Assembly (NCBI RefSeq): GCF_001307035.1 | Contig: NZ_LKIU01000003.1 | Coordinates: 694-64,693, forward strand | From: Arthrobacter sp. Edens01 | GTDB taxonomy: Bacteria; Actinomycetota; Actinomycetes; Actinomycetales; Micrococcaceae | Length of the DNA: 64,000 nucleotides | Direction: 5' to 3' | Part shown: in pieces, positions 1 through 64,000 of the stretch | How positions within the stretch are numbered: the first letter of the stretch is position 1 | How the letters are laid out: each line of letters opens with the position of its first letter | The notes under the pieces: generated by a model | Seen by the model: only the letters and a program-made list of their open reading frames with translations | Databases searched by the model: none | What the model was told of the DNA's origin: nothing | Program-made: the position numbers and the translations under genes

Positions 1-82
1 CACGCAAAGCGGCGATAACTCACCGAAGGTTCCCGGAAACCCCCTCCAAACTGCGAGACCTCCCCGAAGGTTGCGCCGGAAC

Positions 83-976
83 CTAGACCACGGACGAGTC
101 GTCCGAAGCCTCCCCGGCAGCCATCTGCGTCCACCGGCGCAGGAACGCCTCCCCGGCGTCGTCGTGGATTCGTTCCCCTGCGGTGAGTACCGGATACGGC
201 TTGGCGGGCACGCCGTCGGCCGGACGCACGTCCACATGCGCGACGTCGTAGCCCAGGGCATGGAGTTCATCTGCCATTGCGTAGTCGGTGCGTGAGTCGC
301 CTACCGTCCGCCACGTCCGCGGGACAGCAGTACCGTTGGCCTCCAGCAGTGCCAGGGCCCGCCGGGCGCCAAGGTCCTTGCCCACGCCGAGTGCCTCGAT
401 GTCCGTGGAGATGATGGTGGGATCGATCCGGTAGTCGACTGAATCGTCCGAGTTCGGCGCGTGGTGGTCCAGCCGGCACACTCCCATGTCGAACTCAGAC
501 ATCAGCGCCAGGGCATCGGCGTCGAACTCTTTCTGCTCAGCCAGGTAATCCGCGTTGGCAACGTCCACGTTCTGCTCCACCGAGACCATTGACCGCTTGG
601 TCTCGTCGAAGAACATGTGCCCGGTGTACTTTCGGGCCACCAGCTCCCGGATGGCGGCAGCGTAGGAGTCCGGCAGCGCCAGGTCCTCATCCACGCTCAC
701 GTCACCCGGCCCGGACCCGTTGAAGGAGAACCAGACGCCGCCCTTTTCGCAGATGGCATGCAGCTGGACGCCGGAGGGAAGGCCGGCGGCGATCATCGGC
801 TCCATGACCTGCTTGCGGATAAAGTCATCCGATCGGCCGGTATTGAACACCACCGGCCACCCTGCGGAGGCAAGCGAAACGAGGTGGCCGATCACGGCAG
901 GGGAGACCGAACGGGTAACCGGGGAAGCGACCGGACCGTCGACGTCGAGCAGGAGTCCAAAACGTGCAGAAGTCAT
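83..976 (-). CDS. HAD-superfamily hydrolase
   Basis: Predicted soluble phosphatase-like hydrolase of 297 aa. The N-terminus carries HAD motif I (LLLDVDGPV) with Asp11 as likely nucleophile and Asp13 as general acid. NTGRSDDF resembles motif II and GDSRTDYAMA near the C-terminus matches the metal-binding motif IV. The middle third is a cap domain without recognisable substrate residues. The ORF is open eight codons further upstream, but the ATG at 976 places motif I at the usual distance from the N-terminus. It is divergent from the small gene at 1093. The substrate is unknown. Family assignment is firm; any specific function would be inference. Confidence 0.85.
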   Translation of the reverse strand: MTSARFGLLLDVDGPVASPVTRSVSPAVIGHLVSLASAGWPVVFNTGRSDDFIRKQVMEPMIAAGLPSGVQLHAICEKGGVWFSFNGSGPGDVSVDEDLALPDSYAAAIRELVARKYTGHMFFDETKRSMVSVEQNVDVANADYLAEQKEFDADALALMSEFDMGVCRLDHHAPNSDDSVDYRIDPTIISTDIEALGVGKDLGARRALALLEANGTAVPRTWRTVGDSRTDYAMADELHALGYDVAHVDVRPADGVPAKPYPVLTAGERIHDDAGEAFLRRWTQMAAGEASDDSSVV

Positions 977-1080
977 GCTTAAGTATCCCCGGACCTGCAC
1001 ACATGCCGTATTCGGCCCCGATCGGCGTAATCCTGCGGGTGCTGCCGGGGCGTCCTGTTTCCTTGGGTGCTGAACTTCTC

Positions 1081-1086
1081 TACTCT
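1081..1086 (+). promoter_or_regulatory. Putative -10 hexamer of a leaderless transcript
   Basis: TACTCT is followed by six bases and then the GTG start at 1093. Transcription would begin at the start codon. No Shine-Dalgarno sequence precedes the GTG. Confidence 0.5.
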
Positions 1087-1092
1087 GGATTA

Positions 1093-1392
1093 GTGATCTT
1101 CAAAGCTGTTGGCGACGAGCGCCCCTACCCCGACCATGGATACGTAACTCCCAAGGACTGGGCAGCGGTACCTCCCCGGCAGGTCCGGCTGGACGAGCTG
1201 GTGACCACTAAGGCCACCCTGGATCTCGGAGCTTTGCTGGCCGAGGACTCGACCTTCTTTGGAGACCTTTTTCCGCACGTAGTGCAATGGAGGGGCACCA
1301 TGTACCTGGAAGACGGACTGCACCGGGCAGTCAGGACGGCACTGCATCAGCGCACCATCCTGCACGCCCGTGTGCTGGTGATCGATGACTAA
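1093..1392 (+). CDS. Small conserved actinobacterial protein, function unknown
   Basis: A 99-aa soluble protein with no signal peptide or membrane segment. It begins VIFKAVGDERPYPDHGY and ends with a compact region containing FPHVVQWRGTMYLEDGLHRA. I recall close relatives in Arthrobacter genomes, always next to a LytR C-terminal-domain gene, and some databases label them VapB-like antitoxins. No toxin partner is present here, so that label is weak. The GTG at 1093 is chosen because upstream codons do not look like protein and a -10-like hexamer sits 6 nt before it. The last 8 nt overlap the start of the next gene, implying coupled translation. Confidence 0.75.
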   Translation: MIFKAVGDERPYPDHGYVTPKDWAAVPPRQVRLDELVTTKATLDLGALLAEDSTFFGDLFPHVVQWRGTMYLEDGLHRAVRTALHQRTILHARVLVIDD

Positions 1393-2062
1393 CGAGCCCC
1401 CTCGAGGGCAGCGCAAGGGAGCTCAGGAAGAGGGCGACCCCACGGAGTGGCACGGCCACCGAATTGTCACCGAGCAGGATCTGGGTGCCGTTTTTGACGA
1501 CGACGAAAGCACCGAGGCCGCGGAGGAGCGCGCGCGCCGCAAGCGCACGCTGCACACAGTGGTGCTCGGCCTGCTGATCGCCGTGCTCATCGGAGCCGCA
1601 GTGGTGGCGCAGGGAATCACGGCGGGCTGGATATCACTGCCCCGCGCGGAACCCCGCCCGGCAGCGGAATCGGGATGTCCCGCAGGCCCCTACACGTACC
1701 AGTCGCCGGAGTCCGTCACGGTAAACGTCTACAACACGACGGCGACTCCCGGGCTCGCCGGGCAGGTCGCCGAGGCGCTGAAGACCCGCGGCTTTGCGAT
1801 AGGCGTAGTGGGCAACAGCACCGTGAACCGGGAAGGAATGACGGCCATCATCCTCTCCGGGCCCGAAGGCGAACCCGGAGCCTTCACCCTCCAGCAGCAG
1901 ATCCCGGACACCCAGTACATCCAGGACGACAGGGAGGATGCGTCAGTGGACGTTGTCCTCGGCTCCGGCTACAGCGACCTGGTTCCGCTTGAAACAGCGC
2001 AGGCCGCAGCTCCCGGTCCGATCACCTGCCCCTGGAAGAGTGAAGGAGCGGAAGCGGGCTAG
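1385..2062 (+). CDS. LytR C-terminal domain membrane protein
   Basis: A 225-aa protein with a charged cytoplasmic N-terminus (about 1-55), one membrane segment near residues 57-80 (VLGLLIAVLIGAAVVAQGI) and an extracellular LytR_C-type domain from about 105 to 205 (SVTVNVYNTTATPGLAGQVA, then GFAIGVVGNSTV). This domain occurs at the C-terminus of LCP cell-wall ligases but here lacks the catalytic LCP domain. It may be an accessory wall-binding protein. The ATG lies inside the 3' end of the upstream gene, so the two form an operon. Its stop shares a CTAG tetramer with the convergent oxidoreductase gene. Confidence 0.8.
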   Translation: MTNEPPRGQRKGAQEEGDPTEWHGHRIVTEQDLGAVFDDDESTEAAEERARRKRTLHTVVLGLLIAVLIGAAVVAQGITAGWISLPRAEPRPAAESGCPAGPYTYQSPESVTVNVYNTTATPGLAGQVAEALKTRGFAIGVVGNSTVNREGMTAIILSGPEGEPGAFTLQQQIPDTQYIQDDREDASVDVVLGSGYSDLVPLETAQAAAPGPITCPWKSEGAEAG

Positions 2063-2811
2063 CAGCCGCTGCCATCCACGGCGCAGGCTCCGCCTTCTGC
2101 CACGACGGGCTGGAGCGGCTGGTGGCTTTCAGCCCACGCCTGTGTCAGCGCCTGCAGGAACAGGTCTTCAGGCTGTGCACCGGAAAGGCCGTACTTCCTG
2201 TCCAGGACAAAGAACGGCACACCGGTGACTCCCAGGGCACGCGCCTCGGCAATGTCAGCGTTCACTGAATCGGTGTAATCCGTGCCGGACAGGGCTTCGC
2301 GCACTGCTTCCGCATCCAGCCCGGCATCAGCGCCGATGCCGGCCAGAACCGCCTTGTCCGAGATGTCCAGGCCCTTTTCGAAGTGTGCCGAGAGCAGCGC
2401 TTCCTTCACGGCAGCAGCGGCTTCGGCGCCGCGCGTGTCACGGGCAAGGTGGATGAGCCGGTGCGCGGTGAACGTATTTGCGACCTTCAGCTCATCAAAG
2501 CGGTAGCTCAGCCCGACACCGGCGGCCTGCTCGGTGACGTGCTGCAGCATCCCGGAAACCTGCGCGGGATCCATTCCCTTCACCTTGCTCAGGTACTCGA
2601 CCTCCGAGCCTTCGAAACGCTCCGGGAGGGTTGGATCAAGCTGGTAGCTGCGCCAGCGGACTTCCACCTCCGGGGCATGCTCGAAACGGGACAGGGCAGC
2701 CTCAAAGCGCCGCTTGCCTATGAAACACCAGGGGCATCCGATATCGGACCAGATTTCTACCAACACACTGTCGGCAACTACGGGACGAACCTGATCTATT
2801 CCCGGCACCAT
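2059..2811 (-). CDS. DsbA-family (FrnE-like) dithiol-disulfide oxidoreductase
   Basis: A 250-aa thioredoxin-fold protein with a CPWC active site at residues 26-29 (WSDIGCPWCFIGK) and the typical FrnE sequence GVTGVPFFVLDRKYGLSGAQ near the C-terminus, where VP is the cis-proline loop. The long helical insertion between them is normal for FrnE/2-hydroxychromene isomerase relatives. No signal peptide is present, so it is probably cytoplasmic. The reading frame is open upstream to 2904, but that would overlap the divergent VOC gene at 2846. The ATG at 2811 leaves a 34-nt gap and is preferred. Confidence 0.88.
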   Translation of the reverse strand: MVPGIDQVRPVVADSVLVEIWSDIGCPWCFIGKRRFEAALSRFEHAPEVEVRWRSYQLDPTLPERFEGSEVEYLSKVKGMDPAQVSGMLQHVTEQAAGVGLSYRFDELKVANTFTAHRLIHLARDTRGAEAAAAVKEALLSAHFEKGLDISDKAVLAGIGADAGLDAEAVREALSGTDYTDSVNADIAEARALGVTGVPFFVLDRKYGLSGAQPEDLFLQALTQAWAESHQPLQPVVAEGGACAVDGSGC

Positions 2812-2845
2812 TCCCTGCCCCGGTTTCCTGTGGCATGATCCCGGC

Positions 2846-3217
2846 ATGAAAATTCGCAGGCAGGTACTCGCCATAGACGCACCGGACCTCAACGTGGAGA
2901 GCACGTTCTGGGCTTCAATGCTCGGCGGAACGGTTGTTGAAACAGACTACGACTGGCACAGCATCCGGGTGGACGGCGAGAAAGTCCTCGCCATCCAGCT
3001 GGCACCGGACCACATCAGGCCGCAGTGGCCGGACGGACAGCCGCAGCAGATGCATCTGGACCTCTACGTTGAGGACCTGGACTCAGCCCACGCCGAAGCC
3101 CTGGCTCTGGGAGCGGAGCTGCTGCAGGCAGCCCCGGACACGACTGTCCCCAACGGCTTCCAGGTGTACGCAGATCCCGCCGGCCATCCGTTCTGCCTCT
3201 GCTGGGGCGAAGGCTAG
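2846..3217 (+). CDS. VOC-superfamily (glyoxalase/bleomycin-resistance-like) protein
   Basis: A 123-aa protein with the paired beta-alpha-beta pattern of vicinal oxygen chelate proteins. It starts with [19 protein letters not shown], has [21 protein letters not shown] in the middle and ends [14 protein letters not shown]. The family includes isomerases, dioxygenases and antibiotic-sequestering proteins, and the substrate cannot be told. The hexamer CATGAT six bases before the ATG is a weak -10 candidate. Its TAG stop lies in a CTAG tetramer that also encodes the stop of the convergent permease. Confidence 0.85.
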
Positions 3218-4692
3218 CGCTGCTCCGCCGCGTCCGGCGCAGGGGCGTCCGCCGCGTCCGCGACCGGGGCGCCGGGCCGGGCAGCGGCGTCGTACTCCGT
3301 GCCCGTCTCATCGGCCAGTTCTGCGCGCTGCCGGCCGGTGCCGCGGACCCAGATCCGGTAGGCGGCAAAGAGGAAGCCGATCCACACAACCCCCACGATC
3401 AGGGCGACACGGGTGTCCGGCATGATGCCCAGCAGCACGACAATAAAGACCATGAACGCCAGCGCCGCGTAGGAGGCAACCGGCCAGAACGGCACGCCGA
3501 ACTCCGAGGCCGGCAGGGAATTGCGCTTGATCTCACGCTTCATGGCGATGTGGGACAGCAGGATCATCAGCCACACCCAAACGGTGGCGAACGTGGCGAT
3601 CGAGGCGATCAGCAGGAACAGGGATTCAGGCAGCACGGCGTTGAGCACCACGCCAACCAGCAGCACCCCGGCCATGACGGCCACGGTCATCCACGGCACG
3701 CCGCGGCGGGAAACCCTGGCGAATCCGGCCGGGGCCTGGCCCTGCTGTGCGAGGGAGAACATCATGCGTCCGGCCCCGAAGGTGTCTGAGTTGATGGCTG
3801 AGAGAGCGGCCGTAATGACGACGGCGTTGAGGATGTGCGCGGCGGCCGGGATTCCGAGCGAATCGAAGATCTGCACGAACGGGCTGGTTTCCCCGTCGAT
3901 CTGCTCCCACGGGAAGATCATCATCAGCACGGCGAGGGCGCCGATGTAGAAGAGCAGGATCCGCACCGGAACGGTGTTCACGGCAGCGGGGATGGCCTTC
4001 TTCGGGTTCTCCGCCTCACCAGCGGTGATGCCGATGGTTTCAATGCCGCCGAACGCGAACATCACTACGGAGAAGGACGCCAGCAGGCCCCAGAACCCGT
4101 TGGCGAAGAAGCCGCCGGAGCCCAGCAGCGTGTCCAGTCCCGGATTGGCGGCATCCTCCAGCCCAAATCCGAAGACGATGATTGCTGCCCCGCCGGCAAT
4201 CATGGCGATGATCGCTGCCACCTTGATGATTGAGAGCCAGAACTCGGTCTCCCCGAACACCTTTACCCGCATGAGGTTCAGGGCGGCAATCAGGAGCACG
4301 ACGGCGAGAATCCAGATCCAGCGCGGGACGTCCGGGAACCAGAAGCCCATGTAGATGCCAAACGCCGTGACGTCGGCGATGGCAACGATGGCCATCTCGA
4401 AGGCGAACGTCCAACCTGTGATGAACCCGGCGAACGGGCCGAGGTACCGGCTGGCGTACTGGCCGAAGGAGCCAGACACAGGATGCCGCACGGCCATTTC
4501 GCCCAGCGCACGCATTACCAGGAAGACCGCTGCTCCGCCGATGATGTAGGCAAGGAGCACGGCGGGACCGGCTGCCTGGATGGCGGCAGCGGATCCGTAA
4601 AACAGGCCCGTGCCGATAGCCGAGCCGAGTGCCATAAAGCGGATGTGCCGGACGTTGAGTCCGCGGGCCAGCGCTTGGCCGAAGGAAGACAT
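3214..4692 (-). CDS. APC-family amino acid permease
   Basis: A 492-aa integral membrane protein with about twelve hydrophobic helices. The first helix carries [16 protein letters not shown], the APC unwound substrate-binding segment, and [20 protein letters not shown] follows helix 3, as in the ProY/AnsP/GabP proton symporters. The C-terminus is a hydrophilic, Ala/Asp-rich cytoplasmic tail. The start at 4692 has an AAGGTG ribosome binding site. It stands alone, so the substrate (proline, histidine, aromatic amino acids or GABA) is open. Confidence 0.9.
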
Positions 4693-4826
4693 GGAGAAAC
4701 ACCTTGAACTGGGGGATTAGCCGCAGCGGCGGCCTATCAATGCTACGCCTCCCAACTTGTTCCATGCTGTGAGCTGGACCCGTACTGCCGTGGCATCGGC
4801 CACAGCTGATCCGGTTTAAGGCGATA

Positions 4827-4860
4827 AGCGGGGCCGGACGCTTTCGCGTCCGGCCCCGCT
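4827..4860 (-). terminator. Rho-independent-type hairpin downstream of aceB
   Basis: Perfect 14-bp inverted repeat (AGCGGGGCCGGACG and its complement) with a 6-nt loop, 17 nt past the malate synthase stop on the minus strand. The T-tract is poor, as is common in high-GC actinobacteria. Confidence 0.8.
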
Positions 4861-4876
4861 CTCGATGACTAACTGC

Positions 4877-6511
4877 CTAGGCAGCCGCAGCCGGTTCCCG
4901 GGATTCGTGCAGGAACCGGGCGTAGGCAGGAACGGTGAGGAACGTGGGGAACTGCTCGCCGCAGGCCACTTCCTCGAACAGCTCCAAGGCGTCCTCGAAA
5001 CGGTCACCGTCGAAGCGCTCCAGCTTGGAGAACTCGTCGTCCATGAGCTCCTCCACCCAGTGCTGGGTCACAATCTCGCCCTCGTCGGTCACTGCGGAGG
5101 AGTGGATCCACTGCCAGACCTGCGAACGGGAGATCTCCGCAGTGGCGGCGTCTTCCATCAGGTTGTTGATGGCAGCTGCGCCGTTGCCGCGGAGCCAGGA
5201 CTCGATGTAGCGGATTCCCACCTCGATGTTGCTGCGGATGCCGGCTTCGGTGATTACGCCCGGGGTGGCTGCAACGTTGAGCAGCTCCTTGTCGTTCGGG
5301 ATCACGTCCTCGCGGGAACGGTCCAGCTGGTTGGGACGGTCGCCCAGTACGCCGTCGAACACCTCCATGGCCACCGGCACCAGGTCCGGATGGGCAACCC
5401 AGGAACCGTCGAACCCGTCGTTGGCTTCACGGGTCTTGTCTGCGTGCACCCGCTCCATCGCGACGTCGTTCGCTGCCTTGTCCCGGCGGTTGGGGATGAA
5501 GGCGGCCATACCGCCGATTGCGTGGGCTCCGCGGCGGTGGCAGGCCCGAACCAGCTGCTCGGTGTAGGAGCGCATAAACGGAGCGGTCATGGTCACCATT
5601 GAACGGTCCGGGAGGATGAAGCGCGGACCGCGGGTGCGGAAGTTCTTGATCACCGAGAAGATGTAGTCCCAGCGGCCGGCGTTCAGGCCTGCAGCGTGGT
5701 CCCGCAGTTCGTAGAGGATCTCTTCCATCTCGAAGGCTGCGGTGATGGTTTCGATCAGCACGGTGGCGCGGATGGTGCCCTGCGGGATGCCGAGCAGGTC
5801 CTGGGCCAGGATGAAGATGTCATTCCACAGCCGGGCCTCGAGGTGGTTCTCGATCTTCGGCAGGTAGAAGTACGGGCCGCGGCCTTCAGCGATCAGCCGG
5901 TGCGCGTTGTGGAAGAAGTAGAGGCCGAAGTCCACGATTCCGCCGGCAATCGGGGTGTTGTTTACCAGCATGTGCTTTTCCGGCAGGTGCCAGCCGCGGG
6001 GCCGGACCACAATGGTGGGCAGGTCGGTGAGCGTGGTGCCGTTGATCTTGTATTCCTTGCCCTCGGGCGAGGTGAAGCCAAGCCTGTTGTTCAGGGCATC
6101 ACGCAGGTTCAGCTGCCCGTTGATCACGTTGGACCACGACGGCGTGGAGGAGTCCTCCATGTCCGCCAGCCATACCTTGGCACCGGAGTTCAGGGCGTTG
6201 ATGGTCATCTTCCGGTCCACGGGGCCGGTGATCTCCACGCGGCGGTCTTCCAGGCCCGGAGCGGTGGGAGCCACTTTCCAGGAGTCGTCTTCGCGGATGT
6301 GGCGGGTCTCCGGCAGGAACGAGGGGTCAGCGCCGTTGGAGATCTTCTGCCGCCGGGCCTGGCGCTGCTGGAGAAGCTCCTGGCGGCGGGTGTGGGTGGC
6401 CTGGTGCAGCGCCTTGACGAAGTCCAGGGCCTGCGGGGTGAGGATCTCCTCCTGCCGGCGGACCGGCGAAGCGGTGAGGGAAATACCGTTCAGGGTGATG
6501 GGATCGTTCAT
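4877..6511 (-). CDS. aceB: Malate synthase A
   Basis: Second enzyme of the glyoxylate shunt: condenses glyoxylate with acetyl-CoA to malate in the cytosol. The 544-aa length matches malate synthase A. Visible family segments include ITGPVDRKMTINALNSGA, KVWLADMEDSSTPSW, IVVRPRGWHLPEKH (with the catalytic Arg) and GRWDYIFSVIKNF. The ORF extends eight codons upstream, but the ATG at 6511 has AAGGAG at proper spacing and is preferred. It lies downstream of aceA in the same direction but is separated from it by a 66-nt palindromic element, so the two may be differentially expressed. Control by the RamB-like regulator at 8097 is inferred from corynebacteria. Confidence 0.96.
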   Translation of the reverse strand: MNDPITLNGISLTASPVRRQEEILTPQALDFVKALHQATHTRRQELLQQRQARRQKISNGADPSFLPETRHIREDDSWKVAPTAPGLEDRRVEITGPVDRKMTINALNSGAKVWLADMEDSSTPSWSNVINGQLNLRDALNNRLGFTSPEGKEYKINGTTLTDLPTIVVRPRGWHLPEKHMLVNNTPIAGGIVDFGLYFFHNAHRLIAEGRGPYFYLPKIENHLEARLWNDIFILAQDLLGIPQGTIRATVLIETITAAFEMEEILYELRDHAAGLNAGRWDYIFSVIKNFRTRGPRFILPDRSMVTMTAPFMRSYTEQLVRACHRRGAHAIGGMAAFIPNRRDKAANDVAMERVHADKTREANDGFDGSWVAHPDLVPVAMEVFDGVLGDRPNQLDRSREDVIPNDKELLNVAATPGVITEAGIRSNIEVGIRYIESWLRGNGAAAINNLMEDAATAEISRSQVWQWIHSSAVTDEGEIVTQHWVEELMDDEFSKLERFDGDRFEDALELFEEVACGEQFPTFLTVPAYARFLHESREPAAAA

Positions 6512-6555
6512 GGCGTGCTCCTTGGCGTGTTTCAAGAATTTGGGTTTCCCGCCCG

Positions 6556-6621
6556 CCCATCGAGATAACAGAAAGTGCTCTTTTCGAGGCCCTAACGGGC
6601 AGTTTCTGCTATCTCGATGGG
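6556..6621 (-). repeat. 66-nt palindromic intergenic element, copy 1
   Basis: Lies between aceA and aceB. Outer arms 6556-6574 and 6603-6621 are complementary over 19 bp with one G-U pair. Read on the minus strand it starts CCCATCGAGA and has CGAAAAGAG at element positions 36-44. It aligns without gaps to copy 2 at 9612-9677, yet the stem sequence differs while base pairing is kept. It may act as a terminator or mRNA stabiliser between the two glyoxylate genes. Confidence 0.8.
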
Positions 6622-6640
6622 GCGGGGAGAGTGGTGCTGG

Positions 6641-7948
6641 TTAGTGGAACTGGGCGGTTTCGGTGGAGCCGGCCAGTGCCAGGGTGCTGCCCTCGGGGTT
6701 CAGGGCGGTGGCAATTGCGTCGAAGTAGCCGGTGCCGACTTCGCGCTGGTGACGGGTAGCGGTGTAGCCGCGGTCTTCGGCGCCGAACTCGCGCTCCTGC
6801 AGTTCCACGTAGGCGCTCATGCCGGACCGGGCGTAGCCGTGGGCCAGGTCGAACATGGAGTAGTTCAGGGCGTGGAAGCCGGCGAGGGTGATGAACTGGA
6901 ACTTGAAGCCCATGGCACCGAGTTCGCGCTGGAACTTGGCGATGGTGTCATCGTCCAGGTGCTTCTTCCAGTTGAACGACGGCGAGCAGTTGTAGGCCAG
7001 CATCTGGTCCGGGAATTCCGAACGGACAGCTTCGGAGAACTTGCGGGCCATTTCCAGGTCCGGGGTGCCGGTCTCCATCCAGATGAGGTCGGAGTACGGT
7101 GCGTAGGCCTTGGCCCGGGCGATGCAGGGCTCAATGCCGTTGCGGACCTTGTAGAAGCCTTCAGCGGTGCGCTCGCCCGTGATGAACTCCTGGTCCCGCT
7201 CGTCGACGTCGGACGTGATCAGGGTTGCTGCCTCGGCGTCGGTGCGGGCGATCACCACGGTGGGTGTGTCTGCGACGTCGGCTGCCAGACGGGCAGCGTT
7301 AAGGGTGCGGATGTGCTGGCTGGTGGGGATCAGCACCTTGCCGCCGAGGTGGCCGCACTTCTTCTCCGAGGCGAGCTGGTCCTCCCAGTGAACGCCCGAG
7401 GCGCCGGCCTGGATCATGGACTTCATCAGTTCGTAGGCGTTCAGCGGGCCGCCGAAGCCGGCTTCGGCGTCGGCCACGATCGGCACCAGGTAGTCATCCA
7501 CGGACTGGATGCCTTCGGCGAACTCGATCTGGTCTGCGCGGAGCAGGGCGTTGTTGATGCGGCGGACGACGGTGGGAACCGAGTTGGCCGGGTAGAGCGA
7601 CTGGTCCGGGTAGGTGTGGCCGGAATTGTTGGCGTCAGCGGCAACCTGCCAGCCGGAGAGGTAGATGGCCTTCAGCCCGGCCTTGACCTGCTGCACGGCT
7701 TGGTTGCCAGTCAGGGCACCCAGTGCGTTCGTGTACCCCTCATCGCCGGCGTTGCGCAGCTGGTCCCACAGCTTCTCGGCACCGCGGCGGGCCAGGGTGT
7801 GCTCCTCCTGGACGCGGCCACGGAGCTTGACGACGTCTTCGGCAGTGTAATCGCGCTCGATGCCGTCCCAGCGGGGATCGGTGGCCCAATCCTGGGCGAG
7901 CTGCTCTGCGGTGCGTGCTGTCTGTTCGTGGCTGGGTACCTGCGTCAT
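6641..7948 (-). CDS. aceA: Isocitrate lyase
   Basis: First enzyme of the glyoxylate shunt: splits isocitrate into succinate and glyoxylate, allowing growth on acetate or fatty acids. The 435-aa length is typical of the bacterial enzyme. The signature KKCGH is present at residues 196-200 with catalytic Cys198. [12 protein letters not shown] and the downstream NCSPSFNW segment are also conserved. The ORF opens 23 codons earlier, but ATG 7948 begins the typical N-terminus and has GGAG upstream. It is transcribed divergently from the RamB-like gene across a 148-nt spacer. Confidence 0.97.
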
Positions 7949-8084
7949 TGCCTTACGTCTCCTAGGTTGCGGTGCGTTGCCGGCGGTGCGTGGATCCGGC
8001 ATTTCCTTGCTGTGCAATCAACACTCGGGCAAAAACAACCCCCTTTCTAGAGGTTTTCTATGGAAAGAAACGCAGTTCTTCGCT

Positions 8085-8090
8085 TATTGT
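8085..8090 (+). promoter_or_regulatory. Putative -10 hexamer for the RamB-like gene
   Basis: TATTGT followed by six bases and the GTG at 8097. No ribosome binding site is visible, so a leaderless mRNA is likely. The adjacent TTTC-TATG-GAAA dyad near 8056-8067 could be an operator, but it does not match the corynebacterial RamB consensus as I know it. Confidence 0.45.
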
Positions 8091-8096
8091 GAATTT

Positions 8097-9593
8097 GTGA
8101 CCAGCGCAACATGGAACCGGCCCATTTCAACCGGCAAAGCGAACGACGACGGCGCTGCTGACTCCACGCTCGACGTCATCTCCCTGGGCCGCCGGGTACG
8201 CCACCTGCGCAAGGGCAAAGGCATGACACTCGATGACCTGGGCGCCGCCGTCGGGACCGTGGCATCACAGCTCTCGCTGATCGAAAACGGCAAGCGTGAG
8301 CCGAAACTTGGCCTGCTGCAGTCCCTGGCCAAGGCGCTGGACGTGAGTATCGACCAGCTGCTCGGCTCGGAGCCGCCCAGCCGGCGCGCGGCACTTGAAA
8401 TCGAGCTGGAACGTGCCCAGCGCGGACCGCTGTACCAGTCCCTGGGCCTTCCGAAGGTTCGCGTTTCTTCGCGTTTGCCGCTGGACGTGCTTGAATCCCT
8501 GGTTGGGCTGCAGACTGAACTTGAGCGCCGCCTGAACGAACAGGTAGCAACGCCGGAGGAAGCCCGCCGCGCCAACGGCGAGCTCCGGGCGATGATGCGG
8601 GAGCGGAACAACTACTTCCCGGAGTACGAACAGGCGGCACAGAAGGTCCTGGATTCGGTGGGGCATACCAACGGTCCGCTGTCCCAGCACGTTATTGCTG
8701 ACATTGCCGCGCACCTGGGCTTTAGCCTGCACCACGTCTCGGACCTGCCGCACTCCACCCGTTCCGTCACCGACCTGAAGAACAAACGGATCTACCTGAC
8801 CCAGTCCCAGCGCTCCGAGCATGATCCGCGCTCAGTACTGCTGCAGGCACTGGGGCACTACGTCCTGGACCACCAGACACCGCGAAGCTACGGGGAGTTC
8901 CTCAGCCAGCGCGTGGCCACCAACTACTTCGCCGCAGCCCTGCTGCTGCCGGAGAAGGCGACGGTCGAGTTCCTGCAGCGGGCCAAGGCAGCCAAGGAAA
9001 TCGCCGTCGAGGATATCCGTGACGCGTTTGCGGTCTCCTACGAAACAGCCGCGCACCGCTTCACCAACCTGGCCACTGAACACCTGGGCATCCACACCCA
9101 TTTCCAGAAGGTCCACGAGAGCGGCATTGTCTACAAGGCCTACGAAAACGACGGCGTGACGTTCCCTTCCGACCACACCGGCGCGATCGAGGGCCAGCCG
9201 ATCTGCCGGTACTGGACCAGCCGTGAGGTGTTCTCGGTGCCGGACAAATTCAGTGCCTACAACCAGTACACCGACACTCCGGCGGGCACGTTCTGGTGCA
9301 CCGCCCGGACCGAGCGGAGTTCCGGCGGACTGTTCTCGCTGAGCATCGGCGTTCCGTACGCCCATGTGAAGTGGTTCCGCGGGCGGGACACCACCGAGCG
9401 GTCCAAGTCACGCTGCCCGGACCCGGACTGCTGCCGCACGCCGCCGTCGGAGCTGGCCACTGAATGGTCGGGCATGGCCTGGCCGAGTGCCCGCGCGCAC
9501 TCGCACCTGCTGGCCGCGCTGCCCCCGGGCGCGTTCCCGGGCGTGGATGAGACTGAGGTGTACAGCTTCCTGCAGGCGCACTCCGGGGACTGA
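8097..9593 (+). CDS. RamB-like XRE-family transcriptional regulator
   Basis: A 498-aa regulator: N-terminal Cro/C1 helix-turn-helix (about 29-85, with GMTLDDLGAAVG and SQLSLIENGKREP), a central ImmA/IrrE-like domain and a C-terminal short-chain fatty acyl regulator-type domain with a Cys cluster (CPDPDCC, about 440-446). In Corynebacterium RamB controls aceA/aceB and acetate genes, and the divergent position next to aceA supports the same job. The metallopeptidase HExxH is replaced by QALGH near residue 250, so the central domain is probably a sensor rather than a protease. The ORF is open further upstream, but that would overlap aceA. GTG 8097 has a leaderless-type -10. Confidence 0.88.
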   Translation: MTSATWNRPISTGKANDDGAADSTLDVISLGRRVRHLRKGKGMTLDDLGAAVGTVASQLSLIENGKREPKLGLLQSLAKALDVSIDQLLGSEPPSRRAALEIELERAQRGPLYQSLGLPKVRVSSRLPLDVLESLVGLQTELERRLNEQVATPEEARRANGELRAMMRERNNYFPEYEQAAQKVLDSVGHTNGPLSQHVIADIAAHLGFSLHHVSDLPHSTRSVTDLKNKRIYLTQSQRSEHDPRSVLLQALGHYVLDHQTPRSYGEFLSQRVATNYFAAALLLPEKATVEFLQRAKAAKEIAVEDIRDAFAVSYETAAHRFTNLATEHLGIHTHFQKVHESGIVYKAYENDGVTFPSDHTGAIEGQPICRYWTSREVFSVPDKFSAYNQYTDTPAGTFWCTARTERSSGGLFSLSIGVPYAHVKWFRGRDTTERSKSRCPDPDCCRTPPSELATEWSGMAWPSARAHSHLLAALPPGAFPGVDETEVYSFLQAHSGD

Positions 9594-9611
9594 CGCGGTT
9601 CGCCCATGTCA

Positions 9612-9677
9612 CCCATCGAGAGGCCAGTTACGGCTCGTTTCACGCCCGAAAAGAGCCGTAACTGGCCTCTCGGCGGT
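9612..9677 (+). repeat. 66-nt palindromic intergenic element, copy 2
   Basis: Lies between the convergent ramB-like and map genes. Perfect 20-bp stem (9617-9636 with 9653-9672) and a 16-nt loop containing CGAAAA. It starts CCCATCGAGA and carries CGAAAAGAG at the same internal position as copy 1. It is well placed to serve as a bidirectional terminator. Confidence 0.82.
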
Positions 9678-9700
9678 CGGCGGGGAGTGCAGGAGAGGGA

Positions 9701-10477
9701 TTACGACGGCGTGGGAAGCGTAAGGATCTCGGCGCCGTCGTCCGTAATAACAATGGTGTGCTCGCTGTGGGCGCTGCGGGCGCCGGTTGCACTGCGCAGC
9801 GTCCAGCCGTCCGCGTCAAAGGTCAGCTGGTCGGTGTCCGCCATGACCCACGGCTCCAGTGCGAGCATCAGGCCGGGGCTGAGCACATAGCCGCGTCCGG
9901 GCCGGCCTGTGTTGGGGATGTGCGGGTCCTGGTGCATGGTGGAGCCGATGCCGTGGCCGCCGAACTCGGTGTTGACGGGGTAGCCGGCTTCGGAGAGTAC
10001 CGTGCCGATGGCATGGGAGAGGTCGCCGATCCGTGCTCCCGGCCCGGCGGCGGCAATTCCGGCTGCCAGTGCCCGTTCGGTGGCGGTAATGAGCTTTATG
10101 CTCTCGGCCGGTTTGGCGTCCCCCACCACAAAGCTGATCGCGGAGTCGGCGGCAATCCCGGCCTTGGACACAGCCAGGTCCAGGCTGAGCAGATCGCCGT
10201 CCTGCAGCTCGTAGTCGTGCGGCAGCCCGTGCAGCACGGCATCGTTCACACCGGTGCAGATGTAGTGGCCGAAAGGCCCGCGGCCGAAGGATGGCGCGTA
10301 GTCGATGTAGCAGGACTCTGCCCCGGCTTCGCGGATCATTTCTCCCGTCCACCGGTCGATTTCCAGCAGGTTGGTGCCGACTGTTGCCCGCTTTTTCATC
10401 GTCTGCAGGATGTCCGCGACCAGGCGGCCGGTGACGCGTGCCTTCGCCACTTCGGCCGGGTTCAGGATCTCGATCAT
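9701..10477 (-). CDS. map: Methionine aminopeptidase, type I
   Basis: Removes the N-terminal initiator Met from nascent proteins in the cytosol. The 258-aa length is standard for type Ia enzymes. The dinuclear metal ligands are visible: Asp in LLSLDLAVSK, Asp in IAADSAISF, His in GHGIGSTMHQDP, Glu in LALEPWVM and Glu in AHSEHTIVIT. A GAAAGG ribosome binding site precedes ATG 10477. It is divergent from the glycosylase gene at 10548. Actinobacteria often carry a second map copy near secY or infA, so this may be a paralogue. Confidence 0.95.
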   Translation of the reverse strand: MIEILNPAEVAKARVTGRLVADILQTMKKRATVGTNLLEIDRWTGEMIREAGAESCYIDYAPSFGRGPFGHYICTGVNDAVLHGLPHDYELQDGDLLSLDLAVSKAGIAADSAISFVVGDAKPAESIKLITATERALAAGIAAAGPGARIGDLSHAIGTVLSEAGYPVNTEFGGHGIGSTMHQDPHIPNTGRPGRGYVLSPGLMLALEPWVMADTDQLTFDADGWTLRSATGARSAHSEHTIVITDDGAEILTLPTPS

Positions 10478-10535
10478 GTGGTGCCTTTCGAGGGCGGGGG
10501 AAATAGGTGTCTGTTCTGCATTCTGGCAGACCGTC

Positions 10536-10541
10536 TAGGGT
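10536..10541 (+). promoter_or_regulatory. Putative -10 hexamer of a leaderless transcript
   Basis: TAGGGT, six bases, then the ATG at 10548. No Shine-Dalgarno sequence is seen. Confidence 0.5.
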
Positions 10542-10547
10542 GTAGGC

Positions 10548-11435
10548 ATGCCCGAGATGCCCGAAGTGCAGGGACTCGCCGATTTCCTGCGGACAAAGCT
10601 GTTGCCGGAGTACGCTCCGCCCGCGCAGGTTAGCGACGTCGAGGTGCTTTCCTTCGCCGTCCTGAAGACAGCGGGCGTGCCGCTGGATGAGCTGCAGAGC
10701 GGCCCCGTGAGCGCGGTCGAACGCCGCGGCAAGTACCTGATCATCACCGCCGGGGGAGTGCACCTGGTGATGCATTTGGCCAAGGCCGGGTGGCTTCGGT
10801 GGTCGGATGCACTGAAGCCGGGAAGGCTGCGGCCAGGCAAGGGCAGGATGGCAATGCGGGTGCGGTTCAGTCCGCCGGAGCCGGGTGGTGATGAACCCGG
10901 ATTCGACCTCACCGAAGCCGGAACCAAGAAGTCCCTGGCCGTCTACCTGGTTCGGGACCCCGACGAAGTGCCGGGCGTCGCGCGGCTGGGACCGGAAGCG
11001 TTCGACGTCGACCCGAAGACTTTTGCGGCGCTGGTCGCCGGGCACCGGGGCCAGATCAAGGGCCTGCTGCGGGACCAGTCGGTGATCGCGGGAATTGGGA
11101 ACGCTTACAGCGACGAGATCCTGCACGCTGCCCATCTCTCACCGTTCGCCAACGCAGCCAAGCTGAAACCTGAGGAAGTGGAGCGGCTTTACCAGGCCAT
11201 GCACGCGGTGCTTGAATCCGCGATCGACAATGCAGCGGGACGCCCGGCAGCCGAACTGAAGGACTCCAAACGCCGTGCCCTGCGGGTCCACGCCCGTACC
11301 GGGGAACCCTGTCCGGTCTGCGGTGACACAGTCCGGGAAGTCTCCTTTGCCGATTCATCCCTGCAGTACTGCCCCACCTGCCAGACCGGCGGAAAGCTGC
11401 TGGCGGACCGGCGGATGTCGAAGCTGCTGAAGTGA
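10548..11435 (+). CDS. Fpg/Nei-family DNA glycosylase
   Basis: Base-excision repair glycosylase/AP lyase, 295 aa. The N-terminus MPEMPEVQ supplies the catalytic Pro2 and Glu3. The helix-two-turn-helix region contains GLLRDQSVIAGIGNAYSDEI, and the C-terminal zinc finger has CPVCGD and YCPTCQTGG. The family consensus is MPELPEVE, and the deviation fits the actinobacterial subgroup usually annotated as formamidopyrimidine-DNA glycosylase-like. A second family member lies at 35752. Whether it prefers 8-oxoguanine or oxidised pyrimidines cannot be read from the sequence. Confidence 0.9.
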   Translation: MPEMPEVQGLADFLRTKLLPEYAPPAQVSDVEVLSFAVLKTAGVPLDELQSGPVSAVERRGKYLIITAGGVHLVMHLAKAGWLRWSDALKPGRLRPGKGRMAMRVRFSPPEPGGDEPGFDLTEAGTKKSLAVYLVRDPDEVPGVARLGPEAFDVDPKTFAALVAGHRGQIKGLLRDQSVIAGIGNAYSDEILHAAHLSPFANAAKLKPEEVERLYQAMHAVLESAIDNAAGRPAAELKDSKRRALRVHARTGEPCPVCGDTVREVSFADSSLQYCPTCQTGGKLLADRRMSKLLK

Positions 11436-11439
11436 GCCT

Positions 11440-12606
11440 CTAGCTCAGGGACACCGGAGCGAGAATCGCCGCCACGACCATAAAAATCAGCACCACAATC
11501 ACAGAAGTGCCGCAGAGCAGCCAGACCCGCCGCTTGGATCCCCGCGGGGCATACCAAATCGCGGCGGCTCCGGCGCCAAGCAGCGCGAGCCCGACGGGCA
11601 GGAACGCGCCAACTTTCGGCCAGGTATTCATGGGCAGCAGCAGGTTCGCTCCGTACATCGTCAGGAAAAGGGCAGGGATTCCGAGGCCGATGGATAGGAG
11701 GGCAACCAGGAGGTTGAAACGTGCCTGGGCATCTGCCTCCCGGGAGCCGGAGATGCTGGACGCAGCCGATAGCAGCATGCGTATGGATTCTGATTCTTTT
11801 TCCAGCTGCCGGCACATTTCCTGACACTGCCGGACGGCGGCGTCATGCAGCCTCATCCACGGCCTGGTCGCGTATGCTGCCGGCTCGTACTGATTGATGA
11901 GGGTAGGGTCCTGAAGCTTCCGGTATGCGTGATAGGCCTCGGAATCAGTGCTGTGAACCCACAACCCTTCCCGTACGGATTCGCGGGCTTGATCAGCCGC
12001 CCGGCCGCAGATGATGTTCAGCTGAAGCAGGGCGGCGATGACATCTGTGTACTGTTCGGAGGCCTTGGTGTCCGTGCTTGATTCGGCGAGACACGTCTCC
12101 AGTGCGTAACGAATCTGGCGGACTGAGGCGACCGCGTTACGCGAGAGTTCGGAGAAGTGCTTTGCGAGGGACGCCGCCGCGTGTGCGCGGTCTTCCGGTA
12201 CGCGGGCACCACCAACCGCTGCATGCAGATGCTCCGCTGTCATCCGTTCGATTTCTTTTCGGCGCTCAGAATCGTCCTCGGGCACAAGCGCAAACTCGTT
12301 GGCCCTGCCGTTCTCAGACCAAGCGGCCACGAGTGTCGCTTCGAGGGCTGTGTCTTCCGGGCCGACAGCGATGAGGACGTAACCCACGGCAACCCAGCGT
12401 TCCCCCAGAGCATTCCCTGGAAAGACCAGCAGGGGTGCGACCCGCAGGCCTCCCGACGCAGCCAGGTTTTCACTCACGGCACGCTCGTCCATGTCCCGGT
12501 TGGACACTGCGCCCGGGCCAAACCGGACGCTGACACGATGACCTGCCTTCAGCATGGTTCCGGTTGTTTCGTCTCGTCCTGTTTCTTGGATCAATGCATC
12601 CCCCAA
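11440..12606 (-). CDS. Membrane protein with CorA-like C-terminal architecture, unknown function
   Basis: A 388-aa protein with a soluble N-terminal domain (about 1-130), a long mostly helical region (about 130-285, including MCRQLEKESESIRMLLSAAS) and three hydrophobic segments at the C-terminus. The sequence ALFLTMYGANLLLPMNTW follows the first membrane helix, where CorA transporters have the YGMN selectivity motif. Here it reads YGAN, then PMN. It could be a distant CorA relative or convergent. The TTG at 12606 has a G-rich upstream stretch; the ATG at residue 18 is an alternative start. No operon partner. Confidence 0.6.
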   Translation of the reverse strand: MGDALIQETGRDETTGTMLKAGHRVSVRFGPGAVSNRDMDERAVSENLAASGGLRVAPLLVFPGNALGERWVAVGYVLIAVGPEDTALEATLVAAWSENGRANEFALVPEDDSERRKEIERMTAEHLHAAVGGARVPEDRAHAAASLAKHFSELSRNAVASVRQIRYALETCLAESSTDTKASEQYTDVIAALLQLNIICGRAADQARESVREGLWVHSTDSEAYHAYRKLQDPTLINQYEPAAYATRPWMRLHDAAVRQCQEMCRQLEKESESIRMLLSAASSISGSREADAQARFNLLVALLSIGLGIPALFLTMYGANLLLPMNTWPKVGAFLPVGLALLGAGAAAIWYAPRGSKRRVWLLCGTSVIVVLIFMVVAAILAPVSLS

Positions 12607-12651
12607 CGTAGCCCCCCAAATAGGTCCTCCCCAGTATGTGCCCTGGACGAG

Positions 12652-12682
12652 GACGGGCCCCGGATTTGATCCGGGGCCCGTC
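12652..12682 (-). terminator. Hairpin downstream of the secreted subtilase
   Basis: Perfect 14-bp stem (GACGGGCCCCGGAT and complement) with loop TTG, 37 nt past the protease stop on the minus strand. Confidence 0.8.
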
Positions 12683-12718
12683 GTCTGTGTGTTGTTTTGT
12701 CAGTGCTTAGCTAGCTGC

Positions 12719-15700
12719 CTAGCGGCTGCACTTCACTGCGCCGTAAGACGCCGTGTAGTCGACCTTCTCTGCCTTGCCCTTACCGAGGAACTTGTAGTGG
12801 GCAGTCACCTCGCCGGCAGGAACGGACAGCTGGCGGGTCTTGATGACCGCCGTCGTCGTCTGTCCCGGCTCGAGCTTCATGACCTTGGCATTGCCGTGCG
12901 GGGACTTCAGATCGATATCCGCGCGGCGGTCACCGTTGTTCGTGAGGGTCACGGTGATCTCGGCCTTGAAAGCGTTGCACTTGCTGACAGCGCTGACCGG
13001 GTTCACGACCTTTTCGGGTACGACGACCGGCAGGATCTCGGCACGTTCGCCGAGGCCGGCGTTGCCGGAGAGATCACCAGTGGCGTTGTGCAGGTGCAGG
13101 AACAGCGCCGAGGCTTCGGTGGTGTCCTGGCTGCGGTTGACCGTGAGCTTTCCGCCGTCGACGTCTGCGAACAGCGCATCCGGCGAGGCGCCGGAGAACC
13201 ACAGTGCCGGGTTGGCGGCGTCGAACTTGATGAACTCCGTTGAATCCACCGGTACGGTTCGTCCGGTGTTATCGACGTTGTACAGGCTCCACGTCACAAC
13301 CTTGTACTGCAACGGCAGGGAGTCAGCGGCCGGATCCAGTCCCAGGGCAGCGACGCTGACCGGAAGGGTCACCGTGTTGCTGTCGAAGGTGTTGGTGTCC
13401 ATGTTGCCCTGCTGGCCGTTGGCACCGGTCTGGTCTACCAGGGTTGAGGTGCCGTTCGGGTTCAGGCGGTAGGTGTTGACCAGGACCAGGTCCAGGTCAT
13501 CGGCTCGGCCAGTGGCTACGAGGTAGTCGGCCGTGCCGTCCATGTTGGTGTCGATCTCGACGTTGACCTCATTGTGGCCGCCCAGGATGGGCCAGTTGTC
13601 CCACGTGCTCAGGCCGAAGTTGAGCACGCCGTCCAGCGCGTCGCCGCCCGCAGCCTTCACGGCCGGAACGGTGGTGGATGCACCGACTGCGGAAAGGTCC
13701 ATTGAGTTCATGGACTCCAGTGCCAGGTCATCACGCTTGTCGCTCTGGGCGCCAAGAACCAGCGGCGAAACCAGGGACAGATAAGTGGAATCTCCCGTTC
13801 CCTGCAGCAGGTCGCGTCCCGTGAGGGTCACGTCCGCTGCCAGTGCCTCGGAATCAGCAAAGCTGATCTCGGTACCGGCTGTCATGTCCGACGTCGGCTT
13901 GGGAGCCGAGTAGACGGGCACACGCAGGGTGGGGATGCCGGCACTTGCCAGCTGGACGCGTCCGGAGACATCAGCCAGGTACTGGCGCTGAAGACCCAGC
14001 TGCTCCACATCGGCCGCCGGATCCATCGTCTTGGCCAGGGTCGTCGGATCGGTGATCGTGAGCGTTACGTCTACGGTTGCCTTGGCGTTGGCACCAACGC
14101 TGACGCTGGGAGCCGTAGTGATTTCCACGCCGGGCATGGTGGAGGCCGGCAGGTAGCTGACGTCAAACGTGCGCGGGCGGTCCGACTTGTTCTGGACCGT
14201 GACCTTGCGGGTCACGGTCAGCGCATCGGCGCCAACTTCCAGGATGCCGAAGTTGACGCTGGTGAGCGTCTGGTCCTCGGAATCGTAGGCCATGACCTTG
14301 GAGTTGACGGCGTCAAGGACATCCACGCGTCCGGATCCGACACGGTTAGGACCGTGCACGGCGCCGTTGGCGGCCAGGACGTCATGGGTGGCCGTGTTCA
14401 TGATGGTGTTCTTGACCTCGTACGGGCTGTAGTCCGTAGCGGCGTAGAGCAGGGCAGCCAGGCCGGCGACGTGCGGCGTAGCCATGGAGGTGCCGCTGCT
14501 TACCGAGGCGCCGTTGCCGGAACCGACGTTGGCTGAACCGATCGACGAACCGGGGGCAGCGACGTCGGGCTTCACCACACCGTTGGAGCCGTGCAGACCG
14601 CGGGAGGAGAAGGAGCTAACCGTGTCCAGGGCGTTGGATGGGCCAGTTGCGGTGCCCATGAAAGCCGGGTCGAGGCGCACAGTCAGGGAACCCTCGACGG
14701 CGGCGGGACGCAGCCGCTCGGAGGACTCGCGGTTGAGCTGGATGCCGGGAAGCGTGGTGTTGCCGCCGATTCCGGCGTCGAACACGTCGCGGGGAGAATC
14801 CAGGACGACGCCGGTTGCGCCGGCAGCCTCCGCGTTGTTGAACCGGACGCCTGAACCACAGGGGAACGCGCCGTTTTCGTCTTCCCACTGGATCCAGACC
14901 CATTTGTCAGTCAGGGAACCGGCCGGGAAAGCGGTGCAGCCGAAGGCATTGGAGGCGGGGGCCACCACGACGTCGCCGGTCAGCCGTTCAGGAGAAACGG
15001 CGGGATCCGAGTAGTTGAAGTTCACGGAGTACTGTCCGGCAGCGGTGGTGGTTCCCGTGGATTCCTCAGCGCTGACGATTTCGGCGCGGTCCAGCGAAAT
15101 CTGCGAACCGATGGAGCTGGCCACAGTCAGGGAGGACTTGGCGTTGCCGGGGGAACCGCCAACGTTGTAGACGTCGCCGGCGTTGCCGGAAGCGACTACG
15201 GAGAGGATGCCCTGTTCGGTCAGCTTGTCCACGATGTCATTCTCGGGATCATCGACAGGTGCGTAGTCGGAGCCGAGTGACATGTTCACGACCTGCGCGC
15301 GGTCGGAGAAGTCGCCGTCGCCGTTGGGGTCCAGGACGTAGTCAAGGGCCTGGCCCACTACCTCGGAGGAACCGGTGCAGCCGAAGACACGGATGCTGAC
15401 CAGCTGCGCTTCCGGAGCGGAACCCGGGCCGATGCGCATGTCGTTGACGTCCGCCGCTGTCAGGGACGAGTAATCGCCCTTGAACGTGGCGCCATCAGAG
15501 CCTGTTCCGTAGCCGGCAGCTGTGCCTGCCACGTGGGTACCGTGGCCCTGGCAGTCCATCGGGTTGAGGTCCGGCTTGGGGATCGGCTGGTAATTCGCAG
15601 CGGACGGGTCGGCGTTATAGTCATCGCCCACCAGGTCATAGCCGCCGATGAACTTGTCCGTGTCGATCAGGCCGCTGTCGGCGGCAGGGATAACCGGGGA

Positions 15701-16351
15701 GGCCTGGGCTGCCTCGTAGGCCTCGATGGTGCCGGGGCCGCCGAAGTCACTGTGCGTGTAATCGATGCCGGTGTCCAGGACAGCGATGGTGATGCCGTTG
15801 CCGGTCTGCTGGCGTTCGACCCAGGTATTAAGGGCGCGGGTATCAATATCCGCACCCTTGTTGTCGATTGTCTTGGGGACGATCCGGGTGATCTTCGCGA
15901 CGTCGTCGCGCTCTGCCAGGGCCTTGATGGCGTCTGCATCGCCGACGATGCCCACGCCGGGAAGGCTGTTGGTGGTGGTGTAAAGGGTGCTTGCGTCCGC
16001 TTCCGCGGCCACCGACTCAGCCTGGGATTCAATGGCTGACCGGATCTGCTGCACACGGGGAGCATCAACTACAGGCTCCCGCTTGCCTTCCTTGACTGCG
16101 TCCGGCTGGGTCTGCTCGAAGGCGCCTTCGCCGGTGAACTGGACGTAGACGGAGACTTCACCGTCAACGCCGCGGAGGCTCGGGGATACCTTTTGCTCCG
16201 CAAACTTTTCAACCGTGAATCCTTGGGCAGCGTTGTCCGTGCCGGCGGGTTCAGTGGCATGGGCCGGTAGGCCTAGGCCTGCCGTGAGTGCAAGGCCGGC
16301 AACTGCAGCAGTAGCCACAGCACCTGGCCTGTGATGAATGGACCGTCTCAT
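12719..16351 (-). CDS. Secreted subtilisin-like serine protease (S8) with PA domain
   Basis: A 1210-aa exported protease. Signal peptide 1-32 (cleavage after AHA), inhibitor I9-type propeptide about 60-155, then the S8 catalytic domain: Asp193 (AVLDTGIDYTH), His270 (GHGTHVAG), oxyanion Asn390 (ASGNAGD) and Ser622 (GTSMATPHVAG). A protease-associated domain (about 430-560) is inserted between Asn390 and Ser622. The remaining 550 residues look like beta-rich, fibronectin/Ig-like modules ending without LPXTG motif or membrane anchor, so it is probably released. This layout matches the lactocepin/vpr-like group. It probably digests extracellular protein. Neighbours do not suggest a narrower role. 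Confidence 0.93.
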   Translation of the reverse strand: MRRSIHHRPGAVATAAVAGLALTAGLGLPAHATEPAGTDNAAQGFTVEKFAEQKVSPSLRGVDGEVSVYVQFTGEGAFEQTQPDAVKEGKREPVVDAPRVQQIRSAIESQAESVAAEADASTLYTTTNSLPGVGIVGDADAIKALAERDDVAKITRIVPKTIDNKGADIDTRALNTWVERQQTGNGITIAVLDTGIDYTHSDFGGPGTIEAYEAAQASPVIPAADSGLIDTDKFIGGYDLVGDDYNADPSAANYQPIPKPDLNPMDCQGHGTHVAGTAAGYGTGSDGATFKGDYSSLTAADVNDMRIGPGSAPEAQLVSIRVFGCTGSSEVVGQALDYVLDPNGDGDFSDRAQVVNMSLGSDYAPVDDPENDIVDKLTEQGILSVVASGNAGDVYNVGGSPGNAKSSLTVASSIGSQISLDRAEIVSAEESTGTTTAAGQYSVNFNYSDPAVSPERLTGDVVVAPASNAFGCTAFPAGSLTDKWVWIQWEDENGAFPCGSGVRFNNAEAAGATGVVLDSPRDVFDAGIGGNTTLPGIQLNRESSERLRPAAVEGSLTVRLDPAFMGTATGPSNALDTVSSFSSRGLHGSNGVVKPDVAAPGSSIGSANVGSGNGASVSSGTSMATPHVAGLAALLYAATDYSPYEVKNTIMNTATHDVLAANGAVHGPNRVGSGRVDVLDAVNSKVMAYDSEDQTLTSVNFGILEVGADALTVTRKVTVQNKSDRPRTFDVSYLPASTMPGVEITTAPSVSVGANAKATVDVTLTITDPTTLAKTMDPAADVEQLGLQRQYLADVSGRVQLASAGIPTLRVPVYSAPKPTSDMTAGTEISFADSEALAADVTLTGRDLLQGTGDSTYLSLVSPLVLGAQSDKRDDLALESMNSMDLSAVGASTTVPAVKAAGGDALDGVLNFGLSTWDNWPILGGHNEVNVEIDTNMDGTADYLVATGRADDLDLVLVNTYRLNPNGTSTLVDQTGANGQQGNMDTNTFDSNTVTLPVSVAALGLDPAADSLPLQYKVVTWSLYNVDNTGRTVPVDSTEFIKFDAANPALWFSGASPDALFADVDGGKLTVNRSQDTTEASALFLHLHNATGDLSGNAGLGERAEILPVVVPEKVVNPVSAVSKCNAFKAEITVTLTNNGDRRADIDLKSPHGNAKVMKLEPGQTTTAVIKTRQLSVPAGEVTAHYKFLGKGKAEKVDYTASYGAVKCSR

Positions 16352-16703
16352 TGTGCTCCTTGAACATTCCGCCGCGTGCTACCGGAAGAACGCCGTCGAA
16401 GACCTAGAGACTAGAGACTTACAAACGCCACCTGCCGGCTGCTGACACACGTGACAGCTTTACCTTTGTGCCCCCATACCCCCGTGGTGGGGTGCCAGCG
16501 TGCACCTACGGCCCCCAAGAAATGACTGCAGCCGTAGGCATACCCTAAGGGAGCAACCCGCATCATCAAAGGTTTCCTAAATACTTCGGCAATTTTTGCT
16601 GACGGTATTGACGCAGAGTCTTTTGTGCTGGATAAGCATGCAAAAGGCGGCCTTTCAAAGAATATTGAAAGGCCGCCTTTTGCGTGGCAGGTTATTCGTG
16701 CGT
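16352..16703 (-). other. Intergenic region upstream of the subtilase
   Basis: 352 nt with no credible ORF. The part near 16352-16560 should hold the protease promoter, but I see no convincing -35/-10 pair. The other end holds the pdxK terminator. Confidence 0.5.
16640..16683 (-). terminator. Strong hairpin downstream of pdxK
   Basis: Perfect 19-bp stem (starting GCAAAAGGCGGCC) with a 6-nt loop AGAATA, 20 nt past the kinase stop. Confidence 0.88.
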
Positions 16704-17531
16704 CTAGAGGGCCGGACCGCTGGCGGCGCCGCCCTGCCAGAGCGCATCGAACGGGGTGTTGGAGGAGACCCGGTTGCGGATTCCTTCGGTAACAAAAGCC
16801 TTGGCGGTGCGGGCAGCCTCCAGCGGCGTCGCACCCTTGGCGAGTTCGGCTGTGATGGCGGCGGCCAGGGTGCAGCCGGCACCGCTGACGGCAACGTCGC
16901 CTACCTTCGGGGCGCGGAGCACTTCCATAGCCTGGCCGTCATAGAAAACGTCGACGGCGTCCTCACCTTCCAGCCGCACGCCGCCCTTGGCGAGCACCAC
17001 TGCGCCTGATGCTTCGTGGATGCGGCGGGCTGCCTCCTTGAGGTCCTCCACGGATTCGATTGCGTCCATGCCGGCAAGTGACATGGATTCGAAGTGGTTC
17101 GGGGTAACAAAGGTGGCCAGCGGAAGGATCTGCGCCTTCAGGGCCTGGTCGGTGTCCAGTGCCGCTCCCGGCTCCTGTCCCTTGCAGATCAGTACGGGGT
17201 CCAGCACGATGTTGGTCCAGTCCTGGCTCTGCAGGGCCTTTGCCACTGTGTCGATGGTGGCCGGGGTGCCCAGCATGCCGATCTTCACGGTGCCCAGGTC
17301 ATAGGCAGTCTGAATGGCCTCGAGCTGGTCTGCGATGACCTGGGAATCTACAGGCACGAAGCGGTGGTTCCAGTTGTCCTTGGGATCGAAGGACACGATG
17401 CAGGTCAGGGCCGCAATGCCGTAGGTGCCAAGCTCCTGGAAGGTCTTGAGATCAGCCTGGGCGCCTGCTCCGCCGGTGGCTTCGGAGCCGGCGATGGTGA
17501 GCGTGACGGGAGGGTGTGTGTTTGAAGACAT
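16704..17531 (-). CDS. pdxK: ThiD-family pyridoxine (or HMP) kinase
   Basis: A 275-aa ribokinase-fold kinase of the vitamin salvage pathways. LTIAGSEATGGAGAQADLK is the ThiD/PdxK N-terminal substrate loop and VAVSGAGCTLAAAITAEL holds the anion hole. Features such as YGIAALTCIVSFDPKDNWNH and VLDPVLICKGQ follow the Bacillus PdxK subtype rather than classic ThiD, so phosphorylation of pyridoxine/pyridoxal is the better guess. The Cys in GAGCT is where Bacillus-type PdxK also has Cys. No thi genes are nearby. HMP-phosphate kinase activity remains an alternative. Confidence 0.82.
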   Translation of the reverse strand: MSSNTHPPVTLTIAGSEATGGAGAQADLKTFQELGTYGIAALTCIVSFDPKDNWNHRFVPVDSQVIADQLEAIQTAYDLGTVKIGMLGTPATIDTVAKALQSQDWTNIVLDPVLICKGQEPGAALDTDQALKAQILPLATFVTPNHFESMSLAGMDAIESVEDLKEAARRIHEASGAVVLAKGGVRLEGEDAVDVFYDGQAMEVLRAPKVGDVAVSGAGCTLAAAITAELAKGATPLEAARTAKAFVTEGIRNRVSSNTPFDALWQGGAASGPAL

Positions 17532-17592
17532 AGGTACATCTTCTACCTAACCCAGGGCGCCCCGCCACCCGGTTTCGCTGCAGGCCGCAGGG

Positions 17593-18075
17593 CTAGTAAC
17601 GCACGTCCATAAGCCGCCAGACAGCCAGCCTCCCGGCGGCCGCTGACATTCCGATTGCCAGTGCCATAAGCAGCGGCACGCCGATCGATCCGGCGATCAG
17701 CCCAATGACCAGCCAGGCCAGCAGGGTCGGAACCAGAAAAAAGGCCAGGACATGCAGCCACTGGTTGGGAACGCCGCGCAGCATCAGCCCCAGGACCAGG
17801 CCCACGGGCGCAGCGGTCGGGAGTCCCATGCCGGCGGCATAGAACGCCGCAATCACGATGATCCAAAGGTAGCCCCAGAAATCCCGCGAGGTTCCCCACC
17901 CAATCGCTACGGTCGCCATCACAGCGACCAGCAGGCAGGCAATGGCGTACCCGGTGACAAAGGCAACGGGGCCGAAGGTGACGCGAGGGGCGAGCAGCAT
18001 GGGCGCATTGGCGGAGGAAGCGGCACTGTCGGTGCCCGCTGTGGCGACACCGTCGTCGTCCGCGTTTTCAGTCAT
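17593..18075 (-). CDS. Small integral membrane protein, unknown
   Basis: A 160-aa protein with a hydrophilic N-terminus of about 30 residues and four predicted membrane helices (for example FVTGYAIACLLVAVMATVAI and LLMALAIGMSAAAGRLAVW). I recognise no family. Its ATG lies within the last 8 nt of the upstream TetR gene, so the two are translationally coupled and this is likely an autoregulated regulator/membrane pair. Confidence 0.7.
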   Translation of the reverse strand: MTENADDDGVATAGTDSAASSANAPMLLAPRVTFGPVAFVTGYAIACLLVAVMATVAIGWGTSRDFWGYLWIIVIAAFYAAGMGLPTAAPVGLVLGLMLRGVPNQWLHVLAFFLVPTLLAWLVIGLIAGSIGVPLLMALAIGMSAAAGRLAVWRLMDVRY

Positions 18076-18763
18076 GCGATCGTGCTCCTCGCAGCAGCTT
18101 CACCACATCTTCCACGATATTGCGCACAACCGGTAGGCGGGAGAGGATCACAAGCTTGGCGACCAGCGGGGCCGTGTTTGCCACCAGGCGGCGGGAGCGT
18201 GCCTGCCCGGGAGAGGAGTCGTAGACCCAGAAGAGGGTGACGCCCATGTGGACCAGCCATAGCAGTTCCGGGAGATCGTCGCGGACCGCCAGCGGGGGCT
18301 GCGGGCGCGCAGCCTGCACGGCCTGGCGGTAGACCGCGATCGACTTGCCGCGGCCGACCTGTGCCGCGTCCGCCTGCACTGCCTGCGCCGCGCCAGTGCC
18401 CTGGCGGGTTTTCTGCGGCGCCGGGAGGGCTGCGGTCTTGAGGAACTGATGGCCCAGGGAATGGTACGGGGCAAGGACATCCAGATTTGCCTGCAGGATG
18501 ACCCGCAGGTGTTCACCCAGGTTGTGCCCTTCGCGCAGCAGCGGCAGGGCGGCGGAGCGGTGTTCGTCCTGCAGCGACCGGTAGAGCTCGGCCACGATCG
18601 CGTCTTTGGAGGAGAAGTAGTAATAGGCGTTTCCCGTGGAGACGCCGGCCGCAGCGGCGATGCCGCGCATGGTGGTGCGTTCAAATCCCTGGTCGCGGAA
18701 AAGCTGCGTCGCGGCCTCTACCAGCCGCTGCCGGGTGGCTTCACTCTTTGACCCGGCGGCCAT
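18068..18763 (-). CDS. TetR-family transcriptional regulator
   Basis: A 231-aa regulator. The helix-turn-helix is at the N-terminus (TRQRLVEAATQLFRDQGFER, then GIAAAAGVSTGNAYYYFSSK), followed by an all-helical ligand domain. The ATG at 18763 has GAGG at short spacing; the frame is open a further 12 codons. A 28-bp near-perfect palindrome 44 nt upstream of the start is the probable operator. The gene overlaps the membrane-protein gene downstream by 8 nt and is divergent from yhhQ. The ligand is unknown. Confidence 0.9.
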   Translation of the reverse strand: MAAGSKSEATRQRLVEAATQLFRDQGFERTTMRGIAAAAGVSTGNAYYYFSSKDAIVAELYRSLQDEHRSAALPLLREGHNLGEHLRVILQANLDVLAPYHSLGHQFLKTAALPAPQKTRQGTGAAQAVQADAAQVGRGKSIAVYRQAVQAARPQPPLAVRDDLPELLWLVHMGVTLFWVYDSSPGQARSRRLVANTAPLVAKLVILSRLPVVRNIVEDVVKLLRGARSHD

Positions 18764-18806
18764 CGGTCCTCTGTTCCTCTTATGTCCTTCTACCCGCAAA
18801 TTACAT

Positions 18807-18834
18807 CACATTCTTGAACATGTTCAAAAATGTG
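18807..18834. promoter_or_regulatory. Candidate TetR operator
   Basis: Core TTGAACATGTTCAA (18814-18827) is a perfect 14-bp palindrome, extended by CACATT and AATGTG to 28 bp with one non-complementary pair. It sits between the divergent tetR and yhhQ genes. Its position and symmetry fit autoregulation; binding is inferred. Confidence 0.65.
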
Positions 18835-18952
18835 GCGCAGGAAAAAACATGGCAGAATTGACGCTGGTCCTCTGGGCCGCCCGGGACAGCGGGCAAGTGC
18901 TAATACAGCCGGGCGTGAGCCCAGGCGAACCACTAACCGAAACGGGAAAACC

Positions 18953-22226
<3,274 letters not shown>

Positions 22227-22230
<4 letters not shown>

Positions 22231-23099
22231 AGGTCCAGGTTCAGCCCGCGCACCGCGCTCAGCTCGGTGCGGATGCGCCGCTGCAGCTCGGCGTCGGAAT
22301 AGGTTTGCGACCCGCCGTGCGCACGCAGGTAGAGAAGCGTGTCCAGGCGCAGGATCCGCCAGTCCCGCTCGCTGTGTTCGTCCCCTGCTTCGGCCGCCCG
22401 CTGGATTTCGCGGTCGTACAGGTTTGGTTCGTTGAGCTGGCGCTGCAGGAGCTCAGCCGAGAGCTTGGCTTTTAGCGGGTCCGATTCCGCGTGGTCTCCG
22501 GCACGGACAGCCTGTGCAAAGGCGGCTGAGGCTTCGCGGTCTCCGGTTTCATGCGTGATGTGTGCCGCGAGGGCGAGGGCACCCTGGATCCAGTTCCAAC
22601 GGCCGTAGTTTCCGTCGAAGCCCAGTCCGGTAATCAGGCTGCAGACGGCCAGCGCGTTCTCAGCGTCGCCCAGATCGACGTACAGCGTGTGCGCCAGGTC
22701 CCGCACGTCCTGCAGGTTGCTGCCGGCTTTGACGTTCAGGCCCCGGCCGAGCCGCGCGGACAGTTCCTTGACGGTGCGGTCCTCAGGGTGGGCGGCTTCG
22801 GCGGCGGCCAGGACGGCGGCGTAGGTTTCTTCCTCGGTGGGGACGCTGCGGACGGCTTCCGCGGCATTCTTCTCGGGTGCAGGAGCTGCGACGCGGACAG
22901 CCGAGCCGTAGGCGATGCGCAGGGTTTCCCCGTCTTTCAGGTCTGCGATCACCAGTGCGGGAGTGCCGAGGTCATCTTCCTCAACGCGGACCGCTGCCAG
23001 CGGTGCCAGGGTCAGCTCGTCCAGGACAATTTTCTGCCCTGGTACAAGCAGTTCGGCATTGACCCGGAAGGCATACTTATCCGGCACACTCATCGACAT
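22227..23099 (-). CDS. Conserved hypothetical protein (possibly DUF6707)
   Basis: A 290-aa soluble protein. The N-terminal 70 residues are beta-rich, a charged linker follows, and the rest is helical with TPR-like periodicity (VRDLAHTLYVDLGDAENALA, then GRWNWIQGALALAAHITHE). I recall a family of this type in Arthrobacter called DUF6707, but am not certain of the number. ATG 23099 has AAGGAA at good spacing, and a TATACT -10 lies upstream. No function can be proposed. Confidence 0.72.
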
Positions 23100-23130
23100 G
23101 GCTGTTCCTTAGCACTCGAAGCTCGGCCCC

Positions 23131-23136
23131 AGTATA
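23131..23136 (-). promoter_or_regulatory. Putative -10 element
   Basis: TATACT on the minus strand, 31 nt before the ATG at 23099 and inside an AT-rich patch (GTTTATATACT). Gives a short leader containing the ribosome binding site. Confidence 0.45.
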
Positions 23137-23153
23137 TAAACGTAGGGTAACGC

Positions 23154-23693
23154 CTACCGGCCCCACCCGGCGGAGGCGAGGGCCTGGCGCAGCAGGTCGC
23201 CGCGGCCGCCGGAGAACTCGGAGTAGATGGCAGGGCTCAGGGCTTCTTCAGGTGTCAGCCAAGACAGTTCAAGTGCGTCCTGGCGCGGATCGCACTCACC
23301 GGTAACGGGAATCAGGTAGGCCAGGGCGACGGCGTGCTGGCGCTCGTCAGTCAGGCCGGTCTGGGACGGCGACGGGAAGTACTCCGCGACGGCGAAGGGC
23401 GCCAGGCTGGGAGGCAGCTGCGGCAGGGCCATGGGGCCGAGGTCCTTCTCCAGGTGGCGCAGGAGCGCGGCGCGGATGGTCTCCCGGTACATCACCCGGC
23501 CGGAAACGAACGTCCGGACCATCTTGCCCTCGGGAGTTGCCTGCAGCAGCAGTCCCACCTCCGTGACGTACCCCAGCGGATCACACCGGACCGGGACGGC
23601 CTCCACGTATACCATGGGAAGCCGCTGCCGTGCTTCGTGCAGGTCTTCCTCCGAGAGCCAGCCTGGATACGGGTCAGGAGTGCGTACGTTCAT
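23154..23693 (-). CDS. NUDIX-like DUF4916 family protein
   Basis: A 179-aa cytoplasmic protein beginning with PDPYPGWLSEEDLHEARQR. It resembles the DUF4916 branch of the NUDIX fold: the beta strands around YVEAVPVRCDPLGYVTEVGL and the downstream ETIRAALLRHLEKDLGP helix occupy NUDIX-box positions, but the canonical REUXEE residues are not clearly kept. Catalysis is therefore uncertain. It is divergent from the YdeI-like gene. An AT-rich stretch with TAGAAC seven bases before the ATG is a weak -10. Confidence 0.78.
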   Translation of the reverse strand: MNVRTPDPYPGWLSEEDLHEARQRLPMVYVEAVPVRCDPLGYVTEVGLLLQATPEGKMVRTFVSGRVMYRETIRAALLRHLEKDLGPMALPQLPPSLAPFAVAEYFPSPSQTGLTDERQHAVALAYLIPVTGECDPRQDALELSWLTPEEALSPAIYSEFSGGRGDLLRQALASAGWGR

Positions 23694-23797
23694 AGCTAGT
23701 GTTCTACCCCAAAGGCGGCAGCCGAGTCATACGGCGCGCTCGGCTTCGGCCAAGGGCGGAACTTGCCCCGGACCTTTCAGGGCCACCCCGGCAAGCC

Positions 23798-23803
23798 TAC
23801 GAT
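23798..23803 (+). promoter_or_regulatory. Putative -10 hexamer of a leaderless transcript
   Basis: TACGAT, seven bases, then the ATG at 23811. Confidence 0.45.
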
Positions 23804-23810
23804 TGAGGCC

Positions 23811-24404
23811 ATGAAGACCGAGCTGCCGGAGCTTCTGCTCCCTGACGCAGCGGCCTGGCGGGCCTGGCTGGAAGAGCATCACCTGCTCTCTGCAGGTGTG
23901 TGGCTCGTCATCGGCAAACAGGGCGGAACTGCAACGGCGCTCACCCGGCAGTCAGCATTGGACGAGGCCCTGTGCTTTGGCTGGATCGACGGCCAGGCAG
24001 CCCGCCGGGACGAGGAAAGCTATCTGCAGCGTTATACCCGCCGCGGACCGCGCAGCATGTGGTCGCTGCGCAACGTGGGACACATCGGCAGGCTGGAAGC
24101 GGCCGGGAAACTTCATCCGGCGGGACGTGATGCGGTTGAATCGGCCAAGGCAGACGGCCGGTGGGACGCTGCCTACGCCGGTCCGGCCACGGCCGAAGTT
24201 CCGCAGGACCTGCTCGACGCGATCGCGGCCAATGAGAGTGCGCAGTCCATGTACGAGGTCCTCTCCTCCCAGAACCGCTTTGCCATGGCCTACCGGCTGG
24301 GGCAGCTCAAGACCCCCGCGGCCAGGGAACGCAACATAGCCCGCTTTGTAGACATGCTCAGCCGCCGCGAGACCTTTTATCCACAAAAGCGGTTCCCAGA
24401 CTAG
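23811..24404 (+). CDS. YdeI/OmpD-associated family protein
   Basis: A 197-aa soluble protein with the family segments AAWRAWLEEHH, LDEALCFGWIDGQA, YLQRYTRRGPRSMWSLRN and the C-terminal helical YdhG/DUF1801-like part ending SRRETFYPQK. Members are small cytosolic proteins of unknown biochemical role, in some bacteria linked to peptide resistance. The ATG at 23811 is used because the 16 upstream codons are not conserved-looking and a leaderless-type -10 precedes it. The next gene starts 9 nt after the stop. Confidence 0.85.
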   Translation: MKTELPELLLPDAAAWRAWLEEHHLLSAGVWLVIGKQGGTATALTRQSALDEALCFGWIDGQAARRDEESYLQRYTRRGPRSMWSLRNVGHIGRLEAAGKLHPAGRDAVESAKADGRWDAAYAGPATAEVPQDLLDAIAANESAQSMYEVLSSQNRFAMAYRLGQLKTPAARERNIARFVDMLSRRETFYPQKRFPD

Positions 24405-24413
24405 GAGTCCACC

Positions 24414-25292
24414 ATGTGCCGGCTTTTCGGAATGCATGCAGGTCCAAAACCCGTAACCGCAACGTTCTGGCTGCTCACCGCACCGGATAGCCTGGCCGAG
24501 CAGAGCCGCAGGATGGCAGACGGATTCGGGCTCGGGGTGTTCGATTCGGACGGGAAACCGGTGGTGGACAAGGCTCCCATGCCGGCCTACGAGGACCGTG
24601 CCTACGCCTCTGCCGCCCGCACCCTCAAAGGAACTACCTTCATTGCCCACGTGCGGTATGCCAGCACCGGGGAAGACACCCTGGTGAACACACATCCCTT
24701 CCTCCAGGACGGGCGGCTGCTCGCCCACAACGGTGTTGTAGAGGACCTGGACAAACTTGATGACCGGCTGCGGTCCCTGGAAGTGATGGACCTGGTCAAG
24801 GGGCAGACGGACAGTGAACGGGTCTTTGCCCTGATCACCGGGCTTGCCCGGCAAAACGGCGGGGACCTGGGGGAAGCGCTTACGGAAGCCATCACGTGGA
24901 TTGCGGAGAACCTGCGCCTCTACGCGGTGAACCTGGTGATCACCACTGACACGGAGCTGTGGGCCGTGCGGTATCCGGACACCCACCCGCTGTACGTCCT
25001 GCAGGAGAGCGCTGACGATCCGCACCGGGGCAAGCGCTCCGCCCGGATCAGTGTCAAGAGCGATGAAATGGAGCAGCTCCAGACCCCGGCGGTGATGGTG
25101 GCAACAGAACGGATGGATGAGAACCCGAACTGGCGGATGATGGACGCCGGCGAGATCCTCCGGGTGGACAAGGACCTGAATACGGAGCGGTTCTTCCCGC
25201 TTCCCCAGCATCCCCAGCATCTGCTCACCCTTGCGGACCTGGATCCCCACACGGCGGCGTCGCAGCACCCCCTGAAGGTGGCCGGCACCTAG
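24414..25292 (+). CDS. Class II glutamine amidotransferase (EgtC-like)
   Basis: A 292-aa Ntn hydrolase. Cys2 right after Met (MCRLFGM) is the nucleophile after processing. IAHVRYAS, VNTHPF and LLAHNGVVEDLDK are the conserved glutaminase-pocket segments. It resembles EgtC, which hydrolyses the gamma-glutamyl bond in ergothioneine synthesis, but no egtA/B/D genes are nearby, so a general gamma-glutamyl amidohydrolase is as far as one can go. AGGAG precedes the ATG, and it lies 9 nt after the YdeI-like gene, probably in one operon. Confidence 0.87.
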   Translation: MCRLFGMHAGPKPVTATFWLLTAPDSLAEQSRRMADGFGLGVFDSDGKPVVDKAPMPAYEDRAYASAARTLKGTTFIAHVRYASTGEDTLVNTHPFLQDGRLLAHNGVVEDLDKLDDRLRSLEVMDLVKGQTDSERVFALITGLARQNGGDLGEALTEAITWIAENLRLYAVNLVITTDTELWAVRYPDTHPLYVLQESADDPHRGKRSARISVKSDEMEQLQTPAVMVATERMDENPNWRMMDAGEILRVDKDLNTERFFPLPQHPQHLLTLADLDPHTAASQHPLKVAGT

Positions 25293-25302
25293 GGCCAGAC
25301 GG

Positions 25303-26439
25303 TCACGTGTCCTGCGGATCAGTCTCCAGCCTGGTCACCCGCAGGGCGGCCTCGAGCACCATCCAGGCCTGCAGCTGGGTTGAAAGCTCGACGCCGGTGC
25401 CCGGGGGATAGGTTTCGTCCGCCGTGCTGCGGGGATCAGAAGGGAAAACCGCCAGATTGTTCCGTTCCGCGCGCCCCTTCCAGAACCGGTCCGCCAGTTC
25501 CGTGACCAGGGCGCCGGCTGTTCGGCGGGAACCGGCGTCCAGGGTTGGGGCGGCAGCTGCCTCGGCAAGGTACCTGCACAGAATCCCGGTGAACAGCCCT
25601 CCGTCGCCGCTGCCGTGCGTACGGAGCAGGGGAGTGCCGCCGTCGTTATGCACCAGGTTCCGCGATACCGCCCGGACAAGGTCCGCCGCCCGGCCCAGGT
25701 TGGCGTTTCCGCCGAGTTCCAGCAGCGCTCCCAGAACTGGTCCCTGGTTGTACGTAAAGTGCGCCCGCTCCAGTGCCGGCGGAGCGTTTTCGGCGCCTTG
25801 CCGGACGCCGTCGTAATACAGCCCGGTACTGCGGTCCAGCAGTGTGGCGTTCAGCCAGTCCACGAGTTCCTGGGCCCGCTCGCGCTCGCCGGTGCGGGCG
25901 AAGTAGAGGGCCGCCGGGGACGTTGCGGGGGTGTTCTTGAAGTTGCGTGCCCGGTTCCAGTAGACGCCTCCGCCCAGGTCCTGGGTATGGCCTGATCGCA
26001 GGGCCCGTCCCAGGGCTTCGCGTGCCCGCTGGTGCCTGGGCTTGTTGCCGCGGGGCGGCCCAGGGAGGGTATCCAGGCGCAGCACCGCCAGCGCGAGCCA
26101 GGCCATGTCATCGAAATAGTGGTTGGTGTACCGGCCTGCGTTGCGGATCCGGATGGTGCGCACCACCTGTTCGGCCAGGGCCACGGGGTCTGCGCCGGCC
26201 ACCGGTGCCCGGCTGCGCAGGCCGGTGTCCACAAGAACATCCACATAGTGCGCCTGCCACCAGTAATGCCAGGGCCCGACGCCGCGGGGCAGCGGCTGGG
26301 GTGCGCGGACAGCGCCGAGATGGGTTCCCGGCAGACCCAGCAGCCTGCCGCCGAAAGCGGCCGTGATCGAATGGGCAGCGGTGTCGGCACGCTGTTCAGC
26401 AAGGCGGACGGTCTGTGCTGCGGGCATGCGACCCACCAT
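25303..26439 (-). CDS. Glycoside hydrolase family 76 protein
   Basis: A 378-aa protein with the (alpha/alpha)-barrel pattern of GH76 endo-alpha-1,6-mannanases. The catalytic Asp pair is visible in NHYFDDMAWLALA. PWHYWWQAHYVDVLVDTG and GVYWNRARNFKNTPAT are further family segments. No signal peptide is present, so unlike secreted mannanases it appears cytoplasmic and may act on imported oligosaccharides or serve another sugar. An ATG at 26427 is an alternative start. It is divergent from the SDR gene. Confidence 0.85.
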   Translation of the reverse strand: MVGRMPAAQTVRLAEQRADTAAHSITAAFGGRLLGLPGTHLGAVRAPQPLPRGVGPWHYWWQAHYVDVLVDTGLRSRAPVAGADPVALAEQVVRTIRIRNAGRYTNHYFDDMAWLALAVLRLDTLPGPPRGNKPRHQRAREALGRALRSGHTQDLGGGVYWNRARNFKNTPATSPAALYFARTGERERAQELVDWLNATLLDRSTGLYYDGVRQGAENAPPALERAHFTYNQGPVLGALLELGGNANLGRAADLVRAVSRNLVHNDGGTPLLRTHGSGDGGLFTGILCRYLAEAAAAPTLDAGSRRTAGALVTELADRFWKGRAERNNLAVFPSDPRSTADETYPPGTGVELSTQLQAWMVLEAALRVTRLETDPQDT

Positions 26440-26580
26440 AGACCCGACGAATGGGCAGCGTCACGGTCTGCGCCGGCTGAACTGCCTCCCGGGAGGATGC
26501 GGTGTGCTGCCAGTCACAGTAGGCTCGTGGGACCGCACGCGCACTTGCGCACTTTTTGATCCCTGACCCCAGGAGGACAC

Positions 26581-27357
26581 ATGCAGTTATCCGGTGCTTC
26601 GGCCATTGTCACGGGAGCAGCTTCCGGGCTGGGACGGGCCACGGCCCGCCGGCTCATCGATGCGGGAGCCGAAGTGGTGCTGGTAGACCTGCCGTCTTCC
26701 GGGGGCCTTGCCTACGCCGGGGAGCTGGGGGACTACGCACACTTCGTGCCCGGGGACGTGACGGATCCGGACCAGATGCAGGCCGCGGTGGAAGCCGCCA
26801 TGGCAGCGGCCCCGCTGAGGGTTGCCGTGAACTGCGCCGGAATCGGTACCCCCGGCAAGGTCCTGGGCCGCAACGGAGTGTTGCCGCTGGAGGATTTCAA
26901 CCGGGTTATCCAGGTGAACCTGGTCGGCACCTTCAACGTCACACGCCTGGCTGCGGCAGCCATGGCTGAGACCGACCCGGTCTCCGGCGACGGCGGTACG
27001 TCCGAGCGCGGGGTCATCATCAACACGGCGTCGGTGGCAGCGTTCGACGGACAGATCGGACAGCCGGCATATTCAGCGTCCAAGGGCGGTGTTGCAGCGA
27101 TGACGCTGCCGCTCGCCCGGGAACTTGCACGTCACCTGATCCGGGTGATGACGATTGCGCCCGGGATCTTCGAGACCCCGATGGTGGCCGGCCTGCCGCA
27201 GGACGCCCAGGACTCACTGGCCGCGCAGATTCCGCACCCGTCCCGCCTGGGCCGCCCGGACGAGTACGCCTCGCTGGTGGAGCACATCGTCTCCAACCCG
27301 ATGCTGAACGGCGAGACCATCCGGCTCGACGGGGCTATCCGGATGGGGCCGAAATAG
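26581..27357 (+). CDS. SDR-family 3-hydroxyacyl-CoA dehydrogenase
   Basis: A 258-aa Rossmann oxidoreductase. TGAASGLG binds NAD and Asp39-type residue (VLVDLP) favours NAD over NADP. NCAGIG and the catalytic Ser/Tyr/Lys set ([20 protein letters not shown] then KGG) are present. The close match to the HSD17B10/3-hydroxy-2-methylbutyryl-CoA dehydrogenase subgroup ([26 protein letters not shown]) suggests fatty or branched-chain acyl-CoA oxidation. AGGAGG ribosome binding site. The acyl-CoA dehydrogenase gene begins 3 nt after its stop. Confidence 0.92.
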
Positions 27358-27360
27358 GGC

Positions 27361-28551
27361 GTGAGCATGCTTCCCGACGCCGACTTTTTCAGTTTCGAAC
27401 AACTGCTGAGCACTCAGGAGCGGGCCAAACTCACGGAGCTGAGGTCCTTCCTCTCCACCGAAGTCGCCCCCTATGCCGCCGCATGGTGGAATGAGGCCCG
27501 TTTCCCGGTGGAACTCCTGCCGGGGCTCGCGTCCCTGGGGCTGTCAACGCCGGTGCAGCGCGGCTACAGTCCGCTTTTTGCCGGTCTGGTCATTGCCGAA
27601 ATGACCCGCACGGATACTTCAATCGCCACGTTCTTTATGGTCCATCACGACCTCTTTGTCGAGGGACTGCACGCGTTCGGCTCCGAGGAACAGCAGGCGC
27701 GGCTGCTTGCCGATGCCCAGTCCCTGAAGATCACCGGAGCCTTCGCGCTGACAGAACCGGATCACGGTTCGGATGTTGCCGGCGGCATGGCCACCACGGC
27801 AGTGCGCGACGGCGACACCTGGGTCCTTAACGGAACCAAACGCTGGATTGGCAACGGGACGTTCTGTGACTGGATGCTGCTGTGGGCCAGGGAACCGGCC
27901 ACCGGCAAGGTCCGTGGATTCCTGCTGGATGCCTCCCTGCCGGGAATCAAGCGGACCCGGATCGAGAACAAGACTGCCCTGCGCACGGTGCAGAACGCTG
28001 ACATTGAGCTTACGGATGTACGGGTTTCCGAAGCCGACCGGCTGGCAGGCATCGACAGCTTCGAGGACACCAAGCACCTGCTCCGCGGCTCGCGGATCAT
28101 GGTGGGCTGGCAGGCAGTGGGCCAGCAGCTGGCGGCGTTCGACGTCGCCCGTGCCTACGCCGTCGAACGCCTGCAGTTCGGGCGGCCGCTGGCTTCCTTC
28201 CAGCTGGTGCAGGAACAGCTGGTCCGGATGCAGGGCAACACCGTGGCGTCCACAGCCATGCTGGCCCGCGTCAGCGAATTGGAGCAGGGGGGTTACGGGG
28301 CAGTGTCCGACGACGGATCGGCCCGCGGCGACATGGCCCGGGCCGCGCTGGCGAAGTCCTATGCCAGCCGGCTGATGCGCGAAACCGTGTCCCTTGGCCG
28401 CGGGCTCCTGGGCGGGAACGGGATTGTCACCGACTACGGCATGGCCAAGATCTTTGCGGATGCGGAGGCGATTTACACCTATGAAGGTTCGTATGAGATC
28501 AACGCGCTGATCGCCGGACGGGAAATTACCGGGGTTTCGGCGCTGCGCTGA
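27361..28551 (+). CDS. Acyl-CoA dehydrogenase family protein
   Basis: A 396-aa FAD enzyme that introduces a double bond into an acyl-CoA. FALTEPDHGSDVAGG is the FAD/substrate motif, NGTKRWIGNGTFCDW the second signature, and ERLQFGRPLASFQLVQ plus LLGGNGIVTDYGMAK follow the glutaryl-CoA dehydrogenase-like branch. The catalytic Glu lies in IYTYEGSYEIN. Start is GTG 27361 or ATG 27367. It forms an operon with the preceding SDR gene: together they could run the dehydrogenation and hydroxyacyl oxidation steps. No hydratase or thiolase is adjacent. Confidence 0.92.
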   Translation: MSMLPDADFFSFEQLLSTQERAKLTELRSFLSTEVAPYAAAWWNEARFPVELLPGLASLGLSTPVQRGYSPLFAGLVIAEMTRTDTSIATFFMVHHDLFVEGLHAFGSEEQQARLLADAQSLKITGAFALTEPDHGSDVAGGMATTAVRDGDTWVLNGTKRWIGNGTFCDWMLLWAREPATGKVRGFLLDASLPGIKRTRIENKTALRTVQNADIELTDVRVSEADRLAGIDSFEDTKHLLRGSRIMVGWQAVGQQLAAFDVARAYAVERLQFGRPLASFQLVQEQLVRMQGNTVASTAMLARVSELEQGGYGAVSDDGSARGDMARAALAKSYASRLMRETVSLGRGLLGGNGIVTDYGMAKIFADAEAIYTYEGSYEINALIAGREITGVSALR

Positions 28552-28578
28552 GGATCCGGGTGCGCGCAGCGCCGGCGG

Positions 28579-31500
28579 CTAAAGTTTCCACTCTTCGCTG
28601 TACTCAAACAGGTTCAGTCGCACCCCGACCTGGAAGATCGTGAGGCTCAGCAGGTCCCATCGCAGGAGCGTGAGCTTGGCCGAGCCGGTAAGGCCCAGCG
28701 CCAGGAAGATGCTGGCGTCTATCTCGGCTTCCGTCGGCGGAATGCCCTTCACGCCCAGTTTCGCGGCAAACCCCGCCTTGGCAGACAGGGAGATGTCAGG
28801 GCCCGCGAAGCTGTAGATCCTGCTCTGGTAGGACACCTGCGGTCCGGCTGCGACCTCGCCCTCCAGGGAGAAGGAGGTTTCGCCCAGTACCTGGCGGGGT
28901 TTGGGCAGCACATACGTTGTTGGAGTGTCCTCCTTGATGCGCTTCATGCCGTTAGCCGTGGTGTAGACGAAGCCAAACGTGTCCGCCCGTTCGATTCCGA
29001 TGGCGGGTATATCTGCCTCTGCCTTTAGCGTGCCGCTGAAGACCATGGCGAAATTTAGCCGGTTGGTGATCGCCACCGGTACCGGCCCGGCCATAAAGGT
29101 GGTAGTTGGAAGCGCAACTTCGGCGACCTTGAGATCAGCGTTCCACCGGCTTTCAACCTGAACCCAGGCCTGGATCGAGGCGGACGCTTTCAGCTTGGAC
29201 TTAAATTCAATTCGGAACTCCTCAATACTCACTCCCCGCGGGATGACCTTCCATTTGAATTGAAACTTGGTCTTCAGGACAAAAGCGAAGCCGAGGTTCA
29301 GTTCTCCGCCGCCGCGGATTGCAACGCCGCCCTCATCGCCGCGCTGCTTCTCAGACCAGGCCTCGAATTCCCAGGGTTCCAGTTTCTGACCCGCTGTCCT
29401 GATCTTCGGGACACCGTTCTCAACGACGAAGGCTACGCTGGCGTCAACCTTCGTTGTCCAGTCGGCGGAGAGGGAAGCACCGGGACCTCGCAGCGGACCG
29501 CCGCAGTCGCCGTCGCCCGTTGCGGGAGCGCCGGGAGCAATCCATGTACCGTCGTCGCCGATGTCCTCGCCCAGCGGTTCCTGTCCATCTGTGCCTGGCA
29601 GCCGGCACGCCGTCTTAAAGTCTGCGGGATCCGGCACATTGAATTCATCATTGCTGAGCTCAAGGTCGACGTCGTCCCCGCTCACGATCTCCGCATAGGT
29701 TCCTTCCGCGGGAACGTGGGGGTTCCCGTGTCCATCGACGATCTGGACGTCTGCCACCGGGATGTCCGGGCCGGAACCGCCGCTTTCCTGACCAATCGCG
29801 AAAGTACCCGTCACCACGTCCAGGGGGTCCTCCGCCTGGGCGATCAGATCCTCGGCGACAACGTCCTGGCCCTCGCCATAGCCTTCGGTCTCATCTATAT
29901 CCACCTGGAGGAAAAGCTCTTCCAGGGGAACTTCGACGGTGGAGACCTCCCAGGACCCTGCGACCAGGTCCATGGAGGACAAACGGCCCAGGAAGCCGGA
30001 AGGAGCCGTCGGCACGGGAGCGCTGACGATAATGTCTCCCGGTTCCAGATCCGGCCGCTGCATGAACCTCAGGTTGAATTCGTCCAGCACCTCAAATTCA
30101 AGCTCGGTGGTATCGAGGTGGAAGACCTCCGCCTCGGGCGAGACCACGGTGTCTCCCTCTTCTGCCACGTCGAGGGTCAGCCGGACGCGGTCCGAGGCGC
30201 GGGCAGTCCCGGGATCGGAACGGTCGAAGACAGTGGCAACGTAGTCGAAGTCTCCGTCCTCAGGTGCAAGCGAACGGAAGCTCCACAGGATCTCGTCACC
30301 GGCGGGGTTCAGTTCGGCCAAGCCGATAAACCCGACACTTGGCGAGCTGATGGCGATCCGGTCGACTGAATTTGCACCCGTGGATACTGTGCCTTCGAGC
30401 GTAAAGTAGCCCGTCTCGGTGAGGTCAAGGCTCTGGCGGTCGAGGGGTGAGGTGATCTCAATGGACGCCGGATCCGCGTTGTTGTAGGGGACGGGATTGC
30501 CCAGGAAACTACCCAGCGGCTGGAGCGTGAGAGTTGCCGAGCCCCGGCGAATCGAGACCTGGGATTCCCCGTTGGCCACCGGCACCAATGCGAGCTGCGG
30601 CTGGGCACCTGCCGTGGGGTCGACTGCTTCCCCGCGTGCCCGGCCATTTACCGGACCATCCCAGGCGAGCGTGGTGGTCTGGCCGCCGATGACGTTCCCT
30701 GCCTGGGTTAGGACAAGGGCATAAGCGGCATCATGATCATCAGCCAGCCGCACGGGACTGGGTTCTTCTCCGGCAGCTAGACGCTGGCGCACGGTGTGCC
30801 GCTGCTCGGTGTTCACGACGTAACTGCCGTGATGGTTGGCTTTTGCTGCGTCTTCTATTGCCTCGGATACCCAGCCGGTCACGGACGCGCGCAGTGTTCC
30901 TGTGTTGCCCGCCGTTTCCAGGGCTGCGGTGACGCCACCCTGGTCTTCAGCATCGACAACAGTGGAGACGACCGTACGGCCCGCGGGCAGGACGAGCCGC
31001 TGCCCGTCACCCAGTACCACCGTGTCTGCTGCGGCGAGCGTAACGTCCAGGACCACATGAACGCTTCGTGCCAGAACACTCGAGACGCCGCCGTCGCCGG
31101 TCAGGCCTATCCAGAGCGGTTCCTGGCTCAGGCCGTTTCCTGCCAGACCGGCAGCTGTATCTGCACGCAGCACAGGTTCCGGGAGGGCAAGGGTCGCACC
31201 TCCGGATGCCGGCGAGCCGTCGAAATAGGCCAAGGGCTCCACCCTGGCATCTGCCTCACCGTCTGCCCAGAGACTGACTTTGCCCTGGTTTAGCGGGAGC
31301 AGGACCGCCGTCGACACCGCAGTGCTGCCCCCCATGTGCAGCACTGCGGTGTCGGCGGCGGTGTAGGCAGTCAGGTCCGCAGCCGGCTCGAACACAGTCA
31401 GGCGGACCAAGGCGGCTGAATGGGACTCCGCCGCACTGCCAAGATAAACGGTTCCCGCCGGATCGGTGGGGAGCCGGTCTCCGCGTCCTACGGCACTGTC

Positions 31501-31716
31501 AATTACCGGGAGGCTGGGTTCGACCGGAGTGAATTTTGGCTCCGGGGCGGTCCTCACCGCGCTGAGGTTTGCCAGCGCATCCTGGGTGGTGGCCGCAGCG
31601 GGCGGGGGTACAGCGACAAGTGTCAGAGCCGCTGCGGTCAGGGCCGCGACGGCGCCCCGGACACTAACCCGCCCCGCGAGGGAAACGGATGGATGGATAG
31701 CCCAGATGCGGCTCAT
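28579..31716 (-). CDS. Very large secreted protein, unknown function
   Basis: A 1045-aa protein with a long signal peptide (hydrophobic core VAALTAAALTLVAVPPPAAA, cleavage near residue 42). Residues 60-330 are rich in Ala/Val/Thr with carbohydrate-binding-like DNRLRE-type strands. About 420-520 looks like a Bacterial-Ig/Gmad-type domain (IEITSPLDRQSLDL, then YFTLEGTVS). Acidic stretches follow (about 600-760). The last 300 residues are beta-rich with basic segments (FVLKTKFQFKWKVIPRG). No wall anchor. Its start overlaps the stop of the upstream LPXTG-like gene by 4 nt, so the two are co-translated. Function unrecognised. Confidence 0.7.
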   Translation of the reverse strand: MSRIWAIHPSVSLAGRVSVRGAVAALTAAALTLVAVPPPAAATTQDALANLSAVRTAPEPKFTPVEPSLPVIDSAVGRGDRLPTDPAGTVYLGSAAESHSAALVRLTVFEPAADLTAYTAADTAVLHMGGSTAVSTAVLLPLNQGKVSLWADGEADARVEPLAYFDGSPASGGATLALPEPVLRADTAAGLAGNGLSQEPLWIGLTGDGGVSSVLARSVHVVLDVTLAAADTVVLGDGQRLVLPAGRTVVSTVVDAEDQGGVTAALETAGNTGTLRASVTGWVSEAIEDAAKANHHGSYVVNTEQRHTVRQRLAAGEEPSPVRLADDHDAAYALVLTQAGNVIGGQTTTLAWDGPVNGRARGEAVDPTAGAQPQLALVPVANGESQVSIRRGSATLTLQPLGSFLGNPVPYNNADPASIEITSPLDRQSLDLTETGYFTLEGTVSTGANSVDRIAISSPSVGFIGLAELNPAGDEILWSFRSLAPEDGDFDYVATVFDRSDPGTARASDRVRLTLDVAEEGDTVVSPEAEVFHLDTTELEFEVLDEFNLRFMQRPDLEPGDIIVSAPVPTAPSGFLGRLSSMDLVAGSWEVSTVEVPLEELFLQVDIDETEGYGEGQDVVAEDLIAQAEDPLDVVTGTFAIGQESGGSGPDIPVADVQIVDGHGNPHVPAEGTYAEIVSGDDVDLELSNDEFNVPDPADFKTACRLPGTDGQEPLGEDIGDDGTWIAPGAPATGDGDCGGPLRGPGASLSADWTTKVDASVAFVVENGVPKIRTAGQKLEPWEFEAWSEKQRGDEGGVAIRGGGELNLGFAFVLKTKFQFKWKVIPRGVSIEEFRIEFKSKLKASASIQAWVQVESRWNADLKVAEVALPTTTFMAGPVPVAITNRLNFAMVFSGTLKAEADIPAIGIERADTFGFVYTTANGMKRIKEDTPTTYVLPKPRQVLGETSFSLEGEVAAGPQVSYQSRIYSFAGPDISLSAKAGFAAKLGVKGIPPTEAEIDASIFLALGLTGSAKLTLLRWDLLSLTIFQVGVRLNLFEYSEEWKL

Positions 31717-32420
31717 TGTTCTTCCCCACCTTCCGAAGCAGGGGTACTGCCTTTCCCCCTCAGGACGAGGAACAGGCCAGTTCCGGTAAGTGCCGCAGCA
31801 ACTGAGAGCACCAGTGCCAGGAACGGTGCTGATGCGCCGGTCTTGCCGAGGGCCTTCGGATCGCTTCCCTGGGCAACGGGCCCGGACGCGGGACCGGATT
31901 CATCCTCCGCGCCGTTGCCTCCTGGCTGGACGGGGGTTACCTCCCCGCCGCCGTCGGGCGCTGGGCCTTCGACGAGGTCTTTCCAGGTGACCCAGCCTCC
32001 GTTTGCCTCTGCGGGGTCCAGGGCCGCTTCACGGATCAGATGTTCTGAGAGAACTCTGCCTGCTGTGTCGGTAAAGGAAACCGCTACATCCGCGGTGATC
32101 CGGCGCTCCACGGAGAACCTCACTTCGTACGTCCCGGAGGAAACGGGTGCCGTCGCCGTAGCGCCAAAAACCGTTCGGGAAACGGCGGCGTCCGTCCAGG
32201 TGCCGCCCCCTGCACGCCAGGAAACCGAAGCCACGCCCGTACGCGCGGCTTCCGACTCAACATCGATCCATACCTGTGCAGCCTCCGGGGGCGCCTCAAG
32301 AACCGACGGCGTTGCCGCGGATACTGGGGCTGCCAGGACGCTGGAGAAAAGGATGGTGAGGACGAAAAGGAGACCGGAGCGCCGGCGCCGATGCCGGTGG
32401 CCGGGAATATGACGTTTCAC
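31713..32420 (-). CDS. Secreted, probably sortase-anchored surface protein
   Basis: A 235-aa protein: basic N-terminus (HRHRRRRSG), signal peptide core LLFVLTILFSSVLAAPVSAA, a beta-rich domain (about 40-140), a Pro/Gly-rich spacer and a C-terminal sorting-type signal made of LGKTG, a hydrophobic helix and a basic-containing tail (VLRGKGS). LGKTG fits the LxxTG sortase pattern with Gly instead of Pro. GTG at 32420 is the start and has a leaderless-type -10. Coupled by a 4-nt overlap to the large secreted protein, which it may display or help assemble. Confidence 0.72.
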   Translation of the reverse strand: MKRHIPGHRHRRRRSGLLFVLTILFSSVLAAPVSAATPSVLEAPPEAAQVWIDVESEAARTGVASVSWRAGGGTWTDAAVSRTVFGATATAPVSSGTYEVRFSVERRITADVAVSFTDTAGRVLSEHLIREAALDPAEANGGWVTWKDLVEGPAPDGGGEVTPVQPGGNGAEDESGPASGPVAQGSDPKALGKTGASAPFLALVLSVAAALTGTGLFLVLRGKGSTPASEGGEEQ

Positions 32421-32426
32421 ACAGGA

Positions 32427-32432
32427 AGGGTA
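32427..32432 (-). promoter_or_regulatory. Putative -10 hexamer of a leaderless transcript
   Basis: TACCCT on the minus strand, six bases before GTG 32420. There is no ribosome binding site. Confidence 0.5.
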
Positions 32433-32634
32433 ACAACATAAGTTGGATTGAGTTCAAAGTTGGACCAAGGTTACCTGCATGTGTCGGATGTGGGGTTTTA
32501 CCCTCAGAAATCCTTCCACGGCCGACTGGGCTCGCGGCGGGCAGCAGGGTCGATGGAGATATCGCTTGTGAAACTGAATGTCAGTAGGCTTAGTATCGGT
32601 AAGTGTAAGTCCCTACTGAAAGGCGAAGCTGCTG

Positions 32635-33081
32635 ATGACTGAACAGAACCCGGACCACAGCGACAACCCGGCCCTGGCCGACGATCTCGCCGATGTAGTG
32701 ACCCCGGACGAGCTCACTGTCGTTTCCGGTGAGGACCTCCTGGACGAGGACGAGCTCACGGATGCTGAGGACCTGAGCTATCCCGGTGCCGCAGAGGACA
32801 ACCCCGATGCCTGGCAGGATGACCCCCTGATCAACGAGGAACCGCTGGCCGGTCAGCCAGGAGCCGAGTCTGACCAGACGCTGCGGGATGAAACCGCCGA
32901 AGAACGGTACGAGGACGGCGATTCCCAGATTCCGCCGGAGGAACCGACGATCGGAGAAGCTGCACGAGACGTCGATTTTGGAGACTCCTCGGTGGACCCG
33001 CTTGAGGACGGCAGCGATGACCCTGCCCATGCCGGCGGCGACCCGCTCTCCTCCTTCAGCCCGGACGACGAGCCGCTCTAG
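32635..33081 (+). CDS. Acidic hypothetical protein (DUF5709-like)
   Basis: A 148-aa very acidic protein with no hydrophobic segment (VVSGEDLLDEDELTDAED, DPAHAGGDPLSS). The pattern fits DUF5709-type actinobacterial proteins, which are probably disordered; the family number is from memory. GAAAGGCG precedes the ATG, and a TAGTAT -10-like hexamer at 32591-32596 with TTGTGA 19 nt further upstream may be its promoter. A strong hairpin follows the stop. Confidence 0.72.
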   Translation: MTEQNPDHSDNPALADDLADVVTPDELTVVSGEDLLDEDELTDAEDLSYPGAAEDNPDAWQDDPLINEEPLAGQPGAESDQTLRDETAEERYEDGDSQIPPEEPTIGEAARDVDFGDSSVDPLEDGSDDPAHAGGDPLSSFSPDDEPL

Positions 33082-33094
33082 GCCTTAATTCGAC

Positions 33095-33141
33095 AGAAGG
33101 CATCCTTCCGCCGGGACTACGGTGGAAGGATGCCTTCTTTT
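33095..33141 (+). terminator. Terminator hairpin whose right arm contains the next start codon
   Basis: 18-bp stem (33095-33112 with 33121-33138, one G-U pair) and an 8-nt loop, followed by TTTT. It ends the DUF5709-like gene. The ATG of the next gene (33130) lies in the right arm. Confidence 0.85.
33118..33123 (+). promoter_or_regulatory. Putative -10 hexamer inside the terminator loop
   Basis: TACGGT, six bases, then ATG 33130. This would give a leaderless mRNA starting within the hairpin's right arm. Confidence 0.45.
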
Positions 33142-33435
33142 CGCGTCCAGCTCAACATTCTTGGCCTGCGGCCCGGGAACCCGCCCGAAGCGGTCATGGA
33201 CGCGGCTGTCCAGGCCCTGGAAGCCAGCCACCATGTGGAGGCGAACCAACTGGATATCGTCTCCGGAGTACCCAGGATTACGCTGCGGTTCATGGTGCCT
33301 GCGAACGAATATGGGGTGGAGAACTCGCTAGCCCGGCGTGCGGCCATGAACATGCGCCACGCGGTGGAACAGGTGGCTAGATGCGAACAGCTTCGGGTTC
33401 TTCGGCGTCAGCGTGGGCGCTGGCTTCCGCTTTGA
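33130..33435 (+). CDS. Small conserved hypothetical protein
   Basis: A 101-aa soluble protein (MPSFRVQLNILGLRPGNPP) with alternating strand/helix pattern and a basic C-terminus. No family recognised. The start codon sits in a terminator stem with no spaced Shine-Dalgarno, so leaderless expression is the simplest explanation. Its last 59 nt are antisense to the end of the convergent membrane-protein gene. The protein reads plausibly throughout, so I keep it as real. Confidence 0.6.
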   Translation: MPSFRVQLNILGLRPGNPPEAVMDAAVQALEASHHVEANQLDIVSGVPRITLRFMVPANEYGVENSLARRAAMNMRHAVEQVARCEQLRVLRRQRGRWLPL

Positions 33436-34540
33436 GCCATGCACGCTGCGCCCGTCTCCGGGCGTGGTCAACCTGGTGCCGGCGGGACCCCGCTGAAACA
33501 ATGACGAGGAATCCGGCAATAAACGCGGCAGCGGCCATCCAGACGGCGGGCTGATTCGCCAGGAGTCGTGCGAACCCGAGCCCGGCAAGCCCAAAGACCA
33601 CACTTAGTGCCACCGGCAGCTGGCCCCGTCCAGTCATGCACACGGTGGTTACCCCTACCACCAGGGACACCAGGGCAATCAGGGTCCAGGCCTCAGCACC
33701 CCACCCTCCGACGTCGGCATCCGTTTCTACCAGCCAACTCCCCAGACAAACGAGAAGTGCCAGCGAGCCAACACCGAGCAGTATTCCGGAGGGGATGTCC
33801 GTGACGGCCTGTTCGCTGCGGCTGCCTGCAGGTGACGTGGTACCGAGATGGATGGCAGTGAGCCCAATGCCGACCAGCGCGGCGGCGAGCCAAAAAGCAG
33901 CGGCCGCGCTGCCGCTTTGGGCCGCCCACAGCCATAGTGCGCCCAGAACCACGCCGGATGCTGCCACAGGACCGGTCCAGCCATGGCGCGGGTTGGACCG
34001 CTGGGACGGCAGCCACTGGTGAATGGCATAACCGATTCCGCCGGCGAATACGGGCAGCCACAGCACCCAGACCCAGGCGAAAACACCCAGATGGGACCCG
34101 CCCGGATCAAGAACATCCCCATCTCCGTGGACGTGCACCGGCCAGCCGGAGTCCGAACGCGTCAGGAGATACGCCGAAGGGACGGCGGCGGCGATCATCG
34201 CCGTGACCACGATTCGGCGTGTTGTGTCCGAAACTGCGGGACGCTCCAGCTGGAACCGTACCCGGGAAGGACCGCGAAGGTGGTGGACGCGGCTATCTTC
34301 CGGGGGGAGGGCATGCTGCCTCAGGATTCCTTCGAAGGCGTCCGCTTCAGGTTGGGCTGGAGCCGGCGCCGAAGGCGGCAGCGCAGCGGGACCGCTGTTG
34401 GTAGCGGGTGCGGAAGTCAGCTTGTGAATGGTTGGGGGCACTGCCGGCGGGGGCGAGGGGGCCAGCGGAGGCACGAACGACGTAACGGACTCGGCTGGAG
34501 ACGGATCTGTCTCCGCGGGGCGTGCTGGACGGGGGAGCAT
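33377..34540 (-). CDS. Multispanning membrane protein, unknown
   Basis: A 387-aa protein: a Pro/Ala-rich disordered N-terminus (about 1-80), a short soluble part (EGILRQHALPPEDSRVHHLR) and seven or eight membrane helices from about 110 to 365, ending in a basic/acidic tail. The frame is open 26 codons further, but ATG 34540 has AAAGGAA at 7 nt and is preferred. No transporter motif is visible. It overlaps the convergent 33130 gene by 59 nt. Confidence 0.7.
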   Translation of the reverse strand: MLPRPARPAETDPSPAESVTSFVPPLAPSPPPAVPPTIHKLTSAPATNSGPAALPPSAPAPAQPEADAFEGILRQHALPPEDSRVHHLRGPSRVRFQLERPAVSDTTRRIVVTAMIAAAVPSAYLLTRSDSGWPVHVHGDGDVLDPGGSHLGVFAWVWVLWLPVFAGGIGYAIHQWLPSQRSNPRHGWTGPVAASGVVLGALWLWAAQSGSAAAAFWLAAALVGIGLTAIHLGTTSPAGSRSEQAVTDIPSGILLGVGSLALLVCLGSWLVETDADVGGWGAEAWTLIALVSLVVGVTTVCMTGRGQLPVALSVVFGLAGLGFARLLANQPAVWMAAAAFIAGFLVIVSAGSRRHQVDHARRRAQRAWLKAEASAHADAEEPEAVRI

Positions 34541-34672
34541 GCCGGATTCCTTTGGCTCGAGCAGGGCCCCGGCCACTGTGCCGGGGCGAACCTCACTTAG
34601 GGTAGCGAGCGGATTCAATCCGGGGAAGAGATTTTTCCTGCCTCTTTGCAGGTCAGAGCGCTGAAGACCGGA

Positions 34673-35593
34673 TCAGTCTGTCACGGCAGGTGCTGGATAG
34701 GCGCCGAGCGAGAGCTGGCTGCGGTACTCCGCCGGCTGGCGAGTGAGCGGGTCGGTGAACTGTACCGACCGGGCAAGCAGCTGAAGCGGACGTGTGTAGT
34801 CGTCCGGTGCCTGGTCCAGCAGGACGGGGTAGAACGGGTCGTTTAGGATTCCGATCCCGAGGGAGGCCATGTGCACCCTTAGCTGATGGGTCTTTCCGGT
34901 GTGGGGGAGCAGCCGGTAGCGTCCGATTCCGTTGGACTGCTCGATCAGCTCGATCCTGGTTTCCGCGTTGGGTTCTCCGTCAACCTCCTGGGCGAGGAGA
35001 TAGGTGCGGGACTTGATCATCCGGCTGCGGACAATCCGAGGCAGCTCAAGGTCCTCCCGGACGGGGGCGACTGCCTCATATTCCTTCTGAATGCGGCGTT
35101 TCTCGAACATGATCTGGTACTTGCCGCGTGTCTGGGGATTCGTGGAGAACAGCAACACGCCTGCCGTCATCCGGTCAAGGCGGTGCATCGGGATCAGATC
35201 GGGGATATCAAGGGCGACCCGAAGCCGGACCAGCGCGGATTCCGCGACGTACATTCCCCCGGGCGTGGTTGGAAGGAAATGCGGTTTATCCACTACCAGC
35301 AGGTTTTCGTCCTGGTGCAGGATGTTGATTTCAACTGGGAGGCGGTCTTCCGTGGGAAGCTCCCGGTAGTACCAAATGAAGGTGTGTTCGCGCAGCGGCG
35401 TGTGGCGGCTTAGCCGCACTCCGCCCAGCCCAACGACTTCGCCGCGGTCGAAGCGGTCAATGATGCCGTCCGGATCCACGTGACCAAAGCGGTCAAGAAC
35501 GTACTCCATGGCGGTTTCCCAGGGCCCCTCAGCAGGCAGCCGGAGCCGCGTGGCATTGACTCCGTTTCGGACGGGAAGGGGGGATTGCATCAC
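34673..35593 (-). CDS. RluA-family RNA pseudouridine synthase
   Basis: A 306-aa enzyme converting uridine to pseudouridine in rRNA or tRNA. The catalytic Asp is in MHRLDRMTAGVLLF. HQDENLLVVDKP and LLPHTGKTHQLRVHMASLG are the other family motifs. An S4-like N-terminus is seen (MEYVLDRFGH). The variant with HFLPTTPGGMYV resembles the RluA/RsuA-like group common in actinobacteria. GTG 35593 follows a TACCCT hexamer by six bases, arguing for a leaderless start. The modified site is unknown. Confidence 0.88.
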   Translation of the reverse strand: MMQSPLPVRNGVNATRLRLPAEGPWETAMEYVLDRFGHVDPDGIIDRFDRGEVVGLGGVRLSRHTPLREHTFIWYYRELPTEDRLPVEINILHQDENLLVVDKPHFLPTTPGGMYVAESALVRLRVALDIPDLIPMHRLDRMTAGVLLFSTNPQTRGKYQIMFEKRRIQKEYEAVAPVREDLELPRIVRSRMIKSRTYLLAQEVDGEPNAETRIELIEQSNGIGRYRLLPHTGKTHQLRVHMASLGIGILNDPFYPVLLDQAPDDYTRPLQLLARSVQFTDPLTRQPAEYRSQLSLGAYPAPAVTD

Positions 35594-35599
35594 CCTTCA

Positions 35600-35605
35600 A
35601 GGGTA
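35600..35605 (-). promoter_or_regulatory. Putative -10 hexamer of a leaderless transcript
   Basis: TACCCT on the minus strand, six bases before GTG 35593. Confidence 0.5.
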
Positions 35606-35751
35606 CCGGCGGCCGGGGAGGGGCCTTTGCATGGAGCTGAAGGCCTACTCGCCCTCCGGGGAGCTGGTCGCGGAACAGCAGGTGGAACTCGACTGGAAAC
35701 GCGTGGGTGGATCTGCACGCTGCGGGGGACCGCATGAAGCGCAGGCAACCA

Positions 35752-36570
35752 TCACCCCAGCTGTGTAACGGGCGCAGGCTGGCAATGCGGACAGTAATAC
35801 AGGTCGCGCAGCTCAAGTTCGTTATCGCCCAGCAGCTCGTGGACAACCTTCGTTCCGCAGCGCAGGCAGCCGCGTTTCTCCCGGTTGTAGACCCAGAGCG
35901 GATCCCGGCCGGCCATTCCGGTAGTGATACGCCGCGACCGGGACTTGTTGGCCTCCAGCAGCCGTTTGGAAAGGTCCACCAGACGCACCAGATCAGGTAC
36001 ATCGCCGACGGGAGTCATCGGATGGACGCCAATCAGGAAGCACAGTTCACACCGGTAGACGTTTCCCAGTCCTGCCAGGTTCCGCTGGTCGAGCAGGGCC
36101 AGCCCAATCGGACGCTCAGGTACGGACGCCAGCCTCCGCCGAGCCTCTTCAGCGTCCCAGTCGGGCCCAAGCAAATCGGGGCCGAGGTAGCCCACAGCTT
36201 CCTCTTCACCGCTCCGGGGGAAGACACGCAGGATGCCGAGTTCGAATCCCACCGCCTGGTGGTCCGCAGTCTCCAGCACGGCCCGGGCCTTGAAGGCCGG
36301 GCGCCGCCAGCGCTCGCCGCGGCCGTACACGTGCCAGAGCCCCTCCATCTTCAGGTGCGAGTGAACTGTCCAGCCCTCAGATTCACCGGGGCCGGGAGCG
36401 ACCCGGATCAGCAGGTGCTTACCCCGCGAAACAACTTCTTCAACCTCGCGGCCGCTCAGGTTTGTGGTCGCAAACCGGGGAACCCGGAAATCGGTGCGCG
36501 TTAGCTTACTGCCCGCCAACGCAGAGTCGAGGCCGCGGGCGGCCCTCCAAACGGTATCCCCCTCAGGCAC
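35752..36570 (-). CDS. nei: Endonuclease VIII-like DNA glycosylase
   Basis: Base-excision repair enzyme of 272 aa. It starts VPEGDTVWRAARGLD: after Met removal Pro2 and Glu3 are the catalytic pair. LLDQRNLAGLGNVYRCE is the H2TH segment, and the zinc finger has CLRCG and YYCPHCQ. GTG 36570 is chosen because it gives the invariant PEGDT N-terminus and has GGAG five bases upstream. It lies 17 nt after lhr, an arrangement also known in Mycobacterium, so both are probably one repair operon. Confidence 0.93.
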   Translation of the reverse strand: MPEGDTVWRAARGLDSALAGSKLTRTDFRVPRFATTNLSGREVEEVVSRGKHLLIRVAPGPGESEGWTVHSHLKMEGLWHVYGRGERWRRPAFKARAVLETADHQAVGFELGILRVFPRSGEEEAVGYLGPDLLGPDWDAEEARRRLASVPERPIGLALLDQRNLAGLGNVYRCELCFLIGVHPMTPVGDVPDLVRLVDLSKRLLEANKSRSRRITTGMAGRDPLWVYNREKRGCLRCGTKVVHELLGDNELELRDLYYCPHCQPAPVTQLG

Positions 36571-36587
36571 CGGTGCTCCGGCACAAT

Positions 36588-39500
36588 CTAGACACGGTAA
36601 CGCAGCCCCTTTGGAGTCGAATAGAAACCGGCAGCCATCAGCGCAGTAGCAACCGGAGTGTCCAGAACGTCGGCCCCGTTTGCCTTTTCCACTGCCATTT
36701 TCTCCGCTGCCCCGCGCCGGATGATGTCCACCAGCGACGCGGCCGCCAGCAGCAGGATCTCTGCCTCGTCTGTGTAAGTGAGCAGCGTCTTGCCGCCGCG
36801 CTCTACGTACAGCACCAGCTCGCCGTCGACCATCACCACCAGTGCGCCGGCCTTCCGCCCGGGGCGGTGGCCACCCTCGGCAGCGGGCCACGGCAGTGCT
36901 GCGCCGTAGGGATTCGCCGGATCTGTTGCCGCGAGGGCCACAGCCTGGGGCTCGGGGACCGCCAGCTGGTTCTCGCGGGAGAAGGAACGAAGCCGGTCAA
37001 CCGTTGCCGGTACGGCAAACTGCGCCGCTCCCAGCTGCTCAATGAAGTATCCGCGCCGGCAGCGCCCCATCTCCTCCAGCCGGGCCAGCACCTTGTAAAG
37101 AAGCCCAAAACCGCCGGGAACGCCCTCGCTGGCCACCGACCCGCGCGTCACAATGCCGTAGCGGTCCATGAGCAGCTCGGCCGTGGCATGGGCATGCACC
37201 GTTGTGTCCGTTTCCACGGGCGGCAGCAGGCTCCAGCGCCCGGCAACCAGGGGCTGCGGTCCGCGCGCCGGCAGGTTCTGTTCACCGGCCAGCCGCAGCG
37301 ACGAGGTGCTCAGGCTGCCGCGGGGAGTACGGCCCAGCCGTCCCAGCCGGGCCGTCCGCGCCCGCGGCGTCGAGGACCGCTGCTTGTGCGCGGTTTTTCC
37401 GCCGGAGAGCAGGGACCGTACCGGGGTGAAGGTGTCGTTCGTGATTCGGCCCGCCCACACCAGTTCCCACAGTGCCGGCACGATCTCCGAATCCGGAAGC
37501 AGGGATCCGCCGTCCTGCAGCGGCCCGCTGTTCAGGACCTCGGCGATCTGCCGGAAGAAGTAGGCGCCCGAGCCGGAGAGCAGTTCCAGGAGCCGGGCCT
37601 GCAGTTCCGTGGGGACAAAGTCGGGGTCTGGATTCAGCGTCAGCGGCGCATTTTCTGCCAGATGCAGCGCGATCCAGCCGTCATTTCCGGGCAGGGAACC
37701 GGTTCCGGACCAGATAACTTCACCGGTGGCCGTGAGTTCATCAAGCATGGCCGGCGCATAGTCCCGTACCCGGGACCCGAGGATGAGCGGTTCCCATGCC
37801 GATGCCGGAATGGGCACACCGGAGAGCTGGTCAATGACGGTAGCGACGCCGTCCAGCCCCCGCAGCGAGGAACCCACGTTCTGCCAGACCGGCAGGAAAC
37901 GCCCGTACGTGGGCGGGTCCACGGGCTCGACGTCGGAACGAAGGGCCGCCAGGGACCGGCGCCTCAGCCGGCGCAGCACCTCGGCGTCACACCACTCCGA
38001 CCCGGCTGGAACACCGGGAACCGTGATTACTGCCGGCGGAAACTGGTCCACGCCGGATGCAGCATCCAGGACCTGCGCCTCGGTGGGACGGAATTCGCCT
38101 TCGGCCACCCGGCCCTCTCCGGCCAGCCGCTGCAGCGTGGTGGTGACGACGGCGACGCCCAGTCCCAGCCGGGCGGCGGCCTCCGCAGCGGTGAAGGGAC
38201 CGTGCGTCCGGGCATAGCGGCCCACCAGGTCCCCGAGCGGGTCCGGTACGGGTTCCACAAAGGCCAGCGGGACCCCCATCGGCAACGGCACGCCAAGCGC
38301 GTCACGAAGCCGGGCGGCGTCCTCGATGGCGGCGTACCGCTGGGTGCCGGCGATCCCGGCCTGCAGCGCGCGGTTTGCCCGCACCAGTTCGCGCAGCAGC
38401 TGTTCTGCCTCGGCTTCCGTGGCGTGGGAGGGACGGGCAGTCTCGCCGCTGCCTGTTTGAGTGTTGCCGGGCTCAACCGGCTCCAGGCGCACCGCGACTT
38501 CCGCCGCCGTCAGCGGGCCGAGCAGCCGGAGGAGGTCCGCTGCGCCTTCGAGCCCCCGCGCATGCCGGTCAGGGGCCAGGCGCTGGAGCTCGGCCTCGGT
38601 CTGGGCAATGATCCGGGCGTCCAGCAGTTCACGCAGTTCTGCCCGGCCCAGAAGCTCATTGAGCAGTGTGGGGTCCAGTGACAGGGCGGCAGCGCGGCGC
38701 TCGGCCAGCGGTGAATCTCCCTCATAGAGGAAGGCTCCCACGTAGCCGAACAGCAGCGACCGTGCGAAGGGCGAGGGCTGCGGCGTAGTGGTTTCCACCA
38801 GGCGGATTTCGCGGCGTTCCACAGCAGAGGCCAGTTCCTTCAAGGCAGGCAGGTCGTACACGTCCTGCAGGCACTCGCGCACCGTCTCAAGCACGATCGG
38901 GAAGGTGGGGAACTTCCGGGCGACGTCGAGCAGCTGGGCTGAACGCTGCCGCTGCTGCCACAGTGGGGTGCGTTTCGCCGGGTTCTGCCGCGGGAGCAGC
39001 AGCGCCCGGGCCGCACATTCGCGGAACCGGGAGGCGAAGAGCGCAGATCCGCCTACTTCTGCGGTGACGATTGCCTCCAGCTCATCGGGCTCGAATAGGA
39101 ACAGTTCAGCTCCCGGGGGTTCGTCGTCCATGAGCGGAACCCGCAGCACAATGCCGTCGTCGGACGCCATGGCGGAGCCGTCCAGCCCGTAACGCTGCTG
39201 CAGCCGGGCGCCGACTGCCAGTGCCCAAGGCGCGTGGACCGGCATGCCGAAGGGGCTGTGCAGGACCACCCGCCAGTCGCCCAGCTCATCGTGGAAGCGC
39301 TCAATCACCAGGGTTCGGTCGCTGGGCACCACATCAGTGGCCTGCTGCTGCTCGTGCAGGTACGCCACCAGGTTTCCGGCGGCCCATTCGTCGAGCCCCA
39401 CTGCGGCCAGGCGTTCCCGCGCAGCCGGTTCGGACGTGCCGGCCATCTCGCGGACGAATTTGCCCAGTGCCCGGCCAAGTTCCACCGGCCGTCCCTGCGA

Positions 39501-41465
39501 ATCGCCGCGCCAGAACGGCAGCTTCCCGGGCTGGCCAAAGGCGGGGGAGACCAGCACCCGGTCATGGGTGATGTCTTCGATCCGCCAGCTGGTCGCGCCG
39601 AGGGCGAAGACGTCCCCCACGCGGGATTCGTAGACCATCTCCTCATCGAGTTCACCGACCCGGCGGCTGTTTTTTCCTTCCGAGTCCCCGACCAGGTAGA
39701 CACCGAACAGGCCGCGGTCGGGAATGGTGCCGCCGGAGGTTACGGCCAGGCGCTGGGCGCCGGGCCGTCCGGTTATGGTGTTTTCGGTCCGGTCCCAGAT
39801 GATCCGCGGGCGCAGCTCGGCAAACTCGTCCGACGGGTAGCGGCCGGAAAGCAGGTCCAGGGTGGCATCGAAGGCGGAGCGCGGCAGCCCGGCGAAGGGC
39901 GCAGAACTGCGGACGACGTCGAACCATTCCTCCACATCGATGCTTCCGAGGGCGGCGGCAGCAACCGTCTGCTGCGCCAGGATGTCCAGCGGATTCGCCG
40001 GAATGAAGAGCGGTTCGATGGCTCCGGCGAGCATCCGTTCCACGGTGACTGCGGAGTTCAGCAAATCCCCGCGGTGCTTGGGAAACATAACGCCCTGCGA
40101 GATCTCGCCAACCTGGTGTCCCGCACGGCCAACCCGCTGTAGTCCGCTGGCTACCGACGGCGGGGACTCGACCTGGATCACCAGGTCCACGGCACCCATG
40201 TCGATGCCGAGCTCCAGGGAACTGGTGGCAACCACGCAGCGCAGGCGTCCGGATTTGAGGTCGTCTTCGATCATTGCCCGCTGGTCCTTGGACACTGAAC
40301 CGTGGTGCGCCCGCGCCAGGACCGGAGTGTTGTCCTCCACAGCCACGTCTTCCTGCCGTGAGCGCACGGATACCCCGGCCTGGGCCATGAGCTGGGCGGG
40401 CGGCCGGGCGGCCGGAACAGCCACCGGAACGCCGTCTGTTCCGGTGGCAGCCTGCGCGGCTTCCAGCCTGTAGGCGTGAATTTCATTGAGCCGGGCAGTG
40501 AGGCGTTCGGCAAGCCGGCGCGAATTCGCAAAAACGATGGTGGAACGGTTCGCCTCAATCAGGTCAGCGATTTTCTCCTCCACATGGGGCCAGATGCTGG
40601 CTTGCGGGGCGAAGCCGCCTTCCACTGTGTCCTGCGCCGGAGCGCCGCCGAGGTCTGTCATGTCCTCCACCGGAACGGTAACCGTGAGGTTCCAGTTCTT
40701 CCGGGACTCCGGGGAGACGATCTGCACTGGGGCATTTCCACCCAGGAACCGTGCCACCGTTTCCTTTGGTTCCACTGTGGCGGAGAGGCCGATGCGCTGG
40801 ACCGGTTTGTCCAGCAGGGCGTCCAGCCGGGCAAGGGAGACAGCCAGATGTGCTCCACGCTTGGTGCCGGCCACGGCGTGGACTTCGTCCACGATCACGG
40901 TGTCCACTTCGGCGAGTGTTTCCCGGGCCTGCGAGGTGAGCATCAGGAACAGGGACTCCGGGGTGGTGATCAGGATGTCCGGCGGCCGGGTCAGCAGCGC
41001 ACGCCGTTCATTCTGGGGTGTGTCGCCGGAACGCACCCCTACCGTGATTCCGGGCGCCGGCAGTCCGAGGCGCTTGGCTGTCTGGGTGATGCCGATCAGC
41101 GGAGCGCGCAGGTTGCGCTCAACGTCAACGCCCAGCGCCTTCAGCGGGGAGATATAGAGAACCTTGGTCTTGCGTTTGGGTTCACGGGATTTCCCGCGGC
41201 CGGTGGCGGGGGCAGGAGGAATGCTGGGCGCGGCAGCGGCGGCGTCGGCAATAAAGCGGTCCAGGGACCAGAGGAACGCGGCGAGCGTCTTGCCGGAGCC
41301 GGTGGGCGCGATGACAAGGGCGTTGGAACCGGCGGAGATGGCGTCCCAGGCGCCGATCTGTGCCGCAGTCGGCTCGGCAAACGCACCCTGGAACCAGTCC
41401 CGGGTGGCGGGGGTGAACTTCTGGAGCACCGAGCCTGCCGACGTCATGAACCCATTGTTCACCAC
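36588..41465 (-). CDS. lhr: Lhr-type large ATP-dependent helicase
   Basis: A 1625-aa superfamily 2 helicase, the full-length Lhr form. Walker A APTGSGKT at residues 53-60, DEVHAVAG as motif II, SATVEPKE as motif III and a second RecA domain with TSSLELGIDMGAVD and QRVGRAGHQ. Winged-helix and Lhr beta-barrel domains follow, then the long C-terminal Lhr-CTD. In mycobacteria Lhr is a 3'-5' translocase of the DNA-damage response. Start is GTG 41465 or the ATG at 41447. nei follows directly. It starts 45 nt after the C45 gene with no clear terminator between. Confidence 0.95.
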   Translation of the reverse strand: MVNNGFMTSAGSVLQKFTPATRDWFQGAFAEPTAAQIGAWDAISAGSNALVIAPTGSGKTLAAFLWSLDRFIADAAAAAPSIPPAPATGRGKSREPKRKTKVLYISPLKALGVDVERNLRAPLIGITQTAKRLGLPAPGITVGVRSGDTPQNERRALLTRPPDILITTPESLFLMLTSQARETLAEVDTVIVDEVHAVAGTKRGAHLAVSLARLDALLDKPVQRIGLSATVEPKETVARFLGGNAPVQIVSPESRKNWNLTVTVPVEDMTDLGGAPAQDTVEGGFAPQASIWPHVEEKIADLIEANRSTIVFANSRRLAERLTARLNEIHAYRLEAAQAATGTDGVPVAVPAARPPAQLMAQAGVSVRSRQEDVAVEDNTPVLARAHHGSVSKDQRAMIEDDLKSGRLRCVVATSSLELGIDMGAVDLVIQVESPPSVASGLQRVGRAGHQVGEISQGVMFPKHRGDLLNSAVTVERMLAGAIEPLFIPANPLDILAQQTVAAAALGSIDVEEWFDVVRSSAPFAGLPRSAFDATLDLLSGRYPSDEFAELRPRIIWDRTENTITGRPGAQRLAVTSGGTIPDRGLFGVYLVGDSEGKNSRRVGELDEEMVYESRVGDVFALGATSWRIEDITHDRVLVSPAFGQPGKLPFWRGDSQGRPVELGRALGKFVREMAGTSEPAARERLAAVGLDEWAAGNLVAYLHEQQQATDVVPSDRTLVIERFHDELGDWRVVLHSPFGMPVHAPWALAVGARLQQRYGLDGSAMASDDGIVLRVPLMDDEPPGAELFLFEPDELEAIVTAEVGGSALFASRFRECAARALLLPRQNPAKRTPLWQQRQRSAQLLDVARKFPTFPIVLETVRECLQDVYDLPALKELASAVERREIRLVETTTPQPSPFARSLLFGYVGAFLYEGDSPLAERRAAALSLDPTLLNELLGRAELRELLDARIIAQTEAELQRLAPDRHARGLEGAADLLRLLGPLTAAEVAVRLEPVEPGNTQTGSGETARPSHATEAEAEQLLRELVRANRALQAGIAGTQRYAAIEDAARLRDALGVPLPMGVPLAFVEPVPDPLGDLVGRYARTHGPFTAAEAAARLGLGVAVVTTTLQRLAGEGRVAEGEFRPTEAQVLDAASGVDQFPPAVITVPGVPAGSEWCDAEVLRRLRRRSLAALRSDVEPVDPPTYGRFLPVWQNVGSSLRGLDGVATVIDQLSGVPIPASAWEPLILGSRVRDYAPAMLDELTATGEVIWSGTGSLPGNDGWIALHLAENAPLTLNPDPDFVPTELQARLLELLSGSGAYFFRQIAEVLNSGPLQDGGSLLPDSEIVPALWELVWAGRITNDTFTPVRSLLSGGKTAHKQRSSTPRARTARLGRLGRTPRGSLSTSSLRLAGEQNLPARGPQPLVAGRWSLLPPVETDTTVHAHATAELLMDRYGIVTRGSVASEGVPGGFGLLYKVLARLEEMGRCRRGYFIEQLGAAQFAVPATVDRLRSFSRENQLAVPEPQAVALAATDPANPYGAALPWPAAEGGHRPGRKAGALVVMVDGELVLYVERGGKTLLTYTDEAEILLLAAASLVDIIRRGAAEKMAVEKANGADVLDTPVATALMAAGFYSTPKGLRYRV

Positions 41466-41510
41466 CCCCCTGACAATCCGGAGTACGCATCCGGGCTGTT
41501 TGGCTCCCGG

Positions 41511-42629
41511 CTAAATGCCACGGGCCCTCCGGGCCGGTTGCTGCTGCGACTGGGCCGAAAGTACCCGCCAGGTTTCCTGGCCTGCTTCCGTTGGCGCGCC
41601 GGGGGAGACACTGAGCCGGGCGGTCTCAGGATCGATGAGCGCCGTCGCCAGGGTGCGCCAGCGGTCGCCGAACCGTGCACCGGCTGCAGGCACACAGCAC
41701 AGGTCCGCGCCGTCACCGGGCCGGGAACAAAGGTAGGGAACCAGATCCAGCGGATCAGACGGATCGAAGTGCCCGCTGCACCGCCGCTTCAGCAGGTCCA
41801 GCCGCTGGCCGGAGTCGGGCTGGTACAGCTCGGTGCGCTCGCCGGCAGCGGGCAGGGGGGAAAGGAAGTGGTTTGTGTGCAGCAGGTAGTCCCCTGCAGC
41901 GGGAATCACCTGCGCGCCTACCGGGCTGAGTTCCACCATGCACGCACCTTCGGCGGTGACCACGGAAATGGAGCTCGACGTCGTCACGGGAACCGCGGTC
42001 AGCAGATCCACGGCCTCCTCCAGGGTTTTTGCGTAGTAGAGCACGGCTGCGGCCGCCACGTGGACGGGAACCGCACCGGGGGTATCACCGCTGTGCCCCA
42101 GTACGTTCAGGTGCACGCCAACGCCGTGGCTGTTGACCCCGATTTTTCCCAGGATCCCGTACTCCGTCATCCCTACGAAAGCGCCGTCCGCATGGGCCAC
42201 CGACTGCAGGTGCCAGGCCTTGGCCAGTTCCTCATGCCAGTCCCAGGTCTGCGCGGAGAAAACCCGTCCCGGGATGGTGCTGATGACGGTGGAGCATTCA
42301 CCCGGCAGCTGGGTCTTGGACAGCGAAAGGATCTCCGTCCGGGCGTTCAAGGCCGCCACCTGCCATTCGGGCAGGCCGGCACCGGCCGCGGTCCCGCGGA
42401 TCTCAGCGGCCAGGTCCGGCAGCCAGGCATCGACGGCGGCCAACGAGGCCAGTGCCTCAGCCTCGACACGGGCGGCACTGATGCCGCCGGCCGAAAACAG
42501 TTCCGCGTAGGTCTGCCAGCCGGAGGCCAGCTGGGGACTGCAGGCCTTGCCGCGCTGGACGCCGCGTTCGCCGGCGCTCTCCGCCGCTACGGTGATCAGG
42601 GCGGGGGAAGGGTGCGGAAAACCGCTCAT
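41511..42629 (-). CDS. C45-family autoproteolytic acyltransferase/amidohydrolase
   Basis: A 372-aa Ntn-fold protein of the peptidase C45 (acyl-CoA:isopenicillin N acyltransferase-like) family. The likely autocatalytic Cys is in LPGECSTVIS near residue 112: cleavage before Cys would expose the nucleophile. AQTWDWHEE, GKIGVNSHGVGVHLN and LLHTNHFLSP are further conserved segments. No signal peptide, so it acts in the cytosol. It is the last gene of an ABC-importer operon, overlapping the ATPase gene by 4 nt, which suggests it hydrolyses or re-acylates the imported amide. The substrate is unknown. Confidence 0.88.
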   Translation of the reverse strand: MSGFPHPSPALITVAAESAGERGVQRGKACSPQLASGWQTYAELFSAGGISAARVEAEALASLAAVDAWLPDLAAEIRGTAAGAGLPEWQVAALNARTEILSLSKTQLPGECSTVISTIPGRVFSAQTWDWHEELAKAWHLQSVAHADGAFVGMTEYGILGKIGVNSHGVGVHLNVLGHSGDTPGAVPVHVAAAAVLYYAKTLEEAVDLLTAVPVTTSSSISVVTAEGACMVELSPVGAQVIPAAGDYLLHTNHFLSPLPAAGERTELYQPDSGQRLDLLKRRCSGHFDPSDPLDLVPYLCSRPGDGADLCCVPAAGARFGDRWRTLATALIDPETARLSVSPGAPTEAGQETWRVLSAQSQQQPARRARGI

Positions 42630-43462
42630 GAAGTTACTCCGGTTGTGTCTCTGCGCCGCGGCACCCAGCCCGGGCGGGGTGCGCTGTCCAGCAGTTGGCG
42701 GGTGTAGGGGTGTTTCGGTGAATCCAGCACCTCGGCAGCAGTTCCCTGCTCCACCACGGAGCCGAGCTGCATCACCATCACTGTGTCGGCCACCTGGCGG
42801 GCGACGGCCAGGTCATGGGTGATGAACAGATACGTCAGCTGCTTCTCGAGGCGCAGGCGTTCCAGGAGGGCCAGGATCTGGGCCTGGACGGTGACATCCA
42901 GGGCTGAAACTGCTTCGTCAAGCACAATGACGGCCGGTGCGGCCGCCAGCGCCCGGGCGATGGCAACCCGCTGTTTCTGCCCACCGGAAAGCTGGTCCGG
43001 ATAGCACGCCGCATGCTCGGGCTCGAGTCCGACTTCTGCGAACAGGGACAGGCATTTCTCCCGGCGGGCGGCGGCATCCAGGTCCGTGTGGGCCTGCAGG
43101 ATTTCCGTGACGGCGCTGGAAACGGGCAGCCGCCGGTTCAGGCTGCCCTGCGGATCCTGGAACACCATCTGGATGTCCTTGGAACGCTGGCGCCGAATCC
43201 TGCGGCTGGACCCGGCAGAAACTTCACGGCCGTTCAGCACAATGGACCCGCTGTCCGCGGATTCAAGGCCCACCAGCATGCGGGCCACGGTTGTCTTCCC
43301 CGATCCGGATTCCCCCACGACGGCCAGGCAGGTGCCGCGGGGAATGCTGAAGCTGACGTCCTGAACGGCCTGAACGGTACGGCGGGACTTGCCCGTGCCC
43401 GTCGTGAAAGTGCGGAACAGGTTACTGACGGCGACAATCTGCTCAGTATCCGATGTGCTCAT
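42626..43462 (-). CDS. Peptide-type ABC transporter ATP-binding protein (DppF-like)
   Basis: A 278-aa ATPase. Walker A GESGSGKTT, signature LSGGQKQR and Walker B VIVLDEAVSALD, where Ala replaces the usual Pro of DEP. The H-loop is in LFITHDLAVARQ. The short C-terminal extension matches Opp/Dpp ATPases. It works as a heterodimer with the product of the upstream gene on the cytoplasmic face of the two permeases. The 4-nt overlaps with both neighbours show operon membership. Confidence 0.94.
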   Translation of the reverse strand: MSTSDTEQIVAVSNLFRTFTTGTGKSRRTVQAVQDVSFSIPRGTCLAVVGESGSGKTTVARMLVGLESADSGSIVLNGREVSAGSSRRIRRQRSKDIQMVFQDPQGSLNRRLPVSSAVTEILQAHTDLDAAARREKCLSLFAEVGLEPEHAACYPDQLSGGQKQRVAIARALAAAPAVIVLDEAVSALDVTVQAQILALLERLRLEKQLTYLFITHDLAVARQVADTVMVMQLGSVVEQGTAAEVLDSPKHPYTRQLLDSAPRPGWVPRRRDTTGVTS

Positions 43463-44280
43463 TCTGCTGCCTCCCCGGGAATCGGGCGCAGCGGCGTGCG
43501 CCGGGTCAGGCTGGGCTTGGAAGCGACCAGCATCTGCGTGTATTCGTGCCGGGGTGAGCCGAGCACTTCACCGGCCGGTCCGGCCTCCACGATCCGGCCC
43601 TTGTTCATGACGGCGATCCGCTGGCAGGCAGCGGCTGCGAGGTCAAGGTCGTGGGCAACGAAGATCATGGCCATGCCGGCCTCGGTCCGTGCCTCGTTGA
43701 GGATGGCGACGACGTCGGACTGCGTGGTGACGTCCAGCGCCGTCGTCGGTTCATCGGCGAGCAGCAGTGAACTGCCGCGCGCCACGGAACCGGCAATGAC
43801 CACACGCTGCAGCATGCCCCCGGAGAGCTGGTGCGGATAGGAGCGCAGGCAGCGTTCCGGATCATGGATCCCGACGTCGGCGAGCAGCCCCAGCGCAGTT
43901 TGCCTCGCCTCGGCGGCGGAGGTGCGCGGTTTCGCGGCCTGGATCCCTTCGATGAGGAAGCGTTCCACGCGAAGAACGGGGTTGAGTGCCGCCATGGGGT
44001 TCTGGGAAATCATGGATACATCCGCCGCGCGGAAGCGGCGAAGCTCTTCCCGGGACAGGGACGGGATCTCCCTGTCCCGGAACCGCACCGATCCAGAGGG
44101 AACAGAGCCGCCGGGCAGCGTGCGCAGGATGCTTCGCAGGGTCATCGACTTTCCGGACCCGGATTCTCCCACCAGGCCCAGGGACTCGCCGGGACCCACC
44201 TGGAGGTTGATGTCCTCCAGCAGGGTCTTGGCGGATGAGCCGGAACCAATCACCAGGCCGACGTTTTCAAGTGTGAGCAT
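43459..44280 (-). CDS. Peptide-type ABC transporter ATP-binding protein (DppD-like)
   Basis: A 273-aa ATPase: Walker A GESGSGKSM, Q-loop MISQNPMAALNP, signature LSGGMLQR, Walker B LLLADEPTTALD and H-loop FVAHDLDLAAA. It is shorter than typical DppD (about 330 aa) and seems to lack the C-terminal Fe-S cysteines seen in some homologues. The ATG overlaps the permease stop by one base (TAATG) and its stop overlaps the next ATPase start by 4 nt. Confidence 0.94.
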   Translation of the reverse strand: MLTLENVGLVIGSGSSAKTLLEDINLQVGPGESLGLVGESGSGKSMTLRSILRTLPGGSVPSGSVRFRDREIPSLSREELRRFRAADVSMISQNPMAALNPVLRVERFLIEGIQAAKPRTSAAEARQTALGLLADVGIHDPERCLRSYPHQLSGGMLQRVVIAGSVARGSSLLLADEPTTALDVTTQSDVVAILNEARTEAGMAMIFVAHDLDLAAAACQRIAVMNKGRIVEAGPAGEVLGSPRHEYTQMLVASKPSLTRRTPLRPIPGEAAE

Positions 44281-45143
44281 TATGCCCTCCCTGCGGCGCG
44301 GCGGCCGCCAAGCTGTTCGCCCAGATAGCCCAGGGCGGCAACGGTCAGGACAATACAGGTGCCGGCGAAGATGCTTTCCTGCGGATAACCCGCCAGCAGG
44401 GACGCCTGGCCGGAAGACACCATCAGCCCCCAGTCAGCATCCGGAGGCTGGACGCCGAAGCCCAGGAAGGACAGGGCGGCCAGGTCAATCATGGCGTAGC
44501 CGAAGTTGATGCTGGCTCCAGTGAGGATCTGCTGCTTCACGTTGGGAAGCAGATGCCGGAACGTGATGACCAGCCCTGAGATGCCCTGCAGTTCCGCGGA
44601 CTTCACATAGGCCAGGTTCCGTTCACGCAGCGCCACCGACCGGATGACCCGCGCCGTATACGGAGAGAACCCGATGGCCAGGGCGACAACCGCGGTCTCA
44701 ACCCCGGCACCGAAGACAGCCACGGCCAGGACTGCCAGCAGCAGGTTCGGGAAAGAGAAGAGGAAATCCAGGAACCGGGTAATGGCACCATCCACCCGGC
44801 CGCCGAACCAGACAGCCACCAGGGCAAGGGTTCCGCCGATCAGCACTGTCAGGCCCGCGACGGCCAGGGCAGCAAGGATGGTTGAACGGGCGCCAACTGC
44901 CAGCCGCGTGAACAGGTCCCGGCCCGCCTGGTCTGTGCCCAGCCAGTGCTCGGCGCTCGCCGGAAGATAGCGGTCAACAATATTCCCTTCGGTGGCGTCG
45001 AACGGAGTGATCATCGGACCGAGGACAGCGAGCAGGGCCACCAGGGCAAGCCAGCCCAGGCAGATCCGGGCAAGCGGTCCGCTGAAAGCGCCGCCGGAAC
45101 GCCGCCGTCGGGCATTTCTGCGGTTCAGTGCCGGCGCGCTCAT
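44280..45143 (-). CDS. Peptide-type ABC transporter permease (DppC-like)
   Basis: A 287-aa inner-membrane protein with an N-terminal helix (ICLGWLALVALLAVLGPMI), a periplasm-side loop with HWLGTDQAGRDLFTRL and the BPD_transp_1 domain of about five helices. The EAA loop that contacts the ATPases is around LQGISGLVITFRHLLPNV. It pairs with the upstream DppB-like permease. Confidence 0.93.
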   Translation of the reverse strand: MSAPALNRRNARRRRSGGAFSGPLARICLGWLALVALLAVLGPMITPFDATEGNIVDRYLPASAEHWLGTDQAGRDLFTRLAVGARSTILAALAVAGLTVLIGGTLALVAVWFGGRVDGAITRFLDFLFSFPNLLLAVLAVAVFGAGVETAVVALAIGFSPYTARVIRSVALRERNLAYVKSAELQGISGLVITFRHLLPNVKQQILTGASINFGYAMIDLAALSFLGFGVQPPDADWGLMVSSGQASLLAGYPQESIFAGTCIVLTVAALGYLGEQLGGRRAAGRA

Positions 45144-46087
45144 GAGGCACCTCCCAGCCGGACACGCGGGTCAATCACTGCGTAGAGCAGGTCGACCAGC
45201 AGGTTGATGAGGCCAAACGCCACCACCATGATCAGCGCAACGGCCTGCACCACGGCAAAGTCCTTCTGCTGGATGGAGGTCACCAGCAGGGCGCCGATGC
45301 CGTCCAGCGTGAAGACCGATTCGACCACGAAGGCACCGGCAAGCAGTCCGGCGATGTGCACGCCGGACACGGTGGTTACCGGAAGCAGCGAGTTGCGGAT
45401 GACATGCCGCGGAATCAATACCCGTTCGGGAACACCCCGAGACCGTGCGGTCATGGCATGCTCCGATTCGCGTTCCTCCCGCACCGCAGTGCGCGTGATG
45501 CGGGAGACGACGGCGATGGAAGGCAGCGCCAGGGCCAGGGCCGGAAGCGTGAGATGGGTGAGCCGTGAAGCTATCCCTTCCCCGCTGCCGGAACCGAAGA
45601 CCGGGAACCAGCCCAGCTGCACGCTGAACAGGCTCATCAGCAGCAGCCCGGCGAAGAAGGTGGGGACGGCGAAGCCGAGGTTGGAGGCGAACAGGATGAT
45701 GTTGTCCAGCACGCCCGGACGCAGGCCGGCCAGCGTCCCCAGGCCGATGCCCAGGACGACGATCAGCACTGCGGCCAGACCGGTGAGCCAGAGCGTGGTG
45801 GGCAGCCGGCTGGCCAGCAGGTCGGCAACTTCCTGCCTGTTGGCCAGCGACTGTCCAAAGTCGCCCTGCAGCGCGTTGCCCACCCAGGACACGTACCTGA
45901 CCAGGAACGGATCGTCGAGGTTGTACTGCTCGCGGATCGATGCGAGCACTTCCGCACTGACGGTCCGTCCCTGCACCAGGAACTGCTCAGGGCTTCCTGG
46001 TGCAAGGTACAGGCCGCCAAAGACTGCGAAGCTCGAAGCCAGCAGGATGCCGGCCAGGGCAAGAAGCCGTTTGGCGATGTATTTCAT
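45140..46087 (-). CDS. Peptide-type ABC transporter permease (DppB-like)
   Basis: A 315-aa inner-membrane protein with six helices. The N-terminal helix and the extracellular segment YLAPGSPEQFLVQG are typical of DppB/OppB. The EAA loop lies near ARSRGVPERVLIPRHVIRNS. The gene begins 9 nt downstream of the substrate-binding-protein stop and overlaps the DppC-like gene by 4 nt. Confidence 0.93.
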   Translation of the reverse strand: MKYIAKRLLALAGILLASSFAVFGGLYLAPGSPEQFLVQGRTVSAEVLASIREQYNLDDPFLVRYVSWVGNALQGDFGQSLANRQEVADLLASRLPTTLWLTGLAAVLIVVLGIGLGTLAGLRPGVLDNIILFASNLGFAVPTFFAGLLLMSLFSVQLGWFPVFGSGSGEGIASRLTHLTLPALALALPSIAVVSRITRTAVREERESEHAMTARSRGVPERVLIPRHVIRNSLLPVTTVSGVHIAGLLAGAFVVESVFTLDGIGALLVTSIQQKDFAVVQAVALIMVVAFGLINLLVDLLYAVIDPRVRLGGAS

Positions 46088-46096
46088 GGTGCCTGG

Positions 46097-47746
46097 TTAT
46101 CCCGCCGCGCCGAGGTCCGCAGCCCATGGGTAGTAGAGGTACGCGAACGACGCCGGAACGCCGGTGACGCGGTCACTCATGAACAGGCGCACGGCCGGGT
46201 CCACCACGGGCAGCCAGGGCATGTCGGCCATTGCCAGTGCTTCGATTTCGGTGGTCAGTTCCGCGCGTTCGGTTTCGTCCGAGGCCGCTTCTGCCTTGGC
46301 CAGCAGTTCTTCGATTTCAGGGTTGGAGTATCCGGAGAAGTTCTGCGAACCGCCTTCCTGGACGATGGTGCGCAGGAAGACCAGCGGGTCCGGAACATCC
46401 ATGTAGTTGGTGGTTACGAATGCGCCGTGTCCGGCTCGGGCTTCAGGGTCGGAGAAGAAGGCGCCGAACTGCGCGCTCGGGACGCCCTGGGGCTGCACAT
46501 CGAGGCCGATCTCCTTGCCGGCACGGGTGAACTCGGAAATCATGTCCGCGTAGTAGGACCGTTCGGTCGGGTAGACGATCGTGATGGTCTCGGACAGATC
46601 AGCGGTGGCGTCTGCCAGGATTTCCTTGGCCTTTTCGATATCTGCCTCAGCGCCGGGCAGTTCGGCGCGCGCCGAGGAGAAGACGTCGTCCGCGAAGGAC
46701 CAGCCGCCGTCGGGAATGAGGGAGACCGCGGGGCGGGCAGTGTTCTCGAAGACCGTTCCGGAAAGAGCCTGCTGGTCCGTGGCGGTCCACAGGGCCCTGC
46801 GCACGGCGGGATCGCCCAGGGGACCGTCGCCGGTGGCGATGATGGCGAGCATCTGCATGGACTTGCCCAGGATCAGCTCACCGTTGCCGGCAGCCTCCAG
46901 CTGGGAGACAGCGCTCAGCGGCACGTCGTAGGAACCGTCAATGGCACCGGAAACCAGCGCGTTGGTGATGGCGGCCGGATCCACGATGAACTGGATTTCA
47001 AGGCTGTTGACCTTCGGGGTGCGGTCCGTGTTCCAGTAAGCCTCGTTCTTGGCGAGCGTGATGCTCTGGCCGCTCTGCCATTCATCCACCGAGAACGGGC
47101 CGGTGCACATGACGCCGCCCTGCGGGGTTCCGTAGGCTTCGCCGGTGGCCTTGCGGTGTTCTTCACTGACCACAACGCCCATGGGCGTGGCCATGTAGGA
47201 GTTGAAGGTCCAGTCCGGGGCCTTGAGAGTGACGGTCACCTCGGTGTCCGAGGTTGCCTCAATCGATTCAACGTTGCCGCTGACGGCGTCGGAGGCCCAG
47301 TAACTGCCTTCTGCAGGGTCCAGGTGCCGGTTCAGGCTGTAGGCGACGTCCTGGGCGGTCATCGGGGAACCGTCCCAGAAAGTGACGCCCTGGCGAAGCT
47401 GATAGACGTACGTCTGGCCGTCCTGTGTGTCGAAGGACTCGGCGAGGTTGGGTGTGACGGAGAAGTCCGGCTCGATCATCATCAGGCCTTCGCAGATGTT
47501 CGCCACGACCGTGTTTTCCGGATAGTTGAACGCCAGGATCGGATCAAGCGAAGCGGGCTCTCCGAAAGGAAGGTTCCAGGTTGCCGATTCAAGCTCCCCG
47601 GATGCAGCTTCCGTAGTGACGGCGAGTTCTGCCAGACGGTCCTTGCCGTCAGCGGCGGCATCCCCGTTGCCGGAGCCGCTGCTGCAGGACGCGACTGCCA
47701 GTGTCATGGACAGTGCCAATGACGTAGTGACTAGAGCCTTTTTCAT
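46097..47746 (-). CDS. Family 5 extracellular solute-binding lipoprotein
   Basis: A 549-aa binding protein of the oligopeptide/dipeptide/nickel class. Lipoprotein signal with lipobox VASC, lipidated Cys21. SBP_bac_5 motifs include ICEGLMMIEPDFSVTPNLAE and YVYQLRQGVTFWDGSPMTAQ. ATG 47746 has GGAAGG at 6 nt, better than the GTG two codons upstream. First gene of the operon and divergent from the LacI-type gene across a perfect palindrome, so probably repressed until substrate appears. The ligand could be a peptide or another amide; the C45 enzyme downstream points to an N-acyl or beta-lactam-like compound. Confidence 0.93.
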   Translation of the reverse strand: MKKALVTTSLALSMTLAVASCSSGSGNGDAAADGKDRLAELAVTTEAASGELESATWNLPFGEPASLDPILAFNYPENTVVANICEGLMMIEPDFSVTPNLAESFDTQDGQTYVYQLRQGVTFWDGSPMTAQDVAYSLNRHLDPAEGSYWASDAVSGNVESIEATSDTEVTVTLKAPDWTFNSYMATPMGVVVSEEHRKATGEAYGTPQGGVMCTGPFSVDEWQSGQSITLAKNEAYWNTDRTPKVNSLEIQFIVDPAAITNALVSGAIDGSYDVPLSAVSQLEAAGNGELILGKSMQMLAIIATGDGPLGDPAVRRALWTATDQQALSGTVFENTARPAVSLIPDGGWSFADDVFSSARAELPGAEADIEKAKEILADATADLSETITIVYPTERSYYADMISEFTRAGKEIGLDVQPQGVPSAQFGAFFSDPEARAGHGAFVTTNYMDVPDPLVFLRTIVQEGGSQNFSGYSNPEIEELLAKAEAASDETERAELTTEIEALAMADMPWLPVVDPAVRLFMSDRVTGVPASFAYLYYPWAADLGAAG

Positions 47747-47812
47747 ATCCACCCTTCCTAAATCTCGGACCAGCCGGACGGTTTGATGCCCGCTACTCTC
47801 AGAATTTAGGTG

Positions 47813-47828
47813 TATAAAACGTTTTATA
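47813..47828. promoter_or_regulatory. LacI-type operator
   Basis: TATAAAACGTTTTATA, a perfect 16-bp palindrome with the central CG typical of LacI/GalR operators, in the 140-nt spacer between the importer operon and the LacI-type gene. It overlaps AT-rich -10-like sequence on both strands, so one site could repress both directions. Confidence 0.78.
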
Positions 47829-47886
47829 TGTCGTAGCGTCAGTTCCGTTGCCTAACCGTTACCAAGCGCCGTGAAATGGAGAAACA

Positions 47887-48909
47887 TTGTCGTCAAGAAC
47901 CACCATCCGGGACGTCGCACGCACCGCCGGGGTATCCATCACCGCTGTCTCGCATGCGCTTAACGGCAAAGGCACGCTCTCCGCGGCAACCAGGGAACGG
48001 ATCCGCGAGACCGCGGAAAGGCTCGGCTATCAGCCCGATCCGCTCGCCCGGGGAATGCGCAGCAGCCCGCTCGGAGTGGTGGGACTGATGCTGCGCCCGC
48101 TGGATACGCTGGGGACTTACCGGCCCACCGGCGTCGACTACTTCACCCGGCTCATCGGTGCGGTCGCAGTTGAATGCCTGGAGCGGAACCTCAGCCTCAT
48201 GCTGCTGCGTGACCTCTCAAAGCTTCCCCGGCAGCCGCTGGCGCTGACGCTGGACGGCTACATCATCGCCGATCCGCTGGAATCGGACCCCGTCATAGAC
48301 CTGCTTCAGGAAGCGTCCCTGCCGTTTATTACGGTGGGCCGCGTACCGGACCGCCCGGGGTTCACTGACTGGATAGGTTCGATGGATGAAGATGAGACAG
48401 AGCTGATTCTCCGCACGCTGCAGGAACGGGGGGCACGGCGCATAGCCCTTGTCACCGGGTGCGACCACAACTCCTGGAACCTGGACTCGGCGTCGGCGTA
48501 CCGGACCTGGGCCGAACGCCACGGAATGCCGGCACGGGTGGTGGCCCGTCCGGAAGCGGACGGCACCGGGGGCGGAAGGGATGCCGTCGCTGAACTGCTG
48601 AAAGACGGTGACCTGCCGGATGCGATCTACTGCCTCACCGGCCGGCACGCCCGCGGCATACTCGATGAACTCACGGCCCGCGGCATTGCCGTTCCGGAGC
48701 AGGTGCAGCTGGTTGCCGGCGCGGACTCGGAGCAGTCCCGGTCAGCCTCACCGGCCATCACAGCGATTGACCTGGACCCGGAACTCATTGCCGCGCAGGC
48801 GGTGGAACAGCTGACGTCCCGGGTGATGGCCGGGCTGCCTGCCGAACCGACGCCGTTGTCGACCCACCTCATCCTGCGCGCTACGACGCTTGAGGGTGGC
48901 CATGCCTGA
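47887..48909 (+). CDS. LacI-family transcriptional repressor
   Basis: A 340-aa repressor. Helix-turn-helix and hinge at the N-terminus (TIRDVARTAGVSITAVSHAL, then RIRETAERLGYQPDPLARGM) followed by a periplasmic-binding-protein-like effector domain. The TTG at 47887 has GGAG six bases upstream. It most likely senses the substrate or a product of the divergent importer/C45 operon and binds the palindrome at 47813-47828. The small membrane protein gene overlaps its 3' end by 8 nt. Confidence 0.93.
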   Translation: MSSRTTIRDVARTAGVSITAVSHALNGKGTLSAATRERIRETAERLGYQPDPLARGMRSSPLGVVGLMLRPLDTLGTYRPTGVDYFTRLIGAVAVECLERNLSLMLLRDLSKLPRQPLALTLDGYIIADPLESDPVIDLLQEASLPFITVGRVPDRPGFTDWIGSMDEDETELILRTLQERGARRIALVTGCDHNSWNLDSASAYRTWAERHGMPARVVARPEADGTGGGRDAVAELLKDGDLPDAIYCLTGRHARGILDELTARGIAVPEQVQLVAGADSEQSRSASPAITAIDLDPELIAAQAVEQLTSRVMAGLPAEPTPLSTHLILRATTLEGGHA

Positions 48910-49384
48910 CGCGGCGCTGCGTTCCCTAAAGGTCGCCGGTCCAGCTGTCGCCCGCCTGTTCAGGGCCCGACTTTGCCTTTGCGCCGTCCAGGTCCTCATG
49001 CTGACGTCGTGGGGCCTTTTGCTGCCGCTGCTGCTCGTGCTGCCCTTTGGGGGCATGCTGCCCCCGCGCGCAGGAGACGCAGTGGTCTACCTGATGGCAG
49101 GCTGCCTGCTGGGGGGATTCCTCCTGTGTATCCCCGAGGCATACTTCCGCCGGCGCCGGGAGTCAGCCCAGCAGGACGCATTCGGAGACGTGCAGTCCGC
49201 GCTCGGCCGTCTGCGGGCCGGATGGAACCTGGAGTGGGAGAGTCCCTACGCGGGTGCCGGACCTGAACGCCTGATCTCCTTCGGCAGCTGGAATGAGCGA
49301 TTCGAGTGGCGCGTGTCGTATCGGCGCGGAGCCTTGCTCCTCACGGAAATCCCAGCTGGGGAACATGAGGTGGACGAGGAATAG
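48902..49384 (+). CDS. Small membrane protein coupled to the LacI-type gene
   Basis: A 160-aa protein with two hydrophobic helices (about 30-57 and 64-88, LMAGCLLGGFLLCIPEAYF) and a soluble C-terminal half with WNLEWESPYAG and FGSWNERFEWRVSYRRG. No family recognised. ATG 48902 lies within the LacI gene's last codons and has GAGGGTGG upstream, so the two are co-expressed. A role in the importer system is possible only by association. Confidence 0.68.
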   Translation: MPDAALRSLKVAGPAVARLFRARLCLCAVQVLMLTSWGLLLPLLLVLPFGGMLPPRAGDAVVYLMAGCLLGGFLLCIPEAYFRRRRESAQQDAFGDVQSALGRLRAGWNLEWESPYAGAGPERLISFGSWNERFEWRVSYRRGALLLTEIPAGEHEVDEE

Positions 49385-49392
49385 CGCCTCAC

Positions 49393-49417
49393 CGGTCCCG
49401 GCCGGGGGCCGGGACCG
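49393..49417 (+). terminator. Hairpin after the LacI operon
   Basis: Perfect 11-bp stem (CGGTCCCGGCC and complement) with loop GGG, 8 nt past the stop at 49384. Confidence 0.65.
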
Positions 49418-49436
49418 CCTTCGAGTGCCCTAGGCC

Positions 49437-49473
49437 ATGGTGTCCGTGCCCGCTATCCGGACACGGACGCCAT
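49437..49473 (-). terminator. Hairpin after putP
   Basis: 12-bp stem (ATGGTGTCCGTG with CACGGACGCCAT, one G-U pair), 13-nt loop, just past the putP stop on the minus strand. Confidence 0.65.
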
Positions 49474-49480
49474 GACCGGA

Positions 49481-50983
49481 TCAGCGCGCGGGAACCGCTT
49501 CGGGTTCCTCCGCGCCGCGGCGGGCAATTTCCCGCGCTTCATCGAAGTCGCTGTCCAGCCCGGCAGGAGCGCGGGTGAGCAGGCTGACGACGACGGCGAG
49601 GATCAGGTTCACGGCGAAGCCGGGGATGATCTCGTACAGGGTGGAAGAGAGCTCGGAGCTGCCCCACACGAAGGCGGTGACTGCTCCGGCGGCCATGCCG
49701 GCCAGTGCGCCCGCGGTGGTTAGGCGGCGCCAGAACAGGCACAGCAGGATGGTGGGACCGAAGGCCGCTCCGAAACCGGCCCAGGCGAACCCGACCAGGT
49801 CAAGGATGGAGTTGCTGCGGTCCAGCGCCAGGAAGATGGACACCACGGAAACAACCAGCACCGCCCCGCGGCCGAGCATCACCAGCACGCGCTGGGAGGC
49901 ATCTTTCTTGACCACGATCTTGTACAGGTCTTCCACCAGGGCGGAGGAGGTCACGATCAGCTGGGAGGAGATGGTGCTCATAATGGCGGCCAGCACTGCC
50001 GCGAGGACAAACCCGGCAACGATGGGATGGAAGAGCGCCTGGGCCATGCTGAGGAAGACTGCTTCGGGATCGCTGAGGGTCAGGTTGTTCTGCTGGAAGT
50101 AAGCGGCGCCTACCAGGGCGGTGAAGACCGCGCCGATCACGCTCAGCAGCATCCAGCCCACGCCGATGCGGCGGCCGGCTACGGCGTCGGACGGGGAGCG
50201 GAGGGCCATAAAGCGGACGATGATGTGCGGCTGCCCGAAGTAGCCCAGGCCCCAGGCAAGGGCCGAGATTACGGCCAGCGCCGTCGTGCCCGCCACCGGG
50301 TTGAGCATGGCAGGATCGATTTCGCGCAGCGACTCGGCCATGCCGGACGGGCCGCCCACCAGGAAGATTCCCACTACCGGGACGGCGATGAGGGCGAGGA
50401 GCATCATCAGGCCTTGCACCACATCGGTGTAGCTGGCGCCGAGGAAACCGCCGAAGAGGGTGTAGGCGATGGTCACGCCGCCCACGATCAGCATGCCGGT
50501 GGTGTAACTGGAGCCGAAGGAGCTCTCGAAGAAGACGCCGCCGGCCACCATGCCGGAGGACACGTAGAAGGTGAAGAAGACCAGGATGATGATGCCGGAA
50601 ACTACGCGCAGCACCCGCGTGCGGTCCTTGAGGCGGTTCTCAAAGAAGCTCGGCACCGTAATCGAGTTGTTGGCAACAAGCGTGTAGGAACGCAGCCGGG
50701 GCGCCACGAACTTCCAGTTCAGCCATGCACCGACCGTGAGGCCAACGGCGATCCACGCTTCGGTGAGCCCGGAGAGGTAGATTGCGCCCGGCAGGCCCAT
50801 GAGCAGCCAGCCGGACATGTCCGAGGCGCCTGCGCTGAGCGCTGCGACACCTGGCTTGAGCCCCCGCCCAGCCAGCATGTAGTCATCCAGGTTGGAGGTG
50901 CGGCGGTAAGCCCACCATCCGATTCCCAGCATGGCGATCATGTAAATGATCAGGGCAATCAACTTGTACGTTTCGTCAGTCAT
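49481..50983 (-). CDS. putP: Sodium/proline symporter
   Basis: A 500-aa member of the solute:sodium symporter family with about thirteen helices. LSAGASDMSGWLLMGLPGAIY is the PutP sodium/proline site region (helix 2), and VFFTFYVSSGMVAGG plus TLFGGFLGASYTDVVQGLMM follow the family pattern. It imports proline as nutrient or osmolyte. The catabolic putA gene is not in the window. It is monocistronic with a hairpin after its stop. Confidence 0.93.
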   Translation of the reverse strand: MTDETYKLIALIIYMIAMLGIGWWAYRRTSNLDDYMLAGRGLKPGVAALSAGASDMSGWLLMGLPGAIYLSGLTEAWIAVGLTVGAWLNWKFVAPRLRSYTLVANNSITVPSFFENRLKDRTRVLRVVSGIIILVFFTFYVSSGMVAGGVFFESSFGSSYTTGMLIVGGVTIAYTLFGGFLGASYTDVVQGLMMLLALIAVPVVGIFLVGGPSGMAESLREIDPAMLNPVAGTTALAVISALAWGLGYFGQPHIIVRFMALRSPSDAVAGRRIGVGWMLLSVIGAVFTALVGAAYFQQNNLTLSDPEAVFLSMAQALFHPIVAGFVLAAVLAAIMSTISSQLIVTSSALVEDLYKIVVKKDASQRVLVMLGRGAVLVVSVVSIFLALDRSNSILDLVGFAWAGFGAAFGPTILLCLFWRRLTTAGALAGMAAGAVTAFVWGSSELSSTLYEIIPGFAVNLILAVVVSLLTRAPAGLDSDFDEAREIARRGAEEPEAVPAR

Positions 50984-51155
50984 GTAGCCGTTCCGGTCAG
51001 TTCCGTATCACGTCGGTCAGTGTCAGTGTCAGTGGGCCGCGGCACTGCGCACTTTGCACAGTGCCGCAGGCCACAAATGCCCACCAGTATGCCAACCGGG
51101 GAACGGTACGGCTAATTTGCCATCTGCCCGAATCAATGGCGCAGGACCCCCTGTG

Positions 51156-51791
51156 CTACCGCGGACCGGTCAGCGGACCGACCTCCAGCAGCTCAATCTC
51201 GTCGTTGCTGCAGCCGTACCCGGCGCGGGCAATGTCGAGGAAGGCAGTATCTTCCGGCGGGAAGACCCGGAGCCCGGAAACCGGCACCTTCGAGCACTCC
51301 TCGCCGTAATTCTCCGGACGGGTTTCACGCAGGGAAGCAACCGCAGACTGCCCCGGCTGAAGCGTCACGGATACAGCGTCAGCCCCGCCGGCACGGGTCG
51401 CCGGTGCACCGACCTGGGTTGCGGCTACCGAGAGGTAGGAGACGCCGGGGAAACCGAACGTCGAACACGGCTCTGACGAGGTGTTACTCAGCACCAGGTC
51501 ACGGTAAACGCTGCCTGCGGCCCCGCCTCCCGGGGTGTCTTCCACGGCAGCGGAGAGCATAGCCGCGGTACACGGAACGACGCCGGCTTCCGGCGCAGGT
51601 GCCGATGTCTGGGGTGCCGCGGAGGTGCCGGGCGCGGCACTCGGAGCGGGGCTCGCCGTCGTGCTCCCTGACGGGGTGGGCGAGGGGGGCTCGTCAGTGT
51701 TGTTGCTGCCCCCGCAGCCGGCCAGGACCAGGGCTGCACCAAGCAGTCCGGCGGAAAGGAAGAGCGGGGTTCTGGCAGCCATGGTTCTCAT
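51156..51791 (-). CDS. DUF4232 domain lipoprotein
   Basis: A 211-aa exported lipoprotein: signal peptide with lipobox LAGC (Cys26), a Ser/Pro/Thr-rich linker and a DUF4232 domain from about 75 to the end (LVLSNTSSEPCSTFGFPGVS, then VTLQPGQSAVASLR). The paired cysteines (PCTAAM and EPCSTFG; ECSKVP and GYGCSN) probably form disulfides. ATG 51791 has AAGGTG; the frame is open 18 codons upstream. Function unknown. Confidence 0.85.
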   Translation of the reverse strand: MRTMAARTPLFLSAGLLGAALVLAGCGGSNNTDEPPSPTPSGSTTASPAPSAAPGTSAAPQTSAPAPEAGVVPCTAAMLSAAVEDTPGGGAAGSVYRDLVLSNTSSEPCSTFGFPGVSYLSVAATQVGAPATRAGGADAVSVTLQPGQSAVASLRETRPENYGEECSKVPVSGLRVFPPEDTAFLDIARAGYGCSNDEIELLEVGPLTGPR

Positions 51792-51882
51792 TCGTTCACC
51801 TTGAACCCGCGCCGCCACTCGGTCAAACCGCACCGCGGGCCGCACAAAAACCTCATCGAATTGTTACGGAAGGGACGAATGT

Positions 51883-52338
51883 CTATTCGTGGTGGTAGGG
51901 ACGCCCGGCGGCGATCTCCTGTGCCCGGTAAACCTGCTCTGCCAGGATGAGCCGCACCAGCTGGTGCGGGAACACAAGCGGGGACAGCGACCAGACGAAA
52001 TCCGCCCGGTCATGCACGCTCTGGTCCACGCCGTAGGCCCCGCCAATAATGAGGGTGACGTTGCGGGAATTGTCCAGGGGCTTTTGCAGGGTCTTCGCAA
52101 GCTGCGGGGAAGTGATGGCCTTGCCCCGCTCATCCAGGAGGATCACATAGTCACTGCCGGTTTTGGCGAGCAGGCGCTCTGACTCTTCCTTACGGGCGGC
52201 ATCGTTTTCCCTGGCGGAATGCGGGATTGACACCCAGGAGAGGTCGAAGGGTTTCTTCAGCCTCTTTTCGTAGCGGTGAATCCCGTCAACCACCCAGTCC
52301 TCATGCTTGCGGCCGACCATCAGAACACGTAATGCCAT
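51883..52338 (-). CDS. rlmH: 23S rRNA (pseudouridine1915-N3)-methyltransferase
   Basis: A 151-aa SPOUT methyltransferase that methylates pseudouridine 1915 in helix 69 of 23S rRNA. Knot motifs are visible: YVILLDERGKAITSPQLA, LIIGGAYGVDQSV and FPHQLVRLILAEQVYRAQ, ending in the conserved PYHHE. ATG 52338 gives the usual N-terminus (MALRVLMVGRK); a TTG four codons earlier is possible. Confidence 0.95.
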   Translation of the reverse strand: MALRVLMVGRKHEDWVVDGIHRYEKRLKKPFDLSWVSIPHSARENDAARKEESERLLAKTGSDYVILLDERGKAITSPQLAKTLQKPLDNSRNVTLIIGGAYGVDQSVHDRADFVWSLSPLVFPHQLVRLILAEQVYRAQEIAAGRPYHHE

Positions 52339-52456
52339 GCCCTTATTCAATACCGGGTATGTCCGGGACCAAAACCGCCGCCGGTCCTGCCGTTCGGTGG
52401 GCGCGTGCGTCTAGACTCCCGGGCAGTAAGGGCGGCACACGAACGGAGCACTCAGC

Positions 52457-53338
52457 ATGAGCCAAACACGGGCAATCATCCTTGGCGGCGGCGGGGTGGC
52501 AGGGATCGCATGGGAGATGGGCGTGCTCGCTGCCCTTCTGGAAGAAGGGATCAATCTCAACGCTGCGGACCTGGTGGTGGGCACATCCGCCGGTTCCATG
52601 GTGGGAGCGGCGCTGCGTTCCGGCCTGCTTCCGCAGGTCCTGGCGGCACAGCTCGACGACGCCGGGCAGGCACCCGCCGTGCAGGGCACCGAAGCGCCGT
52701 ACCAGGATCCCAGCGGCTTCAGCAGTGAGGCCTTCATTGAGCTCACTGCGACGGCGGGACGCGGGGACGGCGACGAGATGGCGGCACGGGCACGGGTGGG
52801 GCAGCTGGCACGGACCACACCGGCAGTGATGACCGAGGGGGAGTGGGTCGCCAGCATCCGGTCACTGCTGCCGCAGCGCGAGTGGCCGGACCGGCCGTTT
52901 GGCATTGCCGTGGTGGATGCGGAGGACGGGTCGTTCACTGTCCTGGATGCCACGTCCGACGTCGAGCTCGCCCGTGCGGTCGCCGCCAGCTGCGCGGTTC
53001 CCACGGTATGGCCGCCGGTCACGATACTGGGCCGTCCTTATATGGACGGCGGGATGCGTTCGGCAACAAATGCCGACGTCGCTGAAGGTTACGGAAAGGT
53101 GCTGGTGCTGGCCTGCGGTCCGGAGGCCCCGGCGAGCCCGTTCGGTCCCAGTCTGCCGCAGGCGCTCGCCAAGCTGCAGCAGCACAGCCAGACCTTCCTG
53201 GTGGAAGCCGATGAAGCTTCCCTGCGGGATTTTGGCGCGAATCCGCTGCTGCGTTCCACCCGGATACCGGCTTCGGCGGCCGGCCGGCGCCAGGGCAAGG
53301 AAGCGGCTGCCGCGCTGCGGGACTTCTGGCTCGCCTGA
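52457..53338 (+). CDS. Patatin-like phospholipase
   Basis: A 293-aa cytosolic lipid acyl hydrolase. The glycine-rich oxyanion loop (ILGGGGVAGIAWEMG), the nucleophile elbow GTSAGS and the DGG of the catalytic Asp (YMDGGMRSATN) are all intact, giving the Ser-Asp dyad. GGAG precedes the ATG. No neighbouring lipid gene explains its substrate. Confidence 0.93.
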   Translation: MSQTRAIILGGGGVAGIAWEMGVLAALLEEGINLNAADLVVGTSAGSMVGAALRSGLLPQVLAAQLDDAGQAPAVQGTEAPYQDPSGFSSEAFIELTATAGRGDGDEMAARARVGQLARTTPAVMTEGEWVASIRSLLPQREWPDRPFGIAVVDAEDGSFTVLDATSDVELARAVAASCAVPTVWPPVTILGRPYMDGGMRSATNADVAEGYGKVLVLACGPEAPASPFGPSLPQALAKLQQHSQTFLVEADEASLRDFGANPLLRSTRIPASAAGRRQGKEAAAALRDFWLA

Positions 53339-53369
53339 CCTGCTGACGGTGGGTGCTTACCGCGGGTGT

Positions 53370-53645
53370 TCACGGCGGGGGCAGTTTCGTGGACTTTGGC
53401 CGGCCGTCGGCCTTGCCGCCCTCAATCCCGCCAACACCGGTGGCGTCACCGATGAACCTCCGCCCGGACACCTCATTCCAGCGGTTGGCGGAGACCTCCT
53501 TGCGCACCAGCCATTTGCCGTCATCGGGGCACTCCAGGACGATCAGTACACCGCCGGGCGCCACCTGGTAGGCGTAGCGCGTGCCGTTCTCTTCGTCGTC
53601 GAGCTCCTCCACCGGACCGTCCGCCCGCAGAATCCGTACGCTCAT
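53370..53645 (-). CDS. Small hypothetical protein
   Basis: A 91-aa hydrophilic protein (MSVRILRADGPVEELDDEEN) with short beta strands (YAYQVAPGGVLIVLE) and a basic, Pro-rich tail. No family recognised. It overlaps the DUF1905 gene by 4 nt (ATGA), so it is the second cistron of that operon. Confidence 0.62.
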   Translation of the reverse strand: MSVRILRADGPVEELDDEENGTRYAYQVAPGGVLIVLECPDDGKWLVRKEVSANRWNEVSGRRFIGDATGVGGIEGGKADGRPKSTKLPPP

Positions 53646-53989
53646 CTGTCCTCCTCAATAACCTGCACTGCCGGTCCCGGGCCGCTCGCTGTCCGGCCTT
53701 CGCGGGGTGCCACGGTGAGCGCGACCGCCACGGTATCGCCGTCGCCAATCTCTTCTTTGATGCGGACGTCCTTCCGCAGCGGCAGCGCATACGCACCGCT
53801 GTGCGGCAGCAGCGAGGTCTCCCACTCCGTGGCTCCGATCCGCACCAGGACGGGAATAGCGCCCCATCCGTAGGTAGCCTCGGCGGCCTGCGCGCGGACA
53901 TAGTCGGCAGCGTGCACCGGAAGGAGGACCCAGTAGAACGGTGCCGGGCCGCGCCATTCAAACACCTGTGCCCTGAACGATGTGTCCAT
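53642..53989 (-). CDS. DUF1905 domain protein
   Basis: A 115-aa beta-rich protein. FRAQVFEWRGPAPFYWVLLP and WGAIPVLVRIGATEWETSL match the DUF1905 beta-barrel, often fused to YdeI-like domains elsewhere (a separate YdeI-like protein is at 23811). ATG 53989 is supported by a TAGGTT -10 seven bases upstream. Function unknown. Confidence 0.83.
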   Translation of the reverse strand: MDTSFRAQVFEWRGPAPFYWVLLPVHAADYVRAQAAEATYGWGAIPVLVRIGATEWETSLLPHSGAYALPLRKDVRIKEEIGDGDTVAVALTVAPREGRTASGPGPAVQVIEEDR

Positions 53990-53996
53990 GCGGAGA

Positions 53997-54002
53997 AACC
54001 TA
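53997..54002 (-). promoter_or_regulatory. Putative -10 hexamer of a leaderless transcript
   Basis: TAGGTT on the minus strand, seven bases before ATG 53989. Confidence 0.45.
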
Positions 54003-54142
54003 CGGCCCCGAGGCGGGCGCGGCAACGGAAACGGCACTGCAACGCCGGTCCTGCGGCCCTATAATCCCGGTATGGCAATTCCGCGTCTCAAGGGCGCCAT
54101 CTACCCCCAAGTTTCCGTCTTCGAACAGGCCGGGAGCGGTCT

Positions 54143-55162
54143 GTGAGCGGCGGACTCGTCGCCCTGCTGGACGACGTCGCTGCCCTGGCCCGCATAGCGG
54201 CTGCCTCGGTGGACGACATCGCGGCAGGAGCTGCGAAGGCCGGTGCCAAGGCCGCCGGCGTCGTGATTGATGACGCCGCGGTGACACCGCAGTATGTTTC
54301 CGGGGCGGACCCCTCCCGTGAACTTCCGATGATCAAAAAGATCTTCTGGGGTTCGCTGCGGAACAAGCTGCTCATCATCCTGCCTGCGCTGCTGCTGGTC
54401 AGTGCCTTTATCCCCGGCGTCATTCCGTTCATCCTGATGCTCGGCGGTACGTACCTCTGTTATGAGGGTGCCGAGAAGGTGTGGCACAAGTTCTTTGGCC
54501 ACCATGAGGCGAAGAAGGAACCCGCAGTCGAACGGGGGCCCGATGCCGAGTCCAAGGTAGTCAAGGGCGCCATCACTACGGACTTCATCCTCTCCTGCGA
54601 GATCATGGTCATTGCCATGAACGAGGTAGGTGACGCTTCGATCTGGGTGCGCGCAGTAATCCTGGTGGTCGTGGCGATCGCGATTACGGTGCTCGTCTAC
54701 GGGGCAGTGGCACTGATCGTGAAGATGGACGACATCGGCCTGCACCTTGCCGGCAAGGACTCGGCTGGTTCCAAGCGGGTCGGTGGACTGCTGGTTAGGG
54801 GAATGCCCGCCGTGCTGGCGGCGATCACGTTCGTCGGAACAATTGCCATGCTCTGGGTTGGCGGCCACATCATGCTGGTGGGTGCCTCCGACCTTGGCTG
54901 GCACGCACCCTACGATCTGGTGCATCTCCTGGAGCACCCCGTGGCCGAACTGGCCGTTGTGGGAGGCTTCCTCGGCTGGCTCGTGAACACACTCTGCTCG
55001 GCCGTTGCGGGCCTGGCCTGGGGCCTGGTCGTCATGGCCGTGCTGGTCCTGGTGAAGAAGGTCTTCCCTTTCGGCAAGAAGAAGGAAGGGCACGAGCCCG
55101 GAGACACGAGGGCAGCGATAGCCGGTCACCGGCCGAAGAAGACGGACACTGACGCCGGGTAG
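54143..55162 (+). CDS. DUF808 family membrane protein (YedI-like)
   Basis: A 339-aa inner-membrane protein. The N-terminus GGLVALLDDVAALARIAA and the pattern AITTDFILSCEIMVIAMNE are diagnostic of DUF808/YedI. About six to eight hydrophobic helices lie between 75 and 325, with charged loops (HKFFGHHEAKKEP) and a basic tail. GTG 54143 has GGGAG six bases upstream. Biochemical role unknown. Confidence 0.9.
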   Translation: MSGGLVALLDDVAALARIAAASVDDIAAGAAKAGAKAAGVVIDDAAVTPQYVSGADPSRELPMIKKIFWGSLRNKLLIILPALLLVSAFIPGVIPFILMLGGTYLCYEGAEKVWHKFFGHHEAKKEPAVERGPDAESKVVKGAITTDFILSCEIMVIAMNEVGDASIWVRAVILVVVAIAITVLVYGAVALIVKMDDIGLHLAGKDSAGSKRVGGLLVRGMPAVLAAITFVGTIAMLWVGGHIMLVGASDLGWHAPYDLVHLLEHPVAELAVVGGFLGWLVNTLCSAVAGLAWGLVVMAVLVLVKKVFPFGKKKEGHEPGDTRAAIAGHRPKKTDTDAG

Positions 55163-55179
55163 GGATTTCGAGGCGGCCC

Positions 55180-55779
55180 CTAGGCCGACCCTCGGCGGGA
55201 CTTCAGTGGAATGAATACCGCGTAGAACGCAGCCCAGCACAGCCAGAACACGGTCGAGATGCGCCGTTCGGACATTCCGGGGAACCAGTGCCGGCCCAGG
55301 GCTGCGATACCGGATACTGCCGCCGTCACCGCCAGGAACCGGATCATTCGGCCGGGCACACTCCAGGCAAGAAATGCCACGAGCGAGGTCCGCTGCAGCC
55401 CGGCTGCCCGCGCGTAGAGCTTGTAAGGGACTCCACGGGTGGGCCCCCGCAGCAGGGAAGCGGCGCCGGACTCGGCCATCTCCTGTTCGACGTCGCCGAT
55501 CATGGCATCCGTGACCGCCGGAACTTTCGCCAACGCCTTACGCGAGGTTTCTGCGGCCACTTTGCGGCCCCAGCAGTAGGTCACGGCACCTCCGGCCATT
55601 GCACCGCCAAGGGCAGAGAACGTGGTGCCGACCGCGCGTTTAGGCCGCCGCAGCCCTACCCAGGATGTCCACACATCAGGGACCACGAAGAAGAACGTCG
55701 CTTCTGCGAAGCCCCAGGCGCCGGCGATCCCGTGCTCCCGCAGGGCATTCCTGACTGATGATTTGCGCCGGGCTTTCAT
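55180..55779 (-). CDS. Membrane protein, unknown
   Basis: A 199-aa protein with four or five hydrophobic stretches, including ATFFFVVPDVWTSWVGL and TTFSALGGAMAGGAVTYCWG. The layout recalls YqaA/DedA-type (VTT) small membrane proteins, though the key motifs are not clear. ATG 55779 is preferred over GTG 55785 because TACAGT lies exactly six bases before it. It converges on the DUF808 gene with a 17-nt gap. Confidence 0.7.
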   Translation of the reverse strand: MKARRKSSVRNALREHGIAGAWGFAEATFFFVVPDVWTSWVGLRRPKRAVGTTFSALGGAMAGGAVTYCWGRKVAAETSRKALAKVPAVTDAMIGDVEQEMAESGAASLLRGPTRGVPYKLYARAAGLQRTSLVAFLAWSVPGRMIRFLAVTAAVSGIAALGRHWFPGMSERRISTVFWLCWAAFYAVFIPLKSRRGSA

Positions 55780-55785
55780 GCTCAC

Positions 55786-55791
55786 ACTGTA
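55786..55791 (-). promoter_or_regulatory. Putative -10 hexamer of a leaderless transcript
   Basis: TACAGT on the minus strand, six bases before ATG 55779. Confidence 0.5.
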
Positions 55792-55903
55792 ATGAAAGGC
55801 TAAGGGGAACCGCGGGATTGATCGCGGGTTGGTGCCCGTTCCGCCGTCCGGCTCGTAATAGCGTATGAGCTACGGCACAAGGCAAATTGAACGGACACTT
55901 TAG

Positions 55904-56599
55904 ATGAGCCATGGAACGGACAGGCGGGAAATACCGCAGCGCAGCAGCCGGTGGGCGGCAAAAGCTGCGGATCTTCTTGCGGCGGCAAAACTCACCCCCA
56001 ACCAGATCTCGGTCGGTTCAGTGCTGTTCGCTGCAGCGGGCGCCGTTGCGCTTATCTGGTCGGGGAATGCCAGCGACGCCGTCGTTCGCGCTGTTCTTCT
56101 GGCCGTGGCTGCTGCCTGCATACCGCTGCGTTTGCTGCTGAACATGCTCGACGGGATGCTGGCCGTGGAAAAAGGCATGAGCTCACCGGTAGGTGACATT
56201 TACAACGAACTGCCGGACCGGATTTCCGATGTGCTGTTCCTGGGGGCCGCCGGCATCGCGACCGCCGGGCTGGCGACCGCCGGCCGGGTCGATTTAGGGA
56301 TCACGCTTGGACTCCTTGCAGCGATACTTGCCGTACTCACTGCCTACATCCGCTGCCTCGGAGCAGCCCTTGGCACGGGAAACTTCTTCGACGGGCCCCT
56401 GGCCAAACCTCACCGCATGTGGCTGCTGATGATCGGAGTCCTGGCGAGCATCGCCGAGCCATGGCTTCCCTGGCAGGAAGGATGGGCGCTGTTCTGCACA
56501 CTGGCCCTCATCGCGCTGGGCTCACTGATCACCTGTGCCCGCCGCCTGCGCCGCGTCAGCGCTGCGCTGCGTGCCCGCAGCAAGGACCTGCCCGCATGA
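55904..56599 (+). CDS. YnbA-like CDP-alcohol phosphatidyltransferase
   Basis: A 231-aa membrane enzyme with about six helices, expected to transfer a CDP-linked phosphatidyl group to an alcohol. The usual DxxDGxxAR-G-D-D motif is altered: NMLDGMLAVE (Asn for the first Asp, Val for Arg) and GDIYNELPDRISD (NEL-PD in place of the DxxxD end). E. coli YnbA shows a comparable NxxDGMxA...NELxD variant, so this is a subfamily rather than decay. It overlaps the PlsC gene by 4 nt and, with CdsA, forms a lipid module. Confidence 0.85.
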   Translation: MSHGTDRREIPQRSSRWAAKAADLLAAAKLTPNQISVGSVLFAAAGAVALIWSGNASDAVVRAVLLAVAAACIPLRLLLNMLDGMLAVEKGMSSPVGDIYNELPDRISDVLFLGAAGIATAGLATAGRVDLGITLGLLAAILAVLTAYIRCLGAALGTGNFFDGPLAKPHRMWLLMIGVLASIAEPWLPWQEGWALFCTLALIALGSLITCARRLRRVSAALRARSKDLPA

Positions 56600-57336
56600 A
56601 CCTTGGAAGGGCCGCCCGGCGCAGCCTCGCGAAACTTGTCGGAGCCTTCGCCGGTGCGCGCGTTGTGACTGCAGCCGGAGAACCGGGACTGGATCTACCC
56701 GAGCAGGCGATCTACTACGCGAACCATTCGAGCCATCTGGACTTCCTCACCATTTGGGCCGCACTGCCTGCCGAGCTTCAGCGACGCGCACGTCCGGTGG
56801 CTGCCAAGGACTACTGGGGGTCCGGGGTGCGGAGGGCTTTTGCCGAACGGATCTTCAACGCCTATTTGGTCGACCGCCACGGCTCCAGCAGCAGCCGGCA
56901 GCGCACGTCGGACTCGGGAGTTAGCCCCAAGGGGCAGGTGGAGGGCATGGCGGAGGTGCTGGCCGCCGGCGACTCGCTGATTATCTTCCCTGAAGGTACC
57001 CGCGGCGAAGGCGACACAATAGCCCCGTTTCACGGCGGACTGTACAAACTGGCCCGTCTTCACCCGGAGGTGCCTGTGGTCCCAGTGACGCTGGCGAACC
57101 TCGGCCGGATCCTCCCGAAAGGTGAGGTGATCCCGGTGCCTCACCTCTCCACCGTCATCTTCTGCGAGCCACTCCATCTGGGACCCGATGAGGACAGACA
57201 GACGTTCCTTACCCGCGCCCGCCACGTTCTGGTGGAAGGCCTGGCGAAGCATCAGGGCCCGCAGCCTGCGGACACGGCTGGGCTGGCCGACGGTCACTCG
57301 GCCCCTCCCAGCGAGACCCGGCAGGACAATCCGTGA
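56596..57336 (+). CDS. 1-acylglycerol-3-phosphate acyltransferase (PlsC-like)
   Basis: A 246-aa acyltransferase that would make phosphatidic acid or a related lipid. The catalytic HX4D is NHSSHLD, and FPEGTRGEG is the acceptor-binding motif; PVVPVTLANLG matches block IV. The C-terminal 25 residues are hydrophilic and unconserved. ATG 56596 is inside the stop of the CDP-alcohol transferase gene and its own stop overlaps the cdsA-like start, so the three are translated together. Confidence 0.9.
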   Translation: MNLGRAARRSLAKLVGAFAGARVVTAAGEPGLDLPEQAIYYANHSSHLDFLTIWAALPAELQRRARPVAAKDYWGSGVRRAFAERIFNAYLVDRHGSSSSRQRTSDSGVSPKGQVEGMAEVLAAGDSLIIFPEGTRGEGDTIAPFHGGLYKLARLHPEVPVVPVTLANLGRILPKGEVIPVPHLSTVIFCEPLHLGPDEDRQTFLTRARHVLVEGLAKHQGPQPADTAGLADGHSAPPSETRQDNP

Positions 57337-58325
57337 GCGCCTGGGAGTTGGGGTTGCTGGACTGGACGTCGCTGAAACTCCTTGGCGGCGTCGTCGTTGT
57401 ACTGGTTTTGGCCACCGTGATCGCATGGGTGCTCGGGCGACGGGTGGGCAAAACGGGCACCATAGTGAACCTGAAGCAGCGCATCAACGCCTGGTGGTTG
57501 ATGGTCGCGCTGATAGGCACTGTCCTGGCAGCCGGCGAGACGGTGACGATCCTGCTGTTTCTGGTGCTCTCTCTTCTGGCACTGCGCGAGTTCATCACCA
57601 TCTCGCCGACCGGCCGCGGAGATCACAAGGTTCTCGTGTGGCTCGTGTTCATCATCCCCGCGGTGCACTACTGGTTCCTGTGGGAACACTGGTACGGCAT
57701 GTTCAGTGTCTTCATCCCGGTGTACGCCTTCCTCTTCCTTCCCGCGCGCAATGCACTGGCCGGGCAGACCACCGGCTTCCTGCAGCGAACCGCGGCCATT
57801 CAGTGGGCGCTGATGGTATGCGTTTACGCCATCAGCTACGCCCCGGCGCTGCTGCAGCTACCGGTAGCCATGGAGGCAGGCCGGGATGCGGCCGAAGGTT
57901 CGGCGCCCGGAGCCGGCGGGGCGACAGGTGCGCAGCTGCTGCTGTTCCTGCTCATCGTGGTGCAGGGCTCCGACGTGCTGCAGTACGTGTGGGGCAAGAC
58001 GCTCGGGAAGCACCCAATCGCGCCGGGCGTGAGTCCCAACAAGACCTGGGAAGGGTTCATCGGGGGAGTGCTGTCGGCCACCGCTCTGGGGGCGGCTCTG
58101 TGGTGGGTCACCCCGTTCAGCCCGTTGATGGCCGCGCTCCTGGCATTCATCTCCTGCGTGATGGGCTTCGCCGGGGGCCTGGTGATGTCTGCCATCAAGC
58201 GGGACCGCGGGATTAAGGACTTCGGCTCCACCATCCCCGGCCACGGCGGCATCATGGACCGCCTGGACTCGCTCTGCTTTGCGGCGCCTGTCTTCTTCCA
58301 CGCGGTGCGGTTCTTCTACACCTGA
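57333..58325 (+). CDS. Phosphatidate cytidylyltransferase (CdsA/YnbB-like)
   Basis: A 330-aa integral membrane enzyme making CDP-diacylglycerol from CTP and phosphatidate. The signature is complete: SAIKRDRGIKDFGSTIPGH continuing as GGIMDRLDS. SPNKTWEGFIGG is also conserved. About eight helices. Start is GTG 57333 in a 4-nt overlap. In E. coli ynbA-ynbB pair a similar transferase and cytidylyltransferase. Here PlsC supplies the precursor, so the operon covers acyl transfer, activation and head-group attachment. Confidence 0.9.
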   Translation: MSAWELGLLDWTSLKLLGGVVVVLVLATVIAWVLGRRVGKTGTIVNLKQRINAWWLMVALIGTVLAAGETVTILLFLVLSLLALREFITISPTGRGDHKVLVWLVFIIPAVHYWFLWEHWYGMFSVFIPVYAFLFLPARNALAGQTTGFLQRTAAIQWALMVCVYAISYAPALLQLPVAMEAGRDAAEGSAPGAGGATGAQLLLFLLIVVQGSDVLQYVWGKTLGKHPIAPGVSPNKTWEGFIGGVLSATALGAALWWVTPFSPLMAALLAFISCVMGFAGGLVMSAIKRDRGIKDFGSTIPGHGGIMDRLDSLCFAAPVFFHAVRFFYT

Positions 58326-58356
58326 CGGCGGAGCGACCCTGGGCGGGGCAAAGCAA

Positions 58357-58397
58357 AAGGTCCCGGTTCCCATGATTTACAAGGGAACCGGGACCTT
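58357..58397. terminator. Bidirectional hairpin between cdsA-like gene and tRNA-Ser
   Basis: Perfect 15-bp stem (AAGGTCCCGGTTCCC and complement) with an 11-nt loop; A- and T-rich flanks on both sides suit termination from either direction. Confidence 0.82.
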
Positions 58398-58403
58398 CTC
58401 AAA

Positions 58404-58493
58404 TGGCGGTGACGGTGGGATTTGAACCCACGTTGGCTTTTACACCAAACAACATTTCGAGTGTTGCACCTTCGGCCGCTCGGACACGTCACC
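58404..58493 (-). tRNA. tRNA-Ser (anticodon CGA)
   Basis: 90 nt with encoded CCA. Acceptor stem GGTGACG pairs with CGTCACC, discriminator G. Anticodon stem CAACA/TGTTG encloses loop CTCGAAA, so the anticodon is CGA, reading UCG. A long variable arm marks it as class II. T-loop TTCAAAT. Confidence 0.95.
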
Positions 58494-58534
58494 AACGCGT
58501 CAACCTTACCGGGTGTTTGGCCCCAGTCCCAAAA

Positions 58535-58567
58535 CGTCCCGGCCCCGGGTCCGCCGGGGCCGGGACG
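58535..58567 (-). terminator. Hairpin after the flavin-binding protein gene
   Basis: Perfect 12-bp stem (CGTCCCGGCCCC and complement), 9-nt loop, followed on the minus strand by TTTT. Confidence 0.82.
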
Positions 58568-58578
58568 GCGAGCCTGCG

Positions 58579-59067
58579 CTAGAGGTCGACGACGTCGTTC
58601 TTTCCGATATCCGGCGTCTGGCCGGTTACGGCACTCTTACCGATCTTGAAGATGCTGGCAATCTTGGGTTCGTCCGACACCCAGTACTCGGCGGTGTCAC
58701 TGTTGACCTTGATCAGCGCAATGGACGGATCTTCGCGTCCCTCTTCGAACCATGCTGAAGCCGAGGCGCTCCAAAGCTCCTGAATCTTCTCCTGGTCACG
58801 GGAAATCTCTGCACGGCCGCTGATGGAGAGGTAGCCCTTCTTGTCCGCCACGGAGACGTTCACGTTCGGGTTGGCCCGGATCTCGTCGGCCTTGGGGGAG
58901 GGGTCCTGGGTGAAGAACCACAGATTGCCGTCGGAATCCGTTTCCTGCAGCTCCAGCGGCCGGCTGACCAGGTTGCCCTGAAGATCCTGGGTGGTCAGGT
59001 TGCCGATCTTGGCGTGTTCCAGGATCTTGACTACGCGATCTACGCCCTCTTGGTGCTCTGAAGTCAT
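58579..59067 (-). CDS. Pyridoxamine 5'-phosphate oxidase-like general stress protein
   Basis: A 162-aa split-barrel flavin-binding protein. KIGNLTTQDLQGNLVSRPL, GNLWFFTQDPSPKADEIRAN and VSVADKKGYLSISGRAEI follow the general stress protein 26 group rather than true PdxH. It probably binds FMN or F420. AGGAG precedes ATG 59067. Substrate unknown; stress role is from the family name only. Confidence 0.9.
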   Translation of the reverse strand: MTSEHQEGVDRVVKILEHAKIGNLTTQDLQGNLVSRPLELQETDSDGNLWFFTQDPSPKADEIRANPNVNVSVADKKGYLSISGRAEISRDQEKIQELWSASASAWFEEGREDPSIALIKVNSDTAEYWVSDEPKIASIFKIGKSAVTGQTPDIGKNDVVDL

Positions 59068-59111
59068 GCCTGCTCCTAGCTGGTAGGTTCCACGGATGAA
59101 AGAAAGCCTAC

Positions 59112-59606
59112 TTACTGTTTAATGCCGTGTGAACCGCGGCTCCTACGCCGTGAGCCGAAAAACGTGAGCAGGAGTTCAGCACATTCCCTTTCCCGGACGC
59201 CTGGGAAAACCTCCACCCAGTGGTTCAGCCGCGGCTCCCGCAGGATCTCGAAAACGGAACCGGAGGCGCCGGCTTTCTCGTCCCAGGCCCCAAACACCAC
59301 GCGTGGCACGCGGGCCAGGACAATGGCGCCGGCGCACATGGCACACGGTTCCAGGGTGACCACCAGGGTGCAGCCTTCCAGCCGCCACTCGCCGAGCGCC
59401 GCAGCTGCCTGGCGGATTGCCACAACCTCGGCGTGGGCCGTCGGATCGCCGGTCGCCTCACGCTCGTTGCGTCCGGTGCCCAGGATGGTTCCGTCCGGAC
59501 CTACGACGACGGCGCCAATGGGGACGTCGTCAGTGTCCAGGGCGGCGCGCGCCTGCTCCAGGGCGAGTCCCATCCAGGCCTGGTGTGCAGCTGTGGGGGA
59601 TTCCAT
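59112..59606 (-). CDS. tadA: tRNA-specific adenosine deaminase
   Basis: Deaminates A34 of tRNA-Arg(ACG) to inosine. The 164-aa protein has the zinc and proton-shuttle motif HAEVVAIRQA and the PCxxC zinc ligands in TLEPCAMCAGAI. Its expected substrate, tRNA-Arg with anticodon ACG, is encoded at 63927-64000. Lone gene, divergent from upp. Confidence 0.93.
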   Translation of the reverse strand: MESPTAAHQAWMGLALEQARAALDTDDVPIGAVVVGPDGTILGTGRNEREATGDPTAHAEVVAIRQAAAALGEWRLEGCTLVVTLEPCAMCAGAIVLARVPRVVFGAWDEKAGASGSVFEILREPRLNHWVEVFPGVRERECAELLLTFFGSRRRSRGSHGIKQ

Positions 59607-59673
59607 ACGGCTATGGTCCCTTATTCATACCTCCGGAGGACAAATGGGCCCGGTTTGCCGGGGTCCTCGGTGG

Positions 59674-59679
59674 TAGTTT
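59674..59679 (+). promoter_or_regulatory. Putative -10 hexamer of a leaderless transcript
   Basis: TAGTTT, six bases, then the upp ATG at 59686. No ribosome binding site. Confidence 0.5.
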
Positions 59680-59685
59680 GGACTC

Positions 59686-60321
59686 ATGCGCGTACTAGTA
59701 GTGGATCATCCCCTCGTAGCCCACAAGCTGACGGTTCTCCGGGATAAGGACACCCCTTCACCGGTCTTCCGGATGCTGACAGAAGAACTTGTCACCCTGC
59801 TCGCCTATGAGGCCACACGGACCGTCCGGGTTGAACCCGTGAACATTGAGACTCCCGTTACCTCTGCAATTGGCACGGGGCTGGTCAAGCCGACCCCGCT
59901 GGTTGTCCCCATCCTCCGCGCAGGGTTGGGAATGCTTGAAGGGATGACACGGCTGGTTCCGACTGCCGAGGTCGGTTTCCTGGGCATGGCCCGCAACGAG
60001 GAGACCCTCGAAGCCATCACCTATGCGGAACGGCTTCCGGACGACCTCACCGGGAGGCAGGTGTTCGTCCTGGACCCCATGCTGGCCACCGGCGGCACGC
60101 TTCGCGAGGCGATCAAGTTCCTCTTCAACCGGGGCGCTGCTGAGATCATCTGCATCTGCCTGCTGGGTGCACCGGAAGGCCTCAGCGTGCTGGAGGAGGA
60201 GCTGGCCGACGCCAACGTCACCATTGTCCTGGCTTCCATTGATGAGCGGCTGGATGAAAAGGCCTATATCGTGCCCGGCTTGGGAGATGCTGGAGATCGC
60301 CTCTACGGCGTCGTCCACTAA
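59686..60321 (+). CDS. upp: Uracil phosphoribosyltransferase
   Basis: Pyrimidine salvage: uracil plus PRPP gives UMP. The 211-aa protein has the PRPP loop [16 protein letters not shown] and the uracil-binding C-terminus [29 protein letters not shown] is also conserved. A GTAAG-rich hairpin terminator follows. Confidence 0.97.
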
Positions 60322-60389
60322 CGCGGAAAGCATCCAAACGCGCCTAGATTGTCTCAATATGTGGACAGTTTGACAGGTGCTTGACTTCT

Positions 60390-60422
60390 GGCGGTTCGTA
60401 AGTGTGCTTACGAGCCGCCTTT
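60390..60422 (+). terminator. Terminator after upp
   Basis: 13-bp stem (GGCGGTTCGTAAG with CTTACGAGCCGCC, one G-U pair), TGTG loop, then TTT. Confidence 0.8.
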
Positions 60423-60542
60423 GTCGTTAATGCGGGAACTGACCGAAATCCCTTGTAGATCCGGGATCTATTCCGATTGGGGAATACCAAGGACATTCGC
60501 TGGTATTTGTCTTGGAGGGTGAAATAGCTCACAGATGCACGT

Positions 60543-60618
60543 GTAACGTCCACTATTTGAGACGACGGGACCATTGTTACTTGTGCGTACTTCTTTGTTA
60601 CATGCAATAATCCGTAAC
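60543..60618. promoter_or_regulatory. Cluster of four GTAAC/GTTAC motifs
   Basis: GTAAC at 60543-60547 and 60614-60618 and its complement GTTAC at 60576-60580 and 60597-60601. Extended forms are TGTAACG, CGTAACG and twice TTGTTAC. The even spread over 76 nt upstream of a winged-helix gene suggests multiple regulator binding sites. Confidence 0.5.
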
Positions 60619-60831
60619 GTGAACATCCACACGACAGCATGTGTCGCAGATCTTCTTTCCGGCAGCCATGCCGGGCCGAAGAGCTGCTGTCGTCGAATGC
60701 AGGCCAGGGACACCACCCCCCATCCCAGGCACCACACCAGTTCTGTTGAGTGGCGCAACCCCTGCGCCTGCGAAACGGACACACTCCCTGCATAGTGCCG
60801 TTTCGACGGCAATTCACCATGAGGTCCCAAA

Positions 60832-61686
60832 ATGTCAGTAGCATCCGGGTACGTCCACATCTCCCTCCGCAATGCCCAGACAAGGGCAGCCGGAATACCA
60901 GCACGGCCGGCTGGGTTTGCCCGCCAGTTCGGTGCGCCCGCCACGGGACAGCAGTTCCCTGGCCAGGTAGTTCCCAACGCGGCCCGTTCACCGCGTCCCT
61001 CCTATCCGGAGGGAATGCCCGTCACCGCCCCGACACCAGTGGTCGGCCCGTCCGGAGTGCCCGGCCCGCAGCCAGTTGCCAATGACACGGTTGCCAGAGG
61101 TTTCGTGATCTACGTTGGCCTGGATGAACACGCCGCCGCGGCCGCCGGAACTACGCTCACTAAGCTGGCCCAGGAAATCCGGGCGCACGTCCAGACACTT
61201 GTGCCGGGTGCTCAAAGCCACGCGGCCGTAGCACTGGCACCTGCCAGTGCCGCCGGCTCTGACATCGACGTTGTCCGCCAGGCACTGGGGGACCCGACTG
61301 TCAGCCGGAAGCCACGCCAGGAGATGCCTGCACCGTCACCCGTTCAGCAGAGTGCACCGCGGCCAACCGGCGTGCTTATCGACCTTTCCCGCCGCGAGGT
61401 ACACCTGGACGGCGAAACCCTGAACCTTACGTTCAAGGAGTTCGAACTGCTCAACTACCTCGTGGAGAACGCTTCCCGGACCGTTGGGCGCGAGGAGCTG
61501 CTCTCCGGCCTGTGGCGCAATGCCGAGGAAGTGCCCAATGAGCGGACCATCGACGTTCACATCCGCCGGCTGCGTTCAAAGCTGGGCCGGCTGGCCAACA
61601 CCGTGCGAACAGTACGGGGCCAGGGTTACAGGTTCTATGAGCACCCCGAAGTTGTTGTCTGGGCCGCTCCGGAATACAGCATCTAG
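60832..61686 (+). CDS. Orphan winged-helix (OmpR/PhoB-type) transcriptional regulator
   Basis: A 284-aa protein. The C-terminal 95 residues form a Trans_reg_C winged helix (LTFKEFELLNYLVENASRTV, TIDVHIRRLRSKLG, RTVRGQGYRFYE). The N-terminal part is not a phospho-receiver: a Pro/Gly-rich stretch (about 1-85) is followed by a small alpha/beta region (FVIYVGLDEHAAAAAGTTLT) without Asp-pocket residues. GAGG lies seven bases before the ATG. No sensor kinase is adjacent. It may respond to a ligand or to its own level. Confidence 0.85.
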   Translation: MSVASGYVHISLRNAQTRAAGIPARPAGFARQFGAPATGQQFPGQVVPNAARSPRPSYPEGMPVTAPTPVVGPSGVPGPQPVANDTVARGFVIYVGLDEHAAAAAGTTLTKLAQEIRAHVQTLVPGAQSHAAVALAPASAAGSDIDVVRQALGDPTVSRKPRQEMPAPSPVQQSAPRPTGVLIDLSRREVHLDGETLNLTFKEFELLNYLVENASRTVGREELLSGLWRNAEEVPNERTIDVHIRRLRSKLGRLANTVRTVRGQGYRFYEHPEVVVWAAPEYSI

Positions 61687-61719
61687 CAAGACCTGCGGCG
61701 CCAACCACTGGAAGAGGCT

Positions 61720-61756
61720 AGAAACGGCTGCTTTGATCCTCAAAGCAGCCGTTTCT
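61720..61756 (+). terminator. Terminator after the winged-helix gene
   Basis: Perfect 17-bp stem (AGAAACGGCTGCTTTGA and complement), 3-nt loop. Confidence 0.88.
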
Positions 61757-61820
61757 GCCCTCTCAGGATGCCGGTCCCTGCAGGGCAGAGGCCGCGGCCC
61801 GGCCAGGGCCCCCGCGCGGA

Positions 61821-61826
61821 TAGACT
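61821..61826 (+). promoter_or_regulatory. Putative -10 hexamer of a leaderless transcript
   Basis: TAGACT, six bases, then ATG 61833. Confidence 0.5.
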
Positions 61827-61832
61827 TGGCCC

Positions 61833-62360
61833 ATGAGCGGCCACCACCTGAAAAAACTGATGCTGCTGCGGCATGCCAAAGCAGACTGGCCGCGCGAGGT
61901 CACCTCGGACCATGAGCGCCCGCTCTCCGGACGCGGTCACAGGGACGCCCCGCAGGCCGGGATCTGGATGCGGGAGAACGACTCCGTTCCGGACTTTATC
62001 CTCTGCTCCTACGCCCTGCGGACACGGCAGACCTGCACGTGGGTCTGCGACGAACTGGGGGAGAAGGCGCCCACCGCCAAATTGGAGGACCGTCTTTACG
62101 ACGCCTCGGCGTCGGGAATCATCAGCGTCATCAACCATGTACCGGAGACGGTAACCAGCCTGCTGGTGATTGCGCATATGCCGGGGGTCCAGGACGTCGG
62201 CATGCGGCTGGCGTCCCTTGCTTCCAACGAAGACGCCGTGATGGAAATGGCTACCCATTATCCAACCTCCGGACTGACCGTCATGGAAGTCGAGGTGCCC
62301 TGGGCCGAACTCGACGGCCGCGACGCACGTGTTACCGATTTTGTGGTGCCCCGGGGCTGA
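61833..62360 (+). CDS. SixA-like histidine phosphatase
   Basis: A 175-aa phosphohistidine phosphatase of the RHG superfamily. The catalytic RHAK lies at residues 13-16 (LMLLRHAKADWP), the second His in VIAHMPGVQD, and RTRQT supplies a phosphate-binding Arg. In E. coli SixA acts on phosphohistidine proteins. The target here is unknown. It converges on the oxidoreductase gene with an 8-nt gap. Confidence 0.9.
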   Translation: MSGHHLKKLMLLRHAKADWPREVTSDHERPLSGRGHRDAPQAGIWMRENDSVPDFILCSYALRTRQTCTWVCDELGEKAPTAKLEDRLYDASASGIISVINHVPETVTSLLVIAHMPGVQDVGMRLASLASNEDAVMEMATHYPTSGLTVMEVEVPWAELDGRDARVTDFVVPRG

Positions 62361-62368
62361 AAGGGCCG

Positions 62369-63793
62369 CTAAAGTCCGTACTTTTCCAACAGGCGCAGCC
62401 ACACCTCGCTGATGGTGGGGTAGGCAGGAACGGCATGCCAGAGCCTGTCCAGCGGGACCTGCCCGGTCACGGCAATCGTGGCGGCATGCAGCAGCTCAGC
62501 CACACCGGGCCCGGCGAACGTGAAACCAACCGGTACGCCCCGGTCCTCATCAACAACCATTTGGGCCCAGCCGCTGTATCCGTCGGCATAGAGGGATGAT
62601 CCAGCCACGCTGATCGGCAGGGACGTTTCCGAAACCCGGATGCCGCGTTCCTTCGCCTGCTCTGGGCTCAGCCCGGTCATCGCTATCTCGGGATCCGTGA
62701 AAACCACCTGCGGCACTGCGTAGTGATCCGCCGTCGCGGCAAACCGGCTCCAGTCCGGCGGAGCTTCGAAACCAATCTCGCCCTTAGCGCGTGCTGCAAT
62801 TGCGGCACCCGTTGCGCGCGCTTCGTACTTGCCCTGATGGGTCAGCAGAACCTTTCCTGCAGCATCACCGACGGCGTAAAGCCAGTTGCCGGACCCGGCG
62901 ACCAGCCCGCTGGCATCGGAAACCAGCGAATCCGGGTCCAGGCCCAGTTCTTCCAACCCGAGCCCGTGCAATGCTGGGCGCCGTCCGGTGGCGATCAGCA
63001 GCCGGTCTCCGTGTAGCATTTCTCCGTCCGGCAGCGCCAGGACAATGCTGCCGGACTCGTCCTGGAAGACCCGTTCGGCCGTAGTGCCGGTATGGAGGGT
63101 GATCCCGTCGGCACGCAGTGCCTCCTCCACGAGGTCCGCTGCCGGCCGGGGGAACGCATCCAGCAGGTTGTGCCGCACCACCATGGATACTTCAGAGCCA
63201 AGACGGGCATAGGCCTGCGCCAGTTCGGTTCCGGCGACTCCTCCTCCCACTACCAGGAGGCGGGGAGGCACTTCCTGGGACGAAGTCGCGTCTGCCGTTC
63301 CCCAGAAACTGACCTGGTCCAGGCCTTCGAGCGGAGGGCGGACCGGTAGGGATCCGGTAGCAAGAACGACGGCGTGCCGGGCGCGGATGGTTGCCCGTGT
63401 GCCGTCGTCGTCACTCACCTGCAAAGAACGCTCACCGGTAAGCCGGGCGCGGCCGCGTACCAGGCCGATTCCTGTTTCCCTGACCCACTCCACCTGGCCG
63501 GCGTCGTCCCAGTCTGAGGTGAAGGAATTCCGCCGGTCCAGGACCGCCCTGGCGTCAAGTCCTCCGGTCACTGCCTGGCGGACTCCGTCCACGGCGCGCG
63601 CTTCGGCCAGGACCGTGCCCGGTCGCAGAAGTGCCTTTGACGGCATGCATGCCCAGTATGAGCACTCCCCGCCAACCAGGGCGGACTCGACCAGGATGGC
63701 CTGGAGCCCGGCTTGCACCACACGGCCCGCAGCGTTCTCTCCCGCCGCTCCGCCGCCGATGACTACGACATCTGTTTCCAGGGATTCAGTCAT
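62369..63793 (-). CDS. NAD(P)/FAD-dependent pyridine nucleotide-disulfide oxidoreductase
   Basis: A 474-aa class I flavoprotein related to dihydrolipoyl dehydrogenase and mercuric reductase. FAD motif VVVIGGGAAGENAA, NAD motif LLVVGGGVAGTELA and second FAD motif LYAVGDAAGK. The redox disulfide is CSYWAC, a CxxxxC as in the family but with SYWA instead of LNVG, followed by the usual PSK. The C-terminal dimer motif has HAVPAYPTISE, the His-Glu pair. ATG 63793 is used; the open upstream part overlaps the tRNA terminator and is not protein-like. Substrate unknown. Confidence 0.9.
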   Translation of the reverse strand: MTESLETDVVVIGGGAAGENAAGRVVQAGLQAILVESALVGGECSYWACMPSKALLRPGTVLAEARAVDGVRQAVTGGLDARAVLDRRNSFTSDWDDAGQVEWVRETGIGLVRGRARLTGERSLQVSDDDGTRATIRARHAVVLATGSLPVRPPLEGLDQVSFWGTADATSSQEVPPRLLVVGGGVAGTELAQAYARLGSEVSMVVRHNLLDAFPRPAADLVEEALRADGITLHTGTTAERVFQDESGSIVLALPDGEMLHGDRLLIATGRRPALHGLGLEELGLDPDSLVSDASGLVAGSGNWLYAVGDAAGKVLLTHQGKYEARATGAAIAARAKGEIGFEAPPDWSRFAATADHYAVPQVVFTDPEIAMTGLSPEQAKERGIRVSETSLPISVAGSSLYADGYSGWAQMVVDEDRGVPVGFTFAGPGVAELLHAATIAVTGQVPLDRLWHAVPAYPTISEVWLRLLEKYGL

Positions 63794-63882
63794 GGGCCCG
63801 AGCCTTCCATCTGTCCGCCTCCGGGGCAAGAGCGGCAAAGGCCTGCCGTCATCTCGAACGACACCGCGGCGCGGGCAGAAAA

Positions 63883-63923
63883 AAACCCGGCCTGACCGCA
63901 TTTCTGCAGGTCAGGCCGGGTTT
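63883..63923 (-). terminator. Terminator after tRNA-Arg
   Basis: Perfect 15-bp stem (AAACCCGGCCTGACC and complement), 11-nt loop, followed on the minus strand by a T-run. Confidence 0.85.
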
Positions 63924-63926
63924 CAG

Positions 63927-64000
63927 TGGTGCGCGCGAAGGGATTCGAACCCCCAACCTTCTGATCCGTAGTCAGATGCTCTATCCGTTGAGCTACGCAC
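63927..64000 (-). tRNA. tRNA-Arg (anticodon ACG), 5' end cut by window edge
   Basis: Anticodon stem TCTGA/TCAGA encloses loop CTACGGA, so the anticodon is ACG. T-loop TTCGAAT, 3' CCA encoded. The 3' acceptor strand CGCGCGC needs seven 5' bases but only five (GTGCG) remain, so two bases lie beyond position 64000. It is the substrate expected for TadA encoded at 59112. Confidence 0.95.

Follow-up and report, generated by a model that had tools for sequence, protein, structure and literature searches.

Two 66-nt palindromes beside aceA and a ramB-like gene of Arthrobacter sp. Edens01 are members of a large, genome-wide family of repeats with covarying stems, which occupies at least 65 places in this genome. 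The copies sit mostly at gene 3' ends, form long inverted repeats that are not followed by a U-tract, are conserved at their sites in a close relative and, at many sites in sister species, have unrelated hairpins as their counterparts. With a probability of roughly 55%, we read them as a lineage-specific repeat family, REP-like in its habit and devoid of a REP-associated Y1 transposase (RAYT), that has been maintained as a 3'-end structure serving both directions, with U-tract-less hairpins that would end or protect transcripts. The overall pattern suggests a spreading repeat that was adopted to mark the ends of gene messages and placed at spots that in sister species are often occupied by other hairpins.

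The two starting palindromes and their family

Both palindromes were found at the coordinates and on the strands that the original prediction had given (6556-6621, minus; 9612-9677, plus) in the window, which is the whole 64,000-nt stretch of Edens01 DNA that was analysed; they align without gaps and have CCCATCGAGA and CGAAAAGAG in common. In 100-nt stretches, the fold energies are -52.9 kcal/mol (6556-6621) and -61.7 kcal/mol (9612-9677), with z-scores as given in Table 1, and none of 200 dinucleotide shuffles folds as well as either palindrome. The GCYCGTT block, which had been assigned to the loop, in fact forms the inner portion of the 5' arm. The stems do differ while each remains self-complementary, as had been claimed, and they differ because each palindrome represents one of the two stem types, CAGAAACTGC and CAGTTACGGC, that predominate in their common family. 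Further along the window lies a third copy, with a weaker match (Table 1). The window contains only two tRNAs at the Rfam gathering score and the palindromes match none of the Rfam families, which rules out a known RNA family.

Table 1. Palindromes and neighbouring genes in the window. Distances from the aceA and ramB stops are measured to the 62-column core; the name ramB is provisional, as the NF038139 score is far under its cut-off of 700 bits.
Feature	Position	Strand	Evidence
aceB, malate synthase A, following the first palindrome on the same strand	4877..6511	-	TIGR01344 4.4e-230; own gene caller
Family palindrome of the AA stem type, in the aceA-aceB gap	6555..6622	-	R1 72.3 bits on -, 58.4 on +; fold z -7.2; core 21 nt from aceA stop
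aceA, isocitrate lyase, first palindrome at its 3' end	6641..7948	-	NCBIfam PRK15063.1 5.2e-238; own gene caller
ramB-like regulator, second palindrome at its 3' end	8097..9593	+	NF038139 RamB 56.5 bits; own gene caller
Family palindrome of the TT stem type, flanked by ramB and a convergent methionyl aminopeptidase gene	9611..9678	+	R1 84.1 bits on +, 79.4 on -; fold z -8.0; core 20 nt from ramB stop
Methionyl aminopeptidase (type I) gene, converging on ramB, second palindrome common to both	9701..10477	-	TIGR00500 1.4e-65; own gene caller
Third, diverged family palindrome, 21 nt 3' of the stop of a plus-strand gene	61705..61769	+	R1 45.7 bits on +, 42.4 on -

The extent of the family was determined with a covariance model, R1, built from 20 copies, of which 16 came from the Edens01 genome (G000) and four from the genus genomes G022, G023, and G025, so that matches in those genomes arise partly by construction. 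Because each palindrome is matched on both strands, the 130 R1 matches in the Edens01 genome (E <= 0.01; best 150 of 914 candidates scored) correspond to at least 65 places. The absence of further copies and of covariation, which the original prediction had named as grounds for giving up the idea, was thus not what the search returned. Simpler patterns agree with the model: 20 matches were obtained with a loose loop pattern against 0 for its reversed control, and a half-site pattern gives 68 + 66 matches in this genome against 1 + 3 with a reversed-letter control, revealing a few additional copies that are split, either by an IS element or at assembly gaps.

The source genome is that of a member of the Micrococcaceae near Arthrobacter citreus and A. 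koreensis, and the exact arm pattern occurs in genome contigs of A. citreus, A. koreensis, and A. gandavensis only (13 stretches). Within the genus, 22 of 29 genomes contain at least one R1 match. When both strands are counted and the best 150 candidates scored, so that there are two matches per place, the richest genomes are G000 (130), G022 (A. citreus, at least 150), G025 (A. koreensis, at least 150), G005 (147), and G023 (123), the four relatives of Edens01 thus having about 61 to at least 75 places each. These are followed by G004 (62), G007 (50), G011 (15), G003 (8), and G013 (7), with 0-4 matches in the other 19. In a tree of ramB and aceA, the five richest genomes group together, although without strong support (81/72), while G007 and G011 form a further group (100/100) and the copy-poor G024 and G006 adjoin the group of Edens01.

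Beyond the genus, R1 matches 49 of 197 Micrococcaceae genomes in 15 of 32 genera, and 21 of 248 genomes in an order-level set. A control model with the order of the stem reversed, and with the same composition and pairs, matches 0 of the 197 family genomes (best 26 candidates per genome scored for the true and the control model; no genome is known to match the control). Chance resemblance among ordinary, unrelated terminators was rejected, since the sequence is common to copies throughout the genome and the reversed-stem control matches none of the candidates scored. At 24 of the 28 loci read in other species and genera, a stop codon faces the palindrome at a distance of 40 nt or less. Carriage by phages or plasmids was also considered and no match to either was found; a single match elsewhere was at chance level (E 0.7, Haloprofundus). 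Among the papers listed by searches of the open literature, none deals with such a palindrome family in Arthrobacter. RepRanger devotes one line of counts to Arthrobacter livingstonensis, so that copies may already be among those counts, though undescribed (PMC12306157).

Stem structure, covariation, and sequence dialects

The arms comprise 28 bp and are complementary at positions that vary among copies. Across the 20 copies of the model, the 28 pairs have 87.3% of cells paired, and the covariation score is 0.215, as opposed to 0.096 for shuffled columns and at most 0.071 for slid partners. Column counts were made on the 58 of 65 copies that are of equal length, the seven with a length other than 68 being left out, and in these the invariant blocks CGA.A, CAG, and GC alternate with covarying variable pairs. 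Pairing exceeds what column make-up alone would give at variable pairs 12-14, 18, 19, 22, 25, 27, and 29-31; pair 14, for example, is complementary in 43 copies versus 19.8 expected, pair 22 in 57 versus 28.3, and pair 25 in 52 versus 24.5, and because the copies are related to one another these tests do not count independent events. The excess also holds inside the stem classes, of which two dominate, AA (37 copies) and TT (20). The C-rich and G-rich flanks do not extend the stem, as they do not covary (1 of 25 positions at z 3.0). Counts of G-U versus A-C, which test for an effect at the RNA level, are 17 and 12.

The compensatory stem changes of the original prediction are therefore real across the copies of the family, but they are nearly absent between orthologs: nine orthologous pairs of the same stem type are identical at 59-67 of 68 positions and contain only one double compensatory change. 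The covariation arises from comparing different copies, not orthologs. This scarcity between orthologs is what one might expect if the arms were kept alike by copying, through template switching or conversion between them, and the covariation recorded mutation as opposed to structural selection. Perfect spacer-less palindromes at the centres of AA-class copies, such as CAGCGCTG, GAAGCTTC, and GGAGCTCC, would fit arm copying as well. However, copying leaves the gene-end position and the invariant blocks unexplained, and TT-class copies have no centre symmetry (35 of 60 versus 34.9 shuffled), which makes this explanation highly improbable.

The centre of the AA class raises a different question. 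Here, complementarity continues through the dyad axis, with pairs 33-36 and 34-35 each complementary in 26 of 37 copies versus 16.9 and 15.4 when shuffled; once duplicate centres are removed, the counts are 17 and 15 of 25 versus 11.0 and 9.3, with 16 and 17 of 2000 shuffles as high. Bases at the dyad axis cannot pair in a hairpin, and this feature counts against the hairpin reading. Together with the symmetric invariant blocks (CGAGA, CAG, and GC) in both arms and the insertion of an IS30-family element at the centre, it could instead indicate a duplex DNA site for a dimeric protein, perhaps a nucleoid protein, a gyrase-like enzyme, or a transposase, that lies between genes only incidentally. 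Such a site would need no complementarity at positions that vary from copy to copy, yet exactly those positions covary, and the palindromes adjoin stop codons. Judged from sequence features of this kind, a dimer site is improbable, if less so than arm copying.

Other lineages carry their own sequence dialects of the palindrome, as is likewise the case for the DNA uptake sequences of Neisseria and Haemophilus. In G194, six of seven copies start with CGACT and have CGG where Edens01 has CAG or so, while in G007 a TGGC block and an inner arm resembling TTCCCAG recur in nine copies. The design that these dialects and the two copies each from G087 and G168 have in common consists of 28-bp arms in which CGA stands close to the ends and GC close to the centre. 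A broader and rather speculative reading, which we think unlikely, is that a single ancient palindrome design, with 28-bp arms, blocks of CGA and GC, and a location at gene ends, exists throughout the Micrococcaceae as lineage dialects that spread without a RAYT and in places occupy positions where relatives have ordinary U-tract terminators. If so, the dyad-axis symmetry and the dialects would point to a dedicated factor that recognizes and copies the palindrome, and transcript-end signals would behave as a mobile, dialect-bound repeat.

Gene ends and the same sites in related genomes

A gene 3' end faces 63 of the 65 copies, and in 59 the facing stop codon lies within 40 nt (median 14 nt), including six that overlap a predicted gene end, whereas random placement in A. 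citreus intergenic gaps would put 13.5% within this distance. The overlaps amount to 1-36 nt, one copy is spanned by a predicted ORF, and the remainder are intergenic, so that the palindromes are not coding sequence. Genes were called with our own codon-usage script, trained on the Edens01 genome and applied to the other genomes too, which yields 32 convergent, 22 codirectional, two divergent, one open, and eight overlapping positions; after the overlaps are resolved by hand, these become 36 convergent, 26 codirectional, two divergent, and one undetermined, compared with expected placement weights of 9.4% for convergent and 33% for divergent gaps. The flanks are about half C over roughly ten bases before the palindrome and about half G after it, and are mirror images of one another because they were counted on both strands. 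No U-tract follows the stem: the longest T-run is four, in 4 of 116 stem ends, and T averages 1.44 of 12 nt.

These features suggest how the palindrome may work. A transcript of either gene would run through it and fold a 28-bp hairpin just 3' of the stop codon, and at convergent pairs one palindrome would serve both genes. This U-tract-less hairpin would most likely end the transcript, or else block 3'-to-5' decay. In some lineages, copies would have been gained at many gene ends, sometimes where relatives have ordinary terminators, and would then have been retained at the site. The copies have the stable hairpin close after the stop codon, without a U-tract, that defines the I-shaped terminators proposed for mycobacteria, namely long hairpins at most 50 nt after a stop codon that lack poly-U (PMC12288462), and they lack the U-tract of canonical intrinsic terminators. 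Unlike I-shaped terminators, which that source does not describe in such terms, the Arthrobacter copies form one sequence family with dialects and with C-rich and G-rich flanks (PMC12288462). The missing U-tract weighs against our reading: termination without one by actinobacterial RNA polymerase is disputed, and one title cited in the same source states that the U-tract is required (PMC12288462). If our reading is true, a spreading repeat supplies part of the transcript-end signals in a high-GC lineage, and the turnover of terminators is visible species by species. The family would also offer a clean natural set on which the disputed mode of termination could be tested, comprising tens of nearly identical hairpins without a U-tract at defined gene ends, together with sister genomes in which U-tract hairpins take their place.

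Comparison with related genomes shows both conservation and replacement. In A. citreus, a palindrome is present at every one of the nine Edens01 sites from C5:206501 to C5:527453, in one case of the other stem type, and the 400 kb read there contain one extra copy that is absent from the 65 of Edens01. At C5:510563, the same gene boundary has different stem types in Edens01 and in A. citreus (L178:3881-3949), with 29 of 68 positions identical, and it looks as if one copy of the family replaced another.

In the gap between aceA and aceB, seven of 15 genus genomes (G000, G025, G022, G005, G023, G011, and G007) have a family copy, that of G023 being of the other stem type, while the other eight have unrelated GC-rich hairpins in the same spot, also without a U-tract. 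The interval corresponding to 6511-6641 of the window therefore holds a strong U-tract-less hairpin in 15 of 15 genus genomes read, in several unrelated sequences. Perhaps the hairpin here sets the ratio of aceA to aceB expression. On the 3' side of ramB, a family copy is present in G000 and G023, and G024, G006, and G001 have only 20-27 nt and no hairpin. In G025, G022, and G005, ramB is adjoined neither by the palindrome nor by the methionyl aminopeptidase (map) gene. The map gene that is convergent with ramB in Edens01 is thus not the neighbour of ramB in these three genomes (L157, L158, and L159).

Thirteen Edens01 sites were compared with G006 or G024. One has a family copy (C2:606364), nine have unrelated hairpins (at two of these, C2:749967 and C5:709199, the gap is longer and the comparison loose), and three (C3:10304, C3:71854, and C3:62398) have no comparable hairpin, so that a gene pair can do without one. 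These three sites, and the ramB site without a copy in G025, G022, and G005, weigh against the reading preferred here. T-runs of at least four accompany five of the nine unrelated hairpins (C5:791479, C2:369542, C2:571415, C2:367625, and C2:585981). Whether a given gene end bears a hairpin of the family or a different one can therefore vary between species. For a comparison with MITEs, which have terminal inverted repeats and a target-site duplication, the copy-less gaps at ramB-map, C3:71854, and C3:62398 are too diverged for an insertion joint to be recognized.

Relation to REPs, uptake sequences, and IS30-family elements

The original prediction offered both a REP-like element and a terminator, and the position of the palindromes fits both, because the copies sit mostly at gene 3' ends. 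The RAYT that it suggested looking for is missing: PF01797 is absent from 15 of 15 genus genomes searched, while the same search was positive in 5 of 14 named genomes used as a control, and mobility driven by a RAYT was rejected. The conserved ends also lack a GTAG or CGTC tag in the column make-up of the 58 copies, showing CAT/CGAGA instead. The family nevertheless resembles REP elements of the GTAG and CGTC superfamilies and BIMEs, which are likewise repeated intergenic palindromes that lie mostly at gene 3' ends or between convergent genes, vary in copy number with lineage, and serve as IS targets (PMC3733652; PMC1525189). It differs from them in its arms, which are 28 bp long as opposed to 5-13 bp in REPs (PMC3733652), and in having neither end tag nor Y1 transposase. 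CGTC REPs are also without a dedicated transposase (PMC3733652), and the Arthrobacter family would be, like them, a REP-like repeat without a known carrier.

Given this likeness, the family might be a selfish REP-like repeat with no useful role, which lands anywhere and survives only between gene ends because other insertions are harmful. Its high copy number is restricted to certain lineages, its centre is the target of an IS30-family element, much as IS elements insert in REPs (PMC1525189), and its stem type has changed at one orthologous site and, beside aceA, is a different one in G023, all of which a selfish repeat could explain, as it could the gene-end position that REPs themselves have. 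Nonetheless, with a median of 14 nt the copies lie closer to the stop codon than mere avoidance of genes would lead one to expect, the sites are kept in A. citreus, other hairpins occupy the same spots in sister genomes, and none of the 15 genomes has a RAYT. A purely selfish repeat is accordingly a possible explanation, though one that we hold to be rather unlikely, and we prefer that of a repeat retained as a 3'-end structure.

The inverted DNA uptake sequence terminators of Neisseria and Haemophilus are similar in that a repeated word forms inverted pairs at gene ends and has a proposed role as a terminator (PMC2267715). Unlike an uptake sequence, the Arthrobacter arm does not turn up on its own; among the half-sites listed, those outside the 65 palindromes sit in copies split by an IS or beside an assembly gap. 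About 70 copies are also few for an uptake signal. With the half-sites listed either paired or part of interrupted copies, and single arm words not frequent among them, an uptake-sequence terminator was rejected.

One pair of half-sites, 1.3 kb apart, encloses an IS30-family transposase (NF033563, 2.4e-79), and the element lies at the centre of a TT-type palindrome (L126:2935-4242, contig C6 of the Edens01 genome). The 1.3-kb stretch is an IS with its own ends, unrelated to the palindrome, and this rules out the palindrome arms as transposon ends. All six IS ends found in the Edens01 genome, at five sites, begin 30-31 nt into the arm, about 3 nt or less from the dyad axis, as does the single IS end in G005; the single IS end in G006 (two mismatches) is not at a palindrome centre. 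The IS30-family element thus uses the palindrome as a target. Insertion of IS elements in REPs is known, and the five families that the source names do not include IS30 (PMC1525189). Two of the IS sites lie at contig ends, which indicates that the IS breaks the assembly. Runs of N also occur at two palindromes (L127 near 2390 and L128 near 2060), one of them inside an IS copy and the other beside an arm.
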